Assembly (NCBI GenBank): GCA_028571685.1
Contig: CM053141.1
Span: 54,124,333 to 54,188,332, forward strand
DNA from: Heterohyrax brucei
Lineage: Eukaryota; Chordata; Mammalia; Hyracoidea; Procaviidae
Reading direction: 5' to 3'
DNA length: 64,000 nt
Part shown: positions 1 through 64,000 of the stretch, in pieces
How the letters are laid out: every line of letters starts with the position of its first letter
Position numbering within the stretch: position 1 is the first letter of the stretch
Notes under the pieces: generated by a model
The model's input: only the letters and a program-made list of their open reading frames with translations
Told to the model about the DNA's origin: nothing
The model's database searches: none
Program-made: the position numbers and the translations under genes

Positions 1-389
1 AGGTATACATTTAGTATTATTCTTGCAGGTATTTCCAAATTATTTCTTAGAACACTAATAGAAACCTTGTCCTTAAAAAGTGAAGGAATTTGAATTATGT
101 ATTTTCTAAACAAAATCTTTAAGAATTCATTTTCAATTGTTCAAGAATAATATAGCTGCAAGTTTAGATATAACAATTAACAACACTAATTTATTGTCAT
201 AATCAAAATATTACTTACTGAAAATAATTTTAAAACATCTACAGCTAGTTTTCTTGGGAATGTTAGGGTATAAATACACATCAAACTTTGAAAATTATAC
301 AATAACTACCTTGAAACACTTCATTATATCATACTTTATTTTCTGCTAGACATAAATATGGACTGACATTCTTTTTTAATGTTTTCTGT
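1..389. other. AT-rich intergenic DNA, nothing recognised
   Basis: No open frame with coding character, RNA gene or known repeat was recognised here. The sequence is AT-rich with short A and T runs. Confidence 0.6.
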
Positions 390-535
390 GAAGTCTTGGC
401 AGCGCAGTTTCAGAGTTCCGCTGCTAATCTGAAGGTCCTCAGTTCTCACCCACTGGCCACCGCTTGAAAACCTGTGGGCAGTTTTACTCTGTCCTACAGG
501 GTCAGTCTGAGTCAGAACTAACTTGACAGCCACAG
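390..535 (+). mobile_element. AfroSINE copy
   Basis: A degenerate tRNA-derived SINE. The head keeps the gctgctaatctgaaggtc block and a worn B box, and the 3' half keeps actctgtcctacagggtc followed by gagtcagaactaacttgacagcca, the end shared with the RTE LINE. It is followed at once by a (TATG)n-type simple repeat that probably grew from the tail. Confidence 0.8.
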
Positions 536-678
536 ATATGTATGTAAAAGTCTCATATGTATGTGTATATATATTCCTGCTCATATATGCATATATATGT
601 ATACATGTGAGCATGTATGTGTGTATATATAGTGTACATGTATAGATACATACATACATATATACTTCATACCTATAC
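536..678. repeat. TA/TATG/CATA-rich simple repeat
   Basis: Alternating purine-pyrimidine DNA made of tatg, tata and catac units, directly behind the SINE at 390-535. The minus-strand reading frame across it is low-complexity and not a gene. Confidence 0.85.
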
Positions 679-684
679 ATATTG

Positions 685-729
685 ATGAAGTTTTATAAGA
701 TTCATATTTATGAAGTTTTATAAGATTCA
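685..729. repeat. 25-bp tandem duplication
   Basis: The 20-mer atgaagttttataagattca occurs at 685-704 and again at 710-729, a direct duplication with a 25-bp period. It is small, local and of no known function. Confidence 0.85.
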
Positions 730-742
730 ACCTCCTGTCATA

Positions 743-1210
743 GATAGTTACCACTGAGTCAGTGCCAACTAACAGCTACCCTCTGTACATCTGAAAAACT
801 CTTCCCCAGTCCCGAACCATGTTTCCATCAATGCTGTGCTGGAACCCAGTGCTGCAGCTGCAGCACAACTCCATCTCTTTGGGGGTCACCCCCTTTCTCG
901 CTGGCCCTCTGCTTTACCCAGCATGATGCTCCTCCCCAGGGATTGGTCCCTCCTGATAACTTTTCCAAAGTGTGTCAGACAAAGTCTTGCCATTCTTGTT
1001 TCCAAGGAACATTCTGACAGTACTTCTACCAAGATAGACTTGTTCCTTCTTGTTATAGGCCACAGTATATTCAATATTCTTTCCCAGTACCATGATTCAA
1101 AGGCAGCAGTTCTTCTTTGGTCTCCCTCCAGTGTTTTCCAGATATCAGATGCATACAAAGTGGTTGAAAATATCGTGGTTTGAGTCAGGCTCACTTTCAT
1201 CCTCCAAGAT
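743..1210 (-). mobile_element. RTE/BovB-class LINE, 3' end fragment
   Basis: A 5'-truncated RTE copy on the minus strand. Read on the plus strand it shows the usual reversed order: a tail remnant with ccactgagtcagtgccaact, then the C-terminal segment of the reverse transcriptase ORF (gctttacccagcatgatg, caaggaacattctgacag, cacagtatattcaatattc). Both strands show about 100-codon frames here, but these are remnants with no intact ORF. The copy is old and stops at about 1210. Confidence 0.8.
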
Positions 1211-2655
1211 TTAACCTAGTCAATAAAAAAACTCTGGAACTCTCAATCCCCTAATGGGAAGGGAAATAAAGAAATGTATTTTTAAACAAGTCTGTTCTTT
1301 CCAGACAGAGCTGAATATTCTGACACGAGCTGCGACGCACCACTGGTGCCCTGACCAGGTCTGGCAGGTTTTTAACCCTTGAATCCAATGAACTGAGAGT
1401 CTAAAGGAGAAAACATTTCTAACTTAAATCAATTTTCTTTAAAATAAGCTCTTCTCCTTGGGAGAATTCTAACTGGGAAGATGTATTGGACAGAGCACTA
1501 ATGAATGTGTTTTCATTCCAATAAAATCGAAATATTAAAAAAATGCTGATGAAGACTATAGCCATATATTTCACAGCCGTAAAAGCTGATTATGATAAAT
1601 AAGTAAAAAGAAACGTTTTTAAATGAAGATGAATTGAATGGAATCATTTTCTATCATGTTTGTCTTTTAGCTAGCTGTCTCACCTCATTAAAGATTTTTT
1701 TATTCACTTTTAACTGCTGATGGATTTACACAAACTAGTGAAATATCGTCCCCTACTGTTCAGTTCTGATACACTGGTTATAAGGAAGTTTTTTTTGTTT
1801 GTTTGTTTCAGCCTATCAAGTAGTGGCTACCCCTGAGACCTCTGTGTGGACTGCAGAGTTTGAAGAATGGACTTGTCTCTTACATTTCTAATCACATAGA
1901 TGCTTAATTATTTAGTTTCCATTAATTCAGTCCAGTCATTTTATAACTGAATTGATTAATTAGATTTTTTATAACTCTAACTATGATATGCATCTAAAAG
2001 AAAAACATATTTGGTAAATAAGTGAATTATTCTATTTAAAATGTAAATGACTATTTTATATTCCCACCATGAATACTGTATAAAGCTAGGCTTTCTCCCA
2101 ATAAAGCCTGTCACAGAATATTTTGGCTTTCATTAAAGAACTAAAAAAAGGCAATTTAACATTCAGAAGGCATGATTTACTTATAATACAAGCAACCCTT
2201 TCATAATATCTGCCAATTTGATACAGCTTTTAAAACAGAGAGAGAGGAAACTTTAAACACACACACACACAAGCCATTTATTCTCAATTTTACTTCATGT
2301 GAATATTTCTGACACGTGCTGTGGGTGTCTGGACCTATAGCTATGCATACAGCTATTGTACAGGTAATCTAATGACAAATGCTTGAAGCAATCATATATG
2401 TTTAAAACTAGATTAAAGTTCTAAAAACTAACGAACAAGTCATTTTTAGATAATACTTCCAGTGGATAAGTGATGTTTCTATTGAAATTACCCAATTATC
2501 ATACTCTGTCTTCTTCAGCTTTTCTTTCTTTTTCTTTTAATAGTGAGAAAAGAAACAAGAGAAGTCAATTTGAACTGATTTATATTTGAATAAAATATCT
2601 TTAAAATCAAATATAATATCCTACCTATTTCTGCTTCTTACAAACCTGTGCAATA
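1211..2655. other. Intergenic DNA, no recognised repeat
   Basis: Mostly AT-rich. A (AC)n run lies at about 2257-2271 and a gtttgtttgtttc run near 1795. No coding or RNA feature is supported. Confidence 0.55.
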
Positions 2656-3033
2656 AAGCTCTGGTAGCACAAAGGGTTACTGCTTGGCTGCTAAATGCTA
2701 GCCTGCCTGCTCAAACACAACAATGACTCTGCAAAATAAAAAGAGTTGGTGATCTACTTCCATAAAGATTACCCAAACCAAACCAAACCCATAGCTGGCA
2801 AGCTGATTCCGGCTCTTAGTGACCCTATAGACAGAACAGAACTGCTCCATAGAGTTTTCAAGGATCACCTGGTGGGATTTGAACTTCTGACCTATTGCTT
2901 AGCAGACAGCACTTAACCATACTCCACCAGGATTTCCATAAAGATTACACTCAAGAAAAAGCTACTGTGCAGTTCTAATCTGTCACACATAGTATCACTG
3001 TGAGTTAGAATGGACTCAGTGGCACCGAACAAC
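2656..3033 (+). mobile_element. AfroSINE, long subfamily, split by a second SINE
   Basis: The plus-strand SINE starts with aagctctggtagcacaaagg and has the long-subfamily middle (ctacttccataaagatta). It is interrupted at 2773 and resumes at 2938 with ataaagattacactc, ending in gtgagttagaatggactcag and a gaacaacaaac tail like that of the RTE LINE. The interruption is the minus-strand SINE at 2773-2937. Confidence 0.85.
2773..2937 (-). mobile_element. AfroSINE nested inside another AfroSINE
   Basis: A complete minus-strand SINE, seen on the plus strand as an (accaa)n tail, ccatagctggcaagctgattcc, ctccatagagttttcaagg, then cttaaccatactccaccagg and atttcc. It is flanked by ataaagattac at 2762-2772 and 2938-2948, an 11-bp target site duplication. 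It is therefore younger than the SINE around it. Confidence 0.9.
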
Positions 3034-3125
3034 AAACTGAGGGAGTTTGGTTATAAGCAGCAGAGACAAAATATCCAAATCCAGACCCATGTTTTCAGCC
3101 TATAAGGTCTTTTATTATGATGATG

Positions 3126-4563
3126 ATTTTAAATGTTTTATTGTGCTTTAAGTGAAAGTTTATACTTCAAGTCAATTTGTCATATAAAAACTTACACACC
3201 CATTGTTACATAACTGGAGTCACTTTCCCCATGCTCTGACAGCACACTCCTCCTTTCCACCTGGTATTTCTTGTGTCCATTCAACCAGTTCCTGTCCAGC
3301 CTTCTCATGTTGGCTCCAAACAGCTAATAAGCTGCCACCTAAATAGCATCAGTCGGCCCAGACAGAGGCTTCCCCATTAGTCTCACATACCCACTATGTC
3401 AAGTCATGCCACTTTTCTCCTGCTGCATCAAGGCCTTTTTGTTATGTTTCTTGTCGGGGCAGTCACTGGTGGTGGCTGGGTGCCATCTAGTTCTCTGCCC
3501 TCATGCTGATGTAGTATCTGGATCATGCGGTCTTTGCAGTCTCTGGGGCTCCTATTTTCCTTTTGTCTTTAGTGTTTTCCATTCCCCTCTGCTCCAGGTG
3601 GGTTGGGGCCAATTGATGGTTCTTAGACTGCAACTTTTTAGCTTTTAAGAAGCCAGATACCACTCACCAAAGTGTGATTTAGAACATTTTCTTTAAAAAC
3701 TTTGTTATACCAATTGATCTAGAGGTTCCCTGAAATCATGGTCCCCAGATCCTGCCCCTTTACTCTGTCCCTCAGAGTGTTTGGTTATATTCAGAAAACT
3801 TCACAGCTTTCAGTTTAGGCCAGTAGTGCTGATTCTCCTCAGCAGTGTGCTGCCTCTCCCTTCATCAAAAATAATTCTTGTCTGCTATCTAATTAAGGAA
3901 TACCCCTTCCACTCCCTCCCCGTCTCTGTAACTATCAAAGAGTATTTTCTAATATAATATTTTCTCTTTTACAACTGACTAATTTCACTCAGCATAATGT
4001 CTTCCAAATTGATCCATGTTATGGTACATTTCCCAAATTCATGGTAGTTTGTTTTGTTTTTTTATCATTACATAGTATTCCCTTGGCGAATATATCCTAG
4101 TTTGTTTACCCTTTCATCCACTGATGGGCGTGTAGGTTGATTCCATCTTTATGCTATCGGGGACAGTGCTGAAATAAACATTGGTATGCATAAATCTATT
4201 AGTGTGGCAGCTGTTATTTCTCTAGAGTATATTCCATGAAGTAGAACTGCTGGATTGTATGGTATTTCTATTTTTAGCTTTTTTTTAAAAAGTACCAAAT
4301 CAATTTTCAGTCATGGTACCATTTTACATTCTCATCAGCAGTGTCTACATGTTACAGTCTCTCCAATATCTATTATTTTGTGTTTTTTTTTTTTTTAATG
4401 ACAGCCTTGTTCGAGGGAGATGGTATCTCCTTGTAGTATTGATTTGCATTTCTGTAATGGGTAATGATTGTGAGCATTTCCTCATGTATCTGTTAGCCGC
4501 TTGAATATCTTCTTCGCTGATGTGCCTGTTTGTATATTTTGCCTATTGTATTTTTTTCTTTAT
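3126..4563 (-). mobile_element. L1 LINE 3' end: ORF2 tail and 3' UTR
   Basis: A minus-strand, 5'-truncated L1. The reversed 3' UTR begins with ttattgtgctttaagtgaaag (the complement of the polyadenylation region), passes cagcacactcctcc and ggccaattgatggttctta, then enters ORF2. The ORF2 tail is recognised from the reversed landmarks tttcactcagcataatgtc, catagtattccc, catttacattctcatcagca and gatttgcatttctgtaatgg. No intact ORF2 frame survives. The 3' UTR type matches the L1 lineage of afrotherians as I recall it. Confidence 0.85.
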
Positions 4564-4580
4564 GCAGAGTAGAATATTAA

Positions 4581-4749
4581 AAGTAAAAAACAAAAAACAA
4601 AAAAATTGTGCTTGTGAATGTATTTCAACTCATAGCGATCCTACAGGATACAATAGAACTGTTCCCACAGAATTTACGAGGAGTGTCTAGTGGATTCAAA
4701 CTTATTGTTAGCAGACATAGAACTTAACCATTATGCCACCAGGGTTTCC
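4581..4749 (-). mobile_element. AfroSINE copy
   Basis: A minus-strand SINE: the A-rich tail (aaaaaacaaaaaacaaaaaa), then caactcatagcgatcctaca, cacagaatttacgaggagtg and the head end cattatgccaccagggtttcc. It lies just past the L1 fragment. Confidence 0.85.
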
Positions 4750-4770
4750 GTTAAATGTCCTGATGAAATT

Positions 4771-5093
4771 ATCACTCCCGGTATCAAATTCTGTCCCTGC
4801 CTAACTGTCTGCCAGTGGAAAGAAGACAGGACACACGGATACGAGTGGCTTTGCAAGTTGCCTGCTTTATTCTTCTACCTCTTCCGCCCGGCCCTCACAC
4901 ACTTTTATCCCCCAGGATCCTCCAATCAGCATCGATTACATCCTCCTAAAGTGGAGGCTCATGATAGGCTAGCGGGAAGTCACTGCCAACAGGCATGCAC
5001 CATGCAAGCCCTAAGTCTGGTAAACAAGGGTGTGGTCGGGGTGCGGTCCTGGCCCTAGGCACCGTTTTGGACCGTCGCATCCCGCTCACCACA
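4771..5093 (-). mobile_element. Solo LTR of an endogenous retrovirus, family unassigned
   Basis: A block of about 323 bp that is clearly more GC-rich than its surroundings. On the minus strand it starts TGTGGTGAGCGG, has a TATA-like ggggataaaagtg (plus 4897-4912) and a polyadenylation signal gaataaagc about 35 bp later (plus 4860-4875), as an LTR should. AAATT abuts both sides (4766-4770, 5094-5098) and would be a 5-bp target duplication, but the end at 4771 then lacks the canonical CA. No internal retroviral sequence is attached. The plus-strand frame across it is a shadow. Confidence 0.65.
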
Positions 5094-5098
5094 AAATT

Positions 5099-5592
5099 CT
5101 TCTAGTCACCTAGTGCTACTTTAACAGAAATATCATGTGAATGGCTTTAAAAGGAGAAATCTTCTTTGTCACAGTCCAGCAAGCTAAGCATTCAAATTCA
5201 GGGTACCAGCTCCAGGGGAAAGCTTTCTCTGCTGGCACTGGAGGAAGGTCCTTGTCATCAATCTTCCGCTGGACTGGAGTTTCTGAGGCACAAGGACCCC
5301 AGTCCTTTACAAAGGGTGTGCTCAGCTCCCGGCACTGCTTTCTTTCTGATGGTAAGAGGTCCCCAAATGTCTTTGCTAGCTCCTCTCCTTTATATCCCAA
5401 GAGGATGCTTCAAGGCACAAAACAATCTTACACACCAAATCTTGCTCTACCAACATAGCTGCCGCCCACCCACTCTCATTAACATCGTAGAGGCAGGAAT
5501 TTCAACTTGGAGGAACATCACACAACACCAGGAATTATGTCCCAGCCAAACTGCTGCAGATTTTTTAGGGAACACAATTTAATTCATAGCAT
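5099..5592 (-). mobile_element. MaLR-type (ERVL-related) solo LTR
   Basis: Read on the minus strand it runs from ctatgaattaaattgtgttcc through a gggatataaaggag TATA-like box to a gcactaggtgactag end, matching the general layout of mammalian MaLR LTRs. The usual AATAAA near the end has decayed. Overlapping frames of 94-138 codons on both strands (5116-5582) are incidental. It abuts the LTR at 4771-5093, which appears to have inserted at its edge. Confidence 0.65.
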
Positions 5593-6912
5593 CCCACCCT
5601 TTGATCGCTAAAAAAAAAAAATCACATCTTTGCAGTACATAAAACATTCATCTCATCATAGTGAAAGCCTCTAAGTCAAAGTTCAAAGTCCAGAAGTGCC
5701 TCTTTAGCTGTTAAGAGTTACGATGAGATAATTTTTAAAACACAGATTTCCAGTGCCACTGAAAAAGGAAAAATAGGAAGTTATCACTACAAATAGGTAA
5801 TAGTTGAAGAGATAGAGAATTTGATAGATGCACCAACCCACACCTCATATTACATCCATGGATGTCCAATGCAACATTTCAATTAATGAAGAAACTGAAA
5901 TACCATGTGTTTGTCTACAGGAAATTGGTATGAAAAATTTTGAGACAACCAGGGAATGAATTGCATGAGCAGTGCCTACCCTACTACAAGGTTCTCCGTA
6001 ACTACTTGCTGATTTTTTTCTTGTCAAATTAGAAAATGAATTTTTAACAATATAGCTAGAATAATACTAAGTATAATGTGTTTGTGAACATTTTCTATAC
6101 ACACATGGAAGAAAATTCTACAGAAAGCCTTTTGTATTCTCTGATGTCTTTGCTTCCCTGCCTACTTTATCAAAGAAAAGGCAAAGAGAAACACAAAAGC
6201 AAACAAAACACAAGTCACAACTTAAGGAGCAGGGAAAAGCTGAGGAAACCTAATAAGAAAGCTAAAATGGCATTAAGAATCCTGTCAGAATTTAAGTAAA
6301 CCAAGAAAGCCAGAAGTTTTAATTTGAGCTATAATTACAAACCACACAAACTTGAGGTTTATATGTCTTCATATATCTCTTAGATTTATGCTGAGATTTT
6401 ATTCAAATTCCACCTTAAATGTAAGTTTAAAGTAGATGATAGGCAGACAGACAGACAGACAGATAAAAAGATAGAGATGATAGATTCTGGTTTGTCAATC
6501 CTCAAAAGTTGAGAAAAATTCTGACCCGCGTTCATGGAAAATATTATAGAGGTATCAACTAAAGAATTAACAATTTATCTTTCTACACAAACTTCGTTCT
6601 CTTTCATTCAGGGCGAGTTTATCCTCAGAATGAGCTGAGTCAATGAAATAGCTGCATAGAGTGAAGGATTTTCAGTCTGAAACTGGTACTTTGTTATTAA
6701 AGTAAGCTAAATTTCAATACATTATCATCAAATTCAAAAAGAACTGTATTTATTTGTTGTGATGGTGAATCAACTGTGTATAATACTGTTTCCTATACAG
6801 ACAAGCTCTATAAAGACAAGCTCTGATATATGACCATGATTATTTGGAAGACAGTTATCCAACCTGATTTTCAAAGAACGGTTTTATTTTCCTCATCCCA
6901 TGAATAGAGACA
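5593..6912. other. Intergenic DNA with a short (AGAC)n run
   Basis: Nothing coding is recognised. An A11 run lies near 5610, and cagacagacagacagacag lies near 6447. A 73-codon lysine-rich frame at 6078-6299 has no family resemblance that I recognise and sits in ordinary AT-rich DNA, so I do not call it a gene. Confidence 0.5.
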
Positions 6913-6922
6913 ATATTTTCAA

Positions 6923-6967
6923 TTGTTGTTGTTACATACCGTTGAGTCAGTTACAACTCATAGTAAC
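6923..6967 (-). mobile_element. Tail-only RTE insertion, 45 bp
   Basis: Only the last 45 bp of an RTE element, in minus orientation: a (GTT)n tail, then taccgttgagtcagttacaa and ctcatagtaac. The flanks atattttcaa (6913-6922) and atatttctcaa (6968-6978) look like an imperfect target duplication. See the findings on ultra-short insertions. Confidence 0.65.
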
Positions 6968-7058
6968 ATATTTCTCAAGTTAAAGGTTTAAATAAGATTC
7001 TAGCAAGAGGTATATTCTCTTTTTGTAAAGGTACATTTATATCTAATGCACTATTTAC

Positions 7059-7485
7059 AGCTGGATTCTATGAACAAGAAGGAGTCATCAGGTTTGGAGG
7101 AAGACTCATTAACAATCTGTGACACGCAGATGATGTAAGCTTCCTGGCTGAAAGCAGAGAACTTGAAGCATTTACTGTTTTCATTGTGTGGACTGCCAGA
7201 AGAAGGAAAATATCATCTTGGAAGAATTACAGCTAGAAAGCTCCTTGAAGACAAGATGACAAGACTTCATCCACATATTTTGGATATATTATTAGGAAGG
7301 ATGAATCTCTGGAGCAGGATATCATGATCAGTAAAGTAGAGACGGTCAGCGAACCAAAGGAAGACCCTCAGTGAGAGCTGCAACAATGGGCTCAAACATA
7401 GCCAAGGCTGGGTGGATGACACAGGACATGGCCGTGTTTTATTCTGCCTTACGTAGTTGCTGTGAGTCACCTAATAGCAACAACA
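7059..7485 (+). mobile_element. RTE/BovB-class LINE, 5'-truncated and internally deleted
   Basis: Starts inside the reverse transcriptase (aagaaggagtcatcaggttt, aagactcattaacaatctg, acgcagatgatgtaagcttc, the worn YADD region). It then jumps at about 7180 to the 3' end (gtgtggactgccagaagaag, tggatatattattaggaagg, gcaacaatgggctcaaac) and ends in gagtcacctaatagcaacaac. Several hundred bases between the RT core and the C-terminus are missing. Confidence 0.85.
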
Positions 7486-7879
7486 AAGGACCATTCATCT
7501 TTCTGATAAAACTAAAGGATAGAAAACAGATATAATAATGTGAAATCAATTATTATTATCAAACATATCTCAAAGTCTCTCTAAATTGATATATTTGTGA
7601 GACCATGTTTTCAATGCATGTCTAGACCATTTAATGCTGTTGGGAAGAATACAATACCAATAACCAGAGTTGTAAACATGATCATCTTAGTGGAGTGTAT
7701 TTATCCAAGTATACTGTTTGTTGGCCAAAAACTCCGGGCAAGCAAAACATTTTCCCTGTCTAAGTCTTTTGTTACATGAGAAACACAAGAGACAGTATTG
7801 ACAATTTATCACGGCTTATTACCATTTTAAAACCAGCAGAAATCCTTCCAGGTCATATTATTTATAACTCCTTTTCATT
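7486..7879. other. Intergenic DNA, nothing recognised
   Basis: No repeat or coding signal was recognised in this stretch. Confidence 0.5.
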
Positions 7880-8206
7880 TCTTTAACCTCTTCCAGTATT
7901 TCGGCCCTTGAAGAATCCTCTGCCCACTGTGTTTGTCTCCAAGCTCTTCACTTAACTGGCCTCTCGTCTTCTTTCAGATAAGGATATGGCTTCCCGGACA
8001 CCAATGCCACGCCAAGTCACCCGCCGTTCATCAACGACTGCTGCCCCACAACACTTTATATCACAATAGCCTGTTCACTCTGTATCACTTTCCCAAATCT
8101 TTAATTAGGTTTTTTCATCTGTTGACTGCATTTGAATATAAGCTCCCATGGTATCTCTGGAATCCATTACTATGTATGACAAATAGTAGTTAATAAATGA
8201 ACGAAA
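7880..8206 (+). mobile_element. L2 LINE 3' end (ancient)
   Basis: The order of worn landmarks fits the L2 3' region, ending in the typical gtatgacaaatagtagttaataaatgaacga, which corresponds to the usual 'cacatagtaggcactcaataaatgaatga' end. Divergence is high, so the left boundary is approximate. It is a mammal-wide relic far older than the AfroSINE and RTE copies. Confidence 0.6.
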
Positions 8207-8588
8207 AGTACATTGTTCACTTTATATTGTATGAAAGAACTATCTGGTCTCAGTAATCCTACTGAGTACCATTTGCAACTAAAGAATTCTAGGAGAAAGT
8301 GTGAAGAAAAACAAAGGTGTGGCCAAAGAATGTTTTCAAGACTTTGACCCCTGTGATAGGATATTAAGCACTACTGTCATAAACAAACTCCACAAGGTAA
8401 AGTAATATTCCACTGGATTCAAAAGTATTAATGAATCAGAAGACAAACAGAGCTAAAGTAGCCTGCCGGTAATAATCAGTGTAGATAGGATAAGGTGGTG
8501 AGTGTAAACCCCGTGTTTGAATCAGGCTGGAAAGGATTCTGAACATCAGACATGACAGGAACAGAATTACATAGTGCTAACCTCCGAA
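8207..8588. other. Intergenic DNA, nothing recognised
   Basis: No repeat or coding signal was recognised. Confidence 0.5.
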
Positions 8589-8742
8589 GCCCCATTACTA
8601 TTGAAATTGACTCAGGGTGGCCCCACAGGACAGATTAGAACTGCCTGCCCCAGACAGTTTCCAAGAAACCCTGAATGGACTTGAACTGTCAAGTATCTGG
8701 CTAGTCACCACAGCACTTAACCACTATGCTGTCAGGGTTTCC
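8589..8742 (-). mobile_element. AfroSINE copy
   Basis: Minus-strand SINE: agccccattactattgaaat, ggaccagattagaactgcc-like middle (actually acaggacagattagaactgc), tttccaagaaaccctgaatg, and the head end cttaaccactatgctgtcagg plus gtttcc. Full length but diverged. Confidence 0.85.
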
Positions 8743-9023
8743 TGAGGTCTTAAACTGAAAAGTAATATTTCTGCATAGAAAGATATGATCTGTTTAAAAT
8801 TTCAATGTAGTATCTACATTAGGCTACTAATCTGAAAGAGATTCATGAGCTGAGTTTTCAGAAATGAAAGCCCACAAATTTTAAATCAGGAAATAAATTT
8901 TATTGTTACATATGGCAACAGTTGTTGTTAGTGTTATTTTGGTCTGTCAAGTGGATTTTGCCTTGTAGTTTGCTTATATGACAAAGTACCACATAGGCTT
9001 TCCTTGATTCACATCTTTACTGG

Positions 9024-9126
9024 AGTATATTACTAGGTTTTTCGCCTCACAGTGCCACCAGTGGGTCCAAATTGCCAACCTTTCGGTTAGCAGTTGACCA
9101 CTTAACAGTCACATTGCTAGGGTTTC
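9024..9126 (-). mobile_element. AfroSINE-related SINE, head half
   Basis: Minus orientation. It keeps the head of the SINE: gccaccagtgggtccaaattg, ccaacctttcggttagcagt, cttaacagtcacattgctag and ggtttctt. The left boundary is uncertain and related sequence may begin as far back as 8940. It abuts a MIR. Confidence 0.7.
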
Positions 9127-9130
9127 TTAA

Positions 9131-9240
9131 TCCTCGCAGCAACTCTATAAGGTAGATAAAATTATTTTATCTATTTTACAGATGAGAAAACTGAGGCACA
9201 GAAAGGTTAACTGAAATTTTGGCAACAGCAGCTAGTGTGA
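9131..9240 (+). mobile_element. MIR (ancient SINE)
   Basis: Contains the characteristic MIR core region: cgcagcaactctataaggta, ttttacagatgagaaaactg and aggcacagaaaggttaactg. Mammal-wide and old. Confidence 0.85.
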
Positions 9241-9323
9241 AATTATGATAAAATCACTACTTCATTAATAGTATTAATAGTATTTTATGTACTATTTCCT
9301 CAGAACATTGTATACGAATAAAA

Positions 9324-10946
9324 CAAGAGGTCACTCACAAGACAGGAAAGAAAGAAACGATCCAAACGGGAGTCAGAAGACACTCTGAAACTTCATCTTG
9401 AAGGCAGTTTAAGTAAACAGAAGAAGGGATGAAATGAAAGAGCTAAACAGACAGCTACAAAGGGCAGCTCTATGAGACACAGTCAAGTCTTATAATGACA
9501 TGTGCAAAGACCTAGAATTATGAAGGCAAAAAGTGTGAACACACTCAGAAGTCCTCAACTTGGAAAAACTGAGGAAACAATTCAAGCCTTGAGTTGCAAT
9601 TTTAAAGGAGTCTATAGGAAAAACATTAAACAACAGAACAAATATTAAGAAGATGGAAGGAACACACAGAGCCACTATAACAAAAAAATTAGTTGACTTT
9701 AAATCATTTCAGGAAGGGGCGTATGACCGAGAACCGATGGTACTGAAGGAAGAAATCCAAGCTGCACTAAAGACATTAGCAAAAAAAAAAAAAAAAAAAA
9801 AAAGACTCCTCCTATACTCTTCAGAAAATGATTGTACTGCACTGTAAGGCAGAAAATGATACTAGCAAGGAGTATCCCTCTTAGCTTAAGTGGATACATA
9901 AGACTCACTGGTCGGCTCCTGTCCAGAAGCAAGACGAGAGGGCAGAGGGAGACAAGAGCTACTTGAATCAACATGGGAAATACAGGGTGGAAGGGAAGAG
10001 TGTGCTGCCACAGTTGAGGGGAGAACAGCTAGAATTACATAGCAATGTGTATTCAAGTTTTTGCACGACAAATTGACTCGGATTATAAATTTTCATTTAA
10101 ATCACAATGAAATACTAAAACAAAAACAAACTACTTCAGGAATTGAAGGAATACTAACTGAGAAGTTTCAGCAAATGGATGCAGTGTTGGAGGTGATCAC
10201 ACTCATCTATAACAAGAAATTAGGAAAACAGTTACCTGGCCAACCAACTGGAAGAGGTCCATATTTATACCCATTGTCAAAAATGATCCAACAGAATGTG
10301 GAAGTTGTCAAAAAATATCATTAATATTGTATGCAGGTAAAATTTTACCAATGATCATTCAAAAGTAGTTGCAGCAGTACATCATTGCTAGAAATTCAAG
10401 TTAGATTCAGAGGAAGACTTGAATCCAGGGACATCTTTGCTGATGTCAGATGGATCTTGGCTGGAGCAGAAAATATCAAAAAGACGTTTACCTGTTTTTT
10501 ATTGACTATGCAAAGGCATTCAATTGTGCGTATCATAACAAATTACGGATAATATTGCCAAGAATGGAAATTCCAGATCACTGAACTGTATAGATGAGGA
10601 ACCTGTACATAGACCAAGAGGCAGGCATTGGAACTGAACAAGAGGGTACAGCATGGTTTAAAGCCATAACAGTACGTGTCAGGGTTCTATCTTTTCAACA
10701 TACTTATTGAGTCTGAGTGCTGATCAAGTTCTTGAAGAAGCCAGGCTGTATGAAGACAAGCACTGCTTTAAGAATGGAGGGTCAGCAAAAAAGAGGAAAA
10801 CCTCAAGGAGATGGAGGGACAATGACTGCAACAGTGGGCTCCAGGTTAGCAAGGACCGTGAGGACGGCTCCGGACTCGGCAGTGTTGCACCCTGTTGTGC
10901 AGGAGCCTGCTCTGCAACCAACATGAGAGCAACTAACAGCTACAAC
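9324..10946 (+). mobile_element. RTE/BovB-class LINE, 1.6 kb, split by an L1 3' end
   Basis: Begins between the endonuclease and RT domains (gacaggaaagaaagaaacga, attataatgacatgtgcaaa, gatggtactgaaggaagaaa). It is interrupted near 9790-10125 and resumes as the start of the RT (caggaattgaaggaatacta, ctggccaaccaactggaaga, tgatgtcagatggatcttgg, tattgactatgcaaaggcat). Another internal deletion at about 10765 joins the RT to the 3' end, and the copy closes with gagagcaactaacagctacaac. All frames are broken. The 87-codon frame at 10061-10324 is a remnant of the RT N-terminus. Confidence 0.85.
9803..10113 (+). mobile_element. L1 3' UTR inserted in an RTE copy
   Basis: Recognised from caggtgtgctgtc-type landmarks shared with the other L1 3' ends of this window: aagagtgtgctgccacagtt, agctagaattacatagcaat, acgacaaattgactcggatt and the terminal tttaaatcacaatgaaatac, then an A-rich tail. 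A run of 22 A residues (9781-9802) precedes it. The left edge is approximate. Confidence 0.75.
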
Positions 10947-11528
10947 TTAGTCACAAGGCTTCTCACACATGTTTCTCCCTGGAGGGAGGGGAAGCTATCT
11001 ATTTTCAACTGTAAAAATAACTGAAAAATAGATGTAAATAGATATAAAAATTCAAAATACAATTTTCTAGATTGTATCTTTACTTTGCAAAATGACTCTA
11101 CCCCGTGATAAAATCGTAAGACTCTTGCTTTTCATTTCCTCTACCTTGAAAATAAACAATATTCTGTCTAATCTGGAACACATAAATGCAGTAAGGGTGC
11201 TAACTACCCTTTCAATAGGTGAAATTTTATTTTTCTATGTTTACTTCTTTACTTGTTCTTGACTTCAGTAAAACTTCACTTGTAGAAACACATCAACTGT
11301 GACATTTCTTAGTCAATCTTAAAGCTTCTACTGGTAAGCCCTTCTAGATTCTCTGAGAATAGTTGATAAGCTAATGAATGATAATCAATATTTTTCAAAT
11401 ATTCAAGAAATTATTTTATTGCTCCTATTACTATTATCTGCTTTTTCATGCTGTTACAACATCAAAACAAGCATGTAAAACACACATTCAAGTATTTAGC
11501 TGTCAGTTAAATACAAACAAACAAACAA
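10947..11528. other. Intergenic DNA, nothing recognised
   Basis: AT-rich with no repeat or gene recognised. (ACAA)n at about 11514-11527 belongs to the tail of the following SINE fragment. Confidence 0.5.
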
Positions 11529-11581
11529 TAAAAACCAGTGCCATCAACTCGATTCCAACTCACAGCAATCCCATACAAGGG
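11529..11581 (-). mobile_element. AfroSINE 3' end only
   Basis: About 53 bp of SINE tail in minus orientation: aaaaaccagtgccatcaactcgattcc, caactcacagcaatccc. Its head is missing. A full plus-strand SINE starts 30 bp later, so the two form an inverted pair. Confidence 0.75.
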
Positions 11582-11610
11582 ATCTGAATTTTGACGTAAC
11601 TATCCTGTTT

Positions 11611-11775
11611 CTGGAAATCCTGATGAGGTAGTGGTGAAGGGCTTACAGCTGCTAACCAAAAGGTGGGCAGTTCGAATCTACCAGAGGCTCCTTGGAAATC
11701 CTAGGGGACAGTTCTACTCTGTCCTATAGGGTTGCTATGAGTCAGAAGTGACTTGATGGCTGTGGATTTGGTTCT
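11611..11775 (+). mobile_element. AfroSINE, full length
   Basis: A well preserved plus-strand copy: aaatcctgatgaggtagtgg, acagctgctaaccaaaaggt, the B-box region gggcagttcgaatctacc, ttctactctgtcctataggg, gttgctatgagtcagaagtg and a tggatttggttct tail. It inserted beside a MIR whose sequence resumes at 11781. Confidence 0.9.
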
Positions 11776-11780
11776 ATTTC

Positions 11781-11872
11781 TAATGATACCTACCTTGCAA
11801 AGTTGTTGTAAGGATTAAATTACTTGATCTTCATGAAATATTTAGATAGCACCTGACACAGAGGACGTAGCC
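11781..11872 (-). mobile_element. MIR (ancient SINE)
   Basis: Minus orientation: atacctaccttgcaaagttg, ttgtaaggattaaattactt and tagcacctgacacagag, which match the MIR block around 'gttgttgtgaggattaaatg' and 'agcacagtgcctggcacatag'. Confidence 0.7.
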
Positions 11873-12129
11873 TAGAAATTTTATTTTTTATGTTTTTGAA
11901 GATGAACATTAAAGAACATGAAATATTAATTTGACTTCTCATTACACAGTTCTTAAATTGGCAGTTAGTTTCTGTATCATGCTAGAATGTTTAAGGAATC
12001 GCAGAAACTTCCCCAGGTCAAAAATCAATAGATTGCAGTTTTATACATAGATTCTAAATTGGCAGTATTCTGCATCTTGTAATTCTCTCTAAATTTCGTC
12101 AAGACTTTTCTATATCATTTTACATACTA

Positions 12130-12273
12130 CCAAACTCACTGCCTTTGAGTTGATTTCAACTCCTATTAAAGAATAGAATTGCCCCATAGAGTCTCCAAGG
12201 GATGCTTGGAGTGTTTGAACTGCTGAACTTTTGGTTAACAGTCTGAGCTCTTAAGCACTTCACCACCAAGGCT
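12130..12273 (-). mobile_element. AfroSINE copy
   Basis: Minus strand: ccaaactcactgcctttgag, ttgatttcaactcctattaa, gaattgccccatagagtctcc, gaacttttggttaacagtct and the head end cacttcaccaccaaggctt. Confidence 0.85.
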
Positions 12274-12327
12274 TATTTTGCATATTACTGACCAACAAAA
12301 GGATTAGCTTTTGACCTGCTATATAGG

Positions 12328-12943
12328 CCCAAAATCCTCAGGCTCATAATAAATAGCGAAAATATTGAAGTTGTCAAGGATTTCATTTACGCGGATCTGC
12401 AATAAACACCCACAGAAATAGCAAGAGAAAAATCAGATGCTGTATAGCACTGAGAAAATCTGCCGCAAAGACCTCTTTAAATTATTAAAAATAAAACACG
12501 TCACCTTATGGATTAAGGTATGCCTGACCCCAGGTGTGGTATTTTCAGTCACCTGACGCACATGTGAAAACTGAATAATGAATAAGGAAGACTGAAGAAG
12601 AAACAATGCCTTTGAATTATGGTGTTGGCAAAGAATACTGAATACACCACGGACTGCCAAAATAACAGACAAATCTGTTTTAGAAGAAATACAACCAGAA
12701 TGCTCTTTAGAAGCAAGGATGGTTAGACTGTCTCACATACTTTGGATATGTTATTAGGAGGGATCAGTCATGACTGTCAGAGTAGAAGGTCAGCAAAAAA
12801 GAAGACGACCCTCAGGGAGACTGTCTGCCACCGTGGCTACAGCAATGGGCTCAGACAGTAATTCTTGTGAGCACGGTGCAGGGCCTGGAAGCGCTTCCTT
12901 CTGTTGTGCTGAGTCACTGTGAGTTCACATTGGAACAACAACA
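12328..12943 (+). mobile_element. RTE/BovB-class LINE, C-terminal and 3' end
   Basis: A 5'-truncated copy that starts at the RT C-terminal flank (aatattgaagttgtcaagga, tttcatttacgcggatctgc) and continues through accaggtgtggtattttcag-like sequence, aatgaataaggaagactgaa, tttgaattatggtgttggca and ctttggatatgttattagga to a tail of gagttcacattggaacaacaac. Stop codons and frameshifts are present throughout. Confidence 0.85.
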
Positions 12944-13008
12944 GGAAGGGCTCTTCCTAACATAGTCGACTGTAGTTCGGGGTTCCATAATTGCAGAGGC
13001 TGGAAATT

Positions 13009-13046
13009 ATGTGTGTGCGTGCGCGCGCGCGTGTGCGTGTGTGTAT
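13009..13046. repeat. (TG)n/(CG)n alternating tract
   Basis: Alternating purine-pyrimidine run with a pure cgcgcgcgcg core (about 13020-13032) flanked by tgtg repeats. Such tracts can form left-handed Z-DNA, but no function is implied here. Confidence 0.85.
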
Positions 13047-14003
13047 TTTCTTTGTCAGGATGGATTCCGTTAAAGAGTTTCTCAGTAACTTGTACGTATT
13101 CATGATGCTCCTGTCTTAGAAAATAAAATAATTTTCCAAAGGACATTTTTACAATACCTATGAAACAAAGTATGTAGTTAGTTCTTTTTTTATTGAAGCT
13201 TTATCAGTCATACTGTACTTTGTTTTCTGAAACCTCCAAAACTGCATTGCTCAACTAGTAAGCTATATACATTACCGTTTTGATTTCTTCTCAACAAATC
13301 TCCCACAGTCAAAAATTAGAAAGGTTCAGCTAGATTTTCCCACTGTATTTTTCCTTATTGGCAATAACTTTTCTAAAAAGCGCCTTCACTTGATTTTAGG
13401 CAGAAGAACAAATGACACTGAATACATCACTTTATAACGTCCATCAGAGTTCACAAGGTAACTTCTTGTTCCTTCCAGTTAAGCTTCTGTCGGCAGTGCC
13501 AGCACCTCTACTGCAGCTACTCACGTGAAAGAAACAACACTGGCCATTCATTTACTACAGCTTAAGCATCTTGTGTGCAAAAATACATGTAATCGCCATG
13601 GCAACTACATAAAGTACAGTTATTTTTGTTGTTGCTTTACATATGAGGAGCTAAGGTACATAAGAATGAAATAAATTTCTTATCATCACTGAGCAAGTGG
13701 CAAGGCCAGAACCAGCAAGTGAACCCAAGAGGTCTGCAACCAGAGCCTAGACTTGAATTCAATTCACCGATAGAATATGGTAATTTACAAATACTTCTAA
13801 TATTTTGATAATGTCTTTGTTATTTCCTGTAGCATTTGCCTATTTGAGGAAATATGATGACTCATTGCCAGGTTCTAAAGAGTATAATTTTAAGAGAGAA
13901 GGGTGAGACAAAGTAAAAGTCACTCTTCAGGAAGGATACTCTTCTTGTGTTGCTACTAATGTCATTTTTGGTCTATTTTTAACATGTTATATAATAGTCA
14001 ATT
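13047..14003. other. Intergenic DNA, nothing recognised
   Basis: No known repeat, exon or RNA was recognised. Composition is ordinary for the window. Confidence 0.5.
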
Positions 14004-14095
14004 ATAAACCCTATGCCACTGAGTTGACTCTGACTCATAACGTCTCTATAGGACAGAGTAGCACTGCCCCATAGGATTTCCCAAAGGGCACCTGG
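14004..14095 (-). mobile_element. AfroSINE, 3' half
   Basis: Minus-strand copy lacking the tRNA head: ataaaccctatgccactgag, ttgactctgactcataacgt, aggacagagtagcactgccc and ccataggatttcccaaaggg. Confidence 0.85.
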
Positions 14096-14307
14096 AAGAA
14101 AATAAAACAATCACAAGTATCGAATAAAATAATCATTGTGCTTAATTAAAATGTAAAAACATTAGGAAGGATTATCTTTCCTCCTAAATAAATTCACGTT
14201 GTCACAAGTGATTGTGGCATATTATCCATCACAATGCTTAAATTAACTGAGAGCACAGTTCAAGCTGAAACTTTCCATATAAAAACGTAGATGCTGATTG
14301 ATAGAGA

Positions 14308-14715
14308 GTGTCTAACAAAATACCGCAAAGTAGGTTACTTGAAAGAATAAAAATTTATTTGCTCAAAGGTCTGGGTGCAAGGAGTTCACACCAAGGTCTC
14401 GGCTGTGTCAGTTATGCCTGTAGGCCTCAGTTCTCGTTTCTGGTGGCTGTTGTAATCCTTGGTGATCCTTTGCTACTTATGGATACATCTGCCTTTGTTG
14501 TAGGATGATGTCTTTCCGTTTTGTGTCTATCTATTCTGCTTTTTTTGATAAAACCCTAATTGAAGGAATTAGGTTTAAGACCAAATTTATACTAGCATCT
14601 CTCACTAACATAACAAATGAAAATGCCTATACTTAATAGGATCACCTTTATAGGTACCGGGTTTAGGATTACAACATAAACTTCTTGAAGGACACAACTG
14701 AATCCATAACTCTGA
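14308..14715 (-). mobile_element. MaLR-type (ERVL-related) solo LTR
   Basis: Read on the minus strand: gttatggattcagttgtgtcc at the 5' end, cctaattccttcaattaggg, catcctacaacaaaggcag, acagccaccagaaacgagaa, then gcaaataaatttttattc containing AATAAA and an end resembling 'acctactttgcggtattttgtta'. This is the order expected of a mammalian MaLR LTR. No internal region is present. Confidence 0.7.
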
Positions 14716-14910
14716 CCATCTCAGGCGGAGGTGAGAGTCTCAGCCATATACATTCGTTCTCATTATGTTTTAACAGGTTTCTCCAGTCTACCATTAAATT
14801 GGTAATTTATAGAGAACTCCTTTAGTTGTGTTTTGCCCCTTACATTCTCAACATTCCTGTTGTAATTAATCTAATTGCCCCCTGAGAACTAGAACTGTGG
14901 TATACAAATT

Positions 14911-16530
14911 GTTCATACTGCCCATAATGTGCCATCACGTCAGTTCTGACTCCATGGTGACTACATATTCAACAAAACGGGATACTGCCCACTCCTGTGC
15001 CATGCTCATAGTACCTTCTATGGTTGAATCCACTGTTGTTGCCACGGTGTCATGCTATCTCTTTGAGGGTCTTCCTCTTTTGTGCTGGTCCTCTGCTTTA
15101 CCTAACATGATGTCTTTTTCCAGGGACTGGTTACTATTGACAGCAAGTCCAAAGAAGGTGAGACAAAATCTCACCTTTCTCACTGCTAAGGAGCACTCTG
15201 GTTGTGCTTCCTCAGTGACAGAATTGTTCATTCTCCTGGCATTCCACAATAATTTAAATATTCTTCACCAACATGATAACCCAAACACATCAATTCTTCT
15301 TTGGTCTTCCTCATTCAACGTCCAGTTTTCACATGCATACTAAGTGACTGAAAATATCATTGCTAGGGTCAGGGGTACCTTAGTCCTTGAAGTGACATCT
15401 TCTCATTTTAACACTAAAAATAGCTCTTTGGTAGTAGATTTTCCCAATGTAATATGTCTTTGGATTTCTTGACTGCTGTTTTCATGGATGCTGATTGTGG
15501 GATTCAGTAAAATAAAACCCTTAGCAACATCAGTATTTTCTCTGTTTATCATGACTTTGCTTATTGGTCTAGTTGTGAGGATTTCATTTTCTTTTTGTTA
15601 AAGTGTAATCCATACAGAAAGCTGACATCTTCAATCTTCATCAGTAGATCCTTCAAACACTCTTCACTTTCAGTAAATAAAGATGGGTAATTTCCATATC
15701 TACGATTGCTAATGAGTCTCCCTCTGGCCTAACACAGTGTTTATCTGCATACAGTCTGGCTTCCTCGCTTTTTTTTTTTATGTGTATAAATTAAATCAAC
15801 AACAACAACAAAAACCCACTGCCATGGAGTCAGGTCCAACTCATCGCCATCCTAGAGGGGAGGGTAGAACTGCCCCATAGAGTTTCCAAGGAGTGCCTGG
15901 CAGATTTGAATTGCTGACCTTTTGTTTAGCAGATGTAGCACTTAAATACTACACCACCAGGGTTTCCATAGATTGAATAAGCATGATAAAATGATACAAC
16001 CCTGAAATATACTTTTCCGGACTATAAACAAGCAGTATCCACTTGTTCTGTTGGAAATAGTGCCTTTTGGTACAGGTTCTACGTGAGCACATCTAAGTGT
16101 TCTGGAATTCCTATCTCTGGAAAGTCATCTATAATTTGTTGTGATCTACATAGTCAAATATCTTTACGTAGTCAAAAAAAGAAAAAAAAAACCCACAGGT
16201 AAATGTTTTTATGGTAGTCTGCTTTCAGACAGGATTCACCTGACATCAGCACTGATATATTCTGCTTGCTAATGCTAAATCTTCTGAATTCAGCTTCAAT
16301 TTCTTGACGTTCTTTGTGATGTAAGGTTGCAACATTTTTTGAATTATCTTCAGCAAAATTGTGTATTATATTAATGACATTGTTCGATAATTTCTGCATA
16401 CCATTTGATTATCTTTCTTTTTAATGGGCTCAAATAAGGAGTTATTCCAGGCAGTTGGCCAGGTATCTGTCCAAATTTCTTGGCATAGAGGAATGAGTGC
16501 TCCTGGGAGTTAAACTTCTGCTGTGTCCAA
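14911..16530 (-). mobile_element. RTE/BovB-class LINE, 1.6 kb, split by an AfroSINE
   Basis: Minus strand. On the plus strand the order is tail remnant, ORF C-terminus (acctaacatgatgtcttttt, aaggagcactctggttgtgc), the flank of the RT (tttcttgactgctgttttca, ggtctagttgtgaggatttc), then a SINE at 15797-15967. Beyond it lie the RT core (aagtgttctggaattcctat, ttgttgtgatctacatagtc) and the RT start (cagttggccaggtatctgtc). It stops at about 16530, so the endonuclease domain is missing. Frames are broken. Confidence 0.85.
15797..15967 (-). mobile_element. AfroSINE inserted in an RTE copy
   Basis: A full-length minus-strand SINE with a (CAA)n tail like that of the RTE itself. Flanks ataaattaaat (15786-15796) and atagattgaat (15968-15978) match at 9 of 11 positions and lie at the RTE site normally reading 'acagattgaat', so they are the target duplication. 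The LINE resumes without loss. Confidence 0.9.
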
Positions 16531-17849
16531 CTTAAAAGGTTGATATAAATGACACATCGCACCATAGCCCTGACTTTGACTGAACATCTAACACTGAAAA
16601 TAATTAAAAATGCCAAGAATATATATCTTACTCAGATGTACTGATCATGATCTGACAAATGTATGGAATCAACTCCTCTATATATTAAAAATCCAACCTA
16701 ACCTTCATTACATAAATGTCAGAGAGAATCTCATCACCACACAGTGGTACTGTACATTTCAGAGATAAGAATGAAACTTGAATGCAACCTTGCCTTAAGA
16801 AGTTAGAACCTCACTGGTTGCTTGACAAATGATGACATTCTTTCTTGACTCAGCCACATAACAGGATCACATGTAAAGTTTTTCATACACAAAAATAACC
16901 ACCAGACTTCACTGTGGATCTGCCGACTTTTGAGTGCTATGCTTGTTGAGAAATGAAGTGGGGAAGGTTATTAAGTGCTCTGTAAAAGATCATGAAGTTC
17001 CAGAACGTGAACTTTTGATGAAAGCTTTATTGCATCAGAATTGGAATACCTTTACAGGTTTGGGTTTGGCAAACTTATATCCTTGAGTTGTTATTTCATT
17101 ACAGATCTAATTTACTGTCTTCAGTTCAGATACATGATATCAGGTGTGACACCTAGATCTGTGACAGGTAAGGTTTATCCACCCAACTTCTGCCTCAGTT
17201 TCACTTTTGTAGAGACCTGACTTCCCGAGAGTTTAGACTTGAGAAATACTGATACCCTTAGTAAGCCTACATACTCAGAAGAAAGTGAAACTATTTTGTG
17301 TGCTTGAAGCGACTCTCAATAAACCTCTGCTTTAATGTTTTGTGCTTCAGTACCCAGTGTATACTAAGATTCTTGTTTATTCTAACTGTCTTTTTTTTAA
17401 GCTTGATTATCTGGAACAGCACATGAGAGGCAGCCATGTAAGTAGCAGGATGGGTTGCTTAGTGTCCAAAGAGCCTATGAGAAGAGATGGAATTAGACAC
17501 TCAGGAGAAAGATACCCTGGCTTTGAAAGATGTATCAGAAAAAAACTTAAGATAAACACTACCCCTAAATATATACAGTATAATTATGTATACTCATAAT
17601 GATTTTCTGTCATAAGAAATTATTGTGTTCTTATTTTTCATAAAGAACAGATGAAATTAAAGATCTTACAATGAAATCACTTAAAATGATATTTTAAAGG
17701 CTTCATTTGTAAAAGAGAAAATTTAGTGGCATTAAGTACTACTCATGCCAAGCCCGGCTCATACATAGGAAAATTTCATGAGTGAGTGAAGGGCAACAAT
17801 AAAGTATTTTACTTAAATACGTTAGACCTTAACAACTATTTTCTAATTC
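16531..17849. other. Intergenic DNA, nothing recognised
   Basis: No repeat family or gene was recognised. An 85-codon frame at 17342-17599 crosses ordinary AT-rich DNA without a plausible splice context. Confidence 0.5.
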
Positions 17850-18240
17850 ATTCCTTTATTTGTTTTTTCACAAATGCTTCTCCAGCAGCACTAGATGCCC
17901 AGCCATGGGTTAGATGCTGAGCTAGCCCAAAGGGAACACAACACCCTACAGGACAGGGAGGTAAGATATTAACTAATTAGATAAAAACAGAGCAGTGTTG
18001 CAGCTACAGTAGATGCCGCCAAAAAGAGGCTCAAGGTACTATGAAAGTGTTCAGTAAGAACAATGGACTCTAGGAGGAAAGTAAGAGAGGATTCCTTGAG
18101 GAAACTGGAAACCATGTATGACCATGTGGGATGAAGGGAGAGCTGTGGAGGGCTGAGGTGGAGGCCGAGACGGAGAAGAGAGTGCGGTCAAGAAAGAGGC
18201 TTCTGCAAGAGGCCTAGCGGTGGGCGGGGAGGAGGGGACA
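17850..18240. mobile_element. Possible ancient interspersed repeat, unassigned
   Basis: The stretch resembles a mammal-wide old repeat whose consensus carries 'ctgggttagatgctgag', 'ggacagggaggtaa' and 'gaggattccttgaggaa' in that order. I cannot name the family with confidence, and the match is by memory only. Confidence 0.35.
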
Positions 18241-18297
18241 GAGAACAGGCTGTTTACTTTAAAAGCACATGTAATTTTAATTGCCTAACAAAGAGCT

Positions 18298-18470
18298 GAG
18301 GAGCCTGGTGGTACAGTAGTTAAGCACTTGGCTCTTAACTGAAAGGTTGGTTGTTTGAACCCACCAGCCCCTCCAGAGGAGAAAGATGTGGCAGTCTCCC
18401 TAAGAATTACAGCCTTGGAAATTCCGGCAATGTCCTGTATGGTAACCATGGGTCTTGATGGCAGTGTTTT
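18298..18470 (+). mobile_element. AfroSINE, long subfamily
   Basis: Head ggagcctggtggtacagtag, ttaagcacttggctcttaac, B-box region ggttgtttgaacccacc, then the long-subfamily middle ggagaaagatgtggcagtct and aattacagccttggaaattc. The 3' end is short and worn (gtatggtaaccatgggtctt gatggcagtg). Confidence 0.85.
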
Positions 18471-19289
18471 TTTTCGTTTTTAGCAAAGATATTAAGCTGT
18501 CATTAAAGCACTAAATTCACTTGGCTTTAGCGTATTCCTGGGAAATGAACAGATTTAACCTCTCAATTTTTGTTATGAAACCTTATTAAATCTAAATAAA
18601 TACAGATCTTTAATAGAAATTCATTTTTAATCCTGTGAGTTGGGACCCCATACTCACATCTCTAGAACTATAACTATAGTAGCTTACATAATGTTTCCTA
18701 CTGGATGATTCAAGGCCCACAAACTCATTGTGTTCAAAACTGAAACTGTAAACACATCTCACTGAAATACCACTCACTTCAGGTTTTGTTTCTCAGTGAA
18801 GAGTCACAATTCAGCCAGTTTATTTGAATCATAAATTTTTTAATTATTGCTATTTATACTATTTATATTCATAGAATTTTTATTGGCTGGCTGTTAGAAG
18901 AAGATCACCAGGCCTTATTTTCTAGTTTTCTAGTCTCTGTTAATCTGGAAGCTCCACTAAACTCTCTTCAACATCATAGCAACATGCCATGTACCACTGA
19001 CAGGTGGTGGATACAGATGAGAGACACCAGCCAGAATCAAACATCAAAAGTCAAAATTCTGTCACTGAACCACCTGTCCTCAACTGATCACGCGGATGGC
19101 ACTGAACCAAGCAATCTTGTGTTCTACTACGCATGGGTTGCTCTGTGTCAGGGGATCAACTGAAAAGCAGCTAAAAGCAACCATAAAAAATACAGACCTA
19201 CATATGATATGCTACCCAACTATCAAAAATTTACATGTATCATACATAACTTTCTAAAATTTGCCTTATCTAATATAGTAAACTTGTGC
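18471..19289. other. Intergenic DNA, nothing recognised
   Basis: AT-rich, with no repeat or exon recognised. Confidence 0.5.
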
Positions 19290-19725
19290 TCATCTTCTCA
19301 CCTTGCTTCTGGGCTTAGCCAAGTGGCTTGCTTTGGCCATTGTGTAGCCATAACCTGACACAACTAACAGATGTGCTCTAAGACAATGTAAAAAGTACAA
19401 GCGCTTTGGGTGTGCTTTCTTCCTGCTCTGGAGTCCTGCTGACTAGTGAGCAAGGCCCTCCTAGGCAGCTGGAGGATGAGAAGCAGAGAGACACTGCTGG
19501 TTCCAGCTATCACGAAGACATCACTTGCTGGCTGTTCCCCGGCCAACCTACCAGATGCTAAGAGATGCAAGCATGAGTACAGCCAAGATCAGCCAAACAA
19601 GATCCTGACTAAAAGAACTGTTTAACCAAGACCATTTCAAATGGTCATTCTGCAAAACTATGAAATAATTAAATGGCTATCTTTTAAAACCACTAGTTTT
19701 GGGGAAGGTTTTCTAGACAGCACAT
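19290..19725 (+). mobile_element. MaLR-type LTR fragment
   Basis: The 3' part is informative: agatgcaagcatgagtacag, ccaagatcagccaaacaaga, aactatgaaataattaaatg and ccactagttttggggaaggtt. This is the layout of the mammalian MaLR LTR end ('aataataaatggttgttgttttaagccactaag'). The 5' part (tgggcttagccaagtggctt) also fits. Old and worn. Confidence 0.6.
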
Positions 19726-20707
19726 GTAATTGTATACCCAAACACATTATTTAATATTTTCTTTAAATCAGGTCGCTGTGCTTAAATATTTACTTTCTCT
19801 CTTTCCTGAGCACACTTTGGAAAATTCTATCATACTTAGCCTGTAATAACAGTTGTCTTTAACTTTATTTCCGATTAAAAAAATGATAAACACATGCAGA
19901 AAAATAAATGTCTACTAAAAGCTGAAGTTAAAATACTCCTCAATATGATGCCATTAAACAGATTTTGCCATGACATACCAAAAAATTAGTTTAATTTGAC
20001 AGAAAATGATAATTCTCTAACAAAATGAAAAATACTGTTTCTGGAAAATTATAAGACTGTTTTATATTCTCTTATTACCAGAAGGACACACACTAAAGAG
20101 AGTTCAGATAATGATGAAGGCTCTGGAATCATTGACATGCTTGCTAAAGAAGCTAAATACGCATTGATTGCCTAAATCATAAGGGAGAGAGAGAAAAATA
20201 ACAATTCACAGATGTTTGAAATGAACAAGGACAACCATAGCTTTCCTGCTATTAAAACTGAACTAGAACCCGAAAGGTCATTTTGTGGGGAGAACTTGGA
20301 AGAGAAGAGGAAAAAGTTTTCTTGTCCCTGTCATCTGACATGTCAAAAGGTGTATACATACATAAAAAGTTAAACGTGGTCTCAGATCTAAAAAGATAGG
20401 CATATCTGCTAGAAAATTCATAAACACAGATAAAAATACAGTTGTAACAGTGTTTAACACACCTAATATATAACATAAAATAACGCAGAACGCAAGGCAC
20501 ATACCCCTCCGCAGCCATCATTACAACTATGACTGTTACTTTTACTTTCTTTTCTCTTCTTTTATAACTCCTATTTTTGTTGGAAGTCTTTTTTCTTGAC
20601 TTATAGGACGCCTGAGTAACAAACTGCCTCGTTTCTACGAGAGATGATGTTCGTCCTCGGGTCCTATCTCTTTCTCTTTTCTCACAGGCACAGTTAATAC
20701 ACATCCA
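19726..20707. other. Intergenic DNA, nothing recognised
   Basis: The 150-codon minus-strand frame at 20252-20704 is the longest in the window. It is lysine, arginine and cysteine rich, low in complexity in parts, and matches nothing I know. I treat it as a chance frame in AT-rich DNA. Confidence 0.5.
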
Positions 20708-20719
20708 CTAGTAACACCA

Positions 20720-20752
20720 TGAGTCGGATCTGACTCGGTGGCACTTGGCTGG
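20720..20752 (+). mobile_element. Ultra-short (33 bp) tail-only SINE/RTE insertion
   Basis: The insert is tgagtcggatctgactcggt followed by ggcacttggctgg: only the terminal hairpin of the SINE/RTE 3' end and a short tail. It lies between two perfect copies of ctagtaacacca (20708-20719, 20753-20764), a 12-bp target site duplication. This marks it as a retrotransposition event of minimal size rather than a decayed SINE. Confidence 0.85.
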
Positions 20753-20764
20753 CTAGTAACACCA

Positions 20765-20829
20765 CTGGAAACCCTGGTGGCATCGTGGTTGAGGGCTATG
20801 CCTGCTAATCACTTTGCGTTTCAAATACT
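20765..20829 (+). mobile_element. AfroSINE head only
   Basis: ctggaaaccctggtggcatc, gtggttgagggctatgcctg, ctaatcactttgcgtttcaa: the tRNA-derived head without any 3' half, immediately behind the second copy of the 12-bp duplication. Confidence 0.75.
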
Positions 20830-21396
20830 ATTAAACAGCATGTAGTCTACAGCTCTCTTGCAAAGAACTAGGGAGACAGAACTAGATGTTCACAGATCTG
20901 GGACGCGGCTATTTGACTCTTGGCAGACATTTCTTAGTCTTTCTCTAAAATAAAAGTACTATAATAATATGCCAACTCCACCACTGATTAGCTGTGGATC
21001 TCTTAGAAAGTTATATACTATATTTTTATGCAAGTGAGCAGACCTTATATATGTGCTTGTTAACCATGCAATACCTTCATAAACGCTCTATACTCATCTC
21101 TTTATTTTACATATTGCTGTAAAAAAAAAAATCTAGTGCTCTTACAAAAACAAGTTGCAATTGGCAATCATAGAAGATGCACAGTAGTTGCATAACATAT
21201 GCACTATCTCTAAGTCTTGGCTGTCTCATTTGCAATGGAGATAATAATGCTGACTTTAACAGGTTGTTGGAAAATTCATACAAGCATATCTAACACATTC
21301 AATTTTTCTATCTCTTGTTCTGTATGGTCTTTCCTTGGTGAACTTCTGTTGGTTGCTGGTACCTTGGAATTCTCCCAACCAATATTCATCATTCCT
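20830..21396. other. Intergenic DNA, nothing recognised
   Basis: AT-rich with an A12 run near 21121. No feature is supported. Confidence 0.5.
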
Positions 21397-21406
21397 AAAC
21401 ATGCCC

Positions 21407-21444
21407 CAAGAGTCGGATCCGACTCGACGGCACTTGGCTTGGCC
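21407..21444 (+). mobile_element. Ultra-short (38 bp) tail-only SINE/RTE insertion
   Basis: Insert caagagtcggatccgactcg then acggcacttggcttggcc. The core gagtcggatccgactc is a perfect 16-bp palindrome. Perfect 10-bp flanks aaacatgccc occur at 21397-21406 and 21445-21454. The core is nearly identical to the insert at 20720, so both derive from one source type. Confidence 0.85.
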
Positions 21445-21454
21445 AAACATGCCC

Positions 21455-22121
21455 AGTGACAATTCTTCGGGAAATTAAAGCAGATTGCACATCTTCCTAA
21501 GAGCGATCTATAGATGTTAATTTGAAAACATGTTTCATGTTAACTTTGTGGCTAACAAAGTTTTACCCCCTTTCACGTGACATCCCCTCAAGTTGAACTT
21601 CAATATAAAGTTAACTTCACAATAAAAATAAGTTTAAATTCAGTTTAACTAAACATATAAATTTGTGTCTAAACCCGGGCTGCCAGAGAATCTACCTGTT
21701 TTTTACTCTTTTGATAAGCACACTGTTTTATTTTATTTACTGAGTCCTTTGTGATCTCTCACAAAGATGTTAATCTCTAACTAAGCAAAATCATGGCTTA
21801 ACATAAACTCAAAGAAACATGACTGAAGTTCAGCATTCTTATAAAAAAGAGTACATTATTTTCCAGAGCTCTACATGTGTAAATAAAAGACTATTATTGC
21901 TCTGTGTTGTCCAGGCATATAATGAATGGAGGCATTTAACAGTGGCAGTTCTCCACCCAACTTGAAGGTTAATGTCAAAGCTATGATTTGGATGCAGTCT
22001 CTTATGCTGGACTCAGTTAAATTATTAAAGTAATCTAATAACAATACCACAATTTCTAACGTTAGAAATGATATTGTTTGAAATGTCATATTTCAGCAGG
22101 CTAAACATAGTGAAATTTTAA
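21455..22121. other. Intergenic DNA, nothing recognised
   Basis: No repeat or gene recognised. Confidence 0.5.
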
Positions 22122-22276
22122 AATGGTGGGGCAGTTAAGAGTTCTAACATCAGCCAAAAGGCTGGCAGTTCAAATCCACCAGCTGCTCCTGGAAATCTCT
22201 ACAGGGTAGTTCTACTCCATCCTACAGGGTCATTACGAGTCAGAACTGACTCAGTGCAAATGGGTTTGGTTTTATT
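22122..22276 (+). mobile_element. AfroSINE copy
   Basis: aatggtggggcagttaagag, ccaaaaggctggcagttcaa (B box), ttctactccatcctacaggg, cattacgagtcagaactgac and a tgggtttggtttta tail. Confidence 0.85.
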
Positions 22277-22554
22277 GGTATTATTTAAGTTCAACTTAAA
22301 TTTTAAAATGATAACTATAATATATAAGAAATTAAACAACATAACTTCATACTTATACTCAATTTCTAAATCTTTTGCAAAAATTGATTACAAAGAATAG
22401 ATAAATATGTCTTTTAAAGTCTTCAACATATTTATAAATTAAATCCAGTCTGAAACCTTACCATAAAAGAAAAAAAGGTAGGGCTGTAAAATGAGACAGA
22501 AACAGATATGAATACTGGCCTATAGTTCAGTCTTTGCATCCCAGTGTTTAATTG

Positions 22555-22775
22555 TTCAGGTTTTGGAGGAGGAGATTGCCTAGATTAGAATCTTGGTTGT
22601 GCTGCTTACTAACTGCACAAGTCATCTTAGGCAAATTATTTAATGTCTCTTATCCTCAGATTCTCCAAGCATAATAATAGCATGTATCGCACAATGTGGC
22701 AAATAAATATTCACACCAAGAAGTCTTAGAAAAGTAGCATTTAGTAAGCATCTAATAAATATTAGCTACTAGTGG
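22555..22775 (-). mobile_element. MIR (ancient SINE), nearly full length
   Basis: The opposite orientation to the MIR at 9131: tagattagaatcttggttgt, gctgcttactaactgcacaa, taggcaaattatttaatgtc, ttatcctcagattctcc and the end agtaagcatctaataaatatt. All blocks are in the expected order. Confidence 0.8.
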
Positions 22776-23490
22776 CAGGTGACATTTACTTGAGTTCTGG
22801 GATCAGGTAAGGAAATTTCTTTAACTTTTCTTAGTATTCACACTTTTCTTCTACGAACATTGACACTGGAGATCTTCTACACGTTTCAACCCAAGTTCTG
22901 ATTACTTCTGGTTCTCGCTCTTATTCTCTTCTCATTCTAGGCAAACTAATAAAAAGGCTTTGAATTGGTGGGAATAAGACTGAAGTGATGGGAATAAGAC
23001 AGCAGACATTAATATTTAGTCAACACAAAGGCACCTGAAATGAAGGGGACGTAGTATAAGGAGGCAACTGAGGCAAAGCTGATCTAAGTTCATTAACACT
23101 CCCTTGGTTGTTTCTGACTGAAAATGTAGCAAGCCAGAGTTTCCCTTGCCCTTGAAGTGGGGTCCATTAGTATATTTATTTATTCATGCATTCAACTGTT
23201 ACTGAGTACAGAGCTACCCCTGTGTGTCAGGCGTGGTGCTGCAACCCGAAGAGGCTGTACTCAGAGACAGGCGTGATTTGACCCTGTACGGAGCTTAGAC
23301 CTTGCTCTACAAAGCAGCTCATTACAGGTACCAAATTCTGACACCTTTCCAACTTGGAATACACATATTAAAAGAAATAATCATTATTAACAACATCCAG
23401 CAATTGTTGAGCATGTTTTGTCAGAAATCATTGTAAAATTTTGCATTATCTCTGATCTTCACAATAATTCTATAACCTCATGCATAAATA
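22776..23490. other. Intergenic DNA with a possible old repeat
   Basis: 23165-23305 resembles a mammal-wide relic beginning 'attcattcaacaaatatttattgag' with a 'gtgtgccaggc' block (here tgtgtgtcaggcgtggtgct). It may be L2 or another old family. Nothing else is seen. Confidence 0.4.
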
Positions 23491-23570
23491 AACAAACCTG
23501 CTGCCATTGAGTCCATTACCACTTATGATAAGCACATGTGTTACAGAGTGACCTGCTCCACAGAATTTTT
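23491..23570 (-). mobile_element. AfroSINE 3' half
   Basis: Minus orientation: aacctgctgccattgagtcc, attaccacttatgataagca, gacctgctccacagaatttt. Head missing. It is joined at about 23571 to a plus-strand SINE head, giving an inverted pair. Confidence 0.75.
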
Positions 23571-23978
23571 CTGACAGTGGTTAAGAGCTCAGGATACTAA
23601 CCAAAAGGTTGGCAGTTCAAATCCGCCAACCACTCCCTGGAAACCTTTGGTGGTGGTGGTTGTCGTCATCAAGTGCCATCAAGCTGGCAAGGAAACGCTG
23701 CCCAGTCCTGCACCACACTCACACTTGTTATTATGATCCAACACATTGCTGGCAGCCACTGTGTCAATGCCTTTCATCAAGGGCATTCCTCTTTTTCATT
23801 GACCATTTAGTTTGCCAAGCATGATGTCCTTCTCCAGGAGACAAAGTCTTACCATCCTTGCTTCCAAGGAGCATTCGGGCTGTATTTCTTCCAAGACATT
23901 GGAAACCGTATGCGGCAATTCCTCTCAGTTCCATAGGGTTACTATGAGTTAGAATCAACTGAAGAGCAACAAGCTTGG
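23571..23978 (+). mobile_element. AfroSINE split by an RTE 3' end
   Basis: The head and B box (cagtggttaagagctcagga, aaggttggcagttcaaatcc) run to tggaaacct at 23646. The SINE then resumes at 23900 with tggaaaccgtatgcggcaat, ccatagggttactatgagtt and agaatcaactgaagagcaac. The interruption is a short RTE copy. Confidence 0.85.
23647..23899 (-). mobile_element. RTE 3' end inserted in an AfroSINE
   Basis: About 250 bp of RTE in minus orientation: a (GGT)n/GTT tail, catcaagtgccatcaagctg, cgctgcccagtcctgcacc, aagcatgatgtccttctcca and aaggagcattcgggctgtat. tggaaacct (23638-23646) and tggaaaccg (23900-23908) flank it as target duplication. Confidence 0.85.
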
Positions 23979-23990
23979 AAGTGTAGTTTC

Positions 23991-24226
23991 TTTCTTTCTT
24001 TCTCTACCTCTCTTTCTCCCTCCCTCCCTTCTTTCTCTTTCTTCCTACCTACCTTCCTTCTTCCTTCTTTCTTCTGTTTCCTTCATTCCTTTCTTCCTTT
24101 CTCTCTGCCACTTTCTCCCCCTCCCTCCGTCCCTCCCTCTCTTTCTCTCTCTCTTTCTATCTTTCCTTCCTTCTCTTTCTCTCTGTTTCCCTCTGCCTCT
24201 GTCTGTCCCACTTTTCTTTCCTTGTA
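23991..24226. repeat. Pyrimidine-rich simple repeat
   Basis: A tract of TTTC, CCTT, CTCC and CTTT units over about 235 bp. Homopurine-homopyrimidine DNA of this kind can form triplexes. The minus-strand frame rich in Glu, Arg, Gly and Lys across it is low complexity only. Confidence 0.9.
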
Positions 24227-24227
24227 T

Positions 24228-24310
24228 TTAAGGAAGCAGATTGCCAGGCCTTTCTTGCCCAGCACTGGTGGGTGGGTTCAAACCACCAACTGCTAGATTA
24301 GTAATAGAGC
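24228..24310 (-). mobile_element. AfroSINE-related SINE, head part
   Basis: aaggaagcagattgccaggc, ctttcttgcccagcactggt, gggtgggttcaaaccaccaa: the subfamily with a 'cagatcgccaggcctttctt' middle, in minus orientation. The pyrimidine tract precedes it on its 3' side. Confidence 0.7.
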
Positions 24311-26034
24311 ATTATACATCCACATTACAGAGCATTAGTAGACCCACAGTTTACAGCTGATGTAGTTAAGGGGAAGAAATAGCAATTCATTTGACCAATG
24401 TAATAAGCTGGTATAGGAATTCCAGGCTCAAAAGTCTGGTTCTCAAATCTATGATCATAACTAAAATTCTTCCATTTATTGTGAAGTTTTAAAGAGCTTT
24501 GTAAATTCAATTACTACATAAAAATGAGAAAACAAAGAACTTGCAAATTTTAGTCTACTGCCAAGCCAAGTACTGTCATTTAGTCTACTAGGAAAACATA
24601 AACCCATCTATCAAAAAGCAAAAAACAGAGGAATTTGGATTCACTTGGATGCCTAAGTTGTTAATTACTCCAGATGTCAATGGGAGACTGAGGTGGGAAG
24701 AGTTTCAGTTTTGAATGAAACACTGCTTTAGTTATTTTCCCACAATCTAAAAAGTGCTGCAACTTTAGAAACACTTCTAAAAATTATGGAGAATTCAAAG
24801 TGTACTCAAGTGTTATCTTTTTATTATAAATAATTATCCATTTAAAAGTTTTGTTGTAAATTATATTATCTCATGTTGTTCATGCCAATATCAAAATATA
24901 TTTTGTGTGTTTTAAGTCAGAAACACATTTTATGTATCTGTTCAGTCCTTTGCTGATTCTGCTCAATGAGCTCAAAGTGACTAGGGTAATTGAAATTTAA
25001 GAAGATAAATTTAGATTGTTTAGAATGGCTTATCTAGTAAAAATGTATGGTTTAAACACTGTAGGAATATAAAATACTTTATATTTGTATGATGTTTATA
25101 CTTTACACAGCATTTCGCATACATTCTTATCTATAGCTTCAAAATTCCGGCCAAAGAAATGTGTTAATTTTAAAATTTCCTCCTCTCAAACTGTTATCAA
25201 CCACAAACCAGCTTTCCTGAGATGAGATCCTTGTTATCTCATAGTATTCAGCAGCTGATTCTTTGAGGTTTGGATTACAGCTTCAAAAAGACCTCCTATG
25301 TCACTGATACAACTAGAGATGATAAAACCCTGTGTTCAATGCTGTATTTGTAGTAATTTAATTTAATAGCTTCTATTCATCATTCCGTTTCTCAGAACGT
25401 GCCAAATCCTCTTTCCAACATATATTAGGCTATGTGGAGAATGCAGAAGGTGAGATGAGATAAAACATATGCTAGGCTGTCACCAGATTGGACCACCACC
25501 AACCAAGCAGTCAAATAGCACCTGAATGTTTACAGAGATCATCATTAGCTGTGAAGTAATCTTGCATGATAAATTATTCCTTTTGGGACCTCTGGAAACA
25601 CATACCCCTGCTATTGTGAACAAGGCACCTGCTTTGGCAATATAAGGGAATGCCAAATTGAACAACGAATGAGAAGGAACAGGAAGCTCTTGATAGAAAA
25701 CAGAGCTAGAATAATAAGCCTTTTATACTTTGAAAAATAAGCTTTCAACCTTTGCTTCTTTCTCTTCCTGCACAGTCATTTTAGAATCAATTCTTTAGCC
25801 ACATTTTGATTTAAGATGATTGGGGATGGTTGCTTTTTCTGTTATTGCGATTATGATTGAGCTTGTGGCTGTTTTCGCTGTTCTAAATTCAGAAAAATAA
25901 GTGTAACTTCTTTTTTTCCCTTTAACCTTGACAACCAGCTTTGAGTAATTTGGTAAAGCAGAAAGTTCTTACGGAATGACGGCTGGTCTCACTAGTTTGT
26001 TGCTAAAAATATGTGAGAATACATATATATCCAA
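24311..26034. other. Repeat-poor intergenic DNA
   Basis: Apart from the 19-bp insertion at 24560 I recognise nothing over 1.7 kb. It could hold conserved non-coding sequence, but this cannot be told from one genome. Confidence 0.5.
24560..24578 (-). mobile_element. Ultra-short (19 bp) tail-only insertion
   Basis: The insert reads tgacagtacttggcttggc on the minus strand, 16 of 19 identical to the end of the insert at 21407 (cgacggcacttggcttggc). Perfect 11-bp direct repeats tttagtctact flank it (24549-24559, 24579-24589). No hairpin remains, only the tail. Confidence 0.75.
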
Positions 26035-26047
26035 GTATACATACACA

Positions 26048-26207
26048 AGAAACCGTGGTGGCATGGTGGTTAACTGCCATGTCTGCTAACCACATTTGAC
26101 AGTTCGAGTGTGCCAGGCACTCCTTTGAAACTCTGTGGAGCAGTTCTACTCTGACCTACAGGGGCTATGAGTCAGAATTAACTCAAGGTCAGTGGGTTTG
26201 TGTTTTG
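26048..26207 (+). mobile_element. AfroSINE, first of a tandem pair
   Basis: gaaaccgtggtggcatggtg, gtctgctaaccacatttgac, ttctactctgacctacaggg, gctatgagtcagaattaact and a gggtttgtgttttgg tail. Flanked by gtatacatacaca (26035) and gtatatacaaacac (26208). Confidence 0.9.
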
Positions 26208-26221
26208 GTATATACAAACAC

Positions 26222-26382
26222 GGAAGCCCTCATGGTATAGTAGTTAAGTACTATGACTGCTAACCAGAAGGTCAGCAATTCAAATCCGTAGGAAACTCCT
26301 TGGAAACTCAGTCCTACCCTGTCTATAGGGCCACTATGAGTCAGATCAGCTCAGCAGCAGTGGGTTAGGTTTTTTTGGTTTA
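26222..26382 (+). mobile_element. AfroSINE, second of a tandem pair
   Basis: gaagccctcatggtatagta, gctaaccagaaggtcagcaa, ttcaaatccgtaggaaactc, actatgagtcagatcagctc and a ttaggtttttttggttt tail. The TA/CA-rich flank recurs after it (about 26385), so both SINEs entered the same short site. Confidence 0.9.
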
Positions 26383-26704
26383 TAGATATACACACATGCT
26401 CATACACGTGCAGAGATGTGTTACAGGGGACAGATGAGGAGGCTGACTTAAAATCTATCACTGCAAATGGTAAGAGAAAAACTATTTTTGTTTTTTTTTA
26501 ATTACCTTTGCCTTTGAGTGCACATGGATATTAAGTCATTTTTAAGTATAATGTAGAAGTATCAGTTTTATAAAACACCCATGATAAGTCCCTACCAAAC
26601 ATGTTTTAAAAATTCAGCTTATGGAATTTCAGTAATCATGACATATTTAGAATAAAAATAACATTTGGTTGATGACCTTCTAAGAGTATACAAATTTTTT
26701 GCTT
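26383..26704. other. Intergenic DNA, nothing recognised
   Basis: A T9 run near 26491 is the only notable item. Confidence 0.5.
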
Positions 26705-27240
26705 ATTGACAGCTTTAGCATCCAAAGATCAGGTTGTTAGCAACAGTCTGTGTTACGGGAAATACTTGGATTTCCTGCCTTCCCTTTACCTCGGCCTCAG
26801 CCCTCCCAGACAGATGAGTGACCATGAATCTTTGGGCCCACAGAGGTCACTCTTTCACTCTTGCTCCGCTGACTGGAATCCAAACCCATCCGGTGGGCTG
26901 CTGGCAGAGTGTTCTCTGCTGCCCAGTGTCCCGCTGTCGGTTCATGGGGCACTCAACGGGGCTGGGAGGTGGAGAGCAGCCTTGGCCAGGGCATGGCTCC
27001 ACAGAGGTGAGTACCACATGCCACTCACACCACACTCCCAGTACCTGTGAGCCAAGGGAGCAAGAGGTGAAGGGTGCTGTACACTGGGAGGAGGGAAGAG
27101 ACGTAAACCCGGAGGAGCTGAAGTAGCAGGGACCCCACTCTTCCTAGACTGGGATTAAATACCCTAGGGGTAGTCTTCCTCCCTCCACTGGAGGAGCTGG
27201 GCGGGGCAAGGATTTTCTGGTTGTCAGGATCGTTAATGCA
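26705..27240 (+). other. GC-rich block of unknown nature
   Basis: About 535 bp that are clearly richer in G and C than the flanks. It contains a consensus splice donor (cacagaggtgagtacc, near 27000-27015) and open frames of 114 and 102 codons on plus (26706-27050, 26818-27126) and 62 on minus. None resembles a family I know. It could be an exon remnant, a promoter-like region, or part of an unrecognised LTR. Confidence applies to the compositional observation, not to a function. Confidence 0.5.
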
Positions 27241-27476
27241 CCAAATAGTTGGACAGCAGATTTTTTACTATTGTTGTAGAGGCACAGTGTCAGATAACAT
27301 GATAGCGGATAAGTGACGAATAGGTGTACATTTTTTCCAACTATTCTTGGTATGCCTTCTTTTCACTTATCAGGAAGGTGAGGTTCCAAAGACAGGTCGT
27401 CATGCCAAATTGGTGTTGTCCGAAAATGGGGGATGACTGCGTCAGCACAAAAAGGGAGACACCTAAATCGCTACTC

Positions 27477-27596
27477 AGCTGCCAGATTATGCCATTACCT
27501 AATTACCGTGTCACATCACTATTTAACTGCCAACTCACATCATGATGTGACTGCCAAATTTCATCACTGAGTAACTGCCAAACCACTGAGCATCAC
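27477..27596. repeat. 24-bp imperfect tandem array, five units
   Basis: Units begin at 27477, 27501, 27525, 27549 and 27573. Units 1, 3, 4 and 5 start with [ag][ag]ctgcca, and units 2-5 share a catca/acatca segment. The strict 24-bp spacing without indels suggests a minisatellite, although the units are diverged. Confidence 0.6.
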
Positions 27597-28011
27597 GGCC
27601 CAGCAGAGGTGACAAATGACTTTAACCATCACAGCCACGGCTACTCTCACCTACACCACCACGTTTGTTGCTGCCAGTTATATATCACCATCGTGAAAAA
27701 TAGTCAAGTCGAGCTAGTTTTCACTGAGGTGTCATAAATGTGAAATGTCAAGTGATAGAATAGTTGATAAGTGAGGAACGTGCATAGCATTTTAAAGAGA
27801 GGAGGCACACCATACATTTGGAAGACGTTCTCTTCAGTAAGCTTTCTTATTACTGTATTGACTAAAATGACTGGCATGTATAGGACCTTTATAAGGACAA
27901 AGATCAGCACAAGGGGGGAAAAAAAAAGAAAGAAGAAAGAAAAAGCCATTTCATTACCAGAACTTTACTGCTGATAGTATTATTAAGAATCACTACTAAT
28001 GATTTAGAGCA
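27597..28011. other. Intergenic DNA with a purine run
   Basis: A gggggg/aaaaaaa/gaaagaag purine run lies at about 27914-27945. The string gataagtga occurs here (27765) and at 27308, on either side of the 24-bp array. No gene is supported. Confidence 0.45.
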
Positions 28012-28215
28012 GAAGTTGGCAAACTACAGCCTGAAGGCCAAATCGAATTCAACATGTTTTATAAATGAAGTTTTATTGGTGAAAATAGTTTAAGGATGGT
28101 TCATTGATGCTTTCAGTTTACAATGGCAGATTACAGTCATTTCAACAGAAATTGTATAGCATACAAAGCTAAAAATATTTGTATCTAGCCCTGCCAAGCC
28201 AGTCTAGCCCTAATA
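28012..28215 (+). mobile_element. Ancient DNA transposon fragment (hAT-like)
   Basis: The order gaagttggcaaactacagcc, tgaaggccaaatcg, ttataaatgaagttttattgg and gctaaaaatatttgtatcta follows the well-known mammalian relic 'ggtcggcaaactacggcccgcgggccaaatc ... gttttattgg ... aaaatatttactatctggccc'. I recall it as a non-autonomous DNA element. The right terminal inverted repeat is missing here. Confidence 0.6.
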
Positions 28216-30011
28216 GAGGGAAAAGAAGAGAGGGAGGGAGGTTTCAACCTCTGATTTAGACACTTACTAACGTAAGCTGATAGACAATAATGGACTCAAG
28301 AGCAGGTAACAACAGCAACCAGGTACCCGAACCCTTCCTCCAACCACTACCAACCCTAGAGTGGCAGATTTTTCCTTGTTAGGGATGGATTATAAGATAA
28401 GCAAGGTACGCATGAGTTTACTTGTGCTTGGTTACTAATCTGTAGTATACAATTTCACCTGTTTTTCACAACATCTTTGAATGTGGAATTGCACCCTATA
28501 GATTAGTTAAAAAAACACAATTAAGTCCCTGTATACTTTGCTTACTATAAATTGTTGCATAATGCTTTTGTTAATCAGCTACTGTGTCAAATAAAAATGA
28601 ACATTAATTGTTTTCTTTATACTTACATACCAAGGTTCATATGTTACTCAGGCAACACAATACTTTGATATAAAATGTTGAAATGAGAGAAAAAAAGACA
28701 AAATAAACCACAGTTCTGTATCTTCCTACATGGATGTTTAGAGTTAATCACGATTGACCAGGATGTGAGTCATCTTTTATTCTTTGTTGTCAAAACCTTT
28801 GTGCTTACCAGCTCTTTTGCTTAATGCGACCTGTTTTTGTATGACTGGAGCCATGTGGCACCCCGTATACCACACTTTGAATCCATAATAGCTGTGAGCA
28901 TGGGGATCTGAGGCAAGTCCATTCTTGTATTCCAGATTTGCCACTCAAAGATAACCTTGCCATTTTATGAAGTCAATTCCACTCATTAGGCAAATTGCCA
29001 CATTGGAGAATAAGCAAATTAAGCATTTTCATCTGTCTTTTGGTTTGTCTGAGTAGTGTAATCACCATGGATTGTGGCATGGATCAGATTCAAAGCCATG
29101 TAATTGTATGTCAGTGGGCGATACGACGCAGAGCATTCTCCTGGGGTTCTTTCCCAGCCCACCTTCAGCTTTCCACTCTCCTTGGACATACCATGACTTC
29201 GTATACACAATAAGAATCATTTGTAAGCATTGTTCTCTCAAGCCTCTTAGGCCATATTGAATTTGGTGATCTTGCTGTCTCCATCTTAAGTTGAAGCAAT
29301 AATAATACACAATGACAATAATGAACAGTTGCCTATTGTTTGTGAGAACTGTGTGGCAAAGAAACACTCTGCATGTGGACTCCTTCCAAGAAATTCAAAT
29401 TTGTATTATTAATCCGTGTCGTAAATTGCTACCATCTATGTAAATCGCCATGATGCAAAATGCAGAAATATATTTCTTTTGTTAGAAACCTAATTGATTC
29501 ATTTAGAGCTTTCTTTTGTTAATCTACAAAAATCACAGTTCCTAAATATTGCATGTTATAGCCATAGATACAGTCATTATTAAGATGGCAGTTATTGTGG
29601 GGGGTTTTCAGTCCACACTCACACACATTTCCTTTTAATATAATGTGGCCCATACTTCAGGAAAAGTCTTGCAACGAAATTTCACATTTATCTTTAAAGG
29701 CAAAGCATTGTAATAGGACAATATGACGTTTTACTCCACTATATGTAAGAATATGTGTTTGTAAATTATTCTACTATACTTAAAGAACTTCAAAAATCAT
29801 ATCCCAGATAAATACCTTTCAAAAATCATTTAAATCTCTGAAATTATGCACATTTTAAAACTTTTTAAATTGTATTTATGTAATATACCAATAAGGCAAG
29901 GTAGAAAGTCCGCTCTTCCTTTAAATAAGTCTTTTTATATTAGTGATTATTAGGATTATTTTAAGAAATAAAGCCTAACAATTTGTTGTTTACTATGCGC
30001 CTAGTACTATA
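28216..30011. other. Repeat-poor intergenic DNA
   Basis: About 1.8 kb without a recognised repeat. Overlapping frames on both strands near 28995-29367 are mutually exclusive shadows without coding character. Confidence 0.5.
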
Positions 30012-30166
30012 CTGGAGCCCTGGAGGGGCAGTGGTTAAGAACGTGGCTGGTAACCAGAATGCTGGTAGTTTGAACTACCAGTCACTACTCGGAAACCATA
30101 TGGTGCAATTCTCTTCTGCCTTATAGGGTCGCTACGTGTCTGAATTCACTCGGTGTCAACAGTTAA
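30012..30166 (+). mobile_element. AfroSINE copy
   Basis: ctggagccctggaggggcag, ggctggtaaccagaatgctg, agtttgaactaccagtcact, ctgccttatagggtcgctac and a worn 3' end. Confidence 0.85.
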
Positions 30167-30515
30167 GCACTGTGTCCCCATAGTGAATCTTATTAGGCTA
30201 GTAGTATTGCTCACCCCATCTTAAGGAAGAAAACATGAGGACTGGAGAGTCTTCGCAAGTTCCTCCTAAAAGTAGAAGCTTGTTTTATACCATCTCAGAT
30301 TTGAACCCAGAACTCTGATGTAGACATGGAATCCTACGAAAAGAAAAACAGAAGTACATTTACAATACCTCTTTTGCAGCATAGCAAACTTAACACTTGC
30401 TAAATTCAGCACAAGCAATTGATGAAAATTTTAGTTTTTTTCAAGTCTTCTGAACTTTAATATGATGATAGCATTTCCAATTAAAAATTTTTATTCTTTG
30501 TTTAAATATTGTGTC

Positions 30516-30610
30516 CTGTGAAGATTACAGTCTAGGCAACCCTAGAGGGCTGTTCTAGTCCATCACGTGTGGTGTTTATGAGTTGGAATCGACTCAACAG
30601 CACACAACAA
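30516..30610 (+). mobile_element. AfroSINE 3' half
   Basis: ctgtgaagattacagtctag, ggctgttctagtccatcacg, tttatgagttggaatcgact and a cagcacacaacaa tail of the RTE type. The head is missing. A complete SINE begins about 20 bp later in the same orientation. Confidence 0.8.
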
Positions 30611-30629
30611 TGAGAACAATGTATAGGAA

Positions 30630-30830
30630 TGGGGCCTTGGTGGTACAGTGGTTAAGTGCCCCCATTCTGACCAAAAAGTTGTCAGTTCAAATCCACCAGC
30701 TGCTGCACTGGAGAAAGATGTGGCATTCTGCTTCCGTGAGAGTCACAGCCTTGGAAATCCTAAGGAGCAATTCTGTCCAGTCCTATACGGTTGGCATGAC
30801 TGAGAATCAACTCGATGGCAATGGGCGAAA
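30630..30830 (+). mobile_element. AfroSINE, long subfamily, full length
   Basis: tggggccttggtggtacagt, ggttaagtgcccccattctg, agttcaaatccaccagctgc, ggagaaagatgtggcattct, gtcacagccttggaaatcct, gactgagaatcaactcgatg. The long middle (about 40 bp more than the short subfamily) is intact. Confidence 0.9.
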
Positions 30831-32456
30831 TGTGCAGGAAACTTATATTTATATATGACTTACATCCCACCTACTTTGGAAAAGGATTATCGTGTTAGAA
30901 GAAGTTATGCTAAGTTTCTACGATTTATGAGTCCTTTCTACAGATTTTTACTTGGCTTTTCTGTTCCTCCAGAGAACCTGGAGCTCGCTATATGAGAAAC
31001 AAAGCTGATCTGGGAGTTCACTCCCTGTATTTTTGTAGTCATATATTCTTGGACTGGTCATTTTACTTCTCAGTTTTAGTTTCTGCACTTGGGTAAAGGA
31101 AATAGACTTGCAAATCATCATGGCACTTTCCAGCTCTGGCACTTACAGTTTTATGAAATTCTTGGCACTTGCTGACCTATTGGAGAGTTTAGATAATCAA
31201 GCCTGTATACTTTGAATTGTTGTTTGAGAGATGCTAACAACTCAGAATACTATAATTCTTAATCTAATGGTCACTGAAGAGCTGCTAATATTAAACGTCA
31301 CTAGCCTGATCTATAAATAGTGTATATTCTACACGGCAGTGAAGATTCTTAAACTCTGATAACTCTTACAGCAAAGCAGCAACTATGTTTTCTTTATTCA
31401 GCTTTCTTCTATGACTCTGTAACTCCTAGCAAAGAAAATCCATTTTCCTCAGGGTTGCACTAATGCCATGGACCTCTCTGTTGCGATATGCCTTATTCAG
31501 GTGACAGTGTCTCCTGCCATGTAACTTCCTTTCGGTAACACTAAGACACTATTGTCTCAAATGTCACTTTTGAATTGCCAGTATCACAGATGGGAGAAAT
31601 CTGGATATCTTGCCACCTCCATATGGTGTCTGTTGACATTTCGTCATAAAGTTCACAAAAATAAGTAACATTAGAGCTTAAAACATGAATGTGTGCTACA
31701 GAATGCACAAGTCAATAGGGATATAGTTTCCTACTTCTAAAAAATAAGCCTTCAAATATGAGGTGTTTATACTCCTTCTTCTGTGTACAATACTTCTATA
31801 TTATTTTTGTCAGAAGTCACATCTTAATTTTCAATATCAATTTCTGCTTCTTTTGCAAAAATAGACCTTAAGTCTCTTAAAGTTCTCGCAAACTTCTATA
31901 CCAAATTTCAAGGCAACTTTTTACTTGCAAATTAGAATGTAAAATAGTCGGACTTAGATGGTAGAAGGAAAATTCCTATTACAGCATCTGCAAATTACAA
32001 GTGAAAGTCACTTATAACTTATCCTGCAGTGCTTTTGAGAAACCTAGCTTGTTTTCTTCAGAGAAGAAAAATGCTTCATGAAAGGCCTAATAACACATTT
32101 AAATTACTGAGTATAATTTGAAAATTTAAGTTTTATGGAATTTAGATGATTACTAGAATCCCAGCAAGTAGCATAATGGACATAATTTTTATAACAATTG
32201 AGAATTACTCTACACATGATACACGTACATTGATTTAAACCTGGCATTTAAAAACTGTACTTAACCTAAGTCATTAATCAGCTAGAATTGTAGGGGGAGG
32301 GTAAAATTCAATTACCTTGATAAGAATTTTAAGTAGCTCATATTGTCCTACAAACTTAAAATAAAGGAATGGTACATTTATTTAAGACATTAAGTTATAT
32401 ACAGAGTGATACAGATATATAGCTATAGAGATATAAAAATATTTGTGTTTCTATGG
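30831..32456. other. Repeat-poor intergenic DNA
   Basis: About 1.6 kb, AT-rich, without a recognised repeat, exon or RNA gene. Confidence 0.5.
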
Positions 32457-32627
32457 AAACTCTGGAGACCTGGTTGTACAGTGGTTAGGAGCCCAGCTGG
32501 TGACCGAAAGGTCAGAAGTTCTAATCCACCAGCAGCAACTTAGAAACCCTATGTGGCAGTTCTACTATGTCCTGTAGTGTCACTGTGAGTCAGAATTGAT
32601 TTGATAGCAATGGGTTTGCTTTATTTG
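32457..32627 (+). mobile_element. AfroSINE copy
   Basis: aaactctggagacctggttg, agctggtgaccgaaaggtca, gaagttctaatccaccagca, ttctactatgtcctgtagtg, tcactgtgagtcagaattga and a gggtttgctttatttg tail. Confidence 0.9.
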
Positions 32628-32877
32628 TTGTCAATCTATATGTCCATCTATCTGTCTGTCTACTTACTTATAACCCAAAGGTTTGAAACTTCTCTGAGAG
32701 TCACTGATTCTTGCCTCTAGGAGAGGTTGCCTTTACTCAAAATGAGCAGAAAAGGCAATAAGTGACTGGCTTCTCAAGGTATTTTCGTCTGTCATCCCAA
32801 AGACTCTAGAACCAGCAAAAGCAAACTCCTGAAGTTCCCTAAAAAATAAAAAAATAAAATAAAAAAGATGCTTTGAG

Positions 32878-32993
32878 AAAAGAAGCAGGAGTTAAGGAAG
32901 GGTAGTGGGGAGGAAGTGAAGAAGAAGGGAAAAAGAAAGCCTAGAAAGAAAGAGAAGGGGGAAGAGGGAGAAAAGAGATGAGAGAAGAGAAAA
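32878..32993. repeat. Purine-rich (GA/GGAA) tract
   Basis: Over 110 bp nearly all A or G on the plus strand, with gaag, gaaag and ggag units. Low complexity. The 79-codon minus frame across it is leucine, phenylalanine and serine rich for that reason. Confidence 0.85.
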
Positions 32994-33429
32994 CTCCCCC
33001 TTCCCTTCTATTTTTCTGTGCTTAAATCTGCTTAAATTACTCTCCACCCTTTTTAACCCCCTAGTCACCCTGAAGGTAAAGGTCTCATTTAAGAACTTGG
33101 AAAACAATACCAGGGAAAAAGAATCATTCACATCTAATGTACGAGAAGGAGACTTTACAATTCAGACTTGGGACCATTGTTAAAGAGTTAAACAAGAATC
33201 TAATTTAAGAAGACAAAAAAGCTCTTAGTAGAAGAACGTGGGTCTTTTAAATGGATTGTCTAAACCTTAGAATTCTGAAGAAAAGGGAATTCATTTCAGT
33301 CTTAAAGATTCAGTTTAATAAGGCATAATTATATACTTTATATCTACATTATGTATATTTCTAATAAATATTATTCTGTCAATAAAGAAACTGATCAACT
33401 TAAAAACTGACATGATCCAAATCTTTGTT
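32994..33429. other. Intergenic DNA, nothing recognised
   Basis: No repeat or gene recognised. Confidence 0.5.
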
Positions 33430-33900
33430 AAATAGCTAATGCTATATAACAAATGACTCCAAAATGTTACAGTTTAAAGCACATATTCATTATGTTACCT
33501 AGTTTCTAAGGTGAGGAATTCAAGAATGTTTAGTTGGGTGACTCTAGCTCAAGTTCTCTCATAAGGTTATAGTCAAGGTGTCAGCTGTGGTTACAGTCGT
33601 CTGAAAACCAAATTACGACTGGAAGACTAACTTCCAGGCTTATTCATAGTGATGATTGGACACCCTCACTTCCTCACCAAAGTTTTACTTATGATATGGT
33701 GCCTTCCTCCTGAAGCAGTGAGCCAAAAGAGATGGAATACAGAAGTCACAGCTTTCCACAGCCTAATCTTGAAAGTAACATACTACCACTCTTGGCATAT
33801 TCTATGGGTCATCCAGACCACTTCTAGTACATTGAAAGAAGGGACTACACAGGATTGAGAATGTCAGAAAGTGGGGTTCGTTGGAAGCTGACTACCACAC
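33430..33900 (-). mobile_element. Ancient MaLR-type LTR
   Basis: Plus-strand landmarks in order: taacaaatgactccaaaatg, tcatataggttatagtcaag-like (tcataaggttatagtcaagg), tgtcagctgtggttacagtc, acagcctaatcttgaaagta and gggactacacaggattgaga. They match a mammal-wide MaLR-like LTR in reverse orientation as I recall it. Strongly diverged. Small frames within it are incidental. Confidence 0.55.
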
Positions 33901-33952
33901 CATCTTCACATACTTGTTGGTTTCCCATCATATATTATATTACCGAACATTA

Positions 33953-35019
33953 TGTTGTTAGGTGCTCTTGAGTTGGTTCCAACTCATAGCGATCCTATGA
34001 AAAACAGAACGAAACACTGCCCAGTCTTGCGCCATGCCCACTATCGTTTTTTATGCTTAAACCCATCGTTGTGGTTACTGTGTCAATCCATCTTGTCTAG
34101 GGTCTACCTCTTTTACGCTGACCCTCCACTCCGCCATGCATGATGTCCTCCCCCAGAGACTGATCCTTCCTGACAACATGTCCAAAGTATGTAAGATGCA
34201 GTCTTGACATCTTTGCTTCTAAGGAGTGCTCTGGTTGTACTTCTTCACGAACAGATCTGTTTGTTCTTTTGGCAGTCCATGGTACATTCAACATTCTTCT
34301 CCAACACTACAATTCAAAGGCATCAATTCTTCTGTTTTCTTTGTTCACTGTCCAGCTTTTGCATGCGTATGAGGACACTGAGAATACCGTGGGTTGGGTC
34401 AGGTGCTCTTTAGTCTTCAAGGTGACGTCTTTAGTTCTGAATAGTTTAAAGAGATCTTTTGCCACAGATTTTCCCACTGTAATGCATCTTTTGATTTCTT
34501 GACTGCTGCTTCCATGGGTACTGATTGTGGACCCAAGTAAAATAAAATCTTTGACAACCTTAATCCTTTTCTCGATTTATGACAATGTTGCTTAGGGGCC
34601 CAGTTGTCCAGATTTTTGATTTCATGATGTTGAAGTACAACTCATACTGAAAGCTGTGATCTTTAATCTTCATCAGTGTTTCAAGTCTTCTTCACTTTCA
34701 GCAAGCAAGGTGATGTCATCTGTGTAACTCAAGTTGTTAACGAGTCATCCTCTAATCCTGATGCCTCGTTCTTCTTAGAATACATCTTCTCAGATTATTT
34801 GCTTGGCATACAGATTGAAGAGGTAAGGTGAAAGAATACAACCCTGATGCACACCTTTCCTGACTTTAAACCATGCAGTGTTCCCTTGTTCTGTTTGCAC
34901 GATTGCCTCCTGATCCACATACAGATTCCCTAAGAGCACAATTAGGTGTTCTGGAATTCCCATTCTCCACAATGTTAGCCATAATTTAGTATGATCTACA
35001 CAGTCAAATGCCTTTGCCT
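33953..35019 (-). mobile_element. RTE/BovB-class LINE, 3' third
   Basis: Minus strand, about 1.07 kb, 5'-truncated, one of the better preserved copies. The plus strand starts with tgttgttaggtgctcttgag and ttggttccaactcatagcga (tail and hairpin). The 60-codon minus frame at 34790-34972 still reads GVHQGCILSPYLFNLYAKQ, the RT motif around the conserved QG and LSP. The 65-codon minus frame at 34097-34294 is the C-terminal segment. It ends at about 35019 in the RT core. Confidence 0.9.
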
Positions 35020-35544
35020 ACAATAGAATAAATTAGTATACACATGAATTCATGCAAATGTTTTAAATTAACATCAGCTTTCCCAAAATTATTTCATAAA
35101 ATGATACTCTATTTCCTAACATTAAGGCCATTTTATCACTTAGATGAAACTGAAACATGTCTAAAGGGCAAAGTTGAAAATAAAACTCCATTAATGGATC
35201 ACAGTATGTGTCATGCTTTCATATGCACTGCCAATAGAAGGCGATGAAGAAAAATAAACTTGTAGCATATAAAACAATCTGAAATCTTCCCCTTTATATA
35301 GTAAAATGAATAAATTTCCACGGATCCACCTTTAGTCACTATCTTACGTCTCCTTCACCTTCACTTTACCGACCTTTCTCCATCATCTCCAGTTCACTGC
35401 TGCCTTCATTTATCCCACTGAAACTGTCTTTGCCTTGGCATGTCCTGGTGACTCCTTAGAAGGCAAATCCTGTAAACACCTTTTGACTTCATTCTTCCTT
35501 GACCTCACATTATGGTACTAGTTGCTTGGTTTTTTTTTATTTTT
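35020..35544. other. Intergenic DNA, nothing recognised
   Basis: Slightly C/T-rich in 35330-35500. No family is assigned. Confidence 0.45.
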
Positions 35545-36653
35545 ATACAAGAATTGCCATTTAAGTTTGTGAACTTATCCCAGAAAAAGTGCTACATATC
35601 TCCGTCTGGGGTCTTCAAAACTAGCAAGCTTCCATCTGAGGCACACCAAACAGTCCCAACTCAGCTGGAACAGATGATCACCAAGAACAACAACCACATG
35701 GGAGAAAGAGAACCCAGAAGACAGAAAGACCTACATGAATGGGTGACTACATCAACATGTGACCGGGAGAACCAGATGGTGCTGGGCCATCGCCAGTGAC
35801 AGGCATGACAGAGCTCACAAAGTTGAGTCTCAGTGGCAGCACAAGAATAAAAAGGGGTGCACTAGATTGGATTTGGTGACACAGAGTGACCATGTCATCT
35901 GTGTGCTTTATGGTTCTATGAATCCATAGGATGCATAGAGTGGAGGATGCAGGAGAGAGTGGAGAAGAGGGGACATGAGATTGTTAAGAGGATATGGTAT
36001 GTATAGAGCAGAAAGGAGAAGTGTGCTGTCACCGGGAAAGGAGAACAGTAGGAGCTGCACAGAGGTGGGCATGCAAATTTAAACTGGATGGTATACTTTC
36101 AGTCAATCACAATAAATACATAAAATATATATATAAAAAAAAGAAACAGTGCTACGTATCTCTTTGCTGAATATCACTACAGTCACCTTTGAAGTACCCC
36201 CCTTGGGAAGCTATGAACTGATATCCACCCTTCAAAACAATTTTGGAACTCTTTTCTGAAATGGCCATCAGAGCTGTCATCATACTACCCTTGATGTCCT
36301 GAATGTCATCCAAATGTCTTCCTTTTAATATTTATCTTCAGATAAGGAAAAAAGCCACTGGGGGCCAGATCAGGTGAGTAGGAAACGTGTTCCAGTACAG
36401 TTATTTGTTTTCTGGCTAAAAACTCTCTTATAGACAACTATACAATGAAGTCTGTGAACTTATCACTGTGCTACCGTGCACAATGGATATTCCAGAAAGA
36501 GTTCCAAAATTGCTCTGGAGAGTAGACTAGGTAGGTATTGGTGCATAGCTTCCCAAGGGAGGCACCTCAAAGGTGACCATAGGATATTCAGCAAACAGGT
36601 GTGTAGTACTTACAACAATTAAGTTCGCTGTCTTAATTGTCAGACCTTGTAAT
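35545..36653 (-). mobile_element. Mariner-derived palindromic MITE, split by an L1
   Basis: The left end is at 35545-35602 and the element resumes at 36143. On the minus strand the 36150-36420 part translates in pieces as the mariner transposase C-terminus (CIASQGEYFKGD-like) and, further in, YSPDLAP, the motif with the third catalytic Asp of the DD34D triad. The right arm (about 36480-36653) repeats the transposon 3' end in the opposite direction, so the element is two opposed 3' ends around a short loop. Termini read ttacaaggtctgacaatta on consensus. A second copy is at 50438. No intact transposase. Confidence 0.8.
35603..36142 (+). mobile_element. L1 3' UTR inserted in the mariner element
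   Basis: Plus-strand L1 end: agatgatcaccaagaacaac, gaatgggtgactacatcaac, aaccagatggtgctgggcca, gaagtgtgctgtcaccggga and the terminal agtcaatcacaataaatac with an A-rich tail. The flanks gaaaaagtgctacatatctc (35583-35602) and gaaacagtgctacgtatctc (36143-36162) are a 20-bp target duplication with two mismatches. Confidence 0.9.
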
Positions 36654-37476
36654 CAACATTGTCTATAAAAGTACCCCACCATCTACTTCCAACTACACGG
36701 TCATTCCAAAAATAAACCTGAATAGAAATTCTGGAGACACCTCACTCAACTATTTCTCTGCCACTTAGAAATTCACAGTTTTGTATTTTTCTATCAACTT
36801 CTTACACTGCAGAACCATATGTTAAATGCAAATCCAAATATGCTCATTTCCATGGCCCCAAAATAAATCAAATTCAATGTCTAAAGCAAACATCATGCTT
36901 TCTCCAATGTCCACTCTTTCAGCTGATTTCCTTTCCCGTTCTGAGTTGCACCAACAACAAAGGTCTTCAAGTCAGAAACTTGAGAATTGTCCCACTTCCT
37001 AAGAGTGCTGTGGAAAGTCTTGCTGTGGAAAGTCTTGCTTTTGGAAAGGTGTCTAGCTGAGGTGACCAGTAGAGGTTGAAACCTAGTCTGCCATCTGCTC
37101 TCCAAGCCCTATATGCTCACAGTGCATGTGATCCATTATGCAGAGGGAAAGGGCATTCTCCTTTTTGAACAGAGCTCTCTCTAGGACTGCAATAAACATC
37201 TCTTTCTAAATTGCAAAAATAACACTGAAAACTGAGCTCTCCAGAGCCTGTCTTTCAATTCTAGTTTTTATACAGGCCAAATCAGTGATTTACCCTTCTG
37301 CCCTAAGGCCTGTCTTCATTTCAAGTCCTTACCATTCCTTGCTTTAGTCATGTAACAGATTCGTAACTCATCCCCTTGTCTAGAACACCAAACGTTCTGA
37401 TTCAGTCCACAACTGCTCATAAATGCTCATTTGACCATATTTTGCCCAGCATCTTTCACATATTCATGTAGAAATT
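36654..37476. other. Intergenic DNA with a 15-bp tandem duplication
   Basis: tgctgtggaaagtct occurs at 37006-37020 and directly again at 37021-37035. Nothing else is recognised. Confidence 0.5.
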
Positions 37477-38064
37477 TTATTTTTTTAAGAACTTGGATGT
37501 ACTTTAAGTGAAAAGTTACAATCCAAGTCAATTTGTCATATAAAATCCTGCATACACACTGCTATGAAACTCTAGGTGCTCTCCTGCGACAGCACATTCC
37601 TCCCTTCCACCCTGTATTTTCCATGTCCATTCAGCCGGCTCCTGTCCTCCTCTGCCCTCTTGTCTTGTGTCTGGACAGAAGCCAAGTTAGCCACGTGTAT
37701 ATACTCAAGCCAAGAAGCACACTCTTCATCAGTATCGGTGTCTTATAGTCTAGTCCCATCTTTGTCTTAAGAGTTGGCTTCAGGACTCGTTTCAGTTCTG
37801 GGCTAACAGGGAGACTGGGGGTCATGTCTTCAGGGGAACCTCCAGGGTGTCAGCCCATCAAGTCTGGTCTTTTAATAGAATTCTAGTTCTGCACACCCAT
37901 TTTTCTCCCACTATGTTGGGGACTGTGTGTTACAATCCCCCTCAGGGCAGTCATTGATGGTGGCCAGACACCATCTAGTTCTGGTCGCACGCTGATGTAG
38001 TCTCCAGATTGTATGGCCCCTTCTGTCTCTTGGGCTTGTGTTTTCCTCATGTCAACAGACACTC
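37477..38064 (-). mobile_element. L1 3' UTR
   Basis: Minus strand: tgtactttaagtgaaaagtt, aagtcaatttgtcatataaa, acagcacattcctcccttcc, gggcagtcattgatggtggc, cagacaccatctagttctgg and cttctgtctcttgggcttgt. It is the same 3' UTR as at 3126 and overlaps the sequences at 35603 and 62541 read in reverse. It stops just before an RTE copy. Confidence 0.85.
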
Positions 38065-38072
38065 TTAAGTAT

Positions 38073-38968
38073 TTGTTGCTGTTGATAATGTCAGGTGTCA
38101 ACGAGTTCATTCCAACTGATAGCGATCTCATGAACAAAACAAGCCAACTCCTCCCTGTCCTGTACCAGCCTCAGAATTGTTGCTGTGCTTGATCTCACTG
38201 TTGTAGTCACTGTGTCAATCCACATCATTAAGGACCTTCGTCTTTCTTGCTGACCTTCTATTTTACCGTGTTCTCCTTCCCTAGGGACTAGTCCTTTCTG
38301 ATAACATGTCCAAAGAACATGAGATGAAGTCTTGTCACCCTCCCTTATCCAAGGAGTATTCTGGCTGTCCTTCTTCCAAGACGGATCGGTTCATTCTTCT
38401 GGCAGTACAGAGGATATTCAGTATTCATCACCAACACCATAATTCAAATGTATTACTTCCTCTTCAGTCTTGCTTATGCATTGTCCAGTTTTCACATGCA
38501 TATGAGGCACCTTGGACCTCAAAGTGGCATCTTTGCTTTTTAGCACTTGAAAGAGAAATTTTTTTTTCCAGTAGATTTGTTCAAGGCAGTGTGTAGTTTG
38601 ATCTTTTGACTACTGCTTTCATGAGCACTGATTACAGATCCTAATAAAATAAAATTCTTGACAACAATATTTTCTCCCATTTATCATGATGTTACCTATT
38701 GCCAAAATTGTGAGCATTTTTACTTTCTTTACTGAGCTGTAATCTGTATTGAAGGGTGTAGTCTTTGATCTCCTCAGCGAGTGCCTCAAGCCCTCTTTAC
38801 TCCAGCAAGCAAGGCTGTGTCATTTGCATACCGCAGATTGTTAGTGAGTCTTCCTGCAGTCCTGATGTAGAATCTTCTTCACGTAGTCCGGCTTCTCAGA
38901 TTATTTGTTTAGCATACAGACTAAATAAATATGGAGAAAGAATGCAACCCTAATGCATACCTTTTCTG
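38073..38968 (-). mobile_element. RTE/BovB-class LINE, 3' fragment
   Basis: Starts with ttgttgctgttgataatgtc and acgagttcattccaactgat (tail and hairpin), then cactgtgtcaatccacatca, cagtacagaggatattcagt, ttgactactgctttcatgag and aatgcaaccctaatgcatac. It ends in the RT region at about 38968. No intact frame. Confidence 0.85.
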
Positions 38969-38994
38969 GTTGAATTACTTTCTATATGCCTATT

Positions 38995-39156
38995 GGACAC
39001 CCTGGTGGCATGGTGGTTAAGTGCTATAGTTGCTAACCAAAAGGTCAATAGTTTGAACGCGCCAGGTGCTCCTTGGAAATTCTATGGGGCGGTTCTACTC
39101 TGTCTTGCAGGGTCACTGTGAGTGGGAATCAACCTAACAGCCATAGGTTTAGTTTC
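38995..39156 (+). mobile_element. AfroSINE, full length
   Basis: ggacaccctggtggcatggt, ggttaagtgctatagttgct, aaccaaaaggtcaatagttt, ggttctactctgtcttgcag, gtcactgtgagtgggaatca and a gccataggtttagtttcc tail. Confidence 0.9.
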
Positions 39157-39199
39157 CCGTTTTTGGTTTATATGTTTATTGCTCTGCCACCTAAACCCT

Positions 39200-39600
39200 T
39201 TAGAAAGTGTTCAAATTTTGCAGCAAGGCAAACACAGCCCTTTATAATCCGACCTCTTCTGAAACACCGAGCAGTTAACTTTTCTCAAGTCCCTCGTCCC
39301 TCCTTGGGAGCCAATGGGCTAAAGTAGTGAAGTTCGGACACCGCAGGCTTCCGTGTGTTCACAGGGGCTGCTCTCTGTCTGAAAGATCTCCTCGTTTTCT
39401 TTGCTCCGCTCACTTTGCTTTATGTTTCACAGCTAATAACAAGCATTATGTCCTCCTTTCCTCTCTTTTGTGATCTTATTTCTTTCTCCTATGTCCACCT
39501 GTAACACCCATGTGTTTCTCTCAGAACTCTTCCACAAGACGTTGTTCTTCTATTTCTACTTCTCTTTCTTTCCTGCCTAATTGTAAAAGTTCTCAGGCTC
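39200..39600 (+). mobile_element. L2 LINE fragment (ancient)
   Basis: gccctttataatccgacctc corresponds to the L2 'gccctccatgatctggccc' block, aggggctgctctctgtctga to 'ggctgttccctctgcctgga', and aagttctcaggctcaggaa to the 'gtaagctccatgagggcagg' block. The order fits and divergence is high. Confidence 0.55.
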
Positions 39601-39777
39601 AGGAAAAATGGATTACTCATTTTTTTTTAAGTATGCCTACATAATAGATGCTGCATTATTATATTTTTTCTTGAGCAAAATATTTGTAATATCAGTAACA
39701 TTTGCATCTTATTTACTTAATGTTTATTTTCATACCACGTTAACAATTCTAATTTTTGGCAATAGTTGCTGCCCTCC

Positions 39778-39938
39778 CAAAAAGCAACACCGCTGTCAAG
39801 TCTTTTTTGACTCATAGAGATCCTACAGGGCAGAGTAGCATAGCTCCACAGAGTTTCCAGGGAGTGCCTGGTGGATTCAAACTGCTGACCTTTTGAGTAA
39901 CAGATATAACGCTTAACCACTACACTGCCAAGATTTCC
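39778..39938 (-). mobile_element. AfroSINE copy
   Basis: Minus strand: aaaaagcaacaccgctgtca, ttttttgactcatagagatc, acagagtttccagggagtgc, ctggtggattcaaactgctg and cttaaccactacactgccaa. Confidence 0.9.
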
Positions 39939-42900
39939 AATTTTTATAGAACAAGATAAAAACAAATCTACTTTTACTTTTAATTACCACTTTCTATCAG
40001 AACACATGCAACCATTTTAATTGCTCATTCTCTGTAATAATTTCACTTTATTCTTATGGCCCTTCCTTACTCGCTGCAAATTTAAACTATGTCTCTAAAA
40101 ACATAATGTCTCTCCTACATATCTGGTATGTGGCATAACAACACAGAAATCATTGCAAAATCAGAAGAAATTTCAATGATAGAAGTAACATTGGAATGAA
40201 TCATGTTACTGAAACAGTTTCTGTACAGAGTAGTAAGGGCTTAGATCTGTAGATAACCAGGTGTGTGTAAGAACCAAAATCCTCATGTCTGACCTGCTCC
40301 ACGATGACCTCCTAGTGCATAGCCTGGGTCGTATGAGTAGGTTTCAAGGGAAGTGTATTTCCCCTGAAGATTCTTTTCTCAAGAACTTGATTTAGTCTGC
40401 ACACCACCCTGCTAGTTTACAGCTGTGAACTGTTTGAGCCTCCTTTGAATTGCAAAACGTACTTTTGAAATATCACCTAATTTCATGTGCAAAGCAACAG
40501 GATGTTATTTTCCTATCAAATTCCCATAATCTAATATAAACCCATAGGAACTGATGTCTTAGATCATTGGTCAAAGCTGTCTGTTTCTCTCTTTTCTCTG
40601 TATCTTCTTGACACATAGGTGTTTTGTAGTGTTTCTTTTGCCCAGGTGCTAAAGTTCACATTTACATTCGTAACAGGAACCTTACAGAACCTCTGCTAGT
40701 CCTTCAGAGATTGTTTATTGCACACTGGTGACATAATCATTATCTTTTCATTCTAATCTTCCTTGTCAGTGTAACATTTGAAGTGCAAGAGAGAGGATTA
40801 GCAGTGCCCTGAGTTAATCAGTTTATTAAAAAAATCTCCCAAGAAAGCCATCCTCCCTTTCATACATCACAGATGTTTTGTTTTCACTCGACTAGGCAAT
40901 TGATTTGGCCCCCACTGCCTTCAGAAAGGGATAATGCTCTTACCATATATTGTTATACCAAAAGATGGCAAGGGAACGGGACAGGTCACCTACAGTACAG
41001 CTGGATACAGAATAAAGCATTCCAGGAAGCTGCCATGTGTTGACTTTACCTGCTGGCAAAGGGGAAAGAACAAGGCATTTGCAGACATTTTCTTCTTTCA
41101 TCACACAACCTGCTAAAATGTGGTCGAGTATGCTGTGATTCACAGCACAGCAGGACCTTCTCTGCTATAATTCATGTTTTATATATAGCAGCTGTACATT
41201 GGGAAGATTACTAGGAAGCCATTTGGAAAGAAGTCAAGTTCAAGTTGTTTGCACAGGTGAATGAACAGTGCAGCTAGATTGTAGAACTTTACCCTCTTTC
41301 AGACCATTACCAAAGGAATCTATTAAAGGTTCACTTGAAGGAGGAGAGGTGGAACAAAGTGTCTGTCTGAGTGATGTCTGAAGTCATTTAGCTACAGAAC
41401 TGTTACCCACTGCTCTCCTTTCTGAATTCTGTGTTTCATCCAATGGAATCCTTGATGCAACTCTTTTGCTTGTGGCTGCTCAGCAATTAAGATTATATTT
41501 TAAAAGTTAACTTCTTTATTTTAACCATCTACTTTCATCCGACTCGACGGCACTTGGCACTTGGCATTTTCTTCAAGTATAAATGTATTTTTATTCCAAA
41601 TAGTTGAAGATTCAATTTTTAACATAACACTTTCTAAAAGTGCTCTTTTCTGACAACGTGTTCTTGTTAGCAAAAATTTAATAGTGGTTACTGTCCTCAG
41701 TCTTAAGCTTACTAAAGACATTTAGCTAACTAAAACTGTTTGCTATTTGAAATCTATTTCTAAATTTTTTACTTGATTTTATTTCATATTTTGGAGTACA
41801 TTTTGATTTGAAGTATTAGCCCACACCTTATACCATCACCAATATAAGGGTTGATTTTTAATAAGCAAAGTATAATAAAACTGTTCTGACTATACCTAGT
41901 ATATTCTATGCATACAGTAAAAGGATTGTTATAATTTTATTTGTATGTAGCATGTTGTTACAAATTTAAATCAAGCTTTTCATGAATGTGAAATATTTAT
42001 CATCTCAGTATTATTTTGCATGTGTGATTGCTTTGAATTCTCTATGTGAACATCTTTGGTGAGGTGTCGGTCACTCTGACATGTGCTCCTTCCTTAATGA
42101 AGAACTTAAGTGACATGTGTTTCACTCCCTCTTCACTTTATATTTCATGAGAGTTCAACTAGTATCACATCACTAGCTATGAATATTAGGAAAGGACCTC
42201 CTGGTTGTGGAGAACATGTATTTAGTGTAGAATTGTGAGAGACAGATAAATTATAATCAAGGCATCTCTTCATTATATAGTATACTACAATATAAAAGCA
42301 GAAATTTTTAAATAAAATTTTTAACACACCTTCTTTATACTAGCCTCAAGCAAGAAATTCTGAATTTCCACATGACTTCTGTGAAAAGAAAAAAAACTCA
42401 AATGTATCAGTTATGTGACAACTAAGGTGTTTTGAAAAAGTCAGTGAACCTAATACATTTTGTGTTTATGGTCAACAATGGACACAGAGATCACCATGGA
42501 GATGAATAATCCATTTAATCCTCCTTAGAATATATTTGTGATGCCAAAATGTAATCACTGAATAAAGAAAGTGGTATATGCCCCATAATAGAAGTACATC
42601 CCTTAATACGAATAATTCCAAGAAGCACTCCTTAAACTGTCCTTTACAGATAATTAGGTTCATGAGATTAAGGATGTATTCTGAAGATTAGCCGAGAGTC
42701 CCTACTTCAGAATATTGCAACCTGTGAAAAGCCCTTTTAAGCCATATGGTGGCAGACTGGACATTGCTCCCCTGGGAGTCTTGTCAGACCCCGCCACAAT
42801 CTGTTGCCAGACCCCAAAGGTGAAAATTGATTCCAGAGGAGTTTAGCTTCAAGACGTCTTCTGGAAGACACTATCAAGATTGTGACAATCACACCAACTG

Positions 42901-43633
42901 TCTTCCTGCATGTCTGTCACGTTTCCCTACCCATTCCCACATATTGTGCCATGAATCCAGTGTTCTGTCTTAAAATCATCAGCTGCTTTAGCACTAATAA
43001 CACCAACTCTGAGTTCAATGAGTTTTGAGTTAGCCCTATATTGCTGTGGATTACAACATTGCAAGTCCCTAAAATCTCATCTTTGAATCAATCTATACAC
43101 GTTCTTCTTCGCATATTTTAAATAATTTACAACCTGTCTTACTAATTGTGCTATCATTTAATAAATGATTGCTATTGTTATTGTCACACACTTTCAGATT
43201 GGATTTTCATCTGAAAAAGACGCAAAATCTTATCAATCTTAATGTCTAGACTTCTAGGATTTCAGGAAAGGTAAATATCAATAATCAAAATACTAACAGA
43301 CAAAATGTAACATTTGACAATTTTTATTTTACCAAGTATTAGTATTTTTAGTGTCTAATATTTATAAAGAACAAGTTATAATTTTAACATTCAAATTCAG
43401 ACAGACATGCTCTTAGAATGAAGGAAAGTCTTTTAAAATGTAGTAAATTGATGATCATAATTAAAATGAACCTGAGTAGTCTCTTCTCTTTTTACATACA
43501 GATCTGAAGCCCGTAGCCACTTAGCTTTTCTTTATTACCAATTTTAAAATATAGGTATTATACACATCAAAAAGTATTTACATTATAGTAATATTAACTA
43601 TTACGCAGGTGTGGTAATAGTTAATCAAGCACA
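39939..43633. other. Longest repeat-poor stretch of the window
   Basis: About 3.7 kb in which I recognise only a 29-bp tail-only insertion (41537). Composition is mixed, with less AT-rich parts near 40840-41460 and 42690-43000. Inverted repeat tgctgtg-att-cacagca lies near 41126-41142. Frames up to 67 codons show no coding character. If the window holds a conserved regulatory element, this is a reasonable place to look. Confidence 0.5.
41537..41565 (+). mobile_element. Ultra-short tail-only SINE/RTE insertion
   Basis: atccgactcgacggcacttg followed by gcacttggc. It is half of the terminal hairpin plus the tail, with the acttggc unit present twice. No clear target duplication is visible. Confidence 0.65.
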
Positions 43634-43762
43634 GATAACCGAAGCGACAGTAGGCTTCCACGAAGATTACAGCCTTGGAAACCCTGTCAACAGGTCTACT
43701 CTATCATACAGGGTTGCTAAGAGTCAGAATTGACTGGACAACAGTGGGTTTTTTGTTGTTAT
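43634..43762 (+). mobile_element. AfroSINE 3' part
   Basis: cgacagtaggcttccacgaa, gattacagccttggaaaccc, tctactctatcatacagggt, tgctaagagtcagaattgac and a gtgggttttttgttg tail. The tRNA head is missing. The middle is of the long subfamily. Confidence 0.85.
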
Positions 43763-43867
43763 TGTTGTTTTTTAATAGTACTACTGGCGATATTTACATC
43801 GTGAAGACTGACAATTTGCTGTTATTAAATATTCCATCAGTTGCTTTGTGGTCTAAATTTTGTGGGT

Positions 43868-44981
43868 ATCATTGCTAATGTCAGATGGATCTTGGGCTCA
43901 AAGCAGAGAATACCAGAGAGAAGTTTACCTGTGTTTTACTGACCATGTGAAAGCATTCAACTGTGTGGATCATAACAAATTATGGATACCACTGCAAAAA
44001 TGGGAATTGCAGTTCACTTAATTGTGCACACGTGTACTTAGACCAAAAGACAGTCAGCTGAACATAAAAAGGGGATTCTACATGGTTTAAAATCAAGAAT
44101 AGTGTCTCAGGGTTGTATCTTTTCACCATACTTATTCAGTCTGTGTACTGAACAAATAATCCAATCATCTGGACTACATGAAATGTATGTCATCAGGCTT
44201 GGTGGGAGATTCATTAACAGCTGCAATATGCAGACGACACAGCCTTAATACTCTAAGGGAAGAGAACCTGAAGCACTTATGAAGATCAAAGACTACAGCC
44301 TTCAGTATACACTACATCTCAACATAAAAGAAACAAAAATCCTCACACCTGGACGCATAAGCAGCAGTATCACGATAAATGCAGAAGATGCTGAAGTTGT
44401 CAAGCATTTCAGTTTATCTAGATCTACAATCAACATCCTTGAAAAGAGCAATCAAGAAAGCAAATAATGTATTGCTTTGGGCTAATCTGCAAGAGACCCC
44501 TTTTAAGTGTTCAAATGGAAAGGTGTCACTTTGAGGACTAAGGTGAGACTAACCCAAGCCTTGGTACTTTCAATTGCTTATCTGCATGTAAAAGCTGCAC
44601 AATGAATAAGGACAATCAAAGAGAAACTGACACCTTTGAATCATGGTGTTGGCTAGTAGCATTAAACATACGGTGGACCGCCAGAATTAACAAATCTGTT
44701 TTGAAAGAAGTACAGCCATAGCACTGCTTAGATGGGAAGATGATGAGAATTTGTTCTCTGACCTTTGAACATGTTGTCAGTAGGGATCAGTCCCTAGAGA
44801 AGGACATCATACTTGGTAGAGGACTTCCCAAAACGAGGATGACCGTCTTTGAGATGGACTGACAGAGCGGCTCCAACTGTGGGCTTAAATTGACAACAAT
44901 CATGAGAATGACACAGGGCTAATTCATTCTGCTGTACGTAGGGTCACTGTGAATCTGATCAGATTCAATAGCACCACACAC
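43868..44981 (+). mobile_element. RTE/BovB-class LINE, RT core to 3' end
   Basis: About 1.1 kb: tgctaatgtcagatggatct, aagtttacctgtgttttact, gtctcagggttgtatctttt (RT motif), aatatgcagacgacacagcc (the YADD region, here altered), acatctcaacataaaagaaa and agtagggatcagtccctaga. A 62-codon frame at 44279-44467 is a remnant of the domain behind the RT. It ends in gatcagattcaatagcacca and runs into a (CA)n microsatellite. Confidence 0.9.
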
Positions 44982-45030
44982 ACACACACACACACACGCA
45001 CACACACGCATACACTTACACACACATACA
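44973..45030. repeat. (CA)n microsatellite at the RTE tail
   Basis: Starts exactly at the end of the RTE copy (gcaccacacacacaca) and continues for about 55 bp with cgca and taca interruptions. The tail of the LINE probably seeded it. Confidence 0.85.
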
Positions 45031-45299
45031 TTTTATGCATAGAGTTTTGAAGACCATACTGTTACATAGAAATCCAGTTTCTAGATGTTTAGTTATTTTA
45101 ATTGACGTCTTTTAAGCTCCCATTATGCTTTTCACTAGGCCACTTTGGAATGCTTTTTCATTGCTTCTACTTTGACACGTGTCAGAAATACTAGCTGACT
45201 ACACTAAAATTATTTCTAATCCTCTTCTTGACAGACTTCCCTTTATCAATTACTAAAGTGGTCAGATAGCGACATTCTCTGCCTGTCCTGTGGATAAAG

Positions 45300-45740
45300 T
45301 GGGCTACTTTACCAGTTCCTCCCAAAAGTTATAAGTATCATACAAAGTAGTTGGCAACATTTTTTCTACTGTGACTAAAGAAAAAAGATGGAGTAGGAAA
45401 CCACTCTTGTACTGCTCGACACTGTAGCCACTCTCCCAGTTTCCTGTGTTTCCTCCTGTTACTCTAAAGAAATGTGCTCCGAGTTGTGGCAACCACCCAG
45501 TAAACATGAAATGCAAAGCCTAAGGTGAACAGCTAAAGGATGGGGGAGAGAAGACAAAAAGATCCCAGGCTCCTGATGGTATCGTTGAGCTGCCGCACCC
45601 AACTTTGAACTTTCTGCATCTAATCTTCATAAGTAAAGAACAAATATTCCTATCATTTAAGCCACTGTTAGTCAAGTTTTCTTTTATTTGCACATTTTAC
45701 TGCTTATGCTTCCTTCTGAATTTCAGGACTTCTAGAGAAT
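45300..45740 (+). mobile_element. Possible MaLR-type LTR fragment
   Basis: Plus strand: aaaagatcccaggctcctga, tggtatcgttgagctgccgc and the end ttaagccactgttagtcaag, ttttcttttatttgcac. These match the general 3' part of old mammalian LTRs ('gttgagctgctgaacc', 'ttaagccactgttagt'). Limits are approximate. Confidence 0.45.
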
Positions 45741-45874
45741 GAGAAAGATTTTGCATGTAGTGTAGTAGTAGCTGGCATAACCAAGACCACAGAGAAGGGT
45801 ACTCAGGATGGCAGCACTTAACTGGATGGTATGGGAGGAATCTGCAGGCCAATATTCTAGAAAAGCATAAATTT

Positions 45875-45899
45875 GGATCCGACTCAACGTGGCCCTGGC
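45875..45899 (+). mobile_element. Ultra-short tail-only SINE/RTE insertion (probable)
   Basis: ggatccgactcaacgtggcc then ctggc: it matches the right half of the palindrome gagtcggatccgactc and a worn tail. No target duplication is evident, so this could be chance similarity. Confidence 0.45.
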
Positions 45900-47236
45900 A
45901 TGTGAGGTTTCATGGGAAATAAAATCCCAGGCTGAGGTTAGTATTCAGGAAATTTACTGAGATTTCCCTTAGGAGCAATACTGACAAGAAATTGAATGAA
46001 ACAGGATCGAACAAAGGGACAAGTTGCATCACAGTAGTTCTAACACAGGTCTCAGTGGATGTCAGGGGAAACTCTAGATCTGAGACTCCCTGTCAGTTGA
46101 TCACAGATGATACAAGGTGGCCAGGCTTTAATACCCCCATGTGGACCTCTTACTGGGTCTAGGCTGCTCTGAGGAGAGAGAGCATGAGCATGGGAAAATG
46201 GTTCATCTGAGAGTAATTCTCAGAGACACTCAGATAAAATCTAGTAACCACTAACATTTTCATCAGCTGGGAGAAAACACCCTCAGTCCTGAGAGAGGGA
46301 TTTGGGCAAGCCTCTATAAAGCTGTGTTAATGTGTACCTGCTGAATATCAACTCTGACCTTCCCCTGCTCTTTCTCAATTGCACGTAACATCATCTAACA
46401 TACTGTGCATCTTACGGATATACTTAGGAAACATGTCTCCTTGCTTTCCCCGTGTTTCAAAAAGGGAGAAGCAAAGGTTTATGTGCTTATGGAGTGCAAT
46501 TTCATAACTCAGTAGGGAGCGATCATTAAGCTTAAGGGAAATAAAGCCAAAAAGTGAGGAGAAGCCAATATAAAATTGTGCTACCAGGTGGGAACCCACC
46601 TGATTTCAAGCAAAATTAATTGCTCAATATGTAGAGAACATCTTCCAAAAGACCATGTAAACCGTTGCTTCTCAGATCCACACAGGCTGGGACAGAAGAG
46701 AGAAGAATTTCTCTGCTGATTTTCTTCTCTCATTGGTCTAAGGTTCACCCTAGAGAACTTTAGTTTCCCTGTATTCCAGAGTTGAGGATGTAAAACCATG
46801 TAGGATATATTGTTAACATCTCTGCACTGACTAAGGCTACGAATAGCAGTGGAATTCCTTCCAGACTAGCTGAGAAACTGAAAATATTTACACTATAATG
46901 TTGTCATGATTTGGGGGGCGGGGGGGATGTAATGTGCTCTCAAGTTGAGATCTGAGATGACAATCTGAAAAGAAATTAGAAACTGAGCTGTGTTTAAAGA
47001 GTAGCTAAAAGGATGTATGGACAAGTCCAGTAGGAATAAAGTAATTCAAGCTAAGCCTGCTGTAGGCCTGATGACACCAAGTCAGAAATGAGGTAAGAAA
47101 TTCCTCACAGAATAATTGTGCTGCCGTAGGCTCTTCTTCTGGTCTGAAAGAAAGAAATGAAATGAAATGAATCTAGAGTTCTGGAATCCTCTAAACCATC
47201 AAAGTCTTTATTCTGTTAAAGGTTTCTTTACCAGTG
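45900..47236. other. Intergenic DNA, no assigned repeat
   Basis: Contains a G-rich run ttggggggcgggggggatg (about 46911-46929) that could form a quadruplex. 45900-46360 may be an old repeat but I cannot assign it. Confidence 0.45.
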
Positions 47237-47242
47237 AATATC

Positions 47243-47366
47243 CGTATCTACGTCTACGTCTGTGTCTGTGTCCGTGTCCACGTCCATGTCCACGTCCATG
47301 CCTATGCCTTTGTCTATGCCTATGCCCATATACATATTCATATCTATACCTATACCTATATATATT
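47243..47366. repeat. Hexanucleotide repeat, drifting consensus
   Basis: Six-base units that shift gradually along the array: gtctac, gtgtct, gtgtcc, cacgtc, catgcc, tatgcc, tatacc. The frames on both strands (plus Cys/Pro/Leu-rich, minus Arg/His/Tyr-rich) are products of the hexamer and not genes. Confidence 0.9.
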
Positions 47367-47375
47367 AACACAGAG

Positions 47376-47469
47376 ACAAAAATCAAAATCCACTACTGTC
47401 AAGTCAGTTCTGACTCATAAGAACAATATACAGACATAGCACTTAACCACAATGCAACCAGGGTTTCCA
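47376..47469 (-). mobile_element. AfroSINE with internal deletion
   Basis: Minus strand: aaaatcaaaatccactactg, tcaagtcagttctgactcat, then directly cagacatagcacttaaccac and aatgcaaccagggtttcc. About 70 bp of the middle is missing. The hexamer array lies at its 3' (tail) side. Confidence 0.85.
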
Positions 47470-49067
47470 ATAGAGAGACAAAGTCACCAGAAAACATAAA
47501 ATATAACAATTCTGGAAACTTATTTCCATTCAAATCACAGATTAGAGGTAATTTCCTCTATCTAATTAAAATAAATAAATAAATCAGTAAGAACAATAAC
47601 ACAATAGAAATGGGTGCAATGGGTAAGAATACAGAGTTCACAATAAAGGAAATACAAGTCATACATCAAAAACAGAAAAGGCTTTAAAGTTTGATAATGT
47701 TTTCTGTTGGTGAGTCTTGGGGAAAGCAGCCACTGGCATCACTTCCGCTGTGAAATAAAGTCATATTTTGTATATAAAAGATAATTTGGCAATAGGTAAC
47801 AAAATTACATATGGTACTGCAGTTGAACCCAGGAATTCCACTGGTAGTGTTTTCCCAAATGGAAGCAAAAAAAAATTTAGTATCCGTAAATGTTAGCTTT
47901 GTTCAGTTTTGCTGTAGTTTCAAAAGATTAAAACTAAACTAATTTTCCATCAATAGGTTGGCATTTAAAAAAGCTGTAACAAAGCCATGTTATGGACTTC
48001 CATGTCCCCAGTAAAAAGTGTGGTATTATTTTTGTATGCTACACTTTAAAAGCTGCAAAATGCATTGCTGAGTTGGGGGAAAAAAAGAAAAAGAAAAATA
48101 TATAAATCTAAAAAAAATGTATTTTCCTGATATTCAAAGAGTTAGTTTCAAATATGATTTGAATTCTACCAAACAGATGCATCCACCCAGGATCTTGATT
48201 CAGACCTGATGAACATGGACATGGAAACACCCTTGTACGTGTTGAATATACTTTTTTACCTGGGCAGAGAAAGAGGCACAAGCTATGCATCCAGCTTGGG
48301 GTATGGATCCAGGAAGAGAATTTGTGAATGGGGTGTTCACAACCGTGGCTGAGGCCTCCGGCGTCTGGCTGCCAGAATCACAGTTTCCTGGCTGTGGTTC
48401 ACAGTATTTCTTCCATAGCTTCAGTTCTAGATGTGGAGTGGTTTAAAGAACATCCCTGGAATTTCAGCCTAGAACCTGTTTCCTCACACTTCCCCATAAT
48501 TCTATAAGCTATTAATACCTTTTAATAAGGACCTTTCTTCTGAATGTAGCTGACTAGATTGTATTGTCTGTAAATAGACATTCTGACATATACACTACAG
48601 TTATTGTTCGAACAATATTGTTTAAAAATGTGTACAAATGTATTTGTTTTTAAATACAGTATATCTCTTGAAGGGTATATAAGAAATAATAACATTGGTT
48701 AAGTCCAGGGAGGGAAAAGGACAGGGAGAGAAAGCAGAGTCTTCATTTTAAAAGAGATTCTTTAAATTTTGAACCATGTAAAAACATTACCTTATCAAAA
48801 ATAATCAATGTAAATTCTGCAAATATAGAATGGACATGAATATGTACTTAAACAAATCTATTTTTGAGGAACTAAAACAACAGGTATCTGTTGACTTCTT
48901 ACTACATGCTAGAAACAACTGCGACCTAGAGACAGAGGACAGGGAAGTTTCTGATTGTATGAAAATAGACATATTTGTAGAGAAGAGAATAGCACAGTAT
49001 AGTTACACAAGCACGGTTAGTGGCATTTTCATAAGAGACAGAAACTGTTACCATTGTATTAATTAAG
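47470..49067. other. Intergenic DNA, no recognised repeat
   Basis: AT-rich with A runs. A less AT-rich part at 48290-48480 is unassigned. A 78-codon frame at 48830-49066 has no recognised family. Confidence 0.5.
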
Positions 49068-49233
49068 GAAACACAGGTGGTGTAGTGGCTGAGTGCTACG
49101 GCTGCTGACCAGAAGGACGGCAGTTTGAATCTAACAAGCGCTCCTTGGTAACGCTATGGGGCAGTTAGTTCTACTCTGTCTGCAGGGTCTCTATGAGCTA
49201 GAATCAACTGGATGGCAGTGAGTTTGGTTTTCT
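49068..49233 (+). mobile_element. AfroSINE, full length
   Basis: ggaaacacaggtggtgtagt, ggctgctgaccagaaggacg, gcagtttgaatctaacaagc, ttctactctgtctgcagggt, ctctatgagctagaatcaac and a gagtttggttttc tail. Confidence 0.9.
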
Positions 49234-49332
49234 GGTGTTGTGTTAAGTTAAACTTTACTATTTGTCACTAAAATCTTAGGTATATTTAAAATATTACAGT
49301 TGTATGTATTTAATAAGCAGCATCTTGTTTAT

Positions 49333-49481
49333 TGGATCCCTAGTGGCTCAATGTTTAACAGCTTCACTCTTAACTAAAAGGGGTAGTTAAGATTTACCAG
49401 TTGATCCTCAAAAACCCTATGAGGCAGTTTTACTCTCTTGTACAGGGTCACTATAACTAAGAATTTACACAAGGGTAACAG
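49333..49481 (+). mobile_element. AfroSINE, strongly diverged
   Basis: ggatccctagtggctcaatg, ttcactcttaactaaaaggg, accctatgaggcagttttac, cttgtacagggtcactataa. It is in the same orientation as, and 100 bp beyond, the copy at 49068. Confidence 0.75.
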
Positions 49482-50437
49482 TTTTTATTTTTTACTTGCT
49501 TATTCAAAGGAGTAAGTAAAGCAGCCAACATTTTTAATGTGTAAACAAATGAGGTTTTGTATAGTCTTGGCCATCAAATATACAAAGAAATATTCTGGTG
49601 GATTTTGTTTCCTTTATCAAATGGTGACCAGTAAATGACTTCAAGGTCACAAAGTCATTTGCCAGTGAAATGATGGTCATAATTATAAACCTTTCATGTT
49701 TTCCAATCATTTATAAATGAGAGTGACCTGGTCCTTTTAAAAATTATAAATGTCCTTTTCAATTATTCAAAGGATCAAAGATAATCATGGAATACTCATT
49801 ACATCACTTGAAGATGGCACATTAAAAAAAAAAAAATACTCCCCATGTAGATGTTTTCTTTAAATTGACTAGTAAAAATGGAAAGTTTTGGAGTCATTTT
49901 ATGTATTCATTTATTTATTTTTACTTAGAGCCGGGAAATTGAGCAAACATCAAATTTCTCCTATAATATCATACATAGCTAGAAAAAAATAACATGGTAA
50001 TCTTCAAGTTCCAGAACCCAATATGGATAAATATGTTAAAAGTTCTCGTTATTGTTTAGTAGACCTTAGAATAGTCATGATTAACTTTTTCAAAAGTAGG
50101 ATTATTAAGTCATCATAAGCCTGGGCTTTGGAGTAAAACTTCTTGGGATGAGTGTCAGCAGGATCACATCGTTGTCCTGTGATTTTAAGTCAGTTACTCA
50201 ACATCTTAGTTTTTTCAAGTCTAACATGAGGCTGAGAATATTACCTAGCTCACAAGTTGTTGTTGTCTTATTTGAGCTACTGTTATTTTACATCTCTGTT
50301 ACTCCCAATCAAGAAAACCCTCATGAAAATAGACCTTTTAAAGTGAGACTTAAAGGGAACGGGATGGATCATCAAAAAATCTTTAGGAAAATTCTACCAT
50401 AGAAATTAGGGGGGACAAAAAGCTGATCAGGATATAT
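49482..50437. other. Intergenic DNA, nothing recognised
   Basis: AT-rich, no feature supported. Confidence 0.5.
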
Positions 50438-50991
50438 GAGTCTGACAATTTAGTCTGCAAACTTAATTGTTCTAAGTGCTACATACCTCCCTGCTGAGTA
50501 TCACTATGGTCAACCTTCAAAGAACTCCCTTTGAGACATTACATACTGCTGTCAGTGCCTAGTCTACCCTTCAAAGTCATTTTAGAACGCTTTCTGGAAT
50601 GACCATCAGAGTTGTCATCATATCACCCTTATGTCCTGAATGTCATCCAAATGTCTTTCTTTCAATATTTCCTTCATCTTCAGGTAAAAAAAAAAAAAAT
50701 GTTCATTGAGAGCCAGATCAGGTGAGTAGGGAGGGTGTTCAAATACAGTTATTTGCTTTCTGGCTGAAAACTCCCTCACAGACAACTATACAGTTACATC
50801 TGTGAACTTGTCACCATGCCACCGTGTGCAGTGGTCATTCCAGAAAGAGTTCCAAAATTGCTTGGAAGGGTGGACTAGGTGCTGGTGTTGGTACATCGCT
50901 TCCCAAGAGAAGTACTTCAAAGGTGACAGTAACTATTCAGCAGCGAGGTGTAGCACTTAAAACAAGTTTGTGAACTTAACTGTTAGACCTT
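50438..50991 (-). mobile_element. Mariner-derived palindromic MITE, uninterrupted copy
   Basis: About 554 bp. Left arm 50438-50605 starts gagtctgacaattt and right arm 50831-50991 ends aacttaactgttagacct; each arm is the reverse complement of the other apart from point changes. The loop (50606-50830) contains, on the minus strand, remains of the mariner transposase C-terminal region including the YSPDLAP segment (plus: gagccagatcaggtgagtag). It shares the arm-loop junctions with the copy at 35545, so it is a defined family. Confidence 0.85.
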
Positions 50992-51522
50992 GTAAATTCA
51001 AATCCTTTAATTAATCCAGTCACCTACATGCTTCATCCACAATTATGTCCACCCCAGACTTGATGTGCATACATTTGAGACCTTTTGTTACTGTTTCTTA
51101 TATTTGATTCTCATAACCAAGTTAATTTGAGTTTCTTTTTATAAATTCACACATCACTACAAACATGAGGAGGTAAACATTGTTAATTTGCTTGAGGGAA
51201 TCTGAGTATGTGGGTCAGTAGACCGTGCAAAAAATGATCAGCTGATTCTTCCACAGGAATGCCCCTTCACTACTTGAGATCCAATATGCCCTAATCTAAG
51301 CAGGTGACTTTCTCTGAACAAGGACTCCTTTTCCAGACTCCCCATCTCTATGTATATCATCACACTGGCTTCATCTCACCTGCACTTGAACTTCAGGTTT
51401 TCATAAAATAGGAGCTTAGTTTTATCCATAATAGCAATTAAAGGCAGGGAGGAAGTAAGATGCATTATACTAGTTACCCCTATCAAGATGACCGTAAAAT
51501 GTGGATCAGTATTTCTGACAAA
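50992..51522. other. Intergenic DNA, nothing recognised
   Basis: No repeat or gene recognised. Confidence 0.5.
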
Positions 51523-51728
51523 AGGAGCGATGGTGGCACAGTGTTTAAGTGCTCAGCTGCTAACTGAGAGGTTGGTGGTTCAAACCACACCAGCAGCTTC
51601 AGGGGTGAAAGACCTGGCAGTCTGCTTCGATAAATATTGCAGCCTTGGGAACCTTATGGGGCAGTCCTAGTCTGTCCTATAGACTCGCTCTGGGTTGGAA
51701 TCAACTCGTTGGCACACAACAGCAACGA
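51523..51728 (+). mobile_element. AfroSINE, long subfamily, full length
   Basis: aaaggagcgatggtggcaca, tcagctgctaactgagaggt, tggtggttcaaaccacacca, gaaagacctggcagtctgct, attgcagccttgggaacctt, gttggaatcaactcgttggc and an acacaacagcaac tail of the RTE type. Confidence 0.9.
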
Positions 51729-53317
51729 TATTCTTAATTATACCAATTGTTTTTCTCTGATTTCAAGCATCAAATTCTCATTAATTCCAAACATCCAAAT
51801 GTCTTTATACAATTCTAAATTATATGGAATAAAATGATGCCTAATCATATGAAAAAATTAAAGGATACTCAAGGAATACTAGAGTCTAATAATAACACTT
51901 GTTATTATGGGTTTTAGTTTATTCACTCCCAGGCAAACAGGAGCTAATCACTAAATTCTGAAAAGAATATCACTGTCATTTTCAATTAAATATGTATCCA
52001 TTATTTTGGACCCTGCAGTGTGTCTGTACAGCATTTTTTTTTCCTCTCAGTGTATGCACAATTCAGATATATTTTGTCTGATTCAGCCTTCTTACATGAG
52101 ACAATATTTCTTACTTAACTACTTGAAGACCATCTGGGGGTCTGAAACTTCATTATGATAAATTAGCAGAAGTGGCTCATGGCTTAGGTAAGGCAAACAT
52201 AAAAATCTATGTGTATGTATGTACATGTATAAATTCACACACATATGCACACATATACAGTATGACTGATAAGAGGCTAAATAAAATATTCCACTTCAAA
52301 CCACATCTCCTAGGAACACTCCTGGAACCTCATATTTCAGTCTTCATAACGGCGTCATGGTTCAGGAACTGATTATAAGGATATGATAATTCAGGAAATT
52401 AAGGAATACACAGCGGCTACTCTCAGCAGGCATTCCTTCCAACAGAACAACCGGCACAGCTGGGCTGCTAGGCCCAAGTGCAGGCACAGCACCAGACCCC
52501 ACTTCAAAATCACTCCTCGGCGTATCAGCAATTTCACATCTCAGTCTGAGAAAATAGTCTTAAAAAAACACTCTCTTCAGTGTATTGTTTCAATTTCTTG
52601 CTGGAATATGAAAGATTTTTACTAGCAATATACTGCATTATTTGATTTCATAATATTAATTAGACACTAAGCTGGGATTTTCAAGTAATTAATTTTAATT
52701 CAAGACAATCTGTCAGCAAGTTCATCATAAGACTTTATTAAATCAATTTTCCCTTTACTCCAAATTGAAATTATGAAAAATATTTTTTTACCAGTATCTG
52801 CAAAAAAACATTAGATGTTAGTTAGTGTCTGCCAGGTTATTTTTGGTTTTATTACCTTCAAAATAATTTAATCATTATCTTTATGTGCTATTCTTGAACT
52901 TTTAGACAAAAAAAAAATGTGTTAAGAACTAAACCAGTTAGATAAATATTAAGGCATGCTTAATTCAGAAATCTGTGATTTTAAGATCCTTTGGCTGATT
53001 ACAGATTTCATACAGTCATACTGTAGACTTCCAACTCCTCTTCATCAAACTCAGATAAGAACTACTGACAAGTTTCTGGGTGTTGTCTGTAAGTTTTGTG
53101 TGGTCACTACAATAAATTATTGAACTCAGCAGATAAAGAGAGACTGATGCAGAAGGAATGGATGGTGTTAAACCTGATAAAATACTATGGAGAGAAAAGG
53201 TATGTCTGAACTCTTCAAAGAAATCAGCCTCAGTTGAGTTGTTGATCTAGATTCTCCTTCCGTCTTGTAAAGTTACAGAAGGTTAGATGCCACTCGACAC
53301 TGCTTTAATAATGTCTG
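51729..53317. other. Repeat-poor intergenic DNA
   Basis: A block of higher GC at about 52405-52520 stands out (aacaaccggcacagctgggc) but is unassigned. An alternating TG/CA region lies at about 52190-52262. No gene is supported. Confidence 0.45.
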
Positions 53318-54548
53318 ATTAATATCATATGGAAGTAAATTTTTGCTGAAGATTATTCAAAAGCAACTGCAACAGTTCATTGACAGAGAACTACCAGTTT
53401 TTAATCAGGATTCAGAAGAGGATATAAAACTGGGCCTATCATTACTGATATCAAATGGCTCCTGGCTAAAAGGAGAGAATACCAGAGCAATGTCCAATTG
53501 TGTTTTACAGACTATACAAAAGTCTTTGACTGTGTGGATCATAACAAATTATGGAGAACATTGCATAAATGGAAATTTCTAGGACAATTAACTGTGTTCC
53601 TGAGGTATTTGTACATAGATCGGGAAGTAGTTGGTCTAACAGAATAAGAGGATACTGTGTGGTTTAAGGTGTATCAGGTGATCTCCTCTAACCTTACTAA
53701 TTCAATCTGTATGCTTAGCAAATAATCCAAGAAACTGACTATATGGACAAGACTCGGGCATCAGGATTGGAGCAAGACTCATCAACAACATGTGTTATGC
53801 AGATGACACATTCTGGCTTGCTGAAAGTGAAGAGGATTTGAAACACACACAAAGATCAAAGACTGTACCTCAACATCAAGAAATCAAAAATCCTTACAAC
53901 TGGACCAATAAGCAAGATCATGATGAACAGAGAAAAAAAATGAATTTATGTAGGATTTCATTTTATTTGGATCTATAATCAGTGCCTATGGAATCAACAG
54001 TCAGTAAATCAGATGATTCATTGAACTGGGCAAACCTGTTGCAACAGACCTCACTTGTTGGAAAGCAAAGATGTGATCTTGAAGACCAAGGTGCGTCTGA
54101 CCCTACACATGATGTTTTCAATTGCCTCACGTGCATGGGAAGGGTAGGCAATGACTAAGGAAGACCAAAGAAGAATTGATACCTTTGAATTATGATGTCG
54201 GCAAACAATATTAAATATACCACAGACCTCCAGAAGAACCAACAAATTTGTCTTGGAAGAAGTACATCCAAAATGTTCCTTAGAAGCAAGAACGATGAGG
54301 TGATGTCTCACATAGTTTGGACACGTTACCAGGAGGGATTAATCCCTGGAGAGGGACATCATGCTTGGTAAAGTAGAGAGGCAGTGAAAAAGAGAAAGAG
54401 ACTCAATGAGACGGACAGACACAGTGGCTTCCACATGGGCTTATGCGTAACAGTGCTTGTGAGGACGGTACGGGATTGGGTAGTGTTTTCTTCTGTTAGA
54501 CACAGGGCCACTAAAAGTTGGAACCAACTTGACCCGAACAACAACAAT
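53318..54548 (+). mobile_element. RTE/BovB-class LINE, RT domain to 3' end
   Basis: About 1.2 kb. The frame at 53343-53582 is the start of the RT palm in pieces (MLKIIQKQLQQFIDRELPVF), and the frame at 53790-53978 still reads MCYADDTFWLAESEEDLKH, with the catalytic YADD of motif C intact. The rest of the 3' region follows (tttgaattatgatgtcggca, tggacacgttaccaggaggg) to a gacccgaacaacaacaa tail. Stops separate the blocks. Confidence 0.9.
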
Positions 54549-54765
54549 GAAGATTTTATAGTATACAGTAAGAAGCCAAATTGACTTTACTTCTAGTGCT
54601 TCATGGGTAAATACATGCAGTTTTTTAACTCTTGGTCTCTTAAAGTTTATAAAGCTGCTGCCATTCCTATAGGCACTTTGAGACAGTAAACTCCAGAGTA
54701 GTTTTTTTTTTTTTTTTCCTCTGTTACTACTCAGATTTAACCCTGTTGAAGTAGAGACATTGTTA

Positions 54766-54905
54766 GTTGCCTTCCAATTGGTTTGGACACAGGGAAACCA
54801 CATATGTGCGGAGTACAGCTACTCCAGAGAGTTTACAAGGCCATAACTTTTTTGGAAGCAGAGCTCCAGGACTGTATTCAAAGATATCATTTGGTGGTTT
54901 TGAGC
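54766..54905 (-). mobile_element. AfroSINE-related SINE, second subfamily
   Basis: ccacatatgtgcggagtaca, gagagtttacaaggccataa, cttttttggaagcagagctc: minus strand, subfamily with the 'ttcggaagtagatcgccagg' middle, as at 24228. Worn. It lies beside the RTE copy at 54924. Confidence 0.6.
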
Positions 54906-54923
54906 CAAAAAACATACTCCAAG

Positions 54924-55968
54924 TGTTGTTATTGTTAGGTGCCGGTGAGTAGGTTCCAACTCATAATGACACTGTGTACAACAGAACAAAACCTTGCCCA
55001 GCCTTGCACCATGCCCACAATTGTTTTTATGTTTCAGCCCAGTGTTTCAATCACTGTGTCAGTCCATCTCATTCAGGGCCTTCCTCTTCCTCTGACCCTC
55101 CTCTCTACCAAGGCTGGTGTTCCTCTCTAGGGACTGATCCCTCCTGACGACATGTCCAAACTATGTAAGATGTAGTCTCACCATCTTTGCTTTCAAGGTG
55201 CACTCTGGCTGTAATTTTTCTAGAACAGATCTGTTTGTTCTTTTGGCAGTCCGTGGTATGTTCAATGTTCTTCTCCAACACATTTCAAATGAATCAGTAC
55301 TTCTGTCTTCCTTATTCATTGTCCAACTTTCACACTCATATGATGCAATTGAAAATATCATGGCTTGGGTCAGACGCACCTTAGTTTTCAAAGGTGACAG
55401 CTGTCACTGGACAAGGAGAGCAGTAGGAGCTGCACATATGCGGACATACAAATTTAAAGTGGATGGTACATTTTCACTCAATCACAATAAATAAATTTAA
55501 AAATAAAAAAGAGAGATCTTTTGTAGCAGATTTGCCGAATGCAATGTGCCTTTTGCTTTATTGACTGTTGCTTCCATGGGCATTGATGGTGGAACCAACT
55601 AAAATGAAGTCCTTGACAACTTCCATCCTTTCTCCCTTTATCAAGATGCTGCTTACTGGCCCAGTTGTGAAGATTTTTGTTTTCCTGATGTTGAGGTGTA
55701 ATCCACACTGAAGACTGTGGTCTTTGATCTTCATCAGTAAGTGGTTCAAAGCCTCTTCACTTCCAGCAAGCAGGGTTATGTCATCTGCATAAAGTGGGTT
55801 GTGTCCTCCTCTGATCCTGGTGCTTCATTCTTCATATGATACAGTTTCTCAGATTTGATTGGCATACAGACTGAAACAATATGGCAGAAGGATACATCCC
55901 TGACCCACACCTTTCCTAACTTTAAATCATGTAGTATGCCCTTGTTCTGTTTGCATGACTGCCTCTAA
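54924..55968 (-). mobile_element. RTE/BovB-class LINE, 3' third, split by an L1 end
   Basis: Begins with gttgttattgttaggtgccgg and ggttccaactcataatgaca (tail and hairpin). The minus frame at 55161-55391 is the C-terminal segment, and the one at 55558-55749 is the region behind the RT (LHLNIRKTKIFTTGPVSS). An L1 3' end interrupts at 55395-55511. It ends near 55968 in the RT core. A second, longer RTE in the same orientation starts 62 bp later. Confidence 0.9.
55395..55511 (+). mobile_element. L1 3' end (117 bp) inside an RTE copy
   Basis: gctgtcactggacaaggaga, gcagtaggagctgcacatat, aaatttaaagtggatggtac and cactcaatcacaataaataa plus an A-rich tail. It matches 36020-36125 closely. The RTE lacks about 25 bp at the join and no target duplication is visible, so a small deletion accompanied or followed the insertion. 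Confidence 0.85.
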
Positions 55969-56029
55969 TATTGAATGTACTAGTAGTCAAGCATTAATCT
56001 TTTTCCCACCTGAAATTCTTGAGGACTGG

Positions 56030-59000
56030 TTGTCGTTGTTAGGTTCTGTTGAATTGATTCTGACTCACAGTGATCCTGTGTACAACAAGATGAAACATTT
56101 ACCAGTTTTGCACCCACAATCACACCTGTGTTTGAGCCTTTGTTGCTACTACTGTGTCAATCCATGTTTTTGAGGGTTTTCCTATTTTTTCCCAGACTTT
56201 CTAATTTAGCAAGCAGGATGTCCTTTTCCAGGGAATAGTCCTTCCTAATAACAAGTACAAAGAACATAAAACGAAATCCTTTCATCCTCGATCCTAAGGA
56301 GCATCCAGGTTGTATTTCTTCAAAGACAAATTTACTTATTCTTCAGGAAGTTACTAGTATATTCAGTGTCCCCCACCAACACTATAACTCAAAGGCGTAT
56401 CAGTTCTTCTTTGGTCTTCCTGATGCATTGTCCAGCCTTCATATGCATGTGAGAAGACTGAAAATACCAACACTTGAGTTAGGCACACTTTAGTCCTCAA
56501 GATGAAATCTTTGCTTTTTAATACTTTGAAGAAGTCTTTGGCAACAGATTAGCGCAATGCAATGTCTTTTAGTTTCTTGATGGCTGCTTCCATAGACCTT
56601 GATTGTGGATCTAAGTAAAATGAAATCTTTTACTACCTCTGAGTCTCTTCTCCATTTTCCATGATATTGCTTATTGCTCCAGTTGTAAGGAATTTTGTTT
56701 TCTTTATGTTGAGGTGTAATCCACTTCAAGGCTGTAGTTAGCGAGTGCTTCAAGTCTTCTTCACTTTCAGCAAATGAGGTTGTATCATCTTCATCTCAGA
56801 TTGTTTAGGAGTCTTCCTCCAATCATTATGTCCTGTTCTTCATTTAGTCCCTCTTCTTGGATTATTTGCTTAGTATATTGTTTGAATAAGTATGGTGAAA
56901 TGATACAACCCTGATGCACACATTTTCTCATTTTAAATTGTGTTCAAATAATTGACTCCTAGTTTTTGTACAGTTTCTTTATAAACACAATTAAGCGTTC
57001 TGGAATTCCACTCTTGGCAATGTTGCCCATAATTTGGTATGACTCATACAGTTGAATGCCTCTGTATAGTATAAGTAAATAAGTTAAACATCTTTATGGT
57101 ATTCTCTACTTTCAGCCAAGATCCATTTTACATGGACAATGAAATCCTTCATCCTATACCTTCTTCTGAATGTGGCTTGAATTTCTGACAGTTCTCTGTT
57201 TGTGTCCTACTGCAAACATTTTTAAATTATCTTCAGTGACATTTAACTTGCATATGGTATTTATTGCATGATCTGATCAATTCTACATTCTATTGGATCA
57301 TTTGTCTTTGGGAAGAGTACAGATATGATATCTTCTAGTAATTTGGCCAGATAACTGTCTTCCTGTTTTATTGGCACAAATTAGTGAGCACTTCCAGTGC
57401 TGTATCCATTTGTTGAACCATCTCAGCTGGTATTCAGTCAATTCCTAAAGCCTTGGTTTTAGCCAGTGCCTTCAATGAAGATTAGACTTTTTCCTCTAGT
57501 GCCATTAGTTCTTGATTGCTTACTTTTTCTTGAAATGTTTGAATGTTGACTACTTTGGTACAGTGACTCTATTTAGTCTTTCCATTTCTTTTGACGCTTG
57601 CTTTGTGGTTCAGTATTTTGTTCACAGAATATTTCAGTATTGCAAATCAAGGCCTGATTTTTATTTCATTTCTTATAGCTTGAGAAATGCCATGAGTGTT
57701 CTTCACTTTGATTTTCTCACTCCTAATCTTTGCAAATTTCTCCATAAAACGCTTCGTCTTCTCAAGACACCCGTTATGAATGTTCTGTTCTTCTCTTTTA
57801 CTTCAGAATTTCTTCAAACCACCTTAGCTAGTTGATGTTCAACAGTAATTTTGACACCCTCTTTTAACATCTATTTTGTTTTCACTATCCTTTTAATGAT
57901 CTTTTGCTTTCTTATTGTGTGATGTCTTTGTTGTCATCACAAACTCATCTGGTCTTCAGTCATTAGGGTTCCGTGGATGAAATCTTTCTTGAGAAAGTAT
58001 CTAAATGTAGGTTGGATATATTCATTGTTGTACGTAGGCTCTCATGGACTTGTTTTAATTTACTTCAGTTTCAACTTGAACTGGCATGAGAGCAATTGAT
58101 GGTTTCTTCCACAGTGGGCCCCTGGCTGGGTTCTGACTAACAGTATTGAGCTTCTCCACTTATTTCCAAAGATACAGTTGATTTAATTTCTGTGATCCCC
58201 TCTGGTCAGGTACTTGCTTAGTTGTTGTACTTGCTTAGTTGCCAGTTGTTGAAAAACGATATTACCAATCAGTAAATCATTGATCCTGCAAAACTCTATC
58301 ATGTAGTCTTTGGTCTCCTTTGGCGTCCTTTCTATCATCAACACCATATTTTCCAAATATCAATCTTTCTATATTTCCCTTTTTGGTCTTCTATTCCCCA
58401 GACAGTATCAATGCATTGTAATAGCATTTCATTAACTTCAGGTAGCAGAAGTTGGTAAAGTCTTCAATGTCTTTATCTGTGGTATTAGTGGTTGGTGCAT
58501 AAATTTGATAATAGTTAATCAATAGTTGTATCAACTAGTCTACTTTGTAGTTATATGAATATTATTCTGTCCTTAAAACACTATACTTCAGGAAATATCT
58601 TGGAATGTTCCATTTGACAATGAATGAGATGTTGTTTGTCTTGAATTTGTCGTTCCTGGCATAGACAACCGTATGACCGCCCATTCAAAATGGCCAATAC
58701 CAGTACATTTCAGCTTACTAATGCCTGAGATATATATCATCCAGTGTTCCATTTCATTTTTGACAAGCTCCGATTTTTCTATATTAATTCTTCATGATTT
58801 CTATATCCGAATTATTAACAGATCTTAATAGCTGTTCTCGTTTTGAATCTTACCACATCGGTAAATGAAGGTCCCAGAAGTTTGACTGTGCCCATGTCCT
58901 TAATGTAGACTCTACTTTGACAAGGCAGTTCTTCTCCAGTTGTATTTTGAGTGTAGTCCAAGCTGAGGGGCTCATCTTTCAGTATGATATCAGATAATGC

Positions 59001-59188
59001 TCTTCTGCTATTCACAAAGTTGCTACTAGCCAATTTTTCAGGAGTAGATTGCCATGTCCTTCTTTCTAATATGTGTTTGCCTGGAAGCTCCCCTGTCCAC
59101 CACTGGTAGACCCGCTAGTATTGGAGATGTTAATGGCATATCTTCCAGTATCAAAGCAGCAGGTATGGCGAACTGACAGACAAGTGAT
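56030..59188 (-). mobile_element. Nearly full-length RTE/BovB-class LINE (3.16 kb)
   Basis: Minus strand. The 3' tail and hairpin are at 56030-56080 (ttgtcgttgttaggttctgt, tgattctgactcacagtgat), then the ORF C-terminus, the RT (about 56560-57480), the linker, and the AP-type endonuclease (about 57950-58800; aaaatggccaataccagtac, aattgatggtttcttccaca). The minus frame 58815-59033 is the ORF N-terminus, beginning MASSNFVNSRRALSDIILKD. The 5' end is at about 59188. Full length for the family is roughly 3.2 kb as I recall. Many stops and frameshifts make it a dead copy. Known biology: BovB-type RTEs entered several vertebrate lineages horizontally, Afrotheria among them. Confidence 0.9.
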
Positions 59189-59367
59189 GAGACAGTGACA
59201 ACTAAGGACGACTTTGTTTTAAACCATGACTGTCTCTTCTTAGTGTGACATTAAGAATTTTAATCTTACATAATCTTTCTCGTCTTCAGTTTCTGTAAAA
59301 AGAGCCTAAAATACCTTAAAGTATTTTCACAAAAGTAAATAAGGATGTGAAGAACTTAGCACACTGC
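59167..59367 (+). repeat. Left arm of a 201-bp inverted duplication
   Basis: The reverse complement of 59876-60076, equal in length with no gaps. I count five differences, all transitions, three at CpG sites (97.5% identity). The first 20 bp are the 5' terminus of the RTE at 56030-59188. Part of the remainder resembles a worn MIR (tcttcagtttctgtaaaaag, gaagaacttagcacactg). Confidence 0.9.
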
Positions 59368-59875
59368 CCACAACCTGATAATAATGACTAACATTTATTG
59401 AGTGCACGTGTCATTCAGATTTACCAGCTGTAGAAGTTGCTTTTCTCGAACCCTGTCACATAACCTCATCATTTCTGATTTCATCGTCCCGTAAACATTA
59501 CTAAGTTTCTCCTCAAGTGCATCAGAGGTATTTCTGATTTGTTGCCTCCAGGCTTTCTCTGAACCCAAGAAAGACAGGGCAGCCATGAATCTAAGAGAGA
59601 GTTCAGAAGTGAGGCAAAGTAAACACCTCTCAACACATCTTAGAAGTCCAGGCGTTGGTGGATAAATTTCCCAGCCTCCCCTGTCTGTGGTGAGAGAATG
59701 CATACTACATGGTTCTTGAGGACTAACCCCCCCAATGGTATTGAGCCCCAGTGGCTCACAGCAATAAATAGCTCAAAAATTTTCTTTTAGCTTTTCTCCC
59801 TCTCCTCATTGATTTTGTGTCATTTCTCACCTTTGTTTCTTAGGATCACCTGTCAGATAAATAACTGTACCCAGA
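59368..59875. other. 508-bp spacer between the inverted arms
   Basis: Not duplicated. It starts with gataataatgactaacattt, attgagtgc (MIR-like) and contains a 102-codon minus frame (59395-59703) that I do not recognise. Near the right end, ctcacctttgtttcttagga followed by tcacctgtcagataaataac resembles the 3' part of an old LTR. Not assigned. Confidence 0.5.
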
Positions 59876-60076
59876 GCAGTGTGCTAAGTTCTTCACATCC
59901 TTATTTACTTTTGTGAAAATACTTTAAGGTATTTTAGGCTCTTTTTACAGAAACTGAAGATGAGAAAGATTATGTAAGATTAAAATTCTTAATATCACAC
60001 TAAGAAGAGACAGTCATGGTTTAAAACAAAGTTGTCCTTAGTTGTCACTGTCTCACCACTTGTCTGTCAGTTTGCC
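59876..60076 (-). repeat. Right arm of a 201-bp inverted duplication
   Basis: Begins gcagtgtgctaagttcttca and ends gacaagtg-complement cttgtctgtcagtttgcc. It carries the first 20 bp of the RTE 5' end in the opposite orientation, without any further RTE sequence beyond it. Confidence 0.9.
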
Positions 60077-60199
60077 TTAGGCTCTATTTTCTAAGGAATG
60101 CAACCTTAGAAAGCATTCTGTATGTGCCAGCTCCTATACTAAATATACAATAGGCTCATTTAATTTGCACAATATACCTATGATATAGCTATTATATTG

Positions 60200-60400
60200 C
60201 ATCTTTAATGGCACAGTGGTTAAAGCCCTAGCATGATAATGAAAAAAATCTGTGGTTTGAACCTTCCAGTTGCTCAAATTGAGAAAAACATGTCAGTCTG
60301 CTTCCATAGAGATCCATAGACTTGAAGATACTATGGGGCTCTTCCACTCTGTCCAATATAGTTTCTATGAGTCAGAATCAATTCAATAGTAGTGTTATCT
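60200..60400 (+). mobile_element. AfroSINE, long subfamily
   Basis: catctttaatggcacagtgg, ttaaagccctagcatgataa, gtggtttgaaccttccagtt, aacatgtcagtctgcttcca, ccactctgtccaatatagtt, ctatgagtcagaatcaattc. It runs straight into a (CCCT)n array. Confidence 0.85.
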
Positions 60401-60536
60401 CCCTCCCTCCCTCCCTCCCTCCCTCCCTCCCTCCCTCCCTCCCTCCCTCCCTCCCTCCCTCCCTCCCTCCCTCCCTCCCTCTCTCCCTCTTTTCCTCTCT
60501 CTTTCTCTCTCTCACTCCCTCCTTCCTTCCTTCTAT
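60398..60536. repeat. (CCCT)n array then mixed pyrimidine tract
   Basis: About 21 tandem CCCT units (60398-60486) followed by ctct, tttc and ccttcc units. The plus frame rich in Pro/Ser/Leu and the minus frame of Gly-Arg-Glu repeats are artefacts. The minus strand is (AGGG)n, a quadruplex-prone sequence. Confidence 0.95.
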
Positions 60537-61894
60537 CATGAGAACTCTTGAACTTCATCAAGGTACCTAAGATCTCACAGTTAATAAGGGACAGAGGTGG
60601 TATTCAAATCTAGTATATCTAGTAGACAGTCAATCATTTTTAAACACTGTATTCTTGTACTCTAAGTGTACAAGCACACAAGACTTAATCTGATGCCTTT
60701 TTAATAAGATTTCTGACTGTCAAGTAAGACTGAATTATGAACTCTGGTGACAAATACTGATACTTAGTTTTCAACAAATTTTGCAGATAATTCTTATGTA
60801 CAGCTAAAGGTTGAGATCAGCTAATGTGTCTGATTATTATTTTGAAGGCATAGATTGACAGTCAACATTAACAAGAAGTAGTAGTCATAAACTTTGCTTG
60901 GCTACTATTAAGTCTGTTTGCTACAAATATCTGCATGATAAATGTACATCTATACATTTACCCAACATGCTAAACTTGAGTCATATTTGGAGGAAAAAAA
61001 ACCCAGCAGCCTCGTAACACACTGAAGCAGAAGACTACTAATTGTGTCGGGCTGAGGTAAAGATTGTTAGGTACAGGCATTCTGACCACAACTTGAAATC
61101 ACTCTGAAGTAACTACCAAGAGAAAAGGAGACAGGAGAGTGCTTAAAAAGTAGAAAGAGAAACATGAGTTGTAACACAGCAGGGGTTAGTGCTTGCAAAA
61201 TTCTCTAGTACAGATTTCTTCAGTCTTGATGAATTCTCTAGTACAAATTTCTTCAGCCAATAGATGTGACTTAACTGTAATTAGGATTTACAAAAACCAC
61301 ACCTCTCTGAATCTTTCGCTTCTAGAATTATTTTAGGAATCGCTTTATATTACCTGAATTACTTACAGCTCCTATAGTTCTTAACCGCTGTGCTACCGGG
61401 GCTCCTTCTTGTAGGTAGAAACTAACAATTCTATTTCTCTTGGTTATACTAAGTGTTGAGGTTATAGAGATTTTGTAAATGTTACCACGCTTCTGCTCCA
61501 TTTCCTTTAATCAAGAGGTGTGTGCTTTGCACCAGAAAACCATTGTCACATTTAATGCTGATAATATTCCCATAAAGTTATTAGCTAGATTGTACACATA
61601 GAAGAATCTTAAGAACTTACCTTAGCTGACAGAGTAAGAAATGGTAGAATCAAAATTGAATTCAGTTCTTTCTGTTTTGTCTGTTTCCAAATGAGTATTT
61701 TAGATTTTAACTTAATTCCTCATCAGAATTTGGCATTGAATCTTTCTTAAAGTACACTTTTCCCTTGGCTCCTGCAATCACACAATTTCTGGTTTCCACT
61801 TACCTCTCTGGCTGCTGCTTCTTTTTATTTGTTTATTTTTGAAGCTTCATTTCCATCTGCCCAAATGTTAAATATCTGAGTTCCTTAAAGCTCC
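60537..61894. other. Intergenic DNA with a 33-bp tandem duplication
   Basis: aattctctagtacagatttc and ttcag (61199-61223) recur at 61232-61256 with one change, a 33-bp period. Otherwise only the SINE fragment at 61378 is recognised. Confidence 0.5.
61378..61405 (-). mobile_element. AfroSINE head fragment, 28 bp
   Basis: gttcttaaccgctgtgctac then cggggctcc: the first 28 bp of the SINE (A-box end) in minus orientation, without the rest. Short but a close match to the consensus 'acttaaccgctgtgccaccagggctcc'. Confidence 0.65.
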
Positions 61895-63430
61895 CTTTTA
61901 TACATCTTTTTATTTTACACTCCAGTCTCTCTCCATGGGCAACCTCAGATATGCCATCAGAATCAATCTGCATCATTATGATGATGACTTAGTTATGTCT
62001 CTGAATATGACCCGGTCTCCAGTTTCCAACTCATATATTTTCAACTGTTTACTTGACATCTCATTTTGGATATCTCAATGACAACTCAATGCTGAACCTG
62101 TCCAAAACCAAACCAATGATTCTGCTACAAAGACAGTTAACATCTGCTTTTTCTTATCTCAGTGTGTATTAATCTCACCATATATCCAGTTGAATCACCC
62201 AGAAAATCAGTATTCATCCTACACAAATTTCTTTTCCCCTTAACCCACCTTTCACCTAACATGGAAAAATACATTTAGCTTATGCTTCACTATGCCTTGA
62301 AACTACATCATTATCTTTAGACCCTTGCCTACATCTCTTGTGCAAGCTACTGTTATCTTCCTTTTAACAATAGTCAAAGCCTCTTAAGGAGATGAAAGTA
62401 TCAACTCTAGCTGGTTCAGTCAGTTGTCTACACTGTAGCCAGAATGGTCTTTTCAAAAACACATTTTGTCAGTTTTCAACCCCTCCACCTCCACTATTTC
62501 ATTAGAAAACTTTCCTCTGTCAAGATCCTGTATTTTAGCCAAAGGGTCCCAACTCACATGGAACACATGATCACCAAGAACAACAAAGACATGAGGGAAA
62601 AAGAGCCCAGGAGACAGAAGGACCCATATGAATGGGTGACTATATCAACATGTGACCAAAAGAATCAGATGGTGCCCGGCCACCACTAAAGACAGCCACG
62701 ATGGGGTACACGATATTGAGTCCCTGTAGCAACATGAGCAATAGAGGGGTGCACCTCAAGAACTCCACTAAAAGACGACAATTGATGGTCCAGAGGCCTG
62801 GCGATTTCCCTGGGAGCATGGCCTCTAGACCTGCTGTTGCCCCTGACAAGAAAACATTACTGAGGTCAGCTCTTCAGACAGGAATGGACTGGACTCAAGG
62901 ACACAATATGACCATATGTTATGTGCACTTTATGGGCCTTTGCATCTATAGGATACTGTCCTACTACCTCTTACTAGAAGGGAGAAGAGAGGGTAGAAAG
63001 GAGGAGACAGGAGAGTAAGAGGATATGGCATATATAGAATGGAAAGGAAGAGTGTGCTGTCACCAGGCAAGGAGAGCAGAGGATCTACAGACAGACAGGC
63101 ATACAAATTTTATTTGGATTGTATACATTCACTTAATCACAATAAAATAAATAAATAAAAAGATTCTATATCTTAGCCCAAATGTTCCTTTCTCAGGGAC
63201 TGTTCCCTAGCCCTCTATATAGCTTAATCATCCAAGTTATATGAAATAATGTATCATTTCTATATAAGCCCTGACAGTGTAATTTTACAGGACTATTTGA
63301 ATAATGTCATTATCATTGATTGAAGTGTAGACCTATGACAGCAGAGATTGTGTTTGTTGTTGCATGTTACTGTATTTATACGATGGTATATGACATAGCT
63401 AGTACTCAATAAATCTTTTTGTGAATGAAT
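61895..63430 (+). mobile_element. Long L2 LINE (ancient), split by an L1 3' UTR
   Basis: Before the L1: aatgctgaacctgtccaaaa and ccaaaccaatgattctgcta, then tgtctacactgtagccagaa and tggtcttttcaaaaacac, matching the L2/CR1-type blocks 'ccaaaactgaactcattat' and 'cacactgcagccagagtgatcttt'. After the L1: aatgttcctttctcagggac, then actcaataaatctttttgtg and aatgaat, the L2 3' end. The two halves read in order and meet at the L1 target duplication (62522-62540, 63160-63178). The left limit is uncertain. Confidence 0.65.
62541..63159 (+). mobile_element. L1 3' UTR inserted in L2
   Basis: ccaactcacatggaacacat, gaatgggtgactatatcaac, cagatggtgcccggccacca, aattgatggtccagaggcct, gaagagtgtgctgtcaccag and the end acttaatcacaataaaataa. 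The flanks aagatcctgtattttagcc and aagattctatatcttagcc are a 19-bp target duplication with three mismatches. Frames at 62444-62689 and 62701-63018 are remnants or shadows. Confidence 0.9.
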
Positions 63431-63792
63431 ATGTTAGAAAGATTTAACTAGGACTCAGATTAATGTTAGGTCAACACAATAATTGTCTTGCATTTTAAGT
63501 AGTACAGTTGTCTAAAACTCTCTTTTAATCTACTTAGGTACTGCAAAACCTAAGTACACTTAAACATCATTTGTTGAACATAATCACTAATGATGCAGTC
63601 TACATCAGGGTGTTGTACAGCTGTTACCCCAAGAACACCATAATGAAAGCAAGAACAGTGCGAACCAATTTTACTTAAAATATTTTACACATTCTCCACC
63701 TTCTTAAATGGTAGTGCTGTCTTTGCCTGGTGACAGCACACTCCTCCTTTTCATTCTATATATGTCATATCCTTTCACTTAACTACAGCATT
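63431..63792. other. Intergenic DNA with a short L1-like piece
   Basis: ggtgacagcacactcctcct and tttcattc (63729-63757) match the reversed L1 3' UTR seen at 3236. The rest is unassigned. Confidence 0.5.
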
Positions 63793-63915
63793 AAAAAGTT
63801 CAAATCCACCAGGTGCTTCTTAGAAACCATATGGGATACTTCCACTAAGTCTTATAGAGTCACTGTCTCTCAAAATCAACTAGATGACAACAGGTTTGGT
63901 TTTTCTATTTTTTTT
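63793..63915 (+). mobile_element. AfroSINE lacking the 5' head
   Basis: Starts at the B box (aaaaagttcaaatccaccag), then gtgcttcttagaaaccatat, cactaagtcttatagagtca, caaaatcaactagatgacaa and a caggtttggtttttc tail ending in a T run. Confidence 0.85.
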
Positions 63916-64000
63916 TACCAGCGTATTAATAGATAGTGTAATGTTCTATAGAATATATCAGGGCACACTTAATAATGCATTAACATTAGAATTATAGCAC

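What the first reader, a model, noticed from the sequence alone, without database searches (positions are those of the whole stretch)
21397..21454. Second ultra-short insertion with the same core and its own target duplication
38 bp (21407-21444) with the perfect 16-bp palindrome gagtcggatccgactc and tail cggcacttggcttggcc, flanked by perfect 10-bp repeats aaacatgccc. It lies within 700 bp of the first, at an unrelated target. Two independent inserts of the same minimal unit argue for a recurrent process rather than decay.
Basis: partly seen in the sequence, partly recalled or inferred. Interest (0 to 1): 0.8.

Follow-up and report, generated by a model that had tools for sequence, protein, structure and literature searches.

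The report
Stub of a mostly truncated SINE
This 38-base insert is the tail end of a longer jumping element whose copying usually stops within a few dozen bases, so this mammal-like genome holds very many such stubs; it is a real insertion but not a separate minimal unit.

Summary
In detail: a 38-bp insert (21407-21444) lies between perfect 10-bp repeats, and a 33-bp relative lies 0.7 kb away. Core plus tail (up to 3 mismatches) occurs 33,101 times in the 3.49-Gb genome, 0 in the reversed control. Longer copies show that the insert is the 3' end of an AfroSINE-like SINE sharing its hairpin with an RTE-like LINE. In 65 independent exact-tail copies the 5' ends fall everywhere: 34 of 65 start inside or 3' of the hairpin, 4 of 65 reach 76 nt, stop rate about 4.6% per nucleotide. 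An older SINE tail type is mostly long (15 of 18), the LINE tail almost always (19 of 20). Target duplications, an A/T box upstream, 5' microhomology and paralogous empty sites support target-primed reverse transcription ended early; 83 of 148 copies show no clear duplication. Unusual: a SINE subfamily seen mostly as 20-90-bp stubs. Orthologous empty sites were not testable.

The parts
21397..21406 (+). left target-site duplication AAACATGCCC
   Evidence: read directly
21407..21444 (+). 38-bp insert: 5'-truncated 3' end of the SINE subfamily (match to the parent is clear from 21410; the first 3 bases may be filler or divergence)
   Evidence: family count
21410..21425 (+). 16-bp palindrome, predicted RNA hairpin; related stem in the older SINE tail and the LINE tail
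   Evidence: fold (the fold of this tail is not better than its shuffles, z -1.39)
21426..21442 (+). 17-nt 3' tail GACGGCACTTGGCTTGG
21445..21454 (+). right target-site duplication AAACATGCCC
   Evidence: read directly
20708..20719 (+). left target-site duplication of the neighbouring insert, CTAGTAACACCA
20720..20752 (+). 33-bp neighbouring insert of the same subfamily
20753..20764 (+). right target-site duplication of the neighbouring insert
22237..22252 (+). hairpin of an older AfroSINE-like copy with SINE body upstream (contrast)
   Evidence: body read by eye
26169..26184 (+). hairpin of an older AfroSINE-like copy with SINE body upstream (contrast)
   Evidence: body read by eye
33970..33985 (-). 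related hairpin at the 3' end of an RTE-like LINE copy (CAA-type tail), the likely kind of partner

Best explanation
The insert is the last 35-38 nucleotides of an AfroSINE-like SINE, inserted by the endonuclease and reverse transcriptase of an RTE-clade LINE. The enzyme nicks the target 10-14 nt downstream of an A/T box, anneals the (CTTGG)-type RNA tail to CT at the nick, and copies the RNA from its 3' end. In this subfamily copying ends very early, at a roughly constant 4-5% per nucleotide, probably because the growing cDNA pairs by 1-5 nt of microhomology with the exposed upper target strand and is joined there. The result is a 20-90-bp stub with a duplication of about 11 bp, or with a short one or none. 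Shown: the longer SINE parent, the truncation profile, duplications, microhomology, the A/T box, empty paralogous sites. Inferred: the RTE partner and the cause of early stopping.
For: Copies extend stepwise into one SINE body. Hazard 0.046 per nt (95% 0.035-0.059) over 65 independent copies, with overlapping intervals in all six stretches from 0 to 76 nt. Duplications: 65 of 148 copies score 6 or more against 13.4 expected, 23 of 148 score 10 or more against 0; in 32 well-bounded cases the insert length has median 39 bp and the duplication median 11 bp. A/T box: 21 of 210 bases are G/C at -14 to -10 in 42 copies (p about 6e-18 against an assumed 36% G/C; the box was picked after seeing the table). 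Microhomology of 2 nt or more in 14 of 32 copies against 4.7% by swapping. Single target copy without insert for L047/L108, L064/L122, L072/L103, L129/L012 and others. A T stretch about 10 nt upstream of the duplication is a published RTE signature (PMC13295347: abstract, introduction, passages). AfroSINEs are listed with RTE1 as partner (PMC3747384, table passage).
Against: 83 of 148 copies have no repeat scoring 6 or more. The partner LINE of this subfamily was not found: the LINE tail seen ends CACCTAACAACAACAA, not CACTTGGCTTGG, and the search for a LINE with this tail did not complete. That the LINE is RTE-clade rests on recall and on the published pair, not on a tree. Older SINE tails and the LINE tail are long in the same genome, so a subfamily-specific cause is needed. 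In the 100 copies chosen for an exact hairpin the stop rate just 5' of it is somewhat higher (0.075-0.098 per nt from 16 to 28 nt), so a modest pause there is possible. The hairpin fold of this tail is not better than shuffles (25 of 200 fold as well).
Confidence: 0.8

Rival explanations
1. A distinct ultra-short mobile unit (hairpin plus tail) with its own small RNA that is copied as a whole.
For: Core plus tail is abundant; among 100 exact-core copies the commonest starts are 3 and 4 nt 5' of the hairpin (12 and 9 of 100).
Against: 34 of 65 independent exact-tail copies start inside or 3' of the hairpin, the rest at scattered points up to the SINE body; no sharp 5' end. Microhomology at the 5' junction points to interrupted copying.
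Confidence: 0.07
2. The templates are 3' fragments of SINE RNA (decay or cleavage products) rather than full RNA copied incompletely.
For: Would give short inserts with a fixed 3' end and scattered 5' ends; the weak bump 5' of the hairpin could be a cleavage site.
Against: Older SINE copies in the same genome are mostly long (15 of 18 independent); 5' microhomology (14 of 32 with 2 nt or more) is reported for 5'-truncated LINE inserts (PMC4245944, passages). Not excluded.
Confidence: 0.15
3. Stubs are decayed or deleted remnants of once full-length SINEs.
For: Old repeats do lose pieces; 83 of 148 copies show no clear duplication.
Against: Where duplications are clear they sit at the stub ends (32 copies), paralogous empty sites hold one copy of the duplicated target, and the older tail type, with more time to decay, is the longer one.
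Confidence: 0.03

Closest known systems
AfroSINE family with its RTE1 LINE partner (Afrotheria). Table passage of PMC3747384; Nikaido 2003 and Gilbert 2008 seen only as references there, Gilbert also in one sentence of PMC13295347
   Same: SINE body, 3' hairpin region shared with the LINE, target duplications
   Different: This subfamily ends CACTTGGCTTGG and is nearly always cut to 20-90 bp; the older tail type in the same genome is mostly long. Whether Gilbert 2008 already reports such truncation I could not read
3' partial RTE copies of Lepidoptera (Tay et al. 2010, PMC2887409; abstract and passages)
   Same: Severe 5' truncation of RTE inserts, only the 3' end between 6-12-bp duplications
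   Different: Those are LINE ends still holding part of the reverse transcriptase coding sequence; here a SINE, often below 45 bp
5'-truncated LINE inserts joined by annealing (PMC4245944; abstract text and passages)
   Same: Microhomology at the 5' junction of truncated inserts, target duplications
   Different: L1, L2-type and Nimb LINEs in cell culture; here genomic copies of a SINE, and much shorter
Tailless retropseudogenes (PMC5322556; abstract text and passages)
   Same: Short retrocopies of small RNAs with target duplications
   Different: Those lack the 3' end and are L1-driven; these keep the 3' end and lack the 5' part

Membership tests
AfroSINE-type SINE | SINE body upstream of the shared tail | tested here: met
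The focal 38-bp copy itself lacks the body
AfroSINE-type SINE | tRNA-derived head with pol III boxes | tested here: inconclusive
   A box-B-like motif stands at the same place (-85) in 5 of 7 long young copies and at -73 in one more; a box-A-like motif with it in 2 of 7; in older copies 6 of 20 and 4 of 20. ARAGORN finds 0 tRNA genes in 8 loci
AfroSINE-type SINE | 3' region shared with an RTE LINE | tested here: met
   Hairpin and the GGGTCGC stretch before it are shared with the LINE tail; the last nucleotides differ. RTE identity of the LINE recalled, not tested by a tree
AfroSINE-type SINE | Host is an afrotherian mammal | tested here: inconclusive
   Species not named; 3.49 Gb. The p53-domain search gave 10 matches: exon sets at three places and one broken frame, unlike the 19 retrogene copies of African elephant (PMC5061548, passages)
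RTE-driven target-primed insertion | Target-site duplications | tested here: met
   23 of 148 score 10 or more against 0 in the swap null; none scoring 6 or more in 83 of 148
RTE-driven target-primed insertion | T-rich stretch about 10 nt upstream of the duplication | tested here: met
   A/T box at -14 to -10 in 42 copies, T commonest at -13, -12 and -10; A/T rather than pure T, and picked after seeing the table
RTE-driven target-primed insertion | An RTE LINE with the same 3' terminus | tested here: inconclusive
   LINE tails seen end CACCTAACAACAACAA; search for a LINE with a CACTTGG tail not answered
   5' ends continuous, 34 of 65 inside or 3' of the palindrome

The most novel reading that the evidence does not exclude
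One SINE subfamily switched from mostly long to almost purely abortive insertion, with a constant chance per nucleotide of being captured by the target. If the same rate holds within the last 17 nt, about half of its insertions would be shorter than any repeat finder can see: hidden micro-insertions of a few to 16 bp with target duplications, by the tens of thousands.
Probability: 0.3. Interest if true: 0.65.

Novelty: new variant of a known kind. Interest (0 to 1): 0.42.

Why it matters
SINE copies are usually taken to be mostly full length (general knowledge). Here one subfamily left tens of thousands of tail copies, in the sample mostly stubs of 20-90 bp, and their lengths act as a natural record of how far the enzyme copied before the cDNA was joined. 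That makes the step which limits insert length in RTE-type retrotransposition measurable from sequence alone, and it warns that micro-insertions with short flanking repeats in such genomes can be retrotransposition products.

Tried and rejected
Palindrome as start signal: rejected, 5' ends fall inside it. Hairpin as a strong stop: not supported in the exact-tail set, a weak bump in the exact-core set. Stubs as a property of all elements with this hairpin here: rejected, older SINE tail and LINE tail are long. Rfam on 15000-60000 at gathering thresholds: 0 matches. tRNA gene scan: 0 in the window, 0 in 8 SINE loci. Clustering: 99 loci around exact-core copies hold 5 neighbouring cases with at most 2 mismatches, so two inserts within 0.7 kb is not remarkable. 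Elephant as host: the p53-domain count does not fit. Paralogous empty copy of the focal site: 0 matches. Literature: nine searches were answered (one search was rejected for its wording), and I saw no description of such a stub subfamily in their listings or in the passages read of six papers; most subscription papers are not held, Gilbert 2008 among those not read.

Full report
What is there. The sequence at 21397-21454 is as described: AAACATGCCC, 38 bp, AAACATGCCC, with a perfect 16-bp palindrome at 21410-21425. The neighbour at 20720-20752 is 33 bp between copies of CTAGTAACACCA. The palindrome with up to 3 mismatches has 8 matches in the window against 0.04 expected in shuffles; besides the two inserts, several of these belong to older SINE and LINE copies.

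A large family. The palindrome alone with up to 2 mismatches has 79,867 sites against 910 for the reversed control. Core plus tail (33 nt, up to 3 mismatches) has 33,101 matches against 0. A 60-nt pattern with 32 nt more of the upstream body has 3,996 against 0 (stricter per base, so the ratio is only a guide). The 17-nt tail alone, exact, has 22,575 against 0.

The parent. I took the first 100 listed exact 33-nt copies, all on contig C1, and read upstream of the palindrome. Copies share a common upstream sequence for very different lengths. The longest run into a SINE body, as do many of the 20 loci picked for the 60-nt pattern. A box-B-like motif stands at the same place in 5 of 7 long young copies, with a box-A-like motif in 2 of 7; ARAGORN finds no tRNA gene in 8 loci. 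So the insert is the 3' end of a SINE that looks tRNA-derived. Its hairpin region occurs also in older SINE copies and at the 3' end of RTE-like LINE copies in the same sequence, as in the published AfroSINE and RTE1 pair (PMC3747384, table passage). The names AfroSINE and RTE for these copies come from recall of the sequences and that table.

No minimal unit. The exact-core set hides copies cut inside the palindrome, so I used the exact 17-nt tail instead: the first 72 listed hits on C1, 60 newly fetched and 12 already held. After removing 7 segmental duplicates, 65 remain. 5' ends are spread from directly at the tail outward; 34 of 65 start inside or 3' of the palindrome, 12 of 65 reach 33 nt, 4 of 65 reach 76 nt (one of these set by hand because of an internal deletion). 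The stop rate is 0.046 per nt (95% 0.035-0.059), and the intervals of six stretches from 0 to 76 nt overlap. In the 100 exact-core copies the rate just 5' of the hairpin is somewhat higher, 0.075-0.098 per nt. The folded tail is not more stable than its shuffles (z -1.39; the LINE tail has z -3.86).

Contrast within the genome. The older tail GACGGCAGTGGGTTTGG has 2,411 exact copies, control 1. Of 20 fetched, 17 reach at least 106 nt of body; counting L185-L187 once, 15 of 18, and L199/L200 may be a further duplicate pair. Against 4 of 65 reaching 76 nt the Fisher p is 2e-10. The LINE tail has 788 exact copies, control 0; of 20 fetched, 19 align to a LINE reference from 103 nt or further upstream (the reference is one of the 20), and 1 does not and looks like a SINE. 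So stubs are a mark of this subfamily, not of every element with this hairpin.

How it inserts. Of 148 copies tested, 65 have a flanking repeat scoring 6 or more (13.4 expected from swapped flanks), 23 score 10 or more (0 expected; 22 without the segmental copy L124) and 83 score below 6. In 32 well-bounded cases the insert length has median 39 bp (range 22-88) and the duplication median 11 bp; this set is enriched for exact cores and was required to score 8 or more. In 42 copies only 21 of 210 bases are G/C at -14 to -10 before the duplication, and C then T are favoured just before and at its start, which matches the CTTGG tail. The published RTE signature is a T stretch about 10 nt upstream of the duplication (PMC13295347). 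Microhomology of 2 nt or more at the 5' junction is seen in 14 of 32 copies against 4.7% by swapping, as reported for truncated LINE inserts joined by annealing (PMC4245944, passages). Of 159 joined-flank queries, 40 had a spanning hit elsewhere in the held sequence. In 13 of the 40 the best hit was the same locus or a segmental copy with the insert; of the other 27 some are loose alignments, but several are empty paralogues with one target copy, such as L047/L108, L064/L122, L072/L103 and L129/L012.

Most likely mechanism. RTE-type target-primed reverse transcription of the SINE RNA, ended early by pairing of the new cDNA with the upper target strand. The insertion steps rest on the data above. 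The partner enzyme and the reason for early ending are inferred; low processivity, early annealing and RNA fragments all predict a similar length profile. Extrapolating a constant rate into the last 17 nt predicts that about half of the insertions are too short to recognise; this is a prediction, not a result.

Limits. No related genome was available for orthologous sites. The joined focal flanks have no match elsewhere. The copies examined in detail come from contigs C1 and C2 only, the truncation profile from C1 alone. The search for a LINE bearing the young tail did not complete.

Noticed in passing
genome contig C1, about 21.6-23.0 Mb: LINE-tail and older SINE-tail hits recur, several at steps of 197-199 kb, others at 128-386 kb, as in a large segmental duplication.
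   Followed up: no
L158-L160, L168-L171, L173-L174, L007/L124: Single stub insertions carried in several segmental copies of their surroundings.
   Followed up: partly
L167: The 5' junction holds a perfect 22-bp inverted repeat of the target flank; read by eye, it includes an inverted piece of the element, as after a snap-back or 5' inversion during insertion.
   Followed up: partly
window 24561-24577, - strand: A third, weaker match to the young tail (2 mismatches).
   Followed up: no
window 20765 onward: The neighbouring 33-bp insert lies directly 5' of what reads like the head of an older AfroSINE copy (read by eye).
   Followed up: no
window about 60.4-60.5 kb: CCCT tandem array that dominates chance direct repeats in the window.
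   Followed up: no
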